In this document: positions 1-64,000 of the stretch, one piece after another
Layout: each line of letters begins with the position of its first letter
Numbering within the stretch: position 1 is the first letter of the stretch
Assembly: GCF_964355755.1 (NCBI RefSeq)
Contig: NC_092673.1
Span: forward strand, 1,803,001-1,867,000
Reading direction: 5' to 3'
Length of the DNA: 64,000 nt
DNA from: Antedon mediterranea
Lineage: Eukaryota; Echinodermata; Crinoidea; Comatulida; Antedonidae
Position numbers and translations under genes: made by a program
The notes under the pieces: generated by a model
What the model was told of the DNA's origin: nothing
What the model saw: only the letters and a program-made list of their open reading frames with translations
The model's database searches: none

Positions 1-1074
1 TCGATCACTATTCGATGGAGTCCACCAGTTGATGGAAGCTTGTGTGACGTCATTGAATATAATGTCATTATCACATCATGTTTGTTTACAATCAACAAAC
101 TTACAACTAATAAGTATCTACATGTTGAAGAAAACATTAACACAGGAACTGAGTACAATGTGAAGGTATGTTTTAATGTTTATTCTATATTATAATATCT
201 GAACGTTAATGCAAAATCATTAATGTCTGATATTTGAAAGGCGTCATACCATTATCCCTTTACATAATTCTGTTAAAGTAGGCGCGCGGGAAACAATGAT
301 AGTATTAATGTTTATTGTTTTAGATAGCAGCAAGAAACGCCAAAGGATATGGAGAATTTTCACCGAACGTGATGGTGGCAACTGACGTCATTAAAGATGG
401 ACAAATCAATGATCTGCCTGCTGCTGCTGCTGCTGGAAACGCCGAAACAAATAGTAAGAAAATCTCAAATTTAATTCACATTTATTTAGCGTCATGCGTA
501 TCTGGATTCAAGACTTAGTTTTGACTTAATATTAGTAAAAAGATAAATATTTTGCCACTACTTGAGCTTGTAATTTTTCAGACAAAAATCGACTAACATA
601 AAAAAAGACAATGAATACAGACTTGTCTAGTCTACATAAAGTCTAGTCACAATTGTATTATGGTGGCTAATGGCACTCGGTATGCCTTTCTCTTCCTTAG
701 GCCTTTTATAAAATCAGCATTTGTATACAACAATATTTATGTTATTTTGTTTATAGTTCAAAAGGATGAAGAAAGTAACAGTAATACAAGTTATATCATT
801 GCGGCCATTTTACCATCACTCTTTCTACTTATCATCATCTTGTTGTTGTTGCTTGTCATCAGGTAACGAACATTTTTCATATTAAATTAATTTATTAATA
901 TCACATAAACTTACATAAACTTACAGAATTCATGTTTGTCGCATTACATTTCAAGTATTTTATGTATTTATATCTTGCAGAAAACTTAAGAAACAAAATG
1001 CGTCGCAAGAAAATAGTAAACATATAAATAATTACTTGAGAATGGATGCTGTGAACAATCCAGAAGAAGCATAA
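1..1074 (+). CDS. C-terminal exons of a fibronectin type III single-pass membrane protein (5' part outside window)
   Basis: Four exons join in phase: 1-165, 324-453, 757-862 and 981-1074 (TAA at 1072-1074). The first two encode the end of a fibronectin III domain: an ITIRWSPP strand, then EYNV and, across the intron, IAARNAKGYGEFSPNV, the usual G-strand of FN3 modules. A short polar linker with an alanine run follows. Exon 3 encodes a strongly hydrophobic helix (SYIIAAILPSLFLLIIILLL, continuing to VIR), the membrane anchor. Exon 4 gives a short cytoplasmic tail rich in Lys, Asn and Gln that ends NNPEEA. All introns are GT-AG. The tail has no kinase, phosphatase or recognisable adaptor motif, so the protein is probably an adhesion or receptor-like molecule. 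The family cannot be named without the upstream exons. A poly(A) signal cluster (AATAAA) lies at about 1269-1290. Confidence 0.8.
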
Positions 1075-1695
1075 GGGTTAATTATTATAGCTAGAAATTA
1101 GATGAACACTACAAAATCTTTTTTAGATGTTTACCTTTGGAGAAAATGTTTTTGTTTAATATCTAAAGACCAGTGTGCTCAGATATTAATTGTTTATTGC
1201 AGAATGTTTTTTTATCTGTATGTGACCCGCTTCATCGTTTCTGTTTTTCTTTTGTTTTTGATACCATGAAATAAAAAATATAAATAAAAATATAATAAAA
1301 TATATATATATATATATATATATTATTTTTTATCGTCTGCATCATAGATTAGGAGTCAAACTTTTTTTTAATAAAAAATGATATTTTATTCATCGTTTTT
1401 TCACTTTTATTGTGAATAAATGAGGTTAATTAAACATGTGTTGATAATAAACAGGTTAAATGATTAGCATACCAGCGTTTGCTGTACATCATCGGATTTA
1501 TAAAAAAATGAAATAAAGTTGAGAATTGTCTACGTTGTAAACTAACACAACCGTTAATACAATCTACTGATATTATTATCAGTATAAAATAATATATTAC
1601 TTTGTTGCGCGTTTTGCGTTCCATATCAATTTGGGACCGAGTTGCTTTATTTTGGAGTTTTTGATGAGACGAGTTGGTACTGCTGATTGTCAAAC
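1075..1695. other. 3' UTR of the FN3 gene and intergenic DNA
   Basis: AT-rich non-coding DNA. It holds several AATAAA-type signals around 1265-1295 and a TA dinucleotide run at about 1300-1323. I see no coding exon here. The TMEM128 promoter should lie just before 1696. Confidence 0.5.
1300..1323. repeat. (TA)n microsatellite
   Basis: About twelve TA dinucleotides in a row, directly after the poly(A) signals of the FN3 gene. Confidence 0.85.
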
Positions 1696-3710
1696 ATGGC
1701 TAGCGCTAGTAACGCAGAAGAAAGTTACGAAGAAATAGAGCTTGAAAGTACAAGAAAAGAAGAAGATGACTTTGATATTAGACGGAGAAAAATAGCCGAA
1801 GCATTTATCAATGCTTATGGGATAGGTAAGTATTTTATCTTAATAAATATTGATGAAAGGGTGCTAGGCCTCTAGCTAGGCCATGGATGGTACACGATCT
1901 TCCTGACCTTGGTAACTAAGCGAGAGTGTTGACTGTTGTTGGCGATATTTTTGGAGTCGGTTCGACCGGTTTATGCCTAGGCCTAGCTAGCCCGGTAAAG
2001 TCTATTCCAATGCTAAATATAATTTTGAAATAAGTACACAAACTATTATATACTAAGGATTCTGTACTAAGGACTAATACTAGCCTAATATTAAAAGTTG
2101 ATTTAAAAGAGTTGCTTAATCTCTAGTCTAGCTAGGCCTAGGCCTACTAAACTGGGCCTAGGCTAGTAGGCCTTTCTCATTCTACTGTATAAATATTCTA
2201 TTTTATTAATTTAGCTCCCTACTATCCAAAAGAGGACACTAGCCTACTGTATCATGTGAAACCAAAAAAAGAGGAAATATACAGTATGCTCACTAGGCCT
2301 GGATCCGGATGCCTATAATTTGGAAGATACCCATATATATCATTATGAAGAAACACTTTATGTTCTTTACTGCAGTTCTTAAGCTTGGTTCCCACTAGAA
2401 CGTAACGCAAGGACGTAAACGCAACGCAAGCGTTTTATTCAATGACAAGCGAAGTTATAGACAGTTAGCAATCACAAGCGAATAAGCCATCGCTTGTGAT
2501 TGGTCAATTCACTTGCGTTGCGTTACGTCCTTGCGTTGCATCGCTAGTGGGAACCACGCTTTATGTAACTTTTTCCTATAATAAAATCAATTTATCCCAA
2601 TTAAAACAAAATAAATTCAATTTCATTATTTTATAGATGTAAGCAAACTTAAAAACATCGATCCTGAACGATTGATTCAACTGCAAAAGGAGAGAGAAGA
2701 AGAAGAGGCTAGGAACAGATCACCGTACAATTTACAGAATTTGATTTGGCTTCTGGCATTATTTTGTATTTTCTATTACACAGAATTTGTTCTTACGCTA
2801 CAAACGGATCCAAGAATTAAAAGGTACTTTATCATGGTACATTTTATAAAGATCTGTTATGGTATAGTATGTTGGAAACTTTTTAAGGGCCAATATTTAT
2901 ACCATCATCCACTATTCAGACACTTTATTAATTGGGCGCTGGGCCGGGGTAACTTATTTATTGGGCGCTGGGCCGGGGTAACTTATTAATAGGGGTTCTA
3001 TTGTATTTTAAACTTGTGTGAACGGTTTTACGTTATGCATAAGACTATTAGAATTAATCATCTCATTTTTACTTACAGAGGTTGGTTATACACTGGATGT
3101 GTTCTTGTTGGCATAAATTGTTTCATAGGATTTTACCTTATTGTCATCTGCACCTGGATTAAGAAAATTGATAACTGGGAAAGTCATTTCCCATCAGCAA
3201 TCCCCATGGCAACAGCATCGTTTATCCTGGGATCAATTTGGTAAGAAACAATTTTATCTATTATATACATGTATATCTCTCCACATAATAAACAATGAAT
3301 AATTCATGACCTGACAATCTATGTCTCTTGGCTTTGTTTCGCATGCTTGCATGTGGCTGACAAATCTAATACGAGAAACGCAGGCACAACCACATTGGGT
3401 GAAGATGAGAGGGATTGTTGCGCAGTAGTATGTCTGTACAAGTTCCTTTTTTCCTTCTATCCCCCCTTTCTGCAAATTCCACTTTGTGATGACAATTTTC
3501 TCAGCTTAATGTTGTTTTATTTTCAGTCTAAATGTCGCCCTCTGGCCAGTGTATGGTGTGCTCGCTCCAATTATATTGTTTACGTTTTTAATGGGTGTAA
3601 TCATCCTGGCAACATTGATTCCTGGCTCAAAAAAGAAACAAGGCAGGAAAACAAAAGGAGAATACCAACAGGTCCCAACAGATGATAAAGACTCATTCAA
3701 GGAGGACTGA
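1696..3710 (+). CDS. TMEM128: Transmembrane protein 128
   Basis: Four coding exons splice in phase: 1696-1825, 2637-2823, 3079-3240 and 3527-3710, giving 220 residues. ATG at 1696 is preferred over an upstream TTG in the same frame. The N-terminus is acidic and polar; four hydrophobic helices follow, starting at WLLALFCIFYYTEFVLTL, then GWLYTGCVLVGINCFIGFYL. The diagnostic block is FPSAIPMATASFILGSICLN across the last intron, followed by VALWPVYG, which matches the TMEM128 family signature (PALIPITTASF...NIALWHVWS in human, as I recall it). TMEM128 is a small multi-pass membrane protein of poorly known function. The C-terminal tail is Lys-rich, and its last codons (DSFKED, TGA) run into the minisatellite that begins at about 3699. 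Poly(A) signals lie near 4154 and 4482. The human protein is shorter (about 165 residues), mainly at the ends. Confidence 0.92.
2380..2563. mobile_element. Palindromic MITE, family B copy 1
   Basis: The element starts TAAGCTTGGTTCCCACTAG and ends with the imperfect reverse complement (CTAGTGGGAACCACGCTTTA). Inner parts are also inverted: AACGCAAGGACGTAA on the left and TTACGTCCTTGCGTTG on the right. It sits in TMEM128 intron 1. Other copies are at 37793-37963 and 63892-64000. Confidence 0.75.
2928..2988. repeat. Short direct duplication in TMEM128 intron 2
   Basis: Two adjacent copies of about 30 bp containing ATTGGGCGCTGGGCCGGGG, unusually GC-rich for the surroundings. Confidence 0.7.
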
Positions 3711-3900
3711 AACATTTTGATTAGATTCACTCTTGAAGGACTGAAACATACTGATTAGATTCACTCTTGAAGAAAGACTGGATCATTTTGATTAGATTCA
3801 CTCTTGAAGGACTGAAACATTTTGATTAGATTCACTCTTGAAGAAAGACTGGATCATTTTGATTAGATTCACTCAAGAAAGACTGAAACATTTTGATTAT
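3699..3900. repeat. 34-bp minisatellite, left block
   Basis: About six imperfect units of roughly 33-36 bp carrying GACTGAAACATTTTGATTAG and ATTCACTCTTGAAG. The first unit contains the TMEM128 stop codon, so the array starts inside the last coding exon and continues into the 3' UTR. The same unit resumes at 7376 after the satellite. Confidence 0.9.
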
Positions 3901-4672
3901 CTTATTAATATGTTTTCTTTAATATATAATTTTGAAAAAAAAAAAGGAGAAAGATTGTGGCAGTATTTTATATTCATTAGTTATTATTTCAAGAGGAATC
4001 AGACATACGGGAACAACACACAAAAGATACTACAGTACAGATTGCCTTCTGGATTTCTATATCAAGTGAAAATTACAGACATTATTAACTTTTTATGAAT
4101 TGCATGGCATATCACAAACCTTGCTTTATTACACAACATCAAGATTGTCGTGAATAAAGATTTACTTCGGAGTTACTACTATAGAATTTTATAACTTAGT
4201 TCTTGTTTTAATTAATTCTAGTGTATTACTTTTGTTTATATTTTTGTATTGATGTTATTAATTTAAGTGGCTGATGTAAGTTGAATAGAAGTGCCTTCTC
4301 TTGGATTGGTTTATGTATTTTATTTTAGTACGATATGTTAGTAATAGTTTTTAATATATTATGTTTTTGGCTCAAAGCCTGATGTTTGGTCCTGAAGCCA
4401 GTGTGGCAGTGTTGTATGTACAGTACTATGCTGGCAATTATATAGTTTAACTAATTACACCCATTAAGGATAGATATCTCAATAAAGAAATAAACAGTGA
4501 TTAATATTATATTAATATAATATTCTGTTTTAGTTCTTCCCATTGTGAAACCTACTACGTAGTACTAGTGTATGTTACCTCAATACATACTTTAAAATGT
4601 TTGATGTTTTGGGAATTGTGTACAAGGAAATTGTCAAAAAAAATGTTCTATCACAATGTGTTCTGTACATAG
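3901..4672 (+). other. TMEM128 3' UTR and flank
   Basis: AT-rich sequence without coding potential. AATAAA occurs at about 4154 and again in AATAAAGAAATAAA at about 4482, the likely transcript ends of TMEM128. Confidence 0.5.
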
Positions 4673-7300
4673 ATATTTTGGCCATTTTATTTTTCTAAAA
4701 AATCCATGTACTATTTTTCTAAAATAGCCAAAATATCATGTTTTTAAAATTCAATTATTTTGCGATAATATTGCTGTATATGATCATATATTGCTTTATC
4801 ATCATCTTATAGTGCCATAGAAGCCATTTTTGTCGAAAAATAAAATGGTCGGAAATTGGCTATTTTTTGAAAAAATCCCTTCGACAAAAGGGATTTTTTC
4901 GAAAAATGGCCAAAATATCAAGTTTTTAAAATTCAATTATTATGCAATAATATTGCTTTATATGATCATATATGGCGTTATCATCATCTTAAAGTGCCAT
5001 AGAAGCCATTTTTGTCAAAAAATAAAATGGTCGGAAATTGGCTATTTTTTGAAAAAATCCCTTACTATAGTACAGGGATTTTTTCGAAAAATTTCCAAAA
5101 TATCAAGTTTTTAAAATTCAATTATTATGCAATAATATTGCTTTATATGATCATATATTGCGTTATCATCATCTTAAAGTGCCATAGAAGCCATTTTTGT
5201 CGAAAAATAAAATGGTCGAAAATTTGCTATTTTTTGAAAAAATCACTTACTATAGTACAGGGATTTTTTTGAAAAATGGCCAAAATATCAAGTTTTTAAA
5301 ATTCAATTATTATGAAATAATATTGCTTTATATGATCATATATTGCGTTATCATCATCTTAAAGTGCCATAGAAGCCATTTTTGTCGAAAAATAAAATGG
5401 TCGGAAATTGGCTATTTTTTGAAAAAATCCCTGTACTATAGTACAGGGATTTTTTCGAAAAATGGCCAAAATATCAAGTTTTTGAAATTCAATTATTATG
5501 CAAGAATATTGCTTTATATGATCATATATTGCGTTATCATCATCTTAAAGTGCCATAGAAGCCATTTTTGTCGAAAAATAAAATGGTCGGAAATTGGCTA
5601 TTTTTTGAAAAAATCCCTTACTATAGTACAGGGATTTTTTCGAAAAATGGCCAAAATATCAAGTTTTTTAAATTCAATTATTATGCAAGAATATTGCTTT
5701 ATATGATCATATATTGCGTTATCATCATCTTAAAGTGCCATAGAAGCCATTTTTTTCGAAAAATTAAATGGTCGAAAATTGGCTATTTTTTGAAAAAAAT
5801 CCCTTACTATAGTACAGGGATTTTTTCGAAAATGGCCAAAATATCAAGTTTTTAAAATTCAATTATTATGCAATAATATTGCTTTATATGATCATATATT
5901 GCGTTATCATCATCTTAAAGTGCCATAGAAGCCATTTTTGTCGAAAAATAAAATGGTCGAAAATTGGCTATTTTTTGAAAAAAATCCCTGTACTATAGTA
6001 CAGGGATTTTTTCGAAAAATGGCCAAAATATCAAGTTTTTTAAATTCAATTATTATGCAAGAATATTGCTTTATATGATCATATATTGCGTTATCATCAT
6101 CTTAAAGTGCCATAGAAGCCATTTTTGTCGAAAAATAAAATGGTCGGAAATTGGCTATTTTTTGAAAAAATCCCTTACTATAGTACAGGGATTTTTTCGA
6201 AAAATGGCCAAAATATCAAGTTTTTAAAATTCAATTATTATGAAATAATATTGCTTTATATGATCATATATTGCGTTATCATCATCTTAAAGTGCCATAG
6301 AAGCCATTTTTGTCGAAAAATAAAATGGTCGGAAATTGGCTATTTTTTGAAAAAATCCCTTACTATAGTACAGGGATTTTTTCGAAAAATTGCCAAAATA
6401 TCAAGTTTTTAAAATTCAATTATTATGCAAGAATATTGCTTTATATGATCATATATTGCGTTATCATCATCTTAAAGTGCCATAGAAGCCATTTTTGTCG
6501 AAAAATAAAATGGTCGGAAATTGGCTATTTTTTGAAAAAATCCCTTACTATAGTACAGGGATTTTTTCGAAAAATGGCCAAAATATCAAGTTTTTAAAAT
6601 TCAATTATTATGAAATAATATTGCTTTATATGATCATATATTGCGTTATCATCATCTTAAAGTGCCATAGAAGCCATTTTTTTCGAAAAATTAAATGGTC
6701 GAAAATTGGCTATTTTTTGAAAAAAATCCCTTACTTTTTCGAAAATTGCCAAAATATCAAGTTTTTAAAATTCAATTATTATGCAATAATATTGCTTTAT
6801 ATGATCATATATTGCGTTATCATCATCTTAAAGTGCCATAGAAGCCATTTTTGTCGAAAAATAAAATGGTCGAAAATTGGCTATTTTTTGAAAAAATCCC
6901 TGTACTATAGTGCAGGGATTTTTTCGAAAAATGGCCAAAATATCAAGTTTTTTAAATTCAATTATTATGCAAGAATATTGCTTTATATGATCATATATTG
7001 CGTTATCATCATCTTAAAGTGCCATAGAAGCCATTTTTGTCGAAAAATAAAATGGTCGGAAATTGGCTATTTTTTGAAAAAATCCCTTACTATAGTACAG
7101 GGATTTTTTCGAAAAATGGCCAAAATATAAATTTTTTTAAATTCAATTATTATGCAATAATATTGCTTTATATGATCATATATTGCGTTATCATAATCTT
7201 ATAGTACCACTATAAGATGATAATAAAGCAATATATGATCATATACAGGAATATTATCGAAAAATTTATTTTGGCCATTTTAAAAAAAATTGCCAACTTT
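4673..7300. repeat. 185-bp tandem satellite with a palindromic core, inverted last monomer
   Basis: About 13 tandem monomers of roughly 185 bp; the marker AAAATGGTCGGAAATTGGC recurs near 4842, 5024, 5209 and so on, up to about 7050. Each monomer holds an inverted repeat around CCCTGTACTATAGTACAGGG flanked by A and T runs. The first monomer is diverged. At about 7205 the array switches orientation: CACTATAAGATGATAATAAA follows the mirror-image end of the previous unit, so a large hairpin forms at about 7170-7245. Short ORFs that recur in every unit are by-products of the repeat, not genes. Confidence 0.93.
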
Positions 7301-7362
7301 CGACCCTTTTTTCTGACATAACTGGTTACTATATCATAACGTGACATGCACAGAATCACATA

Positions 7363-7915
7363 ATACCAACATATGATAAAGACTCATTCAAGGAGGATTC
7401 ACTTCGATTAGATTCACTCAAGAAGGACTGGAACATTTTGATTAGATTCACTCAAGAGGACTGAAACATTTTGATTAGATTCACTCAAGAGGACTGAAAC
7501 ATTTTGATTAGAATCACTTAAGAGGACTGAAACATACTGATTAGATTCACTCAGGAGGAAACATTTTGATTAGATTCACTCAAGAGGACTGAAACATTTT
7601 GATTAGATTCACTCAAGAAGGACTGAAACATACTGATTAGATTCACTCAAGAGGAATGAAACATTTTGATTAGATTCACTCAAGAGGACTGAAACATTTT
7701 GATTAGATTCACTCAAGAGGACTGAAATATTTTGATTAGATTCACTCAAGAGGACTGAAACATTTTGATTAGATTCACTCAAGAGGACTGAAACATTTTG
7801 ATTAGATCCACTCAAGAGGACTGAAACATTTTGATTAGATTCATTCAAGAGGACTGAAACATTTTGATAGATTCACTCAAGAGGACTGAAACATTTTGAT
7901 TAGATTCACTCAATA
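7363..7915. repeat. 34-bp minisatellite, right block, with copy of the TMEM128 exon end
   Basis: Fifteen or so units of about 33 bp (CAAGAGGACTGAAACATTTT, then GATTAGATTCACT). It opens with ATACCAACATATGATAAAGA and CTCATTCAAGGAGGA, a near copy of the last TMEM128 codons at 3661-3705. The unit is the same as that of the left block. Confidence 0.9.
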
Positions 7916-8072
7916 TCAATGACGTTTTATTTCTATTTCCAAAACAAAAAACCTTTGTACTTTTTTACAGAACAATAATTGAATTTATTATTATAGACTC
8001 ACTCTTTATTTACAATTTCCTTTCAATTTTCTTGCGGATTTAAACCATAAATTAAAAGAACATAAAGACATA

Positions 8073-11000
8073 CTAAGTTTGGTCTACATCTTGAGTAAGA
8101 TCAACTTTTGTCATGACGGTGGTCTTACGCATTCCTCCACGGATACCAGCCAGGAATGTTTGTGGACGTGGTACATTCGTGCCTGTACTTTGTAGTGTCT
8201 GTGTCTCAGACTCCCTGCAATAAGAATAGAACATAATTAGTAGTTATATCTCACATACTCTATCTCATAGCTATTGCAATTATTCTATGTCAATGGGAGC
8301 GATATAGCATAATGGCATGATGGCATGGCATAATGGCATGGGTTCGAGACCTTGCTGTGGCATTTTAATTTCATTCTAAAGCACTGTCTACATTAGTGAT
8401 ATGCCCAAATATAGTAGTGATATGATGTCATCGTCAATATATGGGCACATCACATTTTTTTCTCACATAAAGTTTGATAGTGTAGACAGAGTTTTAGGCA
8501 AGATGGTTTACTTTCATTGCCTGACAAGATGTTGATGCATGTGTACAAAAAAAAATAATTTGAAAAAAGTAGGGTCATGACCATCATTGGTTCATGAGAA
8601 AGTGTCCTCTTAATGGGCGTGTCCCCTGAATGGGCGTGTCCTAAAGGAGAGGTTCAAATTCAAAATAGTAACATACTTTGGTAGGTAGACTTGTGTTACG
8701 TTGTCTCTTCTCAGATTGCTTAGGTTTGTCTGTGCTGAGTGCGTCACCTTATTTCGCAGGTTGGCCTGTAAAAACAATGTGAAATCATTTTTATAAGATG
8801 AAATATCTATTCTAAATGTTTGTATTGGTCTTTAATGATGAAAACTTAATTTGTGGGTGAACTATTGATGGCAGATAGGAAGTGGAATGGAATCTAGTCA
8901 TATAAGTTTGGGTATGTCCTGGACTAAGTAAGTAACTATTGATGGCAAACAAAACAAAACTGACCAGTTTGATGGCTTTCCTCCGCAGTTCCCACTCATT
9001 CCATTCGTAAGATTTGACAATGTTTGACTCTATTGGGTGCACTTCAGTCTGGATTCCAGCATCACATTTAGTAATTGGTTTCTCGATCATTTTGCCTTGG
9101 TCTCTCCCCTATCATTACAAGCATTATTAAAGAATTAATTGTAGTTTCTACCAAAATGTCAGAAAGAAAATAAAGGCATGTATTCTCATATTTATGAAAA
9201 AATCCACCAAAATTGTGTCGAGATAGAAAATCCCAATGTCCATACATGTGCACAATGAATTAACATGACATAGCTCGATCCTAATTGTAGCAAGGTTGTA
9301 GCTTGGTGGTTAACGTGCTTCTCTTCCAATCCCAAGGTTCAGTGTCCTACCTAGCGCCAGGTAACTCACAACTCTTTCAACTCAACTCCCTAAGCCTCAA
9401 ATGAGATTTAGTTTATAAGCACGATAAATTATAAAATAGTTTATCTATCCAGTAATTGCCGAGTTACTCGCTGTTGGATGCGTATGAATTTAAAAAAACA
9501 AATAAATAATAAAATTCAAAAGCTTCAAATTACTCAAAAGAACAAACATTTTACCTGTGAGTATGGTGTAATAGTCGCAAACTGAGCGTGTAATTCCAGA
9601 AGCTGAATCAACTCCGGTGATTTCTTAGCGCATTCTGCGACCATTATGATGTAGGAATCCGGATCAGAGGCAAACTCGTACGCAGCTTGTTTCGATGAAA
9701 ACACGTAGTGACGATTCTGGTAGCGCATCACTCCAATATCAGGGTTACCTGGAATCAGAAGGATGTTTTGTTGCACCAACGTCCAGCCGCAATATCCCTA
9801 CAAAATAAATGTTCTGTTTTTACACGCCTAGCAGTAACAACATCAATTGCAAAAAAACATACAAAAAGGAGGAGAGAAGATGATTGTATGTTAAAGCATA
9901 CAATTAAACTCATATTAACAAGTTAAGAATGTACTTTGCATTTAAGCTATTCCTGCCCAGCATTTTTCACTCTTTTATGTTGTACTGTATGTTATTGTCA
10001 GTGGCGTAACGCAGAGGCCTGAGGTTTAGGAATTCTAAGTGCCCTTCAACGCTGGAGGCCTCGAGCATTTTTAGCCTTTTTCGACATATTTTAATGCCTG
10101 TTTTTCCCCCTTGGACACTGCTCGGGGCTCCCATAAGCTCCGGGGCCCCTGGGTTAAGCCAGTGAGCGCTCATAGCCGTTATGCCATTGGTTATGTATTG
10201 TTATTATGCTGGTTGAAATAATAAACAAAAAAATACAATTTCTGTTTGTAGGAATTTGAATACTACCTTGTATTGTAATACCAAACGTTCAAAGTTCTTT
10301 GTAGTCTCTGGAAACAACCACTCTACATTGTTCAGGTCTGATGGCTTCACACAATTTTCAGCACCTCCAGACTAACAAACAACAAAGATCAATTAGGAAC
10401 CACTAATCTTTACATTTGTTACATCACAACAATAAACAGTAAGAAAGATATGCTTTGAACCTGTTTATCAGTTGTAAAATATAATACAGCAAATAGCCTT
10501 ATTAGTGTCCTAATAATAGGGGTGTCCCCAGGATAGGAGTTGGCCGTAGTCATATTGCTCTTTCTCATCTCTTAACATGTCCCCTGAATGGGGGGATCCC
10601 AAAGAAGGGGTTCTATTGTATAAACCTCATACAAAATTTAGTTCAGAAAATATGATTTGTACAAGATTAAAGCTCTGTCTACACTATATAAAACTAGTTT
10701 GATAAAAAAAGTGTGATGTGCTCAAATACAGGTATGGTAGTGATATGACATCATCATGTTCATATGGGCACATATTTTTGTCACATAAAGTTTGATAGTG
10801 TGGACAAGGCTTTAGTTTGGAAAGAATTGGTTTGTCTTGTATCGTGTTAAACTTGCTAAATTAGTCAGAATTATCGAAAAACATAGATTATGCCTAACTG
10901 ATGATTACTAAAACAATCTTACCATTTTCAGCCGGTCTTCATCTGTTAAAACTTGAATTTCATTGAGAGATTGATCAAGTATTTCATCATTAAACACTTC

Positions 11001-14000
11001 TCGATGACCCTATTTGGATTAAAAGTTGTTGATTTTTTGCATAAAATACTGATATGTTGTAAATAAAATTAATATAAAATTTATACAGAAAAGTTGACAT
11101 TTATTAATAAATATTTCAAACGCATAATACAGCGAACGTTTCTATGCATGAGTTTACCTTGGTAAAAGGTTCAAGGCTAGCCAATATGTTACTGAGCACG
11201 CTCAGTAATACCATCTCATCTTGAAAACAACTCCATAAGTGAGATAGGTTAATGAACTGAGGCTGAAAAGATAAAAAATCATTGTATTAAACGACTTCAG
11301 TTTCCTGACATGATTGTAAGTATAAAAAACAATATTCAAATTCAAAATGTTACACTTTTGTTTCATCTGAAATGGACATAACACAGTTGTATTTATTTAT
11401 TTTTTATTTATTCATAGGAATCACCTTTGTTTGTTTGTTTGTTTTATCTTACTGGGTGACCTCTTCAGTCAAAGACTGATCTCCCAGAGGGCCCAGTTGG
11501 TGATCAGTGGCTGTGATGTACTAATACACCGGGGTAACCCCCTACTCATCTCGAAAGATGTACTAGGTTCTTTAAAGTGCACACGAGCAAGTTGTGTACA
11601 CTGGACCTACGGTTTATAGTCCTTATCCGAGAAGACTCGTTCTACCACCAGAACCATGAAGTGAGTGAGTCTCGAACCCCTGCCGATGTTATGGCTACGT
11701 GATTACGGTTCCACTGTCTTAACCGCTCGGCCACTCACTTTATATTGGTGGCACACATTTATCAGTTAATGGTGCATCCAATTTACAAACAAAATTACAA
11801 ATAACATAAGCTACAACCTAATATATAACATCAAAACAAAATGTAAAAAAATTAATTAAATCTGTATGCGGTATTTTAATTGGGTGTGTGAATTGAGATA
11901 CCAATATTGAGTAAATAATATATAGCTTATCAACAATGAGAAAGCTACACGAAGACCATTTTCATTGCAATTATTTGCCATCATGTGACTTACATAGACT
12001 TGTGCTGTGGGTACTGCTGTTTTGGACTGGACAGTAGCTTGGAGGTGTTCCATTCTAGATGCTAGCTGGGATTCAAACATCTCAACCTGCTGAGCACAAC
12101 TTATTACATCATTCTAAGAAAAAGAAATCAGTGTAAACTTCACTGTTCATCAATTCCTGCTTGGGATAAATTCTACCAATGTTTAGACCAAAACTATGAC
12201 TATTATTAAATGTTGTCTATTGTTGAAACACCTGGGACATTATGTAAATATAAAACAATTCCAGGACTTACTAGGATAATCCTAAGGAATGCTTCATGTT
12301 GCCTAGAATTGATCATGGATTCTCGCAGAAGCTGCAACGACGGGCCATCTTGCATCTCATTGGCCATCATGTGCTCAATCAGGGCTGCAAGACAAAACCA
12401 TTTTTATCAAATCAATAATATTATAAATTAGATCACATTGTTGTGGATTGTCTTTTCTCTTTCAAATTTAAATTTACTGGGATACATAATACAACAGTCA
12501 CTAACTTCATTTATAGCTTCTGTAGCTACAAGATATTTCAAATACAATTTTCAGTTACAGGCAAGTATAATACTAAAATGTCAAAAACCCAAAATATAGC
12601 AAATGTAATAATTATGGGCATAAAACAATTTGTAAAAAACAGGGACTACCATATTGCAGTGAAATTTGCTGTCATCATTGTTAACAAGTAGCAGACTTAC
12701 CAGTGTACTTAAACGCAGTGTGGCATGTTCATCATTGTTAACAAGTAGCAGACTTACCAGTGTACTTAAACGCAGTGTGGCATGTTCATCATTGTTAACA
12801 AGTAGCAGACTTACCAGTGTACTTAAACGCAGTGTGGCATGTTCTTTGTGTGGCTGCGTCTACATTCTGTGTTGTTGCTGGGATTGCCTCATTCAATATT
12901 GCAGGCACTGTCGAGAAGCAAACATTATAAAGAGGTGAATTTGTGAGACAGGAGACATCAATTTCAAATATAATGCATGTTTGTATCAATATTTGTTTAG
13001 AAACTAATTGAAAATTCAGAGTACAGTACATTATTTATTCATTGGCAGAAAGTGACTACAGTACTGGTATCAAATTAACTGTACTGTATATCTCCTGCAA
13101 ACCTTTTTTTATATTTTAAGGGATTCTTAATTATTCTCCTTTATAATAAGCATTTATGTTTTCTATATTGTTTTATTTTTTTGTGATTAATATTGGTTTT
13201 GCATTGTTTATGTGAGCACACTAGGTAATCAACTTTGCTGTTTTGGGTTACCCTCCCCTCCCTAGTTTTATTAATTCATGCCATGCTTTAAAAATCAAAT
13301 ATAACTGATGTATAAACTTACAGTCATCTATTCCTTCTCCTCCTTTACCGCATTCTTTATTAAAAAGTCTGATGCCAGTTACGATGTTTGTTAGTTCCAC
13401 TAGTTGGCGCTCTTTGTCACGCTTTGTCAACGACATGAATGTTCCAAGTTCAGTTTGAGGAAAGATGCTTTGCAGTGCCGCTGTAAGAAATAAAAATAAC
13501 CAAAATATCTATAAAACAATGTGCGTGGCAATAGCTGCAATGACATGGCAATTTAAAATATAACATTTGTAATAAATTATGCTTAATTATAATATATGCT
13601 TAAAGCTTGTTTTCCCGTCAACGTTATCATTAACAATAATCGGCAATCTTCTACGTAAACATTGAAATGTTAACGATTTACAGGAAAAGGTACTCGCTAT
13701 CGTTATCATTTCAACTTAATTGTTTTCACATGATCGTCATTGAACTGTTAACGATCAACGACGATAGCGTCGAATAACGTCGACAGGAAAGCAGGCTTTA
13801 GTCAACAAACCATTTACAACAGTTTGTTTTGTTTGCTATGTGTATTGCAATAAATTAAAGGGTATGTTTACCTGTAGCTTCTCTAACCACTGCTATATCA
13901 GTTGGTGAACCCAGACCAGAACGCAGCAATACGGCAGATACAATCTTACGATACAAGCCTTCTAGCTCTTCCCTAGTTCTTGCACGGCTGTCTGTGATCT

Positions 14001-14809
14001 CCCGAATCACCGGCATCAATCGCTGTTCAAGAACACGCCGATGCTCTTCAAGAAAGTCTCCTAAAATTTCATAATTTGTAAAAATGGGGTTAATCAACAA
14101 GCATAGGTGTTTTTCTTTTCCTTGACAGAAATGTAGATAAATGAGAAAAAATACAGTAAAATAATTGACATTGTTACTACCTCGTGTAGTGTAATTCATA
14201 TCAAAGTAAACCTGCATCTTGACTGTATCCAGAGCTGGTGATCTTGTGTCAAGAAGTCTTTCAACACATATCTATAAATACACATTTAAAAGAGAGAAAC
14301 AATTAGATCAAAAATGTATGGAATGGCACTAACCATAGTGTATTATGTTCAATACTCACACAAATGACCAGTTGGTTCATATTATTTATTTTATTTCATT
14401 TCATCAAACCAACAGCAACAAAAGTTGCTACTTAAAGGTAAAAACATGAATAAAATCATCCTTTAGTTATCACCAAAAAGTTGGTTATGAATGCTGGAAT
14501 AATTGGTGCACATAGAGATGAAATTAATATAGTCAATTTAATTAATTATTTATAATATATATTTTTAACAAATTGGTATAAAAAATCTAGATATAGTTTT
14601 TGTTAATGCTACAGTACCTTAATTAACTTTTGGACATCATCTTTGGTTAGCGTCCTGTCAACATTAAACTCATTTGACGGGTCAAGTACGACCGCTTTGA
14701 CCATGAATGCTACAAGTGTTTCAGAAACTGCTTGACCCTTACTCGCACATTCTTGAGCAATTTCACGTATTATGTTTTTTATGACACTTTCCGCCTGTGC
14801 ACGGGACAT
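8073..14809 (-). CDS. CFAP206: Cilia- and flagella-associated protein 206
   Basis: Fourteen exons splice in phase: 14809-14618, 14271-14181, 14060-13872, 13480-13322, 12907-12815, 12384-12272, 12113-11994, 11262-11158, 11009-10923, 10371-10267, 9797-9555, 9108-8965, 8765-8677, 8214-8073. They encode 623 residues, almost the same as human (622 from memory). Family signatures: AFMVKAVVLDPSNEFN, KMQVYFDMNYTTR, AVLLRSGLGSPTDI, TALQSIFPQTELGTF-like across an intron, IVTGIRLFNKECGKGGEGID, VEWLFPETT, LLIPGNPDIGV, ELIQLLELH, and SYEWNEWELRRKAIKL. FAP206/CFAP206 docks radial spoke 2 and its dynein to the axoneme, so this gene marks ciliated or flagellated cells. The start is the ATG giving MSRAQAESVI. 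The gene is tail-to-tail with TMEM128. The intron after exon 5 begins in a triplicated 57-bp unit; only the first donor keeps the frame open. Confidence 0.95.
8296..8361 (+). repeat. tRNA-like SINE fragment
   Basis: A box A-like stretch (ATATAGCATAATGGCATG) and a box B-like GGGTTCGAGACC lie at tRNA-like spacing. No clear tail or A-rich end is visible, so it may be a truncated SINE head. It sits in the last intron of CFAP206. Confidence 0.4.
8377..8496. mobile_element. Palindromic MITE, family A copy 1 (diverged)
   Basis: Starts TAAAGCACTGTCTACATTAG, ends TTTGATAGTGTAGACAGAG then TTTTA. Inner sequence GATATGCCCAAATATAGTAG and the mirrored ATATGGGCACATCACATTTT identify the family. Confidence 0.7.
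9286..9519 (+). repeat. tRNA-derived SINE
   Basis: The head has a box A-like GTAGCTTGGTGGTTAACG and a box B-like AAGGTTCAGTGTCCTA. A body of about 150 bp follows, ending in an A-rich tail (AAAAAAACAAATAAATAA). It lies in CFAP206 intron 11. Confidence 0.5.
10668..10814. mobile_element. Palindromic MITE, family A copy 2
   Basis: TIRs TAAAGCTCTGTCTACACTAT and AGTGTGGACAAGGCTTTA; the inner mirrored GTGATGTGCTCAAATAC and GGGCACATATTTTTGTCAC are diverged. CFAP206 intron 9. Confidence 0.75.
11426..11740 (-). repeat. tRNA-derived SINE, full length
   Basis: On the minus strand the head reads GAGTGGCCGAGCGGTTAAGA (a Leu/Ser-tRNA-like box A), followed by GGGGTTCGAGACTCACTC (box B). About 200 bp of unrelated body follows, with a tail of AAAC repeats (TTTGTTTGTTTG on the plus strand). 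The pol III boxes and tail make this a SINE rather than a tRNA gene; the tRNA-like part does not fold into a full cloverleaf by eye. It lies in CFAP206 intron 7. Confidence 0.72.
12672..12845. repeat. Triplicated exon-end/splice-donor unit in CFAP206
   Basis: Three tandem 57-bp copies. Each holds the end of CFAP206 exon 5 (minus strand TGCGTTTAAGTACACTG) plus the donor GTAAGTCTGC and the start of the intron. The copy nearest the exon is used: reading on past its donor meets a TAA within seven codons. Confidence 0.9.
13601..13800. mobile_element. Palindromic MITE, family C
   Basis: A 200-bp element with TIRs TAAAGCTTGTTTTCCCGTCA at the left and the reverse complement TAAAGCCTGCTTTCCTGTCG at the right. 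AACGTTATCATT and related CGTTA motifs are repeated inside in both orientations. Lies in CFAP206 intron 3. Confidence 0.65.
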
Positions 14810-14919
14810 TGTTCTCAAATATTTGTACTTTCAATGTTGATATAGTTTGCAATCTACAGTAGGGATGTGTCAATAAAACATTGTTAATATATTAATCATA
14901 CTCCTGCACAAACCTCCTA

Positions 14920-15215
14920 GAACACATAGGCCTAGTCATAGTATAGATAGAGCTCTAGGCTACCTATGCCCTTATGCCAGGCCCGGGCGGGTTAGTAGCC
15001 TAGGCCTAGTGCGGTAAATCACTAGTAGGAGGCCTCTACTAACTAGGCCTAAGCCAGGTACTACTAGCCTAGGCCTACTTTAGCTTTTATTTAGGCCTAG
15101 TTAGGCCTAGGCCCTAGAGGCATAGCCATACATAGTAGTATCCCAGTAGTAGGCCTACTACAGGCATAACATAGACTAACTATAGGCCCTAGGTCTAGCC
15201 TAAATAATAGTCTAT
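14920..15215. repeat. AGGCCTA-rich island upstream of CFAP206
   Basis: Dense, irregular clustering of TAGGCCTA, CCTAGGCC and TAGTAG words. Similar islands occur near 1860-2190, 25400-25620, 41030-41260, 45260-45740 and 50390-50580. Confidence 0.75.
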
Positions 15216-16792
15216 TCTAACAATAGCATGTTAACTTATGTTTAGTTGTTTCGGTTTTTTACACAATACAAACATTGCAAGGAAAATAGCTATTTATTAT
15301 GGCTAGGCTAGACTTACAACTTACGTGCCTAACCTACATGTATGGTGAGACGTATTGATGTTTATGTTTGCATGGTAACACACAGGTCGGTCGTCCGCCT
15401 CCCGCCGCCGGCGGGCGGACAGCGTTTTTTATAAAAAGATCGGGCGCGCCCTCACATGACGGACACCAACAAAAAATCCCTCTACTCGCCGCCCGCCCCA
15501 CGTGAAAACTTTTACAGAAAATTACGAACTTTAGCGAGATTTCGATTAATAAGGAATGGATGATTCACGGATATCATGAAGTTTTTTTATTATTTCAATA
15601 TACGGTACATTACAAACATTTTCTTTTTTAAAGTCATAATTATTTCCATAAACACAGTGGATCAAATGTTAATATATAAAACAAATGTCTTATACAAACA
15701 GATATATAAATACAGTACTTATTTAATTTAATTAACATTTAATTAGACATAAAACAATTCAGGTAGTCAGTTTATAGTGGTTCTCCTAGCATATGTATTT
15801 GTAAAAAGTATACCTGGTCCACTTTGTATTAATTATAATTTATTTAGTTTTTGAAAAATATATTTTAATAATTTTTTAGAATTAGAATACAATTCTAGAA
15901 TATAAAATAATTTAAAACAAAAATGTTTTATATTTTTAAAGATATCAGTAGGCCACTTTGTTCTGAAATAAAAGCTAAATCAACTACACAAAGGAAACTG
16001 AATCCAATCAAAATATACATCCTCAAAACAGTTAGGTACTTAATACCTGATAGGCCCTGATTTATGATGATTAAATAGAGCACAAAATGTTACGCTACTA
16101 TTGATTGTTAAAATAATAATACATTATTATTTCTTAAATTATTTTAAAAAGCATTTAATGATGAAAGAACAATAATTAAAACTGTCAAAAAGTCGAGCAG
16201 TGTTTTTTGTAAGAAATATTTCATACCACTTATTCTTTGATGATCTTGAAATCCATAATGAATTTAAAATTACATTTTTTTTTTCTCAGCTTACTTAATT
16301 TTGTTTTAATTTGTTCTTATGTCCAATTTGTTTTTTTGTATATAATAAGTGTGTGTATTATTTTTCACTGTAAACTTGTTGCACATCTCACTGAGACTGT
16401 GCCTCTGATTTAAAAGAGATACAATAAAAGTTCAGTTCAGTTCAATTTTACTATATGTTTATACTATATTTTTATCTCTGTTTTTGTGATAAGTAAGCAA
16501 TGCAATGTCCAGCTTATTTGGACAATAAAAGTTATGTGTATCTGTAGCTAAAATCAAACTTGACTGTCAGATACACTTTTCGACACTTACCAATGCATTA
16601 TTGACAGGTAGTATCATTTAATGAACATCGTGAAAATGTTACAGTGATAAGTATCTCTTGATGGTGGGCGTGAATGAATGTCAGAAACCATATTGCTGGA
16701 GATGGAGATACAGCTATACAGATTCCTTTTATTATTATCCAATATAATGGAAATTACAGTGCTCATATCTTGGCTTGTCTAAAATAAATAAA

Positions 16793-16990
16793 CTATCTAA
16801 TAAATCTTCTGTTATAATGCCTTATCCCAGCTGGGTAGAACGAGTACTTGTAACGGTCCGTCTGCGCATTCACCGTCCTCATCCTACCACTTCTAACGAT
16901 AACGGAGCCAATAATATCGACATGAAGAGGATGATTTGTGCCTTCCAATATAGCATGGAACACATCGGCAAGCTGTTTGCTGTACAGCAA
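16793..16990 (-). pseudogene. Possible LINE reverse-transcriptase C-terminal fragment
   Basis: The minus strand encodes RTVNAQTDRYKYSFYPAGIR, which resembles the tail of Jockey/CR1-type reverse transcriptases (the R-x-x-Y-x-x-S-F-F/Y-P-x-x-I-R pattern before the end of the ORF). No catalytic part is present. It could also be chance; the length is only about 65 codons. Confidence 0.35.
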
Positions 16991-17199
16991 AGCGTTTGCA
17001 CAGACAAACCAATTACTTTCCCCACTCTACCAAGCACCTTTTCAATTTGGTCTTTATGTCCTTTACTGATATTCCCAGCCCAACATACAATATCCCCAAA
17101 TAGATAACATCACTGATGAGTAAAACATTCTACAAATATCCTGCTTTACACCACCTCAAACAGCCTTGTATTTTTAAATAGCTAAGAAGTTAAAACTTC

Positions 17200-20100
17200 T
17201 TAGCTATATGATACTCCTTGGCAGTTTGGGCAGCGTATATGTTTTTCCAACCATCGCTTTATACATTCAAAATGAAAAGCATGGCGGCAAGGCAACATTC
17301 GCACATCTTCCAGCTGTGGTTGAAGTTCATCAAAACAAATGGTGCATCTAAAATAAATAATTAAATGTTAATAATTCAATATCAGTGGATACTACAGTAT
17401 ATACAGAAGATTGAAACTTGACAAATATATTGGTTTGTAAAATAAACAAACTCTTCTATAAAATTTCTTTATTTGATTATCATACATTTTCAGGGACCAT
17501 ATTTGATTATTAGAGACTTTACGAAACACGACGGTTAGGGTAGGACGACGATATCGTGTGTTCGCTAGAGCGTAAAATCATTTACAGTCGGCATAGCCAT
17601 TAGTTACGCACCCTTGCGCGAAGACGACGACTGACAGTATCTCTCTCCCTCCCTTGTCTCGCGGCGTGGGGCCCTACTGAATCGATTGGCTCTGGTGGAA
17701 CAGCATAGACCTAGCCTTCCTAGCTAGGAGCCTCGCATTCAAACGCCACACAGAATGTATTGCTTCTAAAACAGCCATTTTAACCCATTCAAAATGTTAT
17801 TTCGTTAAACAATTAAATTAGTAGTTCAAATATTATTTAGAGTTTTGAAATTTCCACGTTTAAGTGTAATTTGAACGGTATATTTAAGGTTATATGTACA
17901 TTATTTCTAGTTGTTCGCCGTAAACGGGAAAATTGCAACTTTATCGTCCTCAAAAAGTTTTAATTTCACACTAAGCTCCGCCCACTTAATTAAAGCTTAT
18001 GCATAATTATTCATGAGCACCCTCCTGTTGCTTCCCATCCTGTTTCATAAAGTCCCTATTATTACTGAATTACTTATTTATTGAAAAATGGTAATGCTAC
18101 GGGTATCAGTGTCTTAAGGCCAATTTACACAGATGAGTGGTAACTGTGTAAATTCGCCTTTAATGGAGATACAAATAAAATAAGCAAAAAGCTAAAATGA
18201 ATTGAATCCGCCATATAATGCAAAAGTAGAGGCTTGGATATCTTAGATGTCTTTTTTTTCTCTTTTGGTTTGTAATTGAATCTATCAAGTACAAGCTCAA
18301 CACTCTTGAATTTTGGTTTAAAACTAGGTATCTGGAGATTGTATCATGTGCTTAGTATTCAGTACAATTTATAATTTTTAACACTACAGTACCATACATA
18401 AGAAAAATGTTCACGTACGATACTTGGCCAAAAGAGGCATCTTGCCTGTCGGTCAAAGATAGCAACTGATCTATCGCTGCTTCTGTCATGCCTGTGCCTC
18501 GACGTCTTGAAGTCTAAAATACACACAAAATTAACCTTTTTAGTTTTTTTCCATTGTTTATATTACTAGACAAATAATCGTGACAATGATCGTGTAGCAG
18601 AATCATCAGAAAATATATAAATAGAAAGAAAACCATAATAATTACAAATGATGTGGGTGACTCAATAGTATGGTCTTGTAATTGTTGAGCTTCTTCCTCT
18701 TCTGGCCACCTGGAGTCTAAAATGAGAAAACACAGTTTTGATTCAGTATATTTCACTTCTTTTTCTCTCTCTCTTTCATTGAGGTGTATATATATTTCTT
18801 GGTTGGGCCAATTGTTTTTCTTACTGTTGGATAAGAACTTTTAATTGTGTTTGAACGGCCCTAGTCCTGAATTGCATGTGGAGTAGAAATATCTCATTTT
18901 TAAAATGGAAAGATGTTAGAATTACATATATATTTCAGTGAAAAAGAACATACCTAGCATTCTTTGAAATTGGTCTAAAAGTTCAATCAGCTCTAACCGG
19001 ATTTCAATTTCAGATTCATCCAACTGAAGTTGTTCTAAGTAAAAAAAAAACAAAATTCAAAAAAAAGTTTTAATAAAGTTAATTACTTCCGCAAAAAACA
19101 AAATAAGTAAAAATGGTTAAATTCAACCAAAAACATCCAGACTACTTGACTATTGTTTGCTTAAAATTACATTTGATTAAAATAATATTGCACACCTGTG
19201 TTTTCAGCTTCAGCAGCAACAAGATTTTGTACCACAGGCATTGGTTCTAAGGAAAACAAATAAAAAATAACATTACAGTAAGTTTACCTTATAAACATAT
19301 TATTCAAACAATAAGTACATCAGGATGACAACTCAGCCTATGCTGTTTTATCTCTTGTGATGAGTTAGTTACCTCTCGGTAAGATGAAATACAAAACAAG
19401 GGTAAAGTTGAAAGGTTTATTTCATTTTTCACCTCATGAAAATATTTGTACTATCGCACTCAGAGATATCTCATTTTTAGACTGAGATATAAAGAAAACT
19501 ACTAATACTGTACATAACGGTAAAATGGAAAGATGTTAGAATTGCATATATATTTCAGTATAAAAGAACTATGATTGCAACATACCTAGAGTATGTTGCA
19601 TTCCTTCTAAAATAGTAATTAACTCGGAATTTCAATTTTTCTTTTAATTTCAGATTTCTAACTCAAATTGTTCTAAGTTAAAAAACAACATTTAAAGATA
19701 TTGTCACTCAAAAAGTTTTAATAAAGTTAATCACTTCCTTAGAAAACATTATAAAAAAAATGGTTAAATTCAACAAAAAACTCCCAGATTAATTGACTAT
19801 TGTTTTCTTAAAATTACATTTGATTAAAACAATATTGCACACCTATGTATTCAGCCTCAGCAGCAAAAAGATTTTGTACCATAGACCTTGGTTCTAAGGA
19901 AAAAAAAAATTTCATTTTTCACCTCATGAAATTATTTGTACCATCGCACTCATTCATTATTTATATTGTTTGTGGATACTGAGTAACAAATAAATAGCAG
20001 AAAACATAGTTTGATTTTACCCGTTATATTCCTTATGCCTTCAGATATACAAGTAGTATTTTGCCCATCTTTTTCAGGCTTTGTTTCACTCATCTGAGTT

Positions 20101-23100
20101 TGTACTGCAGAAATTGGTTGAATACACTTCTCCATACCTGTTGGCATATGCATATTTTCTGTTTCTTCATCACTTATCGTAGTGGGTGAAGTAGTTGGCT
20201 CTAAGGAAAAATTAAACTATTTAAATATTTTAGCCTTATCGCATTTTTATCTCTTTGGTGCTAGGTTGTTGGAAGTATATTTTAGACATATGCTGTATGT
20301 AAAGGTTATAGCTTGTTAACAGAATTTTACAAAAACATCATCATTCAAATAAACAATGGATGTTTGTACCAATACTACAGTATATATCATATATTATATT
20401 AACATTATTTTAAGTAAGACTCATTTAAAAAACTCAAAATGACATGCAAACATAAATAAATTAACCTTGTTTTCTGTCTATGGTAATCCAAAAAAAAATT
20501 GATGATTCCCTGAAATTGTATAATTTTACTTCTAATTTTAATACTTGAACAATCTCTAAAAATGTATACAAATAGTTTAAGGAATAACAGTGATTATCAC
20601 AGGGTATTTTGATAATGGAATAGTCCAAATAGGTGATAACTAATTATGGTAATTAGCAGATGATTTGAATATTTGTGTAGACTGCGGAGTAGCGCAGAAA
20701 TTCTTTTTGTAGACAACCACGAGAGAGTGATGAGCGTTTAGTTCACCTCACCGTAGAACAATTAAATTAAGATCCGAGCATGAGTCAAAATGATACTGCA
20801 TTGTAAGTAGGATAATTATATTTATAAAAAGTGTTAGTTTAATATGTTATTGGGTGCCGTAAATGAATTGTATATTACGGTAATATTTGTCTGTGTTATA
20901 GTGCCGCTCGAGAGTAGAGAAGAGCTAAGAAGACCTAGACGTCATCATAAATCACCGAAGTAAATGATTACAGAGACGATGAAGTGAAACTATGGTTTTG
21001 CTATATAAGTGTACTGTACTGTCAATGTAAAAATGGAAATGGAGATAATTCACATAATATAAATTGTATCAATAGATATATATATATCTCAGATTACAAT
21101 TAAAAGATTCTGGATATTTATGATAGTGTTGTATATGTATATTATTCTTGTCTTGAATCCACCCCCACAACCCACCAAACCCACTGGCAATGTTGCTGTG
21201 ACAGTGGTACTGTAGAATTCATGATTTTTCTAAATCTTAAAGATGAAATTAAAGAGCTGACAAATCAAATTATTCAGAGATGAATTTGAGCAGTACAAGT
21301 AATTTCTGTACAATCTTCTTGCAACTCTAGGTGTACAGTACTTTACACTGGTGAATGTTTCTCCGGTTTAGCTCTACTGTAAACAACTTTTTTTATGTCC
21401 ATTGACAAGAAAACAGGGTTAAATAAAGGAGACACAAAAACACTTCAGGTTAGCATAACATTTAAAATTAATAATGTTACCTTTCACCATGCATAGTCGA
21501 TTGACATCATGCAAATCAACCTTTTCTGGAGTAGATGTTGACTTTTTTTTTTGTTCAGCATTTCTGTTAAATATTAAAATGAAACACATAAAGACAACCT
21601 TTTCCTGGAAATTGAAAAAGTTGCATTTTAAGTAATCAGTTTTATTGTTGATTGTAAAGCTTGTTTGTTAATCCTGGTTCAATGAACAATTTGAATGTAT
21701 GTTGAATGTTTTTGTGATTCAGTAATGCATGCTCTAATAAAGCTCCGTGGTTGGACCTGCCAAAAGTGTAAAATTACCAAAGACTACATAATGCCCTCAT
21801 GCTTATTTTACTAATATTCCAAAACATTCCATGCAATACAGATTCTTCAAATTTTCATTGAACTTCCTTTTGGAAGTTAAAATTGAAATCCAAGTGAGTT
21901 GATTTTATTATTTTCCAGTATTAGTATATTAGTATAAAAAATACAAATGGTTACCAATACAATATACTTTTAGGAGGAGTAACAGCTATAAAATGCATCA
22001 TTTCACTTACTCTAAATACTGGTTCATTCCATCGTTTTGGGATTCAGTCCTAGAAAAGAAGAATTTAAGTGAGACCTTGAGAGAAAAAATCAGCACATGT
22101 TTTGGGTGTGTTCACAGTTCATCTATGGATAGTTTATTATCAAAATTATAAAATTTAAAAGTATAAATAAATTACCTCAAACCTGGAAACTTGACCGGGT
22201 AGGCACAACCAGTAGTCTTCAATTCCCTGGGTTGGTCTATCCTGAAAGTAGTAATTTCACAACAGAAATAAAGCCTAATTAGAAAATATTTTCAGTAACC
22301 TAAATTAAAAAAAAAACATTTTGGGAGGCAGAATTTATAGTTGGGGTGGTAAATTATTTCTAAATGTGAGTCCAGATAATCTAATATTGTGTTGAAATGA
22401 GTTTTATGGGTAGGTACAGAAATTTATTTTGAGATCGTGTGTGTAAAGATTGAGAGACGAATTGACTACTTTGCAGTCCTACATGTTTTTGGTAATCAGC
22501 TTACATTTCAGGTGTTGCAATGTTTGTTTCACTCGGTTCAATGGATGCTGCTTCACTAGATTTTGCAGAATCTGCCAAACTATTTAAAACAAAATCAACA
22601 TTATAAATTGCTAATTTACCAACATGTAAATGTTATACAAATACATTTAACAAGATAATTATTTATAATAAGAAAAACTTGCATTTTGTTATTGTCGGTT
22701 GATGCATAACTGAACACTCCGGTGTCTGTAGAAACCACTCTGTAGCAAGAATAATAATAATGAAACAAAATTAATCAATTTGATTTACATAATTTTAAAA
22801 TGATGTCCAATGGTGGTACAGTAAAAATATTTCACTTTAAAGATGTATTGCACCCCAAAAAAAATACTTTAAATACGCCATTTTGCAGATTTAATAAAGT
22901 TACTCAGTTTTGTAGAGGGGAAGGGGGACAAGATATCTTTAACGTACAGTATATAAAATATACATTTTCACAAATGGTGGCTCAATGGGCCAAATTGCAT
23001 GTAATATCAATATCAAATACCACCCTGCTTTTCGAGAATTCAAATTCACAGTCCCTTTGGAGACTCATTTTCATGAGTAAACATTTTATAATTGAATATA

Positions 23101-24154
23101 ATAGGCCTGGATGTTACACATACATACAACATCAGCATTCCAAACTGGTCTAATATATTATTCATATACTATAATTTATAAGAATGTTCTTAACTTGTGT
23201 TTTCCATATTAGGTTATTTTTTAATATCTTACAGTTCTTCAGTCAATACACCACCACTGGCCTCATCATGGGAATGAGGAACCGGAAAACGTTCACTGAA
23301 GGAAAATAAAATATAAGTTTAGTTTTCAATTACAGTAAAAGCACACAAAAGATACATTGTTACGGTGCTATTAGAATTTGATGATTTATTCAAAAAGTTT
23401 AAGGACAACCATTTGTTTCAAATAAATTGTTCAATTCAACAGAATTGCAACAATAGAGACTTTATATGTTTTAATTACCTTTACATTACAACAATTAAAA
23501 TGAAAAACTTAGGTCTATACATGCAATCTCTTTGCATACTATCGGCCATTTTTAAAATTCAAAATGACGTCATAAACTTTGCTCTGTCTATCGAACCGAA
23601 TACGGTAAATCTTCTAATAGTACCCCACACTCTAATAGTAACCTCCCTCCTAATAGTAACCCACCCTAAAAAACAATCAAAGAATAACAACCCATGCTAA
23701 TATTTTGTATAAATTACCATTTTTTTTCATTCATTACTGTCTCCTTTTGTTTACCATCCTGTTGCATAGAGTCCCTAATGACAAAAGAACACCATGTTAC
23801 CATTATGGGAGAAATAAATTTACAATGTTATGAAAATAATTTACTGAAGCATTTTGAAAACAAACCTATTTAATACATTTTTAAATAAATAATGAACAAA
23901 CTTACAATCCTCTATCAGCCATTGAATCCTGACTGAAGACTCCAGAATCCACATTTCTGGAGATATGGGCATCTATCTGATCATCATCATCAGAAACCAC
24001 AACTGGTTTTTTCTCCTCACTGTAAAAAGAAAAATTCAGTAGTGCTATTTGTATATTAGTGCTTATAGTGTCTCTAATATTGAGCGTGTGACAGAAAACA
24101 TTTAATACCTTACCTGCTTGTGTTTATTGTTGACATCTTTATTTTATCAGTCAT
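17200..24154 (-). CDS. RING-H2 finger protein, probable E3 ubiquitin ligase
   Basis: Exons chained by phase: 24154-24114, 24019-23906, 23774-23718, 23295-23233, 22739-22683 (GC donor, perhaps optional), 22579-22505, 22241-22176, 22049-22011, 21563-21481, 20200-20021, 19246-19196, 19034-18954, 18716-18646, 18513-18419, 17347-17200; 406 residues, or 387 without the optional exon. The C-terminus is a RING-H2 finger: CTIC, 15 residues, CRHAFHFEC, 10 residues, CPNC (C3H2C3), ending GVSYS. Before it RGTGMTEAAIDQLLSL resembles the helix that precedes many RING-H2 domains. The N-terminal two thirds are polar and probably disordered, with a SUMO-interaction-like PVVVSDDDDQ, a degron-like DSGVFS, and a possible coiled coil (EIEIRLELIELLDQF). 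A soluble E3 ligase acting with an E2 is inferred from the RING alone. I cannot name a vertebrate orthologue. Exon junctions match those of the 33225-40961 gene. Confidence 0.78.
18880..19260. repeat. Segmental duplication, functional copy
   Basis: This stretch (with the exons at 18954-19034 and 19196-19246) is repeated at 19515-19900. Both start with AAAATGGAAAGATGTTAGAA followed by TATATATTTCAGT. Confidence 0.8.
19515..19900 (-). pseudogene. Decayed duplicate of two RING-gene exons
   Basis: The copy of the 19196-19246 exon (about 19844-19894) is still open and has splice sites. The copy of the 18954-19034 exon (about 19593-19677) has an in-frame TGA and small insertions. Including both would truncate the protein, so the unit is most likely a dead tandem duplicate inside an intron. 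Confidence 0.7.
20640..21170 (+). other. Intronic stretch with a spliced-looking short ORF
   Basis: Inside an intron of the RING gene. On the plus strand ATGAGTCAAAATGATACTGC precedes a good donor (GTAAGTAG at about 20802) and an acceptor (TGTGTTATAG, about 20900). The joined frame closes after about a dozen codons. It may be a non-coding transcript or chance; no family is recognised. Confidence 0.2.
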
Positions 24155-25865
24155 ACAGTAACTTAGCTGAAAGAATAGAAATACAGTACTATTGAGTCTA
24201 ATTGAGGTACTTCAATCCCTAGTTGTTAAAAAAACAGAGATCAATTTTTGAAAGCAGAATATGTTACTGTAGAAGATAGTTACTCTACAAGCATGGTTAA
24301 TGATCATTGTTGGTGCTATTTAACATTTTTAGCCATGAACCCTGCAAAAGGACAAGACAAATGTTGTGTTGGTTTACAGTGGGACATTCAAAAAGCATAA
24401 CAACTGGAATCTATGAATATAATAATATTGTACACAGTGGTAAAACTGCTTCAAATCAAAAGGTATCAGTTTACACTAATTGTGTCAACAGTCTGTTCTT
24501 TCCTCCTCCCACCCCAAGGCCCATGGCAAGAGGACATTTTTATTTTTGGTGAAATTGTGTTATATTATAAACTAGTGAGGTCAGTACATTTTCTATTGAC
24601 ACAAACATTGTTTTGCCTTTGTACAGTATGCTGTTTATTGTGTGTTGTTTGCATGGAAGTTACTATTTATTGACTATGGCAAAGGCCACAATGTTCAAAC
24701 ACTAACAGACCATGCCTATTCATCATTTCCAAGAAAATTGACAATATTAAAAAAATAAGGAATCTAAATTTAATAGATTATTGTGTGTTTTTGTGAGCGA
24801 TATTTTGACCTTGAAATTGACCCTGTGGAACATGCCTTATTTTTTAAGGAATGTACTGTACACCATCCAAGTTTCATCCAACACAAGAGTACAGTACACA
24901 AAAAACACACAATAATACTATATTTAGATTCCTTAAGATCTTCCTTTTACAAAAATACCTTGGTTTTCAAATTCGGACCTGTATTTCCAGAGACTCTAGC
25001 TCTTTGACAAATTTCGGAGAAAAAAAACCCGAAAAAATTGAAATTGAGATATTTTGAAAACCGCTAGTAGTCTGAAGTTAAAATTTGAAAGTTTTATTTT
25101 ATTAGCCACAAATTACCCATGCACCAAATGTCATGAAAATTGAAGGACGTAGTAGGGTTTAAAATTGCATTTGTTTGGGGGTGAACTGAGATTGAATGAC
25201 CCTTCAAGTGTAATTATTGTATTTTCATCAATAAAAAAATAATTCTTTTAAAATTAAAATGTATCATTTTATTGATGAAAATAGATTTAAACACTCTAAA
25301 TATTCTGTACACTTACTTACTTATTTACACTTTATACTGGTAAGACTTGGTTATAATTGATAAGGCTTGGTATAACAGTAATAATGAAATATATATTTTG
25401 TAAGGGTATAGACCTAGGCCTACAGACTGTTAATTCCTCAGACTGATGGAATGGACCGAATGGAACAATCCATTTAGTGGTCTGAGTTTTCTAATAGGCT
25501 AGGCCTAGAGTAGTATAGGCCTAAGATTGAAACTAGAAAAGAGATCTTGAAGTCGAGATCTTATGGAATTTTCCAGACATCATATAACTGTCTAGGAATC
25601 CACTGTCTAGGCCTAGCATAAATATATGAATCATAACATGTTTTTATTAAATCAGTGAGTTTTACCTTGCAAATCTCGTTCAGGTTTTACACACAAAGTG
25701 CACAAAAACAAAAACAGACAGCATGCATGTGACATGTGAATGCTCAATTTCAAGGGCGCCTCGCACGTCGAGTAAGAAAACGTAAAGTCATTCTATAGGA
25801 AATAGGCTATAACAGTAAAACATATGAATGTATAATTAACATATAAAATGTAATGTTATCTTTAT
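24155..25865 (-). other. RING gene 5' UTR intron and promoter region
   Basis: The first coding exon begins after the acceptor at 24167-24168, so a non-coding first exon must lie upstream; a good minus-strand donor (TTTGCAAG, then GTAAAACTC) at about 25665 marks a candidate. In between are AT-rich sequence, dispersed-repeat-like sequence at about 24960-25200, an inverted repeat (TTTTCATCAATAAAA at about 25222, TTTTATTGATGAAAA at about 25267) and an AGGCCTA cluster at about 25400-25620. Confidence 0.45.
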
Positions 25866-25889
25866 CTCTCTCTCTCTCGAAGTGCCATA

Positions 25890-27139
25890 TCATGAGACTT
25901 TGGCGATCATGTTGTGCCACAATTCTCTGTCTATTGCCATATTCAGCAACTCCACTTCTTTGGTATTCTCGCCTCTATTCCGAATCCATTCAGCTATGCT
26001 GGCCAACCAAGTGACTCTTTTCCTCCCCCTGCTCCTTCTTCCTTCTATTTTCCCCGTTAATGCCAAGTTCTCCAGACCTCCCTTCCTCAACACATGTCCC
26101 ATGAATCTCATCTGTCTAATCCTAATACCCTTCAGTAGTTTCCTGCATACTCCAGCTCTTATCAATACATCTTCATTACTAACTCTATCTGTCCATGGAA
26201 TTCTCATCATTCTCCTTAGAAACCACATCTCACAGCTTTCCAATCTTTTTCTGAGGTCAGTTGTGATTGACCAGGCTTCACTTCCATACATCAGCACAGG
26301 ATAGATGTAGCAGTTTAATACACGCAACCTGGTTTCCATACTCATCGCACAGTTCTTCAAGATATTCTCCATTTCTCCAAATGCGGATTTCGCAAGGACT
26401 ATCCTTCTCTTTATCTCCGTTACACACCTGGCATCATCTGTTATTTTGCTCCCAAGATAGTTAAAAGAGGACACCTGCTGAATTAACTGGTCTCCTGCTT
26501 GAAGGTTACACGTTGGACTCTCCTTTTTGACACTACTAAACACTCTGTCTTACTACAATTTATAGACAGACCCATCTTTTCGCTCTCTACTACAACCACA
26601 TCCAGCAACCTTTGGAGATCTTCAGCTGACTCTGCCAGTAGAACTGTGTCATCTGCATATCTGATGTTTGTAATATTTCTACCACAAATTCTCAAACCCT
26701 TCTCATTATCTAGCTCCCTCAAGATCAACTCGCTATAGTAGTTAAACAAGTCCGGTGACATTACACAGCCCTGTCTCACTCCTCTTCCAATCCTTGTGTA
26801 GTCACTGCACTCCCCATCTACCCTCATGCATGCAGTCTGTTTCCAGTACAAATTTTGCAACAATCTAAGATCCTTTCCATGTAGGTCAAGCTTGCTAAGT
26901 TCTTGAAATAGCTGCTCATGCCTTACTTTGTCAAATGCCTTGGTGTAGTCTATGAAACACATGTATACATCTTTCTGCATCTCCACTGCCCTTTCAGTTA
27001 TCATTCTTATCACAAAGATGGCATTCCTGGTGCCTGAATCCTTTACAAAACCAAACTGCTCACTCCCAATCTCTGGTTTTAATCTGCTTCTTGCTCTCAT
27101 AAGTAGTATCCTCAGAATGATCTTGGTGACATGACTCAT
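25890..27139 (-). pseudogene. LINE reverse-transcriptase domain in two frames
   Basis: Frame one (27139-26483) starts MSHVTKIILRIL and holds RT blocks A to D including YADD. Frame two (from about 26543 to 25890) continues with QVSSFNYLGSKITDDA and the RTE-type C-terminal domain ending IDRELWHNMIAKVS. The break is at about 26530. The ends agree with RTE/BovB elements and not with Jockey or L1. Confidence 0.9.
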
Positions 27140-27266
27140 GAGGCTGATTGTACGATGTTTTTCACATTCTACAGCACCTGGTTTCTTCGGAAAAGGGCAA
27201 TAAAAATGGACTTACTCAAGTCCTCAGGGAAGCTTCCATCCTCGTATATCTTATTGATCACTTCAG

Positions 27267-28907
27267 TTAATTTTCCACTCCATACTCTTCTAATGCCTCA
27301 ATCATCTCGATGACTACACCATCCGGTCCTGCCGCCTTATTCTTCCTCAACCTCTTGATTGCTGTTCGTACTTCTGCTTTCAAGATCTTTGGTCTTTCTT
27401 CTGAGTCAGGAAAGCTTGGCATTGCTTGTCTAACATCAAAAAACAGCTCCCCGATATACTCTGTCCATCTTTTCAAAATATCAGTCTTTTCAACAAGCAT
27501 TGTTCCATCTTTTGCCTTAATGCATCCAGAGTTTGAGCAGCCAGACTTCCTTCCAGTGATCTCATTAAGTCTCTGATAAATCTTGTGGTTGTTGTTCTCT
27601 AGTCCACTCTCAATCTCCTCACACTGTGTGTTAAGCCACTTTTCTTTTGCCTCCCTGCACTTTTGCTTAATTTCTCTATCTAGATCTTTATATTCTTTAC
27701 TTGATCTACTACTAATCTTCTGTCTATCCCTCATCATTGATAGTATCTCTTCCGACACCCATTTGTTCTTCCTTCTTCTCTCTTTCTTAGGTAAGGATTC
27801 TTTGGCTGTCTCAACAAGGATGTCTCTCATTGCATCCCACGTAATCTCTTCACCTTCATCTACAAGGATGTCAAACTTATTCCTCACTTGAATGGAATAT
27901 TCCAAACGGATCTCCGGACTGTTTAGCTGCTCAAAGTCTAATTTCTGTACATTTTTGGCTTTCTTCACCTTTTTTAACTTTGATTGAAGTGTGCAAACCA
28001 CTGGAATGTGGTCACTTCCACAATCTGCCCCTGGATATGTTTTTGCATGAGTCACTGCCCTTTTCCACCTACTGTTTACTGCAATGTAGTCAATCTGATT
28101 CCTCGTCACATCACCAGGGCTCTTCCATGTGTATATTCGTCTGGGAGGCTCTTTAAACCATGTATTTGTTATGGTCATATCCTTAGCTTTACACCAGTTC
28201 ACCCATCTGTCGCCACGCGCATTTCTTTCACCCATCCCATGCTCTCCAACTGTGTTTCCATCTTGTTCCTGGCCAACCTTTGCATTCAGATCACCCATGA
28301 TGAAATTTATCTCATCTGATTTGCATTGGGATTTGGCCTGGTCTAAGGTCGCATAAAAGTTATCTATCTCTTCATCTGTGCAGTCAGCTGTAGGTGCATA
28401 AACCACTATGATAGAGATATTGAAGGGTTGTCCCTGCAGTTTGACCAGCATAACTCTTTCACTCACAGCCCAATAGCCCAGCATACATTTAGCCATATCA
28501 CCATCCAAAAGCAACCCTACACCTTTTTCATGTTTGTCTCCTCCAGCGTAAATCATCTTGTAATCATCAATCATAAATTCACCATTATTTGTCCAATGAG
28601 TTTCATTTATCCCTAATATATTGATATTGAGTCTTATCATTTCCTGCTTAACATTTTCAAGTTTGCCATCTTGATACAAGGTCCTCACATTCCACGTTCC
28701 TAGTCTGATTGTACTTCTATTGCGGACAGTAGCTTGATGACGGTCGAGCTCCACCTGTCGCACATGAGACACCCTACCGGGCGAGGAGCCTCCTTCATAC
28801 GATGGATGTACCCCCTTTACGCCGTTAGCTTTCATTCTTGAATTGTGACACTTCATAATTGTTCTTGGAAAAATGATAGTGAAGTGGTTTCCCGTTGCCT
28901 TCTTCAC
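27267..28907 (-). pseudogene. LINE endonuclease ORF (5' part of the RTE-like polyprotein)
   Basis: A 546-residue open frame covers the N-terminal extension, the whole apurinic/apyrimidinic-like endonuclease (about residues 66-310, with N73, E102, D206/N208, D273 and the SDH triad at 298-300 visible), a basic linker and the start of the reverse transcriptase (KNKAAGPDGV). It stops at GVEN by a frameshift; the next frame continues KLTEVINKIYEDGS. The protein would nick target DNA to prime reverse transcription. Confidence 0.9.
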
Positions 28908-29237
28908 TGCAGTCTATCAGCCATAAATGGGATCACCATCTTGCCTGACAATGTGTACTGAGGTCTGCCGTTGTCCTAGAAATGGATCTTCCGCCGAGAC
29001 ACCCATACTGCATCACTGCTGCCTAATGCAGGGCATGGCTAGGCCTATTTAGAGGCGGCCTAAACTCGCCTCTACTGCAGAACGTATTTGGGGATATGCC
29101 GGTTTTATGACCCTGTTGGTGCCACCCAACAGCGCCCGACACCCTGCTGTTACTGCAGTCCTCCTTTAGTCGCCTCTTACGACACGCGGAGCTTTCGTGG
29201 GGGGTATTCTTTTATCAGAACCCTCCCCCAGGCCATT

Positions 29238-29902
29238 TCTTTATAGAAATAGCAAATTAATCACATTTTTATGTTTTGGAATAACAATTTGTGTTTCAAT
29301 TGTCTGTAATTATTTAGGTACCAGACTATAGACTATCTACCCGTTATTTCTTTTATTTTAATGTTTTAATTTATTACAAATCGACTGGCATTTTTTTTAA
29401 TTATCTAGCCTACACTTAATTGTTTATCATTGGATAGAGATAGAGAAATTATTACCTAGCTTTAGAAACACTTCTTCGTCAGAGTGAATAAATAAGTTCT
29501 CATGTAAGTAGGCCTAAGTTGTATTATGCCTTTAGATTTTTTTCAATAATGATTTTTAAATTAATAATCAGTTTATTTTTCTAAAAATGTTGAGGTAATA
29601 AAAGAGAATAGTAGGCATTTGTAATCAATCAATATTTATTATAATCAATAATATTATATAAATAGTCAATCGTCAGTGGGAACTGAAACTTTATTTCGCA
29701 AACTAATGCATAGCAAAAAAAGGTACACAAATATATATATGAGTAGTATAAAATGTAATATAAAATGTCAGAACAGCTGACATATAAATTTAGAAGTCAA
29801 AAGCAATTTATCCAACACAACAATCAAATTATTAGACATAGTAGGCCTAATAGGTAACATAAAACTATGGTGGCAAACTGATAAAAGCTGCCCGAAAGAA
29901 AA
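29238..29902. other. AT-rich intergenic DNA
   Basis: No exon or repeat family recognised. A few AGGCCTA words occur at about 29510 and 29845. Confidence 0.5.
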
Positions 29903-30580
29903 ATGATGACAAACATACTAGCACATATTGAAAACCAAGATTGTGTGGCAATAGAAGCTTCCTACCATGCTACATGTTATAAAAGTTACACAAGATTCAT
30001 GTCAAAATCACTTGTAGAAGATAAAACTGAGAAATTGTATGGTAAATCATTTCAGAGTTTTTGCGAAAACGTTATTGATGCCAAGATACTACAACAAAAA
30101 GAGATTTATCGCCTTACAAAACTAAAAAAAATGTTTTGACAGAACAGTTAAACAGATTGAAGGTCTTGATTCAACAACATACAAGACTTACAATTTGAAA
30201 CAGAGGTTGAAATGCATTTATCCTCAGCTAGTTGTGCTTTGTACAACCTCACAACCAACGTGAGAGTGAAATTGTATATGTTGCGAATTTGTCCACTGAA
30301 GCATTTTTAAAAGAGGCACAACATCTTAATGAATCATTAATGTTAGATTCTTCTAGCACAAGTTCGATTCCACAAATAATGAAGACTCTGATTTGCCAGA
30401 ATCATCCACACGACACATGAATGTTACAGATACGTTAAGTGATAGATATAGAATTGCTCTTGAAATGCGATCAGAAATATTATTATCTTTGGCTTGGCCT
30501 CCTACGTCTTTTCTTAATTTTTTAATACAAATAGGGGACCTATATTGTTGTTTATCGATGATGTAATCAGATGTAATCAG
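29903..30580 (+). pseudogene. Decayed TE-associated gene fragment (H-x-x-C-Y-x-x-Y-T type)
   Basis: A frame starting at 29903 reads VAIEASYHATCYKSYTRFMS, a pattern I associate with uncharacterised, multi-copy, transposon-linked proteins of invertebrates. Homology-like coding sequence continues in other frames: KCFDRTVKQIEGLDSTTYKT, then ESEIVYVANLSTEAFLKEAQ, then DTLSDRYRIALEMRSEILLS. At least three frameshifts break it. No intact product is possible. The downstream part merges with a dispersed repeat that has a second copy at 41397. Confidence 0.6.
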
Positions 30581-31300
30581 CATCACGCTATAGGCCTACT
30601 ATCTTTGATGATCAGCAAATCATGAACGAAGGCCAATCGGTGGTACGTACCACCTGTACCCACTCATGCTGTGCTCATGATCTCCACCATTACAGTCAAA
30701 AATTAAACGACAATCCGATAGACCATTAACCGATAATTATCCGGGATTTGGATGAGGTTCTCAAATACTATTATTAGATATTTTGATGTACTAACTAATG
30801 AGAAATGTATTGTTCGATCAATTCTTTATTTTAATTTATTTACTGAATAGCCTATTTATAGGGAGTTGTTAATTAGATTCTAATTAACAATTCCTTGATA
30901 ATGATATAACTTTTTTTTTTAAATAATAGAAAACATTTGTAAATGTAATGTGGCTCTAAAATTGAAATCCTAGATTTTATAAATGTTGTTAAGAAATATC
31001 TGTCAGCTATATGACAGGATTAATATTTCCCACAACGTTATACTGAAATTCCTTGACAGTCCAAGACACTATAGAGACTACGCTAATTTTACTAAATATA
31101 TTTTTAAGCATCCATCACGCATTTGAATTTTTGATTTGTTCAAGGACTAGAATAGACAAGTTACGTTTTTTCAATATCTATTTATCTTCCTCACTTTTTT
31201 ATTACAAAAATAAAAACATACTAATTAAGAAATTGTTGTAGTTCATTTTTTGTTAAAACGAGATTCTAATCTTCCAATGTTGTACAATTAACATTATTTG
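30500..31300. repeat. Dispersed repeat, copy 1 (second copy at 41397-41965)
   Basis: Shared words: TTTTTTAATACAAATAGG, TGTTTATCGATGATGTAATC, AAATTAAACGACAATCCGAT, GATGAGGTTCTCAAATACTA and GTGGCTCTAAAATTGAAA. The last 160 bp (31130-31292) match the second copy in inverted orientation. Confidence 0.8.
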
Positions 31301-31301
31301 T

Positions 31302-31801
31302 ATTAAATTAAATTATTTGTATATATTTTTAGATGTTCTAGATGCTTTTTGTTGAATATGAGTGATGTTTGTACCAGTTGATAAAATAATAACCTACAAA
31401 CAGAACATGTTTAATGTTGTGTTATTTAGTATATCATGCTTTTTTCATATCATATTTTTTTCAAATATATACCATATATTACCGAGTATAATCCCAATAT
31501 AGTATAATTCCACTGCGTCAAATTAATCATATTTTATCAATTAAATTCACGGAAAAATAATATCTTTTAACGTCTGTTAATTAACGTCTATTATACTTTC
31601 TAATACTATAGAGGGCCAAGTCTATTTTTATTTTGTATTTCGTTACAATTCAACAACGCTGAAAAGCCTAGGGTGCGACGATATGATGATATACTAAATA
31701 ACACAAAATTAAACATGTTCTGTTTGTAGGTTATTATTTTATCAACTGGTACAAAAATTACTCATCCAAAAATATATAGGCCTACAAATAATTTAATTTA
31801 A
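31302..31801. repeat. Large inverted repeat (foldback)
   Basis: The left arm (31302-31438) and right arm (31686-31801) are reverse complements over more than 100 bp, for example GTACCAGTTGATAAAATAAT on the left and ATTATTTTATCAACTGGTAC on the right. The loop is about 250 bp. No ORF lies inside. Confidence 0.85.
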
Positions 31802-33224
31802 TAGTATACAAATAATTGTATTATACCGTATTATTCGAATAAACGCCCTGGTTTGAATAACTTCCCCTTAGAAAATTATTTTTAAATAAACATTTTTTCT
31901 CAATATACATAATTTTTAATTTACAAATACTATATACAATTTTAATTACAAACATACATAGTTTTATTCAAATAAAAAATTAACATTTAAAATAACCAAT
32001 TACCAGTATTCAGCTAAGGATGTTTTCAGTTACAATGGTTAATATCTTTACACCATTTCAGTAATTTTTATTGATTATTACAGTACTGCATTTGGACAAA
32101 TCATTAAAAAAATACTGTATCTAATAATTATGGTGCATTTTAGTTGCTTGTGTGTATTATTGCTCAAGCTTGGTCCTCTACTTGGTAGTGTTATTGTGGG
32201 ATTGGTCCTGGTTAAAATTGTATGATTTGTTTACGGTACTGATAACTATTTATTAAGTACATTGTAATGGTATTTCTTATTTCATATCCCTAGGGAGTCA
32301 TCACCCCTAACAGTTTATTCGGCAAGGTGTTTATTTTTCGGGGTGTAATATGGCAACATGAATAATCAAATACATATCATCTAGATATAATAATATTAAT
32401 AACTGGTACTGGTATAGTGCATTATGCTGAAAGCCTCAATGCGCTTTACATAGACAGAAAAATTTAGAAAATTAAAAAGGTGGGTTTTGAGGAGAGATTT
32501 GAAGACCTTGGTGGAAGTTGCCTGACGGATTTCAAAAGGCAACGCATTCCATAGAGAAACAGATGCGGAAGAAAAAGATACAACACAATTAGTATCGAGA
32601 AGTGATAAAATACAGTAAAAAACTTATCTCACACTAAAAACCAGACCAGTTTTGAGAGTTATCAATACAATTTGTGATTTTATGTTCCTAATTAATTTCT
32701 TATTTTACGTAATACTAAATATGTTTAATTTGTGACATTACAATGCATTACATATGTAACATGGATTTTGTGTTTAACGTTATTATACAAGGTAATCATT
32801 TAACAAGATTGTAATTAAACTACACCTTTTTAATAGCTATACAGGTGTGCAAATTAAAAAACTAAGTACCATTTTAAGTACCGTTGCCTTTTGTAAAGTG
32901 CCTAACAAAAATTAATTTTCTCTAAAGCATTACAACCACAAGGCTTAAACTAGGTAGAAATTACATCATATCATATGTTATGCGAAAGAGATGGGTTTTT
33001 AGCAATTGTTTGAAGATGTCAATATAATTGGCATCCTTGATTGATTGTGGAAGAGTATTCCATAAGGATGGAACTGTGCAAGAGAATGACCAGTCAGCAA
33101 ATGTATGTCTGCATGTTCTTGGTTGGATGGAATAGTCGAGGCGAAGGTATAGATGAATGACGAAGATTTCTGCGAGTGTTCTGGAATGAGACGAGCGATG
33201 AAAGATATTTCTTTCCTTAGGATG
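31802..33224. other. Intergenic DNA with two related dispersed repeats
   Basis: Mostly AT-rich. Segments at about 32470-32580 (GTGGGTTTTGAGGAGAGATT ... CATTCCATAGAG) and 32990-33110 (GATGGGTTTTTAGCAATTG ... TATTCCATAAGG) look like diverged members of one repeat family. No gene seen. Confidence 0.4.
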
Positions 33225-36200
33225 TCACCCTTTGCGCAGTGGAAAAAATTCCTGAAGAAAAAAATAATAAAATATGGTACTGTGTTAACATGTTATATAA
33301 AGGTAGTACACAAGCAGTATCATCAATTGACCATAACATTTTATATTAAAATCGAAAATGTTTCAATTAAACAAAGTGAATTACAAAAATCTGTTTACAA
33401 ATAATTAAGTCATTGTAGAACAATAATCAGTGATGATAATTTTGTTGATTTGATAATAAAAAATTATTATGATATCAAGAATAAATGGTGCGTGATTTTT
33501 ACCATTTCCATTCCAAATAATCTTGGCACCGGCAAAATGATCTGAAAAAAAATATTGTATTGCACATAATTAGGCAACATATTTATAATAATAATTTATT
33601 ATATTTATTATAATGAGCTGCACATTATTCTTGAGAGAATTACTACTTATTGTACAACCTGTAATATATTTATTATACGATTCACATCTTATTCCTAAGC
33701 AGGTTAGCTTATGAATGGCAGCACTCAAGTTTTGTTTTTGGTATAGGAGTTAAAGGTGGCGCTAGATAAATGTCTAAAATTATCATCATTTACTGGTGTT
33801 TTTTTAGGCTAATCCTACTAACCTCCTGATCATGTTCTTGTTCCTGTTCCTGTTGAGGAAAGAGCAAATCTTCAAAGGGCAGGGGACCTAAGAAAAATAA
33901 ATTGAGTTTAATGAAAACAATGGTGCAGTACTCGCTGCTTACTTGGGACTTAATCAAGCATGTCTATACAAATTATTCAGTATTATTCATCTTTTTAATA
34001 AATTGTTGGATGCAAATGAATTACACATTATTTTTTTTTTATTTTACAAATAATTAAGTCATTGTAGGACAATAATCAGTGATGATAATTTTGTTGATTT
34101 CATAATAAATAATGCATGATTTTTACCAGGTAGCTGCTCATCCTCAACTTGTAGACCTATTCCAATCAACAATCTAGGCACCGGGATAATAACCTGAAAA
34201 AAAAAAGCATTGCACATAATTAGACATATTCGTAATCTGTGAGACATAGTTTTACACAATTACTACTTATTGTACAAACTCAAAATATATTTACATAAGA
34301 TTTATATTTTATTCCTAAGCAGGCTAGCTTATGAATGGCAACACTCAAGTTTTGTTTCGGGGACAGGAGTTATAGGTGGCGCTAGACGGTAAATGTCTAA
34401 ATATAATATAACAGTAAACACAATATATCGCTATGTAAAAATATAGATACAATTTTTTTTTTATATAATGACCTCATTCCGTCCATTGTCACAAGCAAGT
34501 ATAGGCATTTCAAGAGGTGGCAATGCCAAATCATCTAACACCTCTTGTCGCTCTTTGGTCTTTTTTCCCCAGACACATTCTTTGGCATTGTCTTCCTTGT
34601 CATCTGTGCAAGGCTTTCCAAAACCATTAAGTTCTAGAGAAAAACAAACATTTACAAACAAATTATTATAATATAATTAAAATCGTTAAAATATTTTCTA
34701 ATCTTATCAGTACAAGATGATAGTTCGTATTGATATAATTGAAATATCATTTTACATACCTTCCATTAATCGGTATAGCCTATCCGTTTTTTCCATCAAA
34801 TTGATTTCCTTGCTGCCAGTCTCCTGGACAGGGAGGGGAAGTGCATCTCTTCTTAATTCTTCAAGGGAATAAACTTTAAAACAAAATGTATTTAGTTTCT
34901 ATTTATTTGTTTCAACAAGAAAATGAGGACAAAAGCAGAACAACCACTATATATATAAATATGAAAACTAATAGAAATGTAGCAACTTTTATATCACTGA
35001 TGACATAGACACCATTTACCCATTTAAAACCACCTCTCGAGTAGTTCCAGGATCGGCTTTTACGTTTGGGCTAGCTTATGCAGTGAACTATGACCAAGGG
35101 CTTGAGAATCATAAGTGTAAATGGGGTCATACCTGTAGATTGAATTTTTATCTTTTTCTAGCCTGATAATAATAGACAAATATTCACAATACACTAACGT
35201 GTTATTACATTATTGTAAAGTTGTATATATTAAATACATTTTCAGTATATCACTGGGCGGTTTAGAAATTGTTTTGTGCCCGTCGTGTTTATATATATAT
35301 TTCAATATATAACTATATATAAAAATGTATACTGTATATTAATTAACATTTCAGAATCCCATATACTAAATTAATTTAACATGCAGCTCCAAATTTCTGT
35401 GCAAATTCAGTAAAGGATGATTCTTGAGAAACATTTCTTACCCTTTGATACACAGTCTACATATAATGCATTCATGCCTTCAACAAGTCTTTTTATTTCT
35501 GCTTTAATATCTAGTTCTGGTGTTGTGCAAGGCGTGGGAAACTTCAAATCTAACAAAATGTAAAACAACATTGAATTAATTAAAGTAAGTAGTTAAAAAT
35601 GTTAATATTATATGTATTCAATTCAATTCAATTCAAGAAACATTTATTGACCATATTTTAGCATAACATTAACAATGGTTAGCATATAATATATATAGTC
35701 AAGAGACTACAAAAGGCCCGATGGGCCTGTCACTGTAGTCTCTCTTTACATTATACAAGTATACATACCAATACAAATAATAATAATGCAACACTTAGGC
35801 TAATCTTAATTAGCCGTTATGTACATTATATCAGTAAAAAAAAAAAGAAAAAAAATACAGTATCTTAATTAATTAGGTAACCATCTGAGATATACTATAA
35901 TAAAAGATATTCTTTAATGGACCTTTTTAAACTTTTACCATGCTTATGCACCATGCTTGGAATTTTATTACAGAAATAATTCCAAAGTTTAGGTCCATTT
36001 ATATGAATAAAGTGTTGGCCGCAAGTTAGTCTTGAGAAAGGTACATTCATTGCATATTTTTGTCTAAGATTGTGATAATTGTTGTCATGCTTACTAAAAA
36101 TGTTCAGAACATATTGTGGTAACACACCACGCCTAACATTATCCATGAAGCCTATAACATTTAGTTTATGGATGTCGTGAATATTAAGTATTTTTAGTTT

Positions 36201-39200
36201 TTTAAACAGAGGTTCAGACGACACTCTCATGTTTGAATGAGTTATTATTCTGGCAGCTCTTTTCTGGAGCTTCCATAATGTTTCCAGTGTACTATTGTAT
36301 GTGCTTCCCCATACAAGATTGCCATATTGGAAATGGGGTAATATTAAGGTGTTGTATAAGTTGGTTAAAATATGAGATGGAAAAAAATCTCTAATGTACA
36401 CAATGCACATCTACAAATCAAGTTTTTTACTAATAAACACATACTACCGTGTCAACGTCATACACTATTAAATATATTATCCCATTTATGAAGTGAATAA
36501 TTATTACATGAAATTAAAATAGCCTATTGTATTCAACAACAAAAAAATTTCAGGGGACAATATCCAATTATTAATTGTAGAATTAATTATAAAATACTAC
36601 CTCCTGCTTTATGGCAAATGTTGTTTAAATCGTTGATATCGCATGGTTTTATCGTAGCAGTCGATTGCTTAGGCGCATCAGACATTCTGTAAATTGTTTA
36701 AAGTAATTTCAATTATTTGTTGACAATATAGACTTTATGGAATTAATAAAAATTCCAAACATACATAAAAAAGTATAATTTCATATCATCAAAATGTATA
36801 CATTAGTTCAAACATAAGTAACACTTACTGAAACGATGTAATTTTTAAATGATAAATAAATATTGTTGTTTATTAGTACATTTATTTTTATATTATTTAA
36901 CTTACCTTAGGTACTCGTTCATGCCATCATGAGTTTCACTGGATTTTTAAAAAAAACAGAGAGGTAAAAAATAAATTTGAAAATTTTCATCTACTCAGAT
37001 ATTTTACGAGGGCGGTCCATCCAGCCGAAGCTGATCATTAGGGACCCTCACAAAAATACATCATGATGAGACATAAACATGTAACAATAACAATTAAATT
37101 AAAATAAATAACTCCTGCTAAGAATTGAATACAAACACATTTGTTGTAGTGTATTATTCTTTAGTATATCATTAAAGAAACCAGGTGATTGCTAAGTTTA
37201 AAAGATGAAAAAGTGCCTTACCTACTCCTCAACTGAGGTGACATACGCCTGTATACATCACCATTACAATCTAATGACAATACCATCCTGTAAAAAATAA
37301 CAATTTGCAATTAATTTTAATGCTAAATAAACTTTATATTTAATATAAAAATTATGTTACAAACTAGTTATCAGAAAGTCTATATTATTTTGTAAACCAG
37401 TGCTGATTTTTTCCATTTTTTGACTATCCAATTATTTATTTTCACAATGGACTTACTCTGTTGTTGGAGGTTGCAAGGTTGCAGGAGAACTAGAGAATGT
37501 AACATTTCCAGAATCTACAGCACTGAAAAACAAGTAGGAGTGAGTATGACAACAAATGGAAATTAAGAAACAGTGTGTCCAAAAAGATGACTCCTCTTCT
37601 TAAGCTCTGTGTACACTATCAAACTTTATGTGACAAACAAAATGTGACGTGCCCATATATGGACATGATGATGTCACTACCATATTTGGAAATATCACTA
37701 CCATATTTGGGCACATCACACTTTTTTTTGTCAAACTAGTTTGATGGTGTAGACAGAGCTTTAGAGTCATCTAATACCTACCTATATAATATTAAAGCTT
37801 GGTTCCCACTTGGATGCAGCACAGGACATAAGCTCAACGCAAGTAAGTTGACCAATCACAAGCGACAGTTCGGATGATCCATCCATCGCGTTGTGTTGTC
37901 ATTGGTTAAATTGCTTGTGATGCACTTATGTCCTTGCGTTGCGTCCACGGGGACACATTTAAGTGTCCCCTTAATAGGGATTTGCCATAGTGTTAAATCA
38001 TGCCCCTTGTTTGTTTTATGAGAAAGTGTCAGAATTATCCACCTGAATCCATTGAAGATTTGTTCAATCTTTTAACTCTGTAATTGCTAGAGTATTTTTC
38101 AGTATCAAGCATGATTACATTTTTCTCTTGTGCAGTGTCTTCATTTCTCCAGAACTTACTTTTTAACATCTTCTTCATTAGACAAGATGGATCCTCCTGA
38201 GGTGTGGCTGCCAAGTCCGGAATCTTTCAACCTGGAACACAAAATATTTATTTTGATTACCAGAAATAAAATTGTATCTTAATACAAATTGATATGACTA
38301 AATTAAAGGATCATAATTATAAGTTTGTTAATGTACATGTTTGAAATGTTGTGAATACTCTGATGTCATGCCTTTCTGTATTAATTCATTTGCATAATGG
38401 TTTGAAGTCGACCCATGTTCACATAATCCCTTTATCTTCTTCTGATCGAAACAACATTGTAGGCTTATGAGTGGTAGGTTGTATTATAACTTGATCCAAA
38501 CGACAATGATACATAGTAGGCTAAATGACCAAGGTACCAAAAAATATATCTTACTGTTCTGATTTCCTGACCTTCCTTCTAACCACTGGTCCACTATCCC
38601 CTCTACCAACAGCTGGATCAGCATCTCTGAAATATTTAACAATTATATTATAAAAAAAATCTTTGATTTTGCTTAGACAATAATTTTTATAAATATTTAC
38701 TTTCACCATGTACTTACTTTGTTGTGGGAGAATGCAAGGTTGCAGAATCAGGAGAACTAGAGACAGTGATTGACAAGCCTCCTGAAGTGTGGCTGCCAAG
38801 TCCAGAATCTTTCAACCTGGAACACAAAATACTGATTACCAGAAATAAAATTGAATGTTAATAAAAAATTGGTATGACTACATTAAAGGATCATAATTAT
38901 AGGTTAGTTAGTGTACAAATCTGAAAGTTTGTGAATACTCTGATGTCATTTCTTTTTGTATTGAATGATTTAATTCTGTTAAGCATATAGTGGTCTAAAG
39001 TCAACCATGTTCACATAATCCCTCTATCGTCTCCTGCAGTAATAATTGATCCAAACAACAATGATACATACAGTCGGCTAAATGATCAAGGTAACACATT
39101 AAAATATCTATTCTTACTGTTCCGAGGGCACATTATTTTTAACCACTGAAGTTTCTTCCACTATATCAGTAGGTGAATTCATTTCTCTGAAATAGATCAG

Positions 39201-40961
39201 TATATTTAAATAATTAGCAAATATTTTACATGACAAAAAAAGACACAAAAAACAATGTTGTGACATAAAATGTGAAAGAGGAATGTTAAAGCTTTTTTAA
39301 AGCAAATATTTGTAACAGAAATCAAGACGAAAAAACATGAATTTCCCTTAATATGGTCAAATACAAAATTTGGCAAAATTCTGCCATAAAAATTAGGAAG
39401 ACTTTTTTTTCAGTAGTTAGGTGCAATAACATGTCTGCTGACTCCCTAGAAGGTGAAAAAAGATGGTGGATATACAGTGGATAATTTTTGCTATAGCATG
39501 AAAATAAAAATCTTAAATTGAATATAAATACCAGAAATGTAAAATTCAAGTTATATTACATATATTTAGTCATCTGATAACATTTTTTACCACACCGTTT
39601 ATTTTTCATAGCTTTTTAAAATGCCTCTCTATTTACAAAATTTGTGTACAAAAGAATAGAGATTTTACTGTGTAATTTGAACTATCCCCCCACTGATAAG
39701 AAAGTGCTTATTGTCAACAAGCTAGTGTAACACAAATAAAATCCCAAAAGTTATGAAACATAGGCCCTGTTTCTGCTGCCAAGAAAATACCGCATTTTAT
39801 ACAGTATTTTTTGAATACCGTATATATACCATATTTTGTTGGCAGCAGAAACTGCGCTCATAAAAAAAATACCGTATTTTGTATACCGTATTTTCCCCAC
39901 AAAATTTGTGGATAAAATACGGTATTTACAATTTATACCGTATTTTTTGTACCCTTTTCTGCTGCCAATAAAAAATACAATATTTTTTTTAACATGCGAC
40001 ATGAGGTAAACATCGTGTTTTATTTTCTGTCGCTGTCAGCTGTTTTACACACGTGTATAGATATATTCGGCGAAAATGTGGAGCGAAGACGTCACGGTAT
40101 TTACTATATAAATCTGTGTGGGGAAGAAGGGGGTGGGGAAGCTAAAATGTCCGGCCAACTAAAAGTTAATAGAAGGGACAACCACATTTATAAAGACATT
40201 TCTAAAAAATTAAAGCAGGAGTACTGAATAGACTTGCCTCCAAAGCAAGTAAACTCAAAGCTGAAGAGCCTGTGAAAGCAGTACAACATTGCAAAAGACA
40301 AACTCGGGGAGGAAATGAATTACTTGTCCCCATTACGATGTTTTCTGTGCTCTTGCAACATCTCTATCACTAGGGCTAGGCTGTTGAAAGTGAGACATAA
40401 AACTTCCTTTATTGCGACTTTTAATTAATATCGACCAAATAAATGAATGGCAATTTGGGTAAAAAGGATGAAAATTTAACATGACCACCCAAGAAGTATT
40501 GTTAGCAGAAACGGGGTACTAAAAAATACTGTATTTTTATACCGTATTTTGAGCAGTTTCAGCAGAAACAGGCCCATATAGGGGAAACTATAGATCGATA
40601 ATTATTGGAATATATGATCAATAGAAATTTTTTGCCTGCACCCGGCCTTTAAATCATTGAAAGATCAATTTAGAGTATTAAATTAATCATTTTGAAGTTT
40701 ATTTGAATGGCAGACAAAGCATTGGTTATTATTGAATTGAAAATATTAATTAATGATCATGTTTGTATAAATTCTCGGGTGATTTAGGAAATATTCAAAA
40801 TACAAAGTCTTCTTCGAATTAAATAAAGAAAACATCCATATTCTTAAAAACTTCTGAATCTGTGAAATGGCAATTAAATTTGGACTTAAATTAAAATGGA
40901 ATCTAAAAACTTACATATCATTAGTATCAGACAGAGTCTGAGGGACATCATTGTTATCCAT
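33225..40961 (-). CDS. Uncharacterised protein, RING-less relative of the RING-H2 gene
   Basis: Sixteen coding exons chain in phase: 40961-40915, 39186-39118, 38816-38718, 38626-38555, 38231-38160, 37522-37457, 37287-37222, 36938-36906, 36686-36601, 35549-35442, 34873-34760, 34633-34473, 34193-34127, 33887-33823, 33541-33503, 33251-33225, giving 396 residues. The first eight are small and all split codons at phase 2, as in the RING gene. ETHDGMNEYL and the following DINDLNNICHKAG match TESQNDGMNQYL and DLHDVNRLCMVK there. Two exons begin LKDSGLGSHTSGG, an exon duplication carrying a DSGLGS motif. The C-terminal half is new: KRLVEGMNALYVDCVSK, a possible coiled coil with MEKTDRLYRLME, then IIPVPRLLIGIGLQVEDEQL and its partial copy IILPVPRLFGMEM. 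No RING or other known domain is visible. Function unknown; the last two exons are the least certain. Confidence 0.65.
33410..33800. repeat. Segmental duplication, copy 2 (with exon 33503-33541)
   Basis: Matches 34045-34400: ACAAATAATTAAGTCATTGT, CAATAATCAGTGATGATAAT and, further on, TTATTCCTAAGCAGG with TAGCTTATGAATGGCA and AGGTGGCGCTAGA. Both copies keep a V/I-I-x-PVPRL exon. Confidence 0.85.
34045..34400. repeat. Segmental duplication, copy 1 (with exon 34127-34193)
   Basis: Partner of 33410-33800, offset about 630 bp in tandem. The exon here is longer (67 bp) than its partner (39 bp). Confidence 0.85.
35616..36412 (-). mobile_element. Truncated non-LTR retrotransposon (Jockey/CR1-type), intronic
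   Basis: Minus strand. An open frame of 171 codons (36410-35895) carries TLILPHFQYGNLVWGSTYNS, LQKRAARIITHSNM, EPLFKKLKILNIHDIHKLNV and WNYFCNKIPSM, the C-terminal 'thumb' region of Jockey/CR1-like reverse transcriptases after the catalytic core. A 3' UTR of about 280 bp follows, ending in ATTCA/TGAAT repeats (35617-35640). The 5' part, with YADD, is missing. Inserted between two exons of the 33225-40961 gene, same strand. Confidence 0.88.
37601..37763. mobile_element. Palindromic MITE, family A copy 3
   Basis: TIRs TAAGCTCTGTGTACACTATC and GATGGTGTAGACAGAGCTTT; inner GTGACGTGCCCATATATGGA and the mirrored TTTGGGCACATCACACTTTT. It lies only 30 bp from a family B element. Confidence 0.88.
37793..37963. 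mobile_element. Palindromic MITE, family B copy 2
   Basis: TIRs TAAAGCTTGGTTCCCACTTG and GCGTCCACGGGGACACATTT; inner ACCAATCACAAGCGA with the mirrored TTGCTTGTGATGC. Confidence 0.75.
39763..40575. mobile_element. Non-autonomous DNA transposon with remnants of a Myb/SANT-like ORF
   Basis: Terminal inverted repeats GGCCCTGTTTCTGCTG (left) and CAGCAGAAACAGGCC (right), plus subterminal ATACCGTATTTT words in both orientations. About 810 bp long. Inside, the plus strand reads VNRRDNHIYKDISKKLKQEY, and after in-frame stops QYNIAKDKLGEEM, resembling the Myb/SANT-like DNA-binding domain of PIF/Harbinger accessory proteins. The ORF is broken. Flanks ACATA and ATATA may be remnants of a target duplication. 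Confidence 0.7.
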
Positions 40962-42119
40962 GTTTAAATCTAAAAAAGAATAGATTTTTAGTGTTTGTAT
41001 TTTTTAATGTTTGCCATAGTCCCCAGCCTAGCCTAGGGTAGGGATGTCCGCTACTTAGGCCTATATACTTAGGTTGAATCCATGTTCATAATATTAGAAA
41101 GGTTTTGACTTTGCAAGGGCTAGGCCTTCCATCTTGTCCTCCATCTCCTCCCCGCCATAAAAAAGGCGGCCATATAAGGCACAGTCAGTGGGTATCGAAA
41201 ATAAAACATGTCTAGGCCCTATATAGGGCTAGAGGTAGAGGGATGGGGAGGCCTATATATTTAATTATGATATACGGCCACAATATTAGCTATCACGGTT
41301 AAGAAATTATCACCAACAATAATGTTGTATTTCATAAATCAAAATACATTATTAGACTACTCACAGTTTTGGATCCGAAGTTTTAAAAACGCAATACGTC
41401 TTTTTTAATACAAATAGGACCTCTTACTTTTTGTTTATCGATGATGTAATCATCATGAAGGCCGCCGCCACCGTGGGTGGCCCGACAATCTACCTGTTGT
41501 ACACCTGCATGCTGCTCATGATTCCATTCGAAATTAAACGACAATCCGATATAGAACATTAACCGATAATTAACGGGCATTTTGATGAGGTTCTCAAATA
41601 CTATTATTAGATATTTTGATGTACTAACTAATGAGATAAAATGATGATAAACATTCACATGCCTCCTTTGAGCAATTTATTGTTCAATTCTTTAATTTTT
41701 TTTTACTGAATAGGCCCATAACCATTTTGTTGGAAAAGTAAATAGCAAACATTTGTAAAAGTAACGTGGCTCTAAAATTGAAAATGTTAATTGTACAACA
41801 TTGGAAGTTTAGAATCTCGTTTTTTAAAAAATCAACTACAACAATTTCTTTATTTAGTTATGTTTTTATTTTTTTAATAAAAAAATTGAGCAAGATATAT
41901 AGATATTGAAAAAACGTAACTTATCTATTCTAGTCCTATTAAATTGAACAAATCAAAATTTTAAATGCATGATGTTTAAGATTTTATTTTATTAATAGAT
42001 TTATACATCTGTATTCTTTTATCTGTAAGATCAAAACTAATACAGTAGCAATGTTCAAAGGAGTTCACTGACCGGAAACAGGAAATATGACAAGTTGTAA
42101 AATATTATTTTAAAATGTT
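40962..42119. other. 5' region of the 33225-40961 gene and 3' flank of LYAR
   Basis: 41030-41260 carries an AGGCCTA cluster. A candidate non-coding first exon ends at a minus-strand donor (CCAAAACT, then GTGAGTAG) at about 41365. 41397-41965 is the second copy of the dispersed repeat. The LYAR poly(A) signal (minus-strand AATAAA) is at about 41978. Confidence 0.45.
41397..41965. repeat. Dispersed repeat, copy 2, internally inverted
   Basis: 41397-41785 matches 30500-30975 directly. 41786-41965 (GTACAACATTGGAAG ... CAACTACAACAATTTCTT) matches 31130-31292 as reverse complement. Confidence 0.8.
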
Positions 42120-45050
42120 TTAATCCATTGTCATAATTAATTTAATTCTTTTATCTTCTGTTTTTAAAGATGAGATTGAGTTAATTTTCTTGTAAAACTT
42201 ATCCCTTAATTCTTCTTCTGTTTTACCATTTACATTGCTGCTCATGTACTCGGCTATTACCTGCAAAAAAAAACCGGAATTAATCAATAATCAACTTTAG
42301 TACCGAGTCTACTAAAACAGGACTGCATAATGGAACATACTAAAGCTCTGTCAACACTAGCAAACTACTTTTGACAAAAAAAAGTGTGATGTGCCCAAAT
42401 ATGGTAGTGATATTTCCAAATATGGTAGTGATATGCCATCATCATGTCCATATATGGGCACATCGTATTTTGTTGTCACATAAAGTTTAGTGTAGAAAGA
42501 GTTTTATGACTGAACCTATTTCTGCACCCAGTTGTTGTTCTACCATCCTGTTTGCTAAATTCACTAATTTCTGTAGCTGCATTTACCAGCATACAACGTC
42601 TCTCAACAATCTCTGTCTGCGGACTGTCTACTGAATTTCAGTAAAACGTTGTGGGTAATAATCATGTCATTAGCTGACAGATATTTTTTAACAGTATTAT
42701 AAAATTGTTTGAGTTTATGTAACCAAAGCAAAGAATACAAATACATATCTACCTTTTTTCTTAATTTCTTTATTGACATTTCATTATTTTCTTTTTCTCG
42801 TAATATCCGTTTAATCACAGAGCTCCACTTGAATTTTTCTATGCAAAAAAAATGATAAAAACACGAACTGTTAAAGAATCAAGAATTTCAGCTTACTCCT
42901 AGGTGACTATTATAAAAACATAAAAATATAATTTAATTCTGGTTTATCAAAAAGAAATGGCATTGCAGAAAAATCTGAATTGGGCTAAATTTGTAATTCT
43001 AATATAAAAAGTACAAAATTCCACTTAAAAGTTCATTCAACTATAAAATATGGTAACACATTTACAAATATTTACCTGTATGTTTTATATCATGACTTAT
43101 TTGTAAACAAGCTTGTTTAGATGAAACTTCACAATCATCACCTATAGCAGAAATATAAAATATCAAAACTCTATTATTTCAGTTATTTGATAAAAAAAAA
43201 AAAGTTAAATTGAATTAAAATATGTTAACTATAAAACAAAAACAACAAATTTTACAATTGTTTTTATAATTCTCCAAAAAAATAAAATTGAATTAAAATA
43301 TGTTAACTGTAAAACAAAAACAACAAATTTTACAATTGTTTTCATAACTATTTTACTCCTGTTTGATTGTCTGTGTACAAGATTAGATATCTCAAAACAA
43401 AATCAATTGGTTTTTTGACATACGAATTCATAGATGATACCCAATAATAATTAATGGTATTAGAAAGGCGCTCATTAAAAAAAAATATGCGCGTCTGTGT
43501 GTCAATAATGTAGCTAATTCACATTACCTTCATCATCAGAATGAGTCCTCTTCTTCTTCCCGTTGCAACTTGATATACTGCCCTCTACCTGCGTGGCATC
43601 CGTCTCTACAATATTCTTTGTTTGTTGCTCGTTCTTTTCACCAATTTTTTTGCTAGTTTCTTCAGTTGTTTTCTAGATAAAAATTAATATTGATATTAGT
43701 ATCAAAACCACACACTCAAAACACTGGAAAAAAAGAAACTTTTAAAATCGTCAAGATTGGACATATTCAAAGTCTGATTTAATTAATCTTTATTTTTCAT
43801 GTTTTTGGGGGACAATATTTCTTTCAATAATTATATTGGTCAGGAATACAGATACAAATTGTATGTATTGAGATATGTATTAAGTTTAATGGATATATAG
43901 AAATGTGGTCTATATCAAACTTACTTTGTCATCTGGTCCTGATACAATCAACCATGCCTGCTGCATTAAATGTTTGTCATATAATCTCAAACTATTCTTA
44001 AGAAAATTCTGTAAAACCCAATAAAACTATTCAAATTATTTTTTATTCACACATGTTTCATTCACAAAACATTAATAACAAAAATGATATTACTGTACTG
44101 TACTAGCAATATGGCTTTTTAAATTATTCATTGACCAACAGTTTGTATGCACTTACTTCAAATTTAGTTTTCTTGCGTGGTATATTTGGGTACTCAATGA
44201 TCTGGTTGAGTAAACTTTTCATTTTAGGGTTGGTATGACTACTGGTAGAAGCCTCTCTCACTCTCTAAAATAACATCAAATCAAATATATTTCATTACAA
44301 GTACATCAATATTGAAAATAACATACATTTTTATGATGTTGTGTTTTAATGCGAAATAAAAGATTGTTGTTTTTACCTCTAACCATGCAGCCTGCTTCAC
44401 ATCACCTTTGTTTGGTTTTATATTACTAACTTCTTTTTTACTTCCATACTTTTCATTTTCTGATATGCATTTTGTATGTTCTTTGTAGCCATCTCCACTG
44501 TGGAATATAGATATCAACATTAAGAATATTAACATTAATACAATTTCCAATTTCAAGAATTATAGAGAAAAAAAAAATACTGCCAACCACCATGCAATGT
44601 AGTTGAAAACCTTTAATGATGAGGGGTTGGTTGCTTCATTGACATTTGTTAATTTACAAGACCAAGAACTGAACATTGTAGCTAGTAGTAGCATTCATTT
44701 CTTCACCAGGGAATAAATAACTAGCATAGCAAAAAGCTATACAAAAACAACCTTTTTGCCAACTCAAAAATCAGTTTGATTAGCAATATTGCTAAACAAA
44801 AATTTAAAATAAAATTTTCCCCTGTTCACTGGTAGTAGCTGGCGTGTACAAGGCTGGGGGTTTTTGTAGACGGACTTCCACACTCTGCCTCTGCATACCG
44901 AAATATATTTTAGCAAAATACTTACACAAAATCTTGGCCACAGTCCATACATGATAGAACCTCACATTGCCGACACTGTTGTAGGTAATGTTTCTCAACT
45001 TGCGCTTTCTTCACAGACTGACCACACGCATTGCAGATAAAGAACACCAT
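42120..45050 (-). CDS. LYAR: Cell growth-regulating nucleolar protein LYAR
   Basis: Eight exons in phase: 45050-44926, 44497-44377, 44264-44157, 44008-43925, 43672-43528, 43141-43076, 42838-42753, 42260-42120; 291 residues. The N-terminus MVFFICNACGQSVKKAQVEK with CRQCEVLSCMDCGQDF, and across the intron KEHTKCISENEKYG, is the LYAR pair of zinc fingers (C6, C9, H21, then C34, C37, H49, C52). GDVKQAAWLE and LLNQIIEYPNIPRKKTKF are the next conserved blocks. The middle is Lys/Glu-rich and shorter than in vertebrates (human about 379). The C-terminal block KFKWSSVIKRILREKENNEM followed by SIKKLRKK is the conserved winged-helix-like end. LYAR is a nucleolar zinc-finger protein linked to ribosome biogenesis and gene regulation. 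The donor GT|GTAAGT of exon 1 is chosen because it restores the frame. Confidence 0.95.
42341..42506. mobile_element. Palindromic MITE, family A copy 4
   Basis: TIRs TAAAGCTCTGTCAACACTAG and TTTAGTGTAGAAAGAGTTTT. Contains a duplicated ATATGGTAGTGATAT word. In the last intron of LYAR. Confidence 0.85.
43200..43348. repeat. Two-copy tandem duplication in a LYAR intron
   Basis: AAATTGAATTAAAATATGTT and ACAAATTTTACAATTGTTTT each occur twice, about 80 bp apart. Confidence 0.8.
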
Positions 45051-45259
45051 ATCTCAACCTAAACAAAATATAAGTTCCGCAAAGACTCAATGTAAACAAC
45101 TAATGGATTACAGTATGTCATTCTGGCAGACTGAATGGCGGGGAAAAAAAAAGCAAAAAACGTTGATTTAAAAAACCTGGACATGTACGTTCTTTTGACT
45201 ATGTATGTAACTGTGTAAATTAATTATTAATTTAATTTAATTATATAACATTAATTATG

Positions 45260-45740
45260 AAAGTTAGTAGGCCTAGCTATAGATAGAGTATTGACACCAA
45301 GTGCCATGCTTTAGGATAGCCTACTAGCCGACTGGGTATTCCGGTATTCCTTGCCTAGCTAGCTAGACCTTCCTTCTCTGGCCTAGTAGTACTAGTAGTA
45401 GTAGTAATACTATTATTACTACTACTAGCTACTAGCTAGGACCTTGTTGTAGATCTAAGGCTAAAGAGGCGGTAATCCGTATGGACATCCGGCGCCTAGG
45501 CCTCACTAGTCCCCTAGGCCTAGTAGTAGTAGGATAGATTTACCGTGGTACAGCGAGGAATTCGGCAGCAGCTCCGCGTGTACCGTGTAGCCCTTAGAGG
45601 CCTAGGCCTACCTGTTTTTATAAAAAGGCCTAGCTAGCTAGTAGGCCTAGCCCATATACAGTATAGAGTAGCCTAGCTAATTTAACAGTATTAAGTAACA
45701 CTCTAGCCTAGCTAGGCCTCATGATGAGTCTAACTAGCCT
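45260..45740. repeat. AGGCCTA/TAGTAG-rich island upstream of LYAR
   Basis: Many TAGGCCTAG, CTAGCTAG and TAGTAGTAG words in both orientations without a fixed period. Confidence 0.8.
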
Positions 45741-46868
45741 ACTAAAATCGCAATCTTTCAAACTTACAATAGGAATTAACTGTATACTTTTTTAATGATA
45801 TAAATGCACACTCAACACACCGTATCGCCACGTGTTGTCTCGGACGATTGATCGTTCTATGCAACGCCAGTGGTGCCTTTTAAAAAATCGTAGTCGCGCA
45901 TCTTAATTTCTAAAGCTCGACTATCAGTGTGGTTTCCATTCTAAACCAGACGCAGGGCCAAATCGTCCTGGAACCTTAGGCCGCACCACAACATTAATAG
46001 ATGATCCGAGATCGCGTCGTGAAAGTAATAAAACACAATAAGACATCTTGGGACGACACTAGAGTTTCTTAGTTATCTTTCATTCATGATGAATACATAA
46101 CAATATATAAATTCAATATTGAATCTTATCATCCACAGTTAGTCAAGGTTCTACACAACGGCTTGTATTTCATTGCTTGGAATATGCAATATGCTTCTCT
46201 ACTTTAAGTTCATTCTTAGTGGACCTGATTATGCAATCTTATTATAATTTATATATACAAATTAAATAAAATAATAATTAATTATAAAATCAATGTTTTT
46301 AATTTATAATCTCAGCTGCGACGGCTTTTTCACATTCTCACAGATTTTCTCATCTTTATCATTTCTAAATATATTAGTATTTACATATAATATTTTACAG
46401 ATAGCAAAAATTGTTCCTACCATTTAAGAAATCGCACTTAAAAATGAGATACAGCTATATTGATCTCTGGTAGGTCTTAGTTGTTGAACAAAAATGCATT
46501 ACTTCTATTGTTCTCAGACCTATCCATAATTTAAAAAAAAATAACATTCACCTTGGTGCGAAAAGTTCTGTATTTCGATGTATTCTGGTGGAGAGTCACA
46601 TTTACTATTTACACTTTACAACAATAAACAATATAAAAGTATTTCAGGTATACAGTAGTATATCGTTGGTGGTGTTGTGTGGAAGAGCAGGGCTTGAAAT
46701 TAAGTGGATCAGCCAACGGGTTATTGGAACTTGTTCCTCAATTTGTCTGCCCTCCTCCTCTATGTAGTTTTTATTCACTTAAATACATTTATTTGAAGGA
46801 AATAAATATATTATTATTACAAGTATAGTTTTTAATTGCACATTTTCCAGATCTACTGTACATGGCTG

Positions 46869-47043
46869 TAAAGCTCTGTCTACACTATCAAACAATATGT
46901 GACAAAACAATGTGATGTGCCCATAATATGGACATGATGATGTCATATCACTCCCATATTTGGGCATACAGCACAGTATCACTACCCTTTGGGAACATCA
47001 CATTTTTTTGTCACATATTGTTTGATAGTGTAGACAGAGCTTA
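46869..47043. mobile_element. Palindromic MITE, family A copy 5
   Basis: TIRs TAAAGCTCTGTCTACACTAT and GATAGTGTAGACAGAGCTTA; inner GTGATGTGCCCATAATATGG and its mirror. It lies in the 3' flank of the CARD/DD gene, about 100 bp after its stop codon. Confidence 0.9.
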
Positions 47044-47139
47044 AGAATGTTGTCCTCTACAATTTGATAAGTTGCACATTTCCATATTATTGGGAGACAT
47101 TTTACCACAACTACTGTAATTGTTATACAAAGTGGTTTG

Positions 47140-50100
47140 TTAGAATGCTTTTTTCATGAAGAAAAGAGCTGCTTCTGCTCCTGCAGTTACGAGTTTCGAC
47201 GTGAATGATTGGCCAGCGGCCGAAGCTGAATTGATTGGAGGATCCACGGAGGTCTCATCACATGGTGCCACCACATCTTGTCTATCCTCCTCCTCTCCCT
47301 TCCCACCATTCCCCTGAACACCTTCAGCAACCAATTCCCTATCTTCTTGATGCTGCCCAACAAATTCATGAACACTTCCTGCATTCACATCTTCTTGGGA
47401 CTGCATCGATTCCATTTCAAATTCTGCATGTCCTGATCCACTTTCTTGCATCGATGGCTCAATACTTGATCCCTCATTCTGTGAAGGCATTAATTCCGTT
47501 TCTCTCGATGCTGCAATATCCACAGATGCTGGTACATTTGACTGTTCTTCCATCAATTCAGGGTCATTTGAGCTCTGCTGTACCAATGCAGTTACACTTG
47601 ATCTGTCAACATTCACAGATGCTGGTTCCTTTGGTTTAGTTTGTGCTTCCAAAACCGAATGTGGTATGTAGGGTTCACTTACAGCAATTTGACTATTGAA
47701 TGGTGGTTGGTTGTCATCTCTCAGGGTCACTGGTAGTGAGGTAGGCACATACGGCAATGTTTCTCCGCAACTAACTAAAGAACTGCCGCCCCTCAGTGCT
47801 CTCTCTTGTTTTGGCTGGTTATCCTTAGGTTTAACATTACTTTCTTTATTGTCAGACTTTCTTGCAGCTGGGCTTGTCATAGGATTTATGTTGGACTCTA
47901 GAGCAGGGCTGGATATACCAACATTTGATGTCATTTCTTGTGATCTGGATAACTTTACCGGAGATTCTTTAACACTGCCACCATGTTCATTCTCTATTTT
48001 TATATCATCTGGAATACTATAATTTTCTTTCTCTTTGCCTTCTTGCTCTCTCATCATCAATATATCAGATGCTATCTGGCTTACTTGCTTATTTCCCTGA
48101 AAATATATTGGAAAGTCATACTTTATTTTGTCTAGACGACATATTTGTAGTGAATTGGGTGTAGTGAATGAAATAAAGAGAAAAAGTAAAAGAGAATTTG
48201 GTGGAACAAAAGATTTATTGACTAAGTTATGTTGAACACTGTTATATTCTTGTGTGCTTAAATCAGATAAGTTTAAAAAGTTCATCATAATCATAGTCTT
48301 ACCTCGATTTTCCCTTCTGTTTTTATTTCATCAATATTATGGAATTGTCGAATATCAGATACCAGATCAACTCGCTTCAATTCTTGTAAACGTTCAACTA
48401 GTTCTACCAATTTCATTCCAGATGTTTTCAACTTTTCATACATCTCTGAAGCATCCTGAATGTTGTCAACTTCATCCACAGACATATCTAAGAAAATTCA
48501 AAACATAATCCTTAATTATGTTTAGCAATAAGAACAAAATGACGTATTTGATTGGTATAATACAATTAATACAAATAATACAGCTAGTAATCAGTGCAAA
48601 GTTGTGTCTTGATCTAACCCTAAAGTTCAGTACTTTTTTATTGGCATGCTAAATGTTTATTAAGTTAAAAAGGCTTGTTGATACTTATTAACACTAAAAA
48701 ATACAGTACTCGGAAAAAAAAACCATATTCAAGTCCCCAAATTAGTATGCTAAATATTATTTAAAGATAATTTACCCAAATTAGCTGCCAATGATTTCCA
48801 GTTATTGTTTGGATATAAGTTGTGGTTCATTCTTTTATTGAATGCTTCTCGTACGCCTTGTTTAGCTTGTCCTAAGGTCAGTTTATGTATATCTACTACG
48901 TCAGATGTCCGTCGCTGCAAGCCTTCTTTATTATCTTGATTTAACAAAAGGTATGCAGAAAGTAATCACAATTAGCTAGATAATATTATGAATATTACTA
49001 TAGATATATTCATGGAGAAATAACTTATTTCCCCATGATATATTATACTATTTCTATATTACCAAAAGCATACAGTACAAATCCTTACTTACGAGAATGG
49101 GAATGGTGATATTCTCGATAGTCACCCCCGTACCCTACATCTAGCCTTGGGCTTGTAGGAGTTGACGGTTGATGAATTCCCGCTGTTGTCATTGCAGGGG
49201 TCCGTTGTTGACTGTATTGTTGTATTGAACTTGAGGTGGGCAGGACAGGACTTAAAGGAGTCAGGGCAGGACTTGTTGGTATTTGGCTTGAAGTAGATTG
49301 ATGTTGTTGTTGACCAAGTACTTGTGAACTTTGTTGTTGAACTCGTTGATGTTGTTCTGCAGGGGAATGCAATTGACTGAATTTCGATCCTAGATCTGAG
49401 CTTTCCTGATGAGGAGAAGAGACTGTCTGCTCAACTCTACTAGTGGATGATGCTCTATTGTATGCATCCGTTTCAACCTGATGTTCCTCCTCAACATCAT
49501 CTTTTAACAAGTTCAATAACTCTTCATATTCACACTCTTTCAGTGCTTCCATTAGGCAGTCATACCAATCACTGTCAGCCTTTGTCAACTTCATGAGTAG
49601 TTCCTCTGCTCCTGCTTCATGCCCGTCATTTTTAGTTCTGCATGTTATACCTTCCTAAATAATAAAATTTCTTTTTTTTAAGTACTCTTGGGTGGGATTC
49701 GTTTCAAGATGGGCTTCTTTTTGAGATGGGCTTCTTTGGGGGGGGGGGGGGGGGGCTTTTTTTCGAGAATAATAAATAATAGAAAATAAAACGAAAAATG
49801 TTGAAAGACCAGTGTTGCCTAAAGCTCTTTCTACACTATCAAACTATTTTGACAAAAAAAGTGTGATGTGCCCAAATATGGTAGTGATATGACAACATCG
49901 TGTCCATATATGGGCACATCACATTTTTTTGTCACATAAGTTTGATAGTGTAGACAGAGCATTAGGATGGATGGATGCAACTGGGGTAATAAGACCTTTG
50001 TGTATATTTGGTTTTCCCTTATTTATTAGGCAAACACATTACAGAAAAACTGAATAATTCACCTTGGTTCTCTTATGCATTTTAGGGAAATAACCCAACA

Positions 50101-50188
50101 TTGCAAGGGGGTCCACTGTTTTAACAAACTTGTTATGGTACTTGTTAAGGCGCTTCTTTCTTTCATCATTCCTCTTGTTCTTATCCAT
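47140..50188 (-). CDS. CARD and death-domain adaptor-like protein (MAVS-like layout)
   Basis: Five exons in phase: 50188-50063, 49654-49093, 48934-48776, 48487-48303, 48096-47140; 662 residues. Residues about 12-96 look like a CARD: FVKTVDPLAMLGYFPKM, then HEAGAEELLMKLTKADSDWY and CLMEALKECEYEELLNLL, the usual helix 4-6 pattern with a W and an LxxAL. Residues about 100-225 are Ser/Pro/Gln-rich linker. Residues about 245-345 fit a death domain: NNNWKSLAANL, DNIQDASEM, GMKLVELVERLQELKRVDLV. A long disordered acidic region follows, with SMQES and other TRAF-site-like words. The last residues, SKLVTAGAEAALFFMKKAF, form a short hydrophobic stretch between basic residues, a possible weak tail anchor. 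I infer an innate immune or cell-death signalling adaptor; the RIG-I/MAVS link rests on layout only. It is too long to be CRADD. Confidence 0.72.
49738..49757. repeat. Poly(G) run
   Basis: About twenty G in a row in the first intron of the CARD/DD gene; assembly length may be unreliable. Confidence 0.8.
49820..49963. mobile_element. Palindromic MITE, family A copy 6
   Basis: TIRs TAAAGCTCTTTCTACACTAT and GATAGTGTAGACAGAGCATT; inner GTGATGTGCCCAAATATGGT with its mirror ATATGGGCACATCACATTTT. In intron 1 of the CARD/DD gene. Confidence 0.9.
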
Positions 50189-50689
50189 CCTTTGAATTAT
50201 TCAACCTGAAACTGTAATAATATGCAGTATGTGAATTTCTGTGCAATTACATACCTGCTCAGAGCTATAAGGTAAATACGAGATGGTAAATGCAACAAGC
50301 AATTATTTTACTTCTCGCATAGCAAAACATTTGCTTGATTTGTTTGCAATGCACATTCAGCCTTTCTAAAAACTGAGTAGGCATAGCGGCCTAACTAAGC
50401 TATATAGTGCAGGCTACATGGCTACACGACACACAGTCAGTTCCTTCCTAGCCTAGTAGTACTCAGCCTCTGTTTCAGTAGATTAGGTAGGGCCTTACCT
50501 TAGAGTTACAGTAGGTTTAGGTAGGCTGTACTATACTACACTCACAGACAGGGCCTAGCCTAGAAATTTTAGTAGTCATACTTACACTTTACTTATGTAC
50601 CGTATTATCTCTTCCTCATACTATAATTATTACTCGTGTGCATACTATGGAATTTTATTGCAACACAATAAATAAACACGGGTGCAGGT
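50189..50689. other. Promoter side of the CARD/DD gene
   Basis: Contains the 5' UTR start and an AGGCCTA-like cluster at about 50390-50580. No other exon seen. Confidence 0.4.
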
Positions 50690-51520
50690 CAAGTCGGCCC
50701 CAAACCGTCTCGGCCAAAGTCAAGTCGGCCCCACGTCATGTCGGCCCCAAGTCAACTCGGCCTTAAGTCAACTCGGCCTCAAGTCAACTCGGCCTCACGT
50801 CAACTCGGCCAAAAACTAATCGGTCAACTCGGCCACAATAAAGTATGGAAGGCAAAAAGTGCTTAATATTATTACGATTCTTACTATCCACGTTTTAAAA
50901 AAAATGAAGAAATAAAAAATATAATATCATATAAAAAAATGAACTCATTGCCAATATGAATAGAAGTACCCGCGTGTTACAAAAAACACGTGCAGGTACC
51001 GTATTTTAGGAAATCGAAGACGGAGGCCTACGTTCCACCATTTGGCCGTAGAAAAAATGATCGTAGGCCTACATCGTTTTTGTGCATGATTTGCGTTTTT
51101 TAAAAAGGGGAATCCCCCGGTCAGCGAAAACACGTAGCAGTTGTAGATATCGAAAAAGCTGGCAAACGCGCAGGGAGGCTCAGCTACGAAATTTTATTAA
51201 ACGTAAATAAAGGAAAGTTGGTGAAATCATTCCTATTTTTTTTGCTAAATATATTATTGTCTAAATAATAATGTTCATTAAAAGTCAGAATTATTCATAG
51301 TTAAAAAATTGTGAAGAAATATTATTTTATCAATCCCCTTCATTTGCACTTTTTGCGTTCCATACTTTAACGGGGCCGAGTTGACCGATTATTTTTTGGC
51401 CGAGTTGACGTAAGGCCGAGTTGACTTGAGGCCGAGTTGACTTGAGGCCGAGTTGACTTGAGGCCGACTTGACTTGGGGCCGACTTGACTTTGGCCGAGA
51501 CGGTTTAGGGCCGACTTGGA
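50690..51520. mobile_element. Foldback element with ~170-bp inverted arms made of 16-bp repeats
   Basis: The left arm (50690-50861) and right arm (51343-51520) are near-perfect reverse complements. Each contains tandem copies of AAGTCAACTCGGCCTC and related CAAGTCGGCCCC units, so the arms are GC-rich in an AT-rich region. The interior (50862-51342) has no convincing ORF. Confidence 0.88.
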
Positions 51521-51935
51521 TCGAAACCTAAACACATGTCGGGTTTACCTGTATCTATTTATATTTTTATATTCTTTTTTTTTTGTGCAGTAATGCGTGT
51601 AAGGCCTTTAAATGATGTGACGTAAGAAATGTTTCTAGATAAAGATAAAGATAAATTTATTGAACGAACGCTTTTGTATCAGCGGCACACGTTTATAAGA
51701 CGGTGCGTTCATTTACAATGTAAAAACAAAAAGAAAAGTATCAAAAAATAACATTTAAGTCTTAACTAAGAAGCGAATTATACAAGTACAGTAAAATGAA
51801 ATTAGTAAAAACAAGGTAATCTTACATATCGAACAATACTTAACCTATATGATGGAGTTAATGTTATTATCTATTTATTATCAGTATTATAAATATTTTC
51901 AAGTTTAAGCGAATATATTATCATTATTATTACTA

Positions 51936-51967
<32 letters not shown>

Positions 51968-52437
51968 CTGCTAATTGATTTATTATACTGTTATTATTAA
52001 AATAAATGCAACTTTTATATGATTATTTGTTCTTATTATATTTAATATTAATAGTTATTTGTAATTTAATTAAATGTGATACAAGTTTTATTATACTATT
52101 TAGTCTTATTTTTAGTACTGTATTATTTATTTATTTTATTTAGATTTAGGTTACATTATATAATTTTGAAGGAAAAAAAACAAATAAAATAAAAAAAAAA
52201 AAAAAAAAAAAAAAAATTAAAAAATATATAATATATTATTGAATTAGATAAATGGTAAAATAATGTTAGTAGATAATATGGTGGGCGGTAAATATTTATA
52301 TATTATATATTAAGTGTAGTCTTTCTATGTCTCCATGCAGCAGTTAAGTATTGTTTACAGTGATAGTGACGCGCCTTTTACGACAAAAGGTAATGCAGCT
52401 TGCTTGTACCATGTGCTGTACAGTAGTAGGAAAAAAA

Positions 52438-52665
52438 CTGTGTGGAAGCAAGGCAATCTAACAGGATGCTGAGCTCCGGAGATCAAAGGATTTATCTGCG
52501 GCTGCGACATGATCCGTTCCACACCCCTTACGCAGAGAATATGTACATAATAAACAGTACTGTTGGTATTTGTCACAGCCAGACATAAGATCAAAGAACT
52601 CTGATCCTATCTTGGCAAGGCGAGCTCAGTGTCCTGTTGTTAGACTGCCTTGGCATGGTGGAAGT
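52438..52665. repeat. Small foldback repeat
   Basis: GCAAGGCAATCTAACAGGAT then GCTGAGCTC on the left; the right arm is its imperfect reverse complement (GAGCTCAGTGTCCTGTTGTT ... GACTGCCTTGG). Confidence 0.55.
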
Positions 52666-53094
52666 ACATTTTATACTTTTTTATGTGCAACAGTGGATCA
52701 AAATGTGCATAAAATTAACTGATTACATTCGATATACAAAAATATATATGATATGATACATCTATATAATAATTTCATCTTGTAATATGTTGTATTATTT
52801 TTGTAACTTTAGTTGAGATTTTAACCTTGCATGCATGCATATTATGTGTAGATCAGTGAGTATTGCTTGCTGTGATCAACATTATTTTACATCTTATTTG
52901 TGTAAAGTCTTATACATGTTTAGATTATACTACTCAACATTTTTTCTTTCCAAACAAATGTTTAAAATGCAGATAAAAAGAAATACAACTTTTATCAAAT
53001 TGATATCTTTATTGTATATAAAAATACAAGTTCATTCATCATCCATAAATTATTATATATACTTGATTAATATATTTATTCTTATTGTCCCTTA

Positions 53095-53240
53095 AACTGA
53101 TGAAGGGCTAGTGTTGCCAGAAAGCTCTGCTAATTTTCTGGCTGTTTTAGTTTAGCATTTTGATTTAGCTTTTTGTTTATTTTATTTTGTATCTCTATTG
53201 AGATCCAGCCCCTGATACCCACAGCAGTGTTATTATTTTC
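53095..53240. repeat. Possible retroelement-derived fragment
   Basis: TGATGAAGGGCTAGTGTTGC followed by AGAAAGCTCTGCT and GATCCAGCCCCTGATACCCA looks like a widespread repeat end, perhaps Penelope-like. It falls in the SFXN5 3' UTR region. Weakly supported. Confidence 0.3.
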
Positions 53241-53309
53241 AGTAATTTGCCTTTGAATTTTTTGTCTATTATTTTAGACACACACGATGACTCATATATC
53301 TATAAATAT

Positions 53310-56300
53310 CTACAGTCCCTTGTTGTACATCAACGTCACTTCTTTCGTAGAGTCTTGAATCTCTTTTTCCAGCTTGGATGTTGCAATCTGGAAAAACGAT
53401 TTGTATTCATTATTATTATTATTTATTTAGGTAAAAGATATTACATTTTACAAAATATAATACAAATCAACAAATTAAACCAGGGAGTTGTTATTAGAAC
53501 AACTCCCTAACAAACACAATGCATGCACAAGCCAATATACACTTGCTTGAAACACTGATTTGATTTTCATATATTTGTAAAATATGTAAATATGTTTATA
53601 AAATGTAAATAAATCTAGTGATCACATTATTAGCAATCTTTGTATCCATGCTTTTTTATCCTTGACATTGTTTGTTCAGGACAGGATTTACCCATACATA
53701 CAAACTACTTCCCATGACGCAATTAAAGAATACATAATAAAAATAAATTAAAAATAAAGAATACCACACAATTGAATTTCAAACCATCAGCAAGTAAACA
53801 TAAAAGCTCTTCGGTATCAGATTAGTCAAGGTTAGTTAATATTCATTTAAAATAAGAATTAATAAACATAATATTAGCAGCAATAACAACTGTATAATGA
53901 GTCTCAAGTATAGAAAATTACTTTGTTGCTTTAGTCTACAAGGGGTACAATACTACAAATCAATCAAAACATTTATTTTTTTTTCTTTTTCCTTGGAACC
54001 ACCAGTGGTAAAATTGTGTTTCGACATGTAATAGCATTGCTTTGATCCGCATTAACGCGAACTGCGCAATTGCGGAGTTGTAAGGCAATGTTTTGTCTAC
54101 TCCAGATCAAAACGAAAAAGCCAAACTGATTTTTAATGTCATATATTTCGATGCTGGGCCATTCGTTTATTGCTTATCAAGCAGTAAAGTCATAAATTGT
54201 TATATTTAAAGAGCCAAAGTTAATTTAATTATATTGCAACAATATCTTTAAAATGAAACGGGAAAACTAAGTATATGAAGCAGAAAAATTTTTCAAATTT
54301 TTCCAGCAATCATCACAATTTTTCAAGCTATATACTTTACTATTGCAGGATGGCGACAAGTAACAATCCAAAAATTGCAAAGAAACCAGAGATGAAATGT
54401 ATTTGTGAAAATAAAGAACAGGTTGAAAATTACTGCCAGGAATGTGAACATTACTTGTGCCACAGCTGTAGCAAACCACATAAACTACTTCCAACAACCA
54501 AAAAACATACTCTACTCTCAGCAGACGAAGTGCAGACAATGACGCCACAGCAATTTGCATTATTAAAACCAGCCATTTGTTTCACTCATGATAAGCCACT
54601 AGAGATGTACTGTACAACATGTAAAGTACCAATATGCATAAATTGTACAGTAACAAGGCACAAGGCAACAGAAGACCATGACACAATTGATGTTGCAACA
54701 GCGTTCAATACATTTAAGGAGACGGCAAAAGAGTTACAAAGAGCTGCTGATAAATACACTAAAAAACTAAACTATGGAATACAATCCGGTAACAGGATTG
54801 CTGAGAAACTCAAAGAAAGTAAAGAAACAAGTTTAAGAGGTATTAGACACCAAGTTCAGGAAATGATAAACATAATCAAGAAAAATGGTGATAAGATGGA
54901 AAAAAAAGTTCAAGCGATTTATGAAAATTATACAGCTGTAAATGATGGACACATGAAGAAATTACGAGAAATTAAATCTGAATTGAAAGAAAATGAGGAA
55001 TTTCTTGATGAGTTAGTAAAGGGTGAACCAGCAACTGCTATGACATTAAGTGAAAGTGCATTAAAAACACTGAAAGATCAAATTAACAATTCTATAGAAA
55101 CCAAGCCAAAAGACAATGGAAGTATTTCATTCTTTGGAAACAGAAATCAAATTGATTTGCTGAAACAACACAACATAGGAAATGTTACGCAAGTTATAGA
55201 CTATTTGACAGTTACAGCACCAGAAGCAGTGACCCAAGGTCAACCAATTGTTATGAAAATCAGCAAACCACAAACATGTATTTCACCAAAACTGAAAGCA
55301 ACATGGACACCACCTTCAGGAAAAACCAACAATGCTCTTGTTGAAGATGATAACAATGACAATTATGTTATAAGAGGAGTATGTACAACTGAAGGAATCT
55401 GTACATTAAATGTACACATCAATGATGCACCAATCAACCAATCACCAATTAATATCAAAGTAGAGAAGGAAGGATTGGTAAATGAAATTAGACTTGATGT
55501 TAAAACCTATGGACTGCTCAAGTGTGATGATGGTGATTTGCTGGTTTCCTGTTTTACAAATGAAATTTACAAATACCTACAATCAGAAAAATATGTAAAT
55601 AAGATAATACTACCAAAAGATGTTGAAGTTAACAGAATGTACAAAATGAAGAATTACAAAATAGTATTCAGTGATACAGGTAATAAATGCATTCAAGTTT
55701 GTGATATGAATGGTAAAATGATCAAATCAATTGGCAAAGGAAAATTGACAGAACCATATGGTATCCATATAGATGAGAAAACAAATGTTGTGTATGTAGC
55801 AGACTTCACAACTGGATGTTGCATTTTAACATTTGACATTAATAGTGGTGAGGAGTTAATAAAGATAGGACAACAAAAAGGAGGTCAATTTAAATACAGT
55901 GATGTTACACTTACAAAAACTGGTGAAGTGCTTCTAGTAGACAGGGAAAACCATCAAGTATTATTATATGATAAGGACAACAAGTCATTGAAAGTACTAA
56001 TAGATAAAGGACTTGAAGATGGTAAGGTGCATACACCATGGGCAGTTGTAGTTGATGATGATGATAACATCATTATAGCAAGTGATAACAAAGTACAACT
56101 ATTTAGTAGTGATGGACAATTCATCAAAATAATCAGTGGAGATAATTCACATCAGTTATGTGTCATTTCAAGTCACCCACGCAGGATTGCCATACCATAT
56201 TGGATTTATAACACAATTAAAATATTTAATTATTAAAATTTACGGATAAATCAATATCCTAAGTTTACTGTGAAATTAATCTAATGATATTACTGGAAAT

Positions 56301-59300
56301 AGACCAAATATAGTATAATCACATTTTCAGTACACAAATTCTTCTTGTTAAACATGTTTACCAAAAAGACAACCTACAAACTTATTTAGTGTGTGATATT
56401 TTCTTGAAACAGTTTAAACTTTGCACTAATTTAGTTAATGTATTGTGATATTTTTATGATAATAGTTTAATGTTTATGTGATATTTTCTTGAAACAGTTT
56501 AAGTTTAGCATTCATACTGTGTATTTTTTCTTCTAATTAAACTTGGTATCCATTTATTAGTATTATTATTATTGTGTTTATTATTTAAAATCAAACAACT
56601 CCTGAAATCCCACTTTTTTAATTTGCATTTTCTTTAGTTTTTGCTCTTCTTTTTTCTGTTGATTATTCAGCGCTTAGAGCCGTCCTGCATTTTGCGCTAT
56701 AGTAAATTGAACATTATTATTTAAATTATATTGTTTTTTTATTTTTTTTTTGTGATTTGGAAATGATTAATGTTAATCATAAATCAGCAGTTACTGCTAT
56801 TAATCATGTACATATTTAAATAATAAACTATTTGATTGTGATTTTATAGTTTTTCTGTGTATTTTATTAAGAAATGTTTTATTTTACATACAAACTGAAT
56901 TTATATATCATCATTTTTTTTATTCAGTTACCAAACTCAAATACAAGTCTCTGGTTGCGGCTTATGGCAATTAAATCTCCTGCTACTGTTTCTTAATTAA
57001 TTAATTATTAGTTGTTCTTGTGAACTGGGCTACTATACCTCCAATATTTTTATTTTTGTCAAGGCTTTGTCTCTAAACTTATTTTGGCCTTCTTCTGCAT
57101 ACTTTTTTTTTGTAGTAGCGTAATTTTGTTCTTTCATTGTACATGTTATGCGTGTGCAGAAAACAATAAAAAAAACTCATGCACTGAGCCTAAAGGGTGC
57201 TTTTTACTGCTACCTGACTAGAGAACAGTCAACCGCATGTGATTGGTAAACATACCTAGGCTCACTGGGATTATACTCGTATTGTATGTAAATAATTTGT
57301 AGAATTTACCTGTGAAAACTGTGGAAAAATACTGATAGCAACCGGAAGAGCACATCCAAATGATAAAGTCACCACGACTGCATTCACAGCTAAAGTTAAA
57401 CGTGGATTACCACGCAAGAATTTAGTCCTGAAACAAAGCAAGATAATGCATAAATTGGAACTTTCTTTTCAAAATCGATGGCCTCAGCAGGAAGACACAA
57501 TAAATGGTCAACTACAACTACAAAGGAGGTATAAAAGAAATTGCACATGTTGAAACTTACTTTTCCAAATAAGACATCAAGATTGGTGGTATCAGCAGGA
57601 TAGGAGCAGGAAGAACCATTCGAGTTAGTGCAGTCTGCATCAAGGCCTAACATTACATACAAAATAACAAGTTGTTATATTATTTACAAAAATTTCTTGT
57701 TAATTCTGGAAGATTTGATTGATGTTTCTGTTAGTTGTTTTAAAATGTTGTATTTGATTAATCTGAGTCGCCTTGAAGCTAAGGTGGTTCCATCTTGTAA
57801 GGCGCCTCTGTGTAATATACTGAATAACAAAAATAATTTTAAAAAATAACAAACGTATTTGAAAATCAACATTTACTATTGTACTTTCAACAAGTTTTGC
57901 TTTTAGAAAGCCGCGCCTCCTTCATTTCATATTTTATATTTATACTTATTGTTTATGAAGGAAATAAATGTTTTATTTTTAATGAATGTATGAAAAAAAT
58001 TGTTGTACAAGTATTGAACTATGCACATGTTTAGTTGACAACCCAATGACTACCCCACTTAGATAAACCCCTTTCAGACTAAGTTTGGTTCTCGTCAACC
58101 AGCATAAATAAAAAAAGTTCATCTTTCATATTTTTAAAAATAATAAATACAGGGGTTAAATGATGATTGATTGTTAAGGATTTTATGATTGCACACATGT
58201 TGTTAGAATCTGGTGATGAAAGCTTACACAAAATACTGCACCAACATTTTTTTGAAGTGCTTGTGAGAACCATGGCATAAAATTACAAGAGTCTTGAACA
58301 AACAAGAATCTCACCTTTTTAGCTGCTATTTTTGATGTTCCTACAGAATTACCTTTGTCGTCCATTACATCAATTCCTTCATACAATTCACCATATCTCA
58401 TTAAGATACAGTTACAAGTACTGGCAGTTGCTACAAAAAATAATGCAGTGTGTAATTAATTGCAATGACAGACTGTAAACATCGAAAGGTTCAAAGGGGA
58501 GAGGGGTGCTTTGGTGGTGATTGCGCAATTAATTCAAAGGGGATGAGTGTAAGGGGAACGGGGTAAGGGGTTGTGTAATGGGAATGGGGTACAAAGAGGA
58601 TGAGTAAGGAGAATGGGGTACAAAGAGGATGAGTAAGAAGATTGGGGTACAAAGGGGATGAGTAAGGAGAATGGGGTACAAAGGGGATGGGGTAAAGGGC
58701 AGTAGATCAGCGAGGAAATACTTACCTACAGCAGGAAATGGAACGAACCTCTGAACAAGGAATCTGGTGCTGGCTTTTAATTTAGTTGCTCTTTTAAGTA
58801 ACATATTCAGACTCACCTAAGGTATGAAAATAAAGAAAATCAGGTGGTGTGGAAGGGGATTCAGTAGGGTGGGAGATTAAGCATTTATTCCAGCATTATT
58901 ACTAGGCAGTTTCTCTTACAAAGTAACAAAATACAAAAAAAAAATTGTTAAAATTACCGCAATTGTACATGCACTACCAACAGCTGCAAAGTAACCCATC
59001 AAAAATCTGCTTAAAGGCGTCTCCTGAAATGTTATGAATATTATAATAACGTTTTTAATTATCATAAAAATAAAACATACGTACACACTATATATGCTTA
59101 CTAGAGCTAGTAATCAAGATATATATGCTCAGTCATCATTATAGAGAAATTATTATTTCAATGCAACTTACCTGGCTTGCATTTCTGTTCGCATAATTAA
59201 CCATAGCATTGTGACTTTGATTTATCCACTGTAAATAATAATAAATAATATAAAAATTAAGCCCAGTCTGCACAAAATTCTCAAAAAACTGAACATGCAA

Positions 59301-61096
59301 CAGAACTGTTTAGTAGTACTTTTACCATACATTAGAACTAATACTTAATGTCATGTGATACAAATTAACCAATAAGATAGTAGGATACACTCAGGTATCT
59401 TAATTTTTATATACACTGAGCATGAATAAATATTTTTTCCATACCTGCCAAAATATAGTACTTGCAAGTGTGGGGTTTGGTAAAAGTAAACCAACAACAA
59501 TAGGCGAACCAAATGGAACAAAACCTAAAAAAAATCAACAACTAAAATAAACTAAACTAAGAAATATAAATAAATTAAGTGATCAGAAACTACAGGTTAC
59601 ACAACATTTAACTGGAAAATTGTGGATGTTAATGTTATTGTTATCATGCAAACAAAAAAACAATATAACAAAAATAAGTAATGTACTAGATTTTAATTTA
59701 TTTTGTATAAATGCTTGTAAACATGTGCCAAATATTAAATATTTTCTTACCAGACATCCTAAATGGCATGAATACCTTTTCTCCCGTATCAGGATGGATG
59801 ATTGCCTGGGAAGATAAAAATATATAATAAATGGATGTGATTTGAATGCAGAGGATTTTGAAAGGTTAACTGTTCTACTAAGAGCATGACATTTTTTTAA
59901 AAGATGAATGTACATTTTAGAACCATTTAATGTAACTTTTCTGTTCAGTAGAAATAATACTGAATGGCATGTGTTACAAATGAAACAATAAATCAGATAT
60001 GTGAAGGATACACTTCACGTTATGATAATATAGCCTTGTTTGCATTGGACTTGAAAAATGGTTAATTTAACCACGATAGCTTTACCCAATGTCATCAGAA
60101 AATTTTACCATCGTTCGCATTTGGATATTTTCACGCAGTTAGGTTTACCAGAATTTTACCAAAATTTAATCGTGATGTTAAAAACAAGATTGACTCACAT
60201 GTGTTAACATGAGTCGTACGTTCAGACTGGACTTTTTGCCGTGTGGGTAGTTTTACCAAGACCGGCAGGCAGTGGTCGGTAAAAGTAACTATTGGACTTG
60301 GTTAATTCATGGAGGTTTTACCTCCATAGTTAATTTAACCCTGTGGGAATTGTAGCCAGTGTTCGGATTAGATTTTCGCGGTCACTTTTAGCCAAATTTG
60401 ACCAAATTAAGTCCAGTGCAATCAAGGCTTAAGACATTGTCAACCTGTTTTATTTTTTGTGCCGCCCATAATTGCTGATTTGTTATTCCTTCCGGTAACG
60501 TTCCATTCCTGAATGCTTCCAACAAACTAATCGACTCCTGTAATTTTTTCTAAAAAAAAAAAAAATAGCAATGAATAATATACCTGTACTAAAGAATATT
60601 CCAACCAAATTGCAACCAAATGACACAACATTTAAAAGAAAAAACTACTGTACTTACATTTGATGTAAACAACGTTCTAGGATCAATAATGTCAAGAAAA
60701 TGGTAAAGACGCCCAATAAATGTAGTCTGAAATAAAAGCACAGATTGGCGATGAGGTTTGAAAAGTGGAAGCGGATATAGATTTATAATAATGGCAATAT
60801 ACAGAAAGCTGGTGGTCATCAGATGGTGCAAGCCTACTTGTAATGTACCAGTGACCAGTATGTAGAATGTAGGCCTAAATACTAAAGAGCATCTTAGAGG
60901 TATCTACCATGGCTCAATACAATGGTCTTACCCCACCAATCATTCATAATAATTAATACCAACCAACCAACAAGTGGCCTAACAAAGTCTAAGCACTAAC
61001 TCAGTCAGTGGCCTACCACGTCGAACGGTTTTCACGTTGCTGTGAGCCTACCTGAGGAAAACGTGATTTATTAAGTTCAAAACTTGGATAATCCAT
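53310..61096 (-). CDS. SFXN5: Sideroflexin-5, mitochondrial inner-membrane carrier
   Basis: Twelve exons in phase: 61096-61052, 60726-60658, 60549-60445, 59805-59751, 59524-59445, 59228-59172, 59023-58958, 58816-58726, 58430-58315, 57646-57561, 57427-57310, 53387-53310; 321 residues (human about 340). Signatures: [32 protein letters not shown], the family motif [99 protein letters not shown], and the C-terminus VTLMYNKGL. Sideroflexins are multi-pass mitochondrial amino-acid or organic-anion carriers; subfamily 5 has been linked to citrate. The last coding exon lies 3.9 kb away, beyond a TRIM-like gene on the opposite strand. The short N-terminus starting [15 protein letters not shown] fits subfamily 5. 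Confidence 0.95.
53484..53510. repeat. Perfect hairpin
   Basis: AGGGAGTTGTT, a 5-base loop, AACAACTCCCT: an 11-bp perfect stem next to AT-rich sequence. Probably a repeat end; no function assigned. Confidence 0.5.
54350..56236 (+). CDS. TRIM-like protein: two B-boxes, coiled coil, filamin repeat, NHL-type propeller; no RING
   Basis: A single open exon; ATG at 54350 (MATSNN) gives 628 residues. An ATG at 54275 is in frame, but CTATTGCAGG just before 54350 looks like a splice acceptor, so the first residues may differ. B-box 1 is at about residues 17-45 ([20 protein letters not shown]); B-box 2 at 77-110 ([24 protein letters not shown]); coiled coil about 115-260; filamin-like Ig domain about 285-370 ([26 protein letters not shown]); then about 250 residues of propeller with repeated D-x-x-G-N-K/V-Y-V-A-D type strands ([27 protein letters not shown]). 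This is the TRIM2/3/71 layout without a RING, so E3 activity is doubtful; RNA or protein binding is likelier. Intronless and nested in the SFXN5 intron, it may be a retrocopy or part of an expanded family. AATAAA at about 56820. Confidence 0.88.
   Translation: MATSNNPKIAKKPEMKCICENKEQVENYCQECEHYLCHSCSKPHKLLPTTKKHTLLSADEVQTMTPQQFALLKPAICFTHDKPLEMYCTTCKVPICINCTVTRHKATEDHDTIDVATAFNTFKETAKELQRAADKYTKKLNYGIQSGNRIAEKLKESKETSLRGIRHQVQEMINIIKKNGDKMEKKVQAIYENYTAVNDGHMKKLREIKSELKENEEFLDELVKGEPATAMTLSESALKTLKDQINNSIETKPKDNGSISFFGNRNQIDLLKQHNIGNVTQVIDYLTVTAPEAVTQGQPIVMKISKPQTCISPKLKATWTPPSGKTNNALVEDDNNDNYVIRGVCTTEGICTLNVHINDAPINQSPINIKVEKEGLVNEIRLDVKTYGLLKCDDGDLLVSCFTNEIYKYLQSEKYVNKIILPKDVEVNRMYKMKNYKIVFSDTGNKCIQVCDMNGKMIKSIGKGKLTEPYGIHIDEKTNVVYVADFTTGCCILTFDINSGEELIKIGQQKGGQFKYSDVTLTKTGEVLLVDRENHQVLLYDKDNKSLKVLIDKGLEDGKVHTPWAVVVDDDDNIIIASDNKVQLFSSDGQFIKIISGDNSHQLCVISSHPRRIAIPYWIYNTIKIFNY
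56237..57309 (+). other. TRIM-like gene 3' UTR inside SFXN5 last intron
   Basis: AT-rich, no exon. A duplicated GTGATATTTT(T/C)TTGAAACAGTTT word occurs at about 56390 and 56478. AATAAA at about 56820 may end the TRIM transcript. Confidence 0.4.
58540..58700. repeat. G/A-rich minisatellite in SFXN5 intron 8
   Basis: About four to five imperfect units of near 30 bp containing GAATGGGGTACAAAGAGGAT and GAGTAAG. Confidence 0.8.
60031..60431. mobile_element. Palindromic MITE, family D
   Basis: About 400 bp. TIRs TAGCCTTGTTTGCATTGGAC (left) and, as reverse complement of the right end, AAGCCTTGATTGCACTGGAC. The right end stops about 14 bp before the donor of SFXN5 exon 3. Confidence 0.72.
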
Positions 61097-61379
61097 GGTA
61101 TTGTTTACTGCTATGAAAGCACGAAAGATAGAAAAGTATGCACTTAGACTAAGACTTAGGCAAAGTTTAGGGAATCCTGATGTTCACCTGTCTTGTTGAG
61201 ATTGCACTGACCTCGATGGGCTGTACCATTTACTTTTGGGGGGTTTTAAAATGTGAATAAAACTTTTCACCAAATTAGTAATAAATAAAAAGTTGATTAA
61301 AACATCAGTTCAGTGAAAATCTTACTTATAATAGTAAATTATAAAATGATTAAATTTTTCCACTCTACTTTTATTTCTT

Positions 61380-61645
61380 TTCCGAGGTTGTGGTGGGATA
61401 CCCTCCCTATTGAAGTGACTGATTTATGCCTTTTTGGTTCCTCTAAGTTTTTCCTTGCCTTATTTAATGTCATTTGCTGTTAACTTGTTGTTTTTGTCTG
61501 CACCAGAAGGAGACTCACATAGTGACTTTGTCACTTTTCTACAATCCGCCAGACTGGTATCAGTTTTTTTTTGTGTTTGTATTTTTGATTGTATTATAAT
61601 AATTATGTCTTCTGGAAAATAAATGAATTGAATTGAATTGAATAT
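61380..61645 (+). repeat. Truncated LINE 3' end
   Basis: Non-coding 3' part of a non-LTR element ending GGAAAATAAATGAATTGAAT plus further GAATT repeats, the same tail type as the intronic Jockey/CR1-like fragment at 35616. Confidence 0.5.
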
Positions 61646-62385
61646 TGAAAAAAAATTTTTTTTAATAAAACAGTGTTTAGTTATTTAATTTGCTCATTAC
61701 ACTGGAAATGACAATTTTCTTTCTTTTCTATGTATTTTTTTCTAAGAAAAAAAAAATGACCAAAAAAAAATATATATGTATCAATACGCCCCACACACAC
61801 AACCCAAAAAGGGACCATGATGCACACTTTTAGGATAAAACAAATTTAATTTAAACTAAAAGACAGTAAGTGAATTCTTGAATTATCAAATTTAATATCA
61901 TTTTTTCTGAAACAATCCAAAATACAGTAGCTGTATTAAAACAATACTAAATTCAACTCAACACATTGCCACCGATCAACTCATATTAGCACCTATAAAT
62001 ATACATACATATACAATTGCACGTTCATATCATTTATCAACCAATCGAACAATACTAAAATGGCATCTCTGTATACATGCAAAGTTATAACATTTTAAGT
62101 TTTGAAAAATGAATACAAAGATTATAAAATCACTTTTTCAAATTGAAAATTATTGTAGTAAAATATCTTATTTTATATTACTTTAAAATTGAGAAAATGT
62201 TTTAAAGATGCATTTTGATTTAACATTTTTAAGATACGTGCGTCAAAAACCCTGTGCTTCTTATTATAACTATTCACACCCATAATATAGTTTGTAAGCG
62301 CAAGAAATTCTTATTCAACAAATCAAATATATTCAAATTAATAATCTTTATCAGGTAAATAAAGACTATATATTTTAGTTTAATC

Positions 62386-62548
62386 TAAAGCTCTGTCTAC
62401 ACTTTCAAACTTTATGTAACAACAAAATGTGATGTGCCCATATATGGACATGATGATGTCATATGACATATTTAAGCATATCACTACCATATTTGGGCAC
62501 ATCACACTTTTTTTGTCAATCTAGTTTGATAGTGTAGACAGAGCTTTA
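62386..62548. mobile_element. Palindromic MITE, family A copy 7
   Basis: TIRs TAAAGCTCTGTCTACACTTT and TGATAGTGTAGACAGAGCTT; inner GTGATGTGCCCATATATGGA and the mirrored TTTGGGCACATCACACTTTT. Confidence 0.9.
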
Positions 62549-63246
62549 GATAAGTTTTCCAAAGTTTTCTAGTGTAGACAAACTGCAGAAAACAATTTAG
62601 CAAAAGTTTACTAGTTCAACTTTAGTCTGCAAGTTCAAGCAAACAAACAAACATTTGGTAAAGTTTTCTAGGTGACGTATAAAAGCTAATTTTAATTAAT
62701 TTTACACTTTGACTAGGATTTGAACTCTGCATAAAATCATTAAACAAACAGCTACATCGTCACAATACATACTAAATACTCATATATTAATATATATACT
62801 GTACTTGGTAGATAAAGGTGTAAGATAAAATATCAGCAAGGATCTATTATATATAATTAAAATCAATAAATAATATTAGTTTAGAGAATATATCTTTAAA
62901 TCAGTTACACAGTTCCTATATACTGTATGTAAAGTTTATATCAGAAAGCACAAACACAATTAAATATATTCTACAGATATATACAATTTTAAACAATTAT
63001 GTAATTTGAATGTCCAATGTTACGATTTACTACACAATAAAAGATAAGAGCAGTTTAATATTCTTGAAAACAAAAGACTGATTTACACCATATACTAAGA
63101 GTGTAGTCAAATAGGTAATATAATACACTATATGCATAAAACCATACATGGTTATTTAAATAATACATCAACTTACAAAAACAGCTATTAGACTATAACT
63201 ACAATTTTATACATTTAGTAATAAATAACTTAAAGATGCCTTCTAC

Positions 63247-63482
63247 TGCATTGTTTAGTTAGTGACCACAATTGAATGGATTTCATTATACAATATATTT
63301 TTGGCCATTACCACAATTTAATGGCTTCAGCGATGTAATAGAACACATTTTACTGCGATTTTTCTGAGTTAGTGACCACATTTAAATGGCTTCAGCTATA
63401 CAATAGAACACTTTTTGAGTTAGTGACCACAATTGGATGGCTTCAGCTATACAATGGAACACATTTTACTGCGATTTTTCTG
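63247..63482. repeat. Three tandem copies of a gene's 3' end
   Basis: On the minus strand each copy carries part or all of CTCAGAAAAATCGCAGTAAA, TGTTC(C/T)ATTGTATAGCTGAAG and TGTGGTCACTAA. The first copy is the real end of the reading frame at 63447. The second is shortened; the third is the most diverged. Confidence 0.8.
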
Positions 63483-63670
63483 AGCTAAAGCTTCTTTACA
63501 CTGACTGCTCATGCTCACTTTACCATGCCCGCTTCTTCCACTGTGCATGGTAACATTGCTCTCTTTTTTACTTGCTATGTCAGTTTGCTTAGTAGATTGT
63601 GGCATGTCCTCAGCTATATCTTCATCCTGGTTATTCTGAGAACTTTGAGCTACATCTTCCTCTTTTGTTC
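63447..63670 (-). CDS. C-terminal exon of an unknown protein ending in a CaaX-like motif
   Basis: After the acceptor at 63671-63672 the frame (phase 1 in) runs 73 codons to TAG at 63447. The encoded tail is polar and acidic (TKEEDVAQSSQNNQDEDIAE), then basic and Ser-rich, and ends KNRSKMCSIV. CSIV preceded by basic residues fits a CaaX prenylation box, so membrane attachment is possible. Lamins and paralemmins have similar ends, but nothing else here identifies either. The upstream exons are beyond the window. A nearby copy of the 3' end also encodes KCSIV and a stop, so the motif lies inside a recent duplication and may be less meaningful than it looks. Confidence 0.5.
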
Positions 63671-63891
63671 CTATCAGTACAAAAGAAAAACATTAATTAG
63701 TAGTGTTTAATAATGTACATATTGTAGGAACCCAGTAGGAAATCAAAGAAACTTTTTATATTCATTTTATGTAGTAGATAAAGATGTGACTTTAATGACA
63801 AGTGTGTGTAACTTTATGAGAATTTATTTTAATTGAAGAAACGCATTATGTTCTTGATAATTTGTTTTTCTACAATGTCCAATGACGATAG

Positions 63892-64000
63892 TAAAGCGTG
63901 GTTCTCACTAGAGACGAAATGCAAGTATGTACAATGCAGGAGAGTTGTATATATATAGCTGCAGTCGCATGCTAAAATTTGAGTGTTTACTGACCAACCA
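63892..64000. mobile_element. Palindromic MITE, family B copy 3, cut by the window edge
   Basis: Starts TAAAGCGTGGTTCTCACTAG, matching the family B left TIR. The right end is outside the window. Confidence 0.6.

Follow-up and report, generated by a model that had tools for sequence, protein, structure and literature searches.

A candidate RLR adaptor with a predicted CARD and death domain in the crinoid Antedon mediterranea

The Pacific oyster adaptor CgMAVS, described in 2017, combines a CARD with a death domain and a transmembrane tail; it binds the CARDs of RIG-I as well as TRAF6, its transmembrane part is required for both RIG-I CARD binding and self-association, and its knockdown led to more deaths from OsHV-1 (PMC5557890). 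Within the deuterostomes, a MAVS candidate has been tentatively reported in sea urchin, a clustering of RLR and MAVS genes has been proposed for the ancestral deuterostomes and is still found in amphioxus, and one model holds that MAVS arose only within this group, when an RLR CARD was copied into a new gene (PMC4565553). The pairing of CARD and death domain within one RLR adaptor is already known and not new; the gene described here differs from CgMAVS in its missing anchor and in its occurrence in a deuterostome. CARD and death domain are also combined in CRADD (RAIDD), a protein of about 200 residues that serves caspase-2 and PIDD.

The gene lies in a 64-kb stretch of DNA (C4:1803001-1867000, hereafter the window) of the 354 Mb, 18-contig assembly of Antedon. 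A strong match to bindin (2.3e-28), a family not known outside echinoderms, accords with this origin; a search with mitochondrial COX1 as a lineage marker gave no match. Its predicted protein resembles CgMAVS in carrying an RLR-type CARD at the N-terminus and a death domain after it, as compared by published layout rather than by alignment, and in being a single adaptor alongside two-CARD RLRs; however, no counterpart of the C-terminal transmembrane domain of the oyster protein was detectable. With vertebrate and amphioxus MAVS (IPS-1) it shares a single N-terminal CARD of the CARD_2 type, a long low-complexity Ser/Pro-rich linker and the lack of a helicase, but it has neither a tail anchor nor a pLxIS motif, its TRAF motifs are at chance frequency, and it would contain a death domain, which vertebrate MAVS lacks. 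The likeness to CRADD lies in the pairing of a CARD with a death domain without a membrane anchor, whereas the CARD is of the CARD_2 family instead of PF00619 and the protein is much longer, with a linker and an acidic tail. Compared with the RLRs of the same genome, one of which (RLR-A) has the closest CARD in its CARD2, the candidate lacks a second CARD, the helicase and the C-terminal RNA-binding domain, and its CARD is split by an intron whereas RLR CARD2 is encoded by a single exon.

A five-exon gene and its surroundings

Five minus-strand exons (50188 to 47140 of the window) join in phase into an ORF of 1989 bp encoding 662 residues and a stop codon, and all exon borders are GT-AG. Exon 1 (50063..50188, residues 1-42) contains the ATG, a K/R-rich N-terminus and the first CARD helices and ends at a GT donor, and exon 2 (49093..49654, residues 43-229) encodes the remaining CARD and then a Ser/Gln/Pro/Thr-rich linker. 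The two halves of the putative death domain are encoded by exon 3 (48776..48934, residues 230-282), which holds the N-terminal half with an NNNWKSLAANL motif, and exon 4 (48303..48487, residues 283-344), which holds a C-terminal half shortened in the helix 3-4 region. Exon 5 (47140..48096) encodes residues 345-662 and the stop, comprising low-complexity sequence, an acidic stretch and the C-terminal end SKLVTAGAEAALFFMKKAF. The ATG has the context AGGATGG, with an in-frame TGA immediately upstream, and two AATAAA polyadenylation signals (46793 and 46775; 46770..46798, minus strand) were found about 350 bases past the stop.

Not one of 3000 shuffles of the 562 bp exon, nor of the 957 bp exon, kept the frame open. 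GC at codon positions 1-3 is 54%, 38% and 33%, respectively, compared with 30% in the introns. A pseudogene or a chance ORF was rejected on the basis of these shuffles together with the codon-position GC. The inner splice joins are backed by the completion of both domains in the joined exons: the CARD_2 score was none for exon 1 alone and 40.4 bits for exon 2 alone but 60 bits for the two joined, and joining lifted the death-domain score to 25.8 bits from the 13.3 bits of exon 4 by itself. The earlier note, made from the same DNA, had proposed five exons in phase giving 662 residues; the splice borders, open frames and domain-completing joins confirm this, and the tail letters that it quoted, SKLVTAGAEAALFFMKKAF and then the stop, were read correctly. 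The candidate is a real gene. A whole-genome search with the full protein found no paralogue.

Inverted-repeat, MITE-like elements with GCTCTGTCTACACTATCAAAC ends were observed at 46867-47045, 49825-49960 and around 37600 of the window. The first two lie inside the candidate gene, in the probable 3' UTR and in intron 1, respectively, and elements with the same ends also occur in the RLR loci. Elsewhere in the window we noticed an array of repeat units of about 185 bases with a common open frame (4821-7127), the remains of a non-LTR retrotransposon whose frames resemble an endonuclease and a reverse transcriptase (25893-28913, minus strand) and a TRIM-like open frame of 659 codons that encodes B-box zinc fingers (54257-56233, plus strand). 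The neighbouring genes include TMEM128 and a LYAR-like gene, the latter read from its start with a weak profile match; these two are presumably also adjacent in human, though not beside MAVS. No helicase or RIG-I C-terminal domain was found in the candidate protein or in the adjacent frames, and an NCBIfam search gave no matches.

The CARD and its relatives in the genome

The Pfam CARD_2 model (RIG-I/MAVS-type) matches residues 7-93 with E=6.8e-15, well above its cut-off, whereas the general CARD family PF00619 scores 13.7 bits against a cut-off of 23.9. A search of this region against solved structures found the RIG-I CARDs, and a profile built from it and two RLR CARDs of the same genome found RIG-I, MDA5 and MAVS. 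An AlphaFold model, for which these two RLR CARD rows served as the alignment, reached a pLDDT of 82.8 and is a six-helix bundle with the first helix split, as is usual in CARDs. Foldseek with this model returned RIG-I as the top matches, and VIA-align gave Z scores of 15.6 for MDA5 CARD2 and RIG-I CARD1 and 14.1 for the MAVS CARD, followed by the Apaf-1 CARDs with a Z of about 14. Because the Apaf-1 CARDs are nearly as close, the fold alone cannot separate the CARD families, but the sequence does. Profile and predicted fold together identify residues 7-93 as a CARD of the RLR/MAVS family. The CARD-like N-terminus of the earlier note is thus borne out, both in the profile search and in the structure prediction that it had suggested, and the comparison that it proposed with the RLR CARDs of the same genome identified RLR-A CARD2 as the nearest sequence among those compared (28% identity, 45.8 bits). 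The corresponding values for the human MAVS CARD are 22.7 bits and 23% over 64 residues. A tree of nine CARDs, human ones included, contained no supported branch and placed the candidate loosely with the CARD2 sequences. The human MAVS and MDA5 CARDs used were identical, letter for letter, to PDB entries; those of human RIG-I in the tree are presumed sequences, covered in part by the retrieved matches. The CARD intron is in phase 0 and about 8 bases away from the RLR CARD1 intron (phase 1). The intron position is near but not at that of RLR CARD1, and we dropped it as proof of kinship.

Three CARD_2 places were found in the 354 Mb assembly: two are in two-CARD RLRs with a helicase, and the third, that of the candidate, lies outside any receptor. 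In RLR-A (C4:35.66 Mb) the two CARDs, the helicase and the C-terminal RNA-binding domain are in the same locus; in RLR-B (C4:4.37 Mb) the two CARDs and the helicase have the C-terminal RNA-binding domain just downstream, at C4:4.376 Mb. All three CARD_2 places and all three strong RIG-I C-terminal domains are on C4. The chance that two independent RLR places both fall on C4 is about 0.01, for a linkage that was noticed post hoc, and this location agrees with the RLR-MAVS clustering proposed for ancestral deuterostomes (PMC4565553). Among possible partners, the genome has a FADD-like gene at C6:9.65 Mb, which encodes two DEDs plus a death domain, and two IRF places. Places that match the general CARD model number at least 17, those with a death domain at least 150 and those with a DED 90.

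Several other arrangements of death-fold genes were observed in the assembly. Near-identical sets of CARDs (C4:16569624, 16716088; C3:17087669, 25294453; C9:14164749), death domains (C4:16633354; C3:17167606, 25213443; C9:14043612) and paired DEDs (C4:16658379; C3:17144891, 25187799; C9:14107698) recur on three chromosomes, each within about 100-150 kb, apparently as large repeated or mobile segments with death-fold genes on them. The death-domain places also form large tandem clusters at C3:19-25 Mb, C5:12-14 Mb and C9:20.2-20.9 Mb. An RLR-like gene at C1:13816000-13825900 carries DEDs instead of CARDs, together with a helicase and a match to the RIG-I C-terminal domain, and resembles the DED-type RLRs reported in lophotrochozoans (PMC8998645). 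Two tandem-DED genes at C4:1899000-1908900 and 1919000-1928900, 50-75 kb from the candidate, are followed by GTPase and COR-like exons; the COR-A match is just under the cut-off, and they may encode DED-ROCO proteins.

The death-domain region, the linker and the C-terminal end

In whole-protein searches, residues ~272-330 matched Death_EDAR with an E value of 4e-4 and Death with 0.03, both under the Pfam cut-offs. An independent death HMM, built from 13 other death domains of the same genome, scored 25.8 bits on the candidate compared with 11.6 bits for the best of 2000 shuffled copies. Both the core (NNWKSLAANL-DMSVDEVDNI) and the end (LxxRLQELKRVDLVSDI) are present in the alignment, and about 11 residues are missing in the stretch of helices 3-4, which are usually longer. 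The structure model of the region was poor (pLDDT 62.8); a Foldseek search with it revealed nothing significant, the single match being the p75NTR death domain with E=3.1, and VIA gave a Z of 2.5 to FADD, which is too low to count as evidence. A profile search that found FADD, ankyrin and RIPK1 was set aside, the other eight rows of its alignment being ordinary death domains, and phmmer matches to designed TIM barrels were discarded as repeat artefacts. A shortened death domain at residues ~272-330 is therefore supported by sequence. For the death-domain-like centre that had been claimed earlier, the same-genome profile agrees and the poor structure model gives no confirmation, and the DEATH profiles that were to be checked did match, yet below their cut-offs.

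The long low-complexity Ser/Pro/Gln linker was described correctly, as S, P, Q and T make up 52% of residues 100-229, and so was the acidic tail, with a net charge of -16 over residues 561-640. The final 22 residues are slightly basic. A membrane tail, however, was not recovered: within the last 40 residues, the highest hydropathy over any 19 residues is 0.79, compared with 2.5 for the presumed sequence of the human MAVS tail. TRAF sites in the linker received no clear support either: the three [PSAT]x[QE]E (TRAF2-type) motifs found (PHQE, PKQE and SMQE) compare with 2.6 expected by chance, and scans of the linker regions found no TRAF6 motif and no LxIS, i.e., no pLxIS. As predicted from hydropathy, the acidic region and the short hydrophobic end do not amount to a conventional tail anchor. 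In the +1 frame after the stop (47060-47130, minus strand) we observed PLCITITVVVVKCLPIIW, which includes the hydrophobic SNKPLCITITVVVVKCLPIIWKC and could be a membrane tail out of frame; a frame of equal hydrophobicity is present in 5% of the 100-base pieces of the 64-kb window.

Readings of the protein and what they mean

We consider an RLR adaptor of CARD-death type that lacks a conventional tail anchor to be the best explanation, at somewhat better than even confidence. It is favored by a CARD_2 match far above that of the general CARD model, by the RIG-I, MDA5 and MAVS CARDs as the closest folds (Z 14-15.6), by RLR-A CARD2 as the nearest relative, by the position of the candidate as the sole non-receptor CARD_2 among the three in the assembly, and by its location on C4 with the RLRs. 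The FADD-like gene and the two IRF places in the genome also speak for it, as do the layout of oyster CgMAVS and its binding to RIG-I CARDs (PMC5557890). Against it stand the missing tail anchor, given that the oyster protein needs its transmembrane part (PMC5557890), TRAF motifs at chance level and no pLxIS, the poor death-domain model, a CARD intron about 8 bases and one phase off the RLR CARD1 intron, and a C4 linkage seen after the fact. Orthology to MAVS is left without tree support, since the tree of the nine CARDs has no supported branch. Of the MAVS-type reading in the earlier note, the RLR/MAVS-family CARD stands and the tail anchor does not; TRAF and pLxIS motifs are at or below chance. 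We do not classify the candidate as MAVS, because a tail anchor defines MAVS and none was found; it probably acts as does that half of MAVS which faces the RLRs.

The absent anchor also fits a cytosolic scaffold for caspases or NF-kB, built of a CARD and a death domain, that works outside RLR signalling and whose CARD, though derived from an RLR, has another CARD partner. This is the plan of CRADD, and the many CARD, death-domain and DED places offer possible partners, but a CARD that belongs to the RLR/MAVS family and falls below the general CARD cut-off argues against it, and CRADD itself is far shorter and has no linker or acidic region; we regard such a scaffold as unlikely. A decoy or brake, in which a free RLR-type CARD caps RLR CARD filaments and the death domain ties them to another complex, would likewise agree with the lack of an anchor and of any TRAF or pLxIS motif above chance, and with RLR-A CARD2 as the closest CARD. 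However, decoys usually shed effector parts, whereas this protein has 662 residues and retains a long open linker and a second putative domain for interactions; we consider the decoy quite improbable.

The remaining explanation takes the gene as an ordinary tail-anchored MAVS whose end was mis-modelled, either because one base is wrong in the assembly or because a splice close to the stop was missed. The oyster (PMC5557890) and amphioxus (PMC4565553) proteins do have a transmembrane tail, hydrophobic SNKPLCITITVVVVKCLPIIWKC follows right after the stop in the +1 frame, and an A6 run adjoins it, where a one-base assembly difference would shift the frame. On the other hand, 5% of the 100-base stretches of the window are equally hydrophobic in some frame, a lysine lies inside the SNKPLCITITVVVVKCLPIIWKC stretch, a search near the end of exon 5 found no good internal splice donor, and the interval from the stop to the next gene yielded no replacement exon encoding a transmembrane segment; we hold a mis-modelled end to be very unlikely.

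If the candidate is an RLR adaptor, viral double-stranded RNA would activate a two-CARD RLR of Antedon, the CARDs of which would nucleate the N-terminal CARD of the adaptor into oligomers by CARD-CARD contact. The long low-complexity linker would then present clustered death domains that may recruit a partner, e.g., the FADD-like DED-DED-death protein of the same genome, with DED-caspase or NF-kB signalling as the outcome. The step from RLR to adaptor is suggested by the family to which the CARD belongs, by there being a single CARD_2 copy outside the receptors and by the oyster precedent, and the putative recruitment step by the death-domain match and the presence of partner genes. Because the gene model has no tail anchor, MAVS-like membrane placement is not expected; the adaptor is predicted to be probably cytosolic, or attached to a membrane through a partner or through a weakly amphipathic end.

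A more tentative scenario, which we think rather unlikely, is that CARD-then-death, common to the oyster protein and the Antedon candidate, was the original bilaterian layout of the RLR adaptor, that chordates lost the death domain, and that the Antedon lineage, in which the anchor was lost or never present, signals from the cytosol through the assembly of death domains. The relay of RLR signals in invertebrates is little known, with one characterised adaptor from a mollusc. An echinoderm candidate with a CARD and a putative death domain in an oyster-like layout makes an older origin of the adaptor directly testable, and its missing anchor raises the question of whether a membrane is required for RLR signalling in every case.
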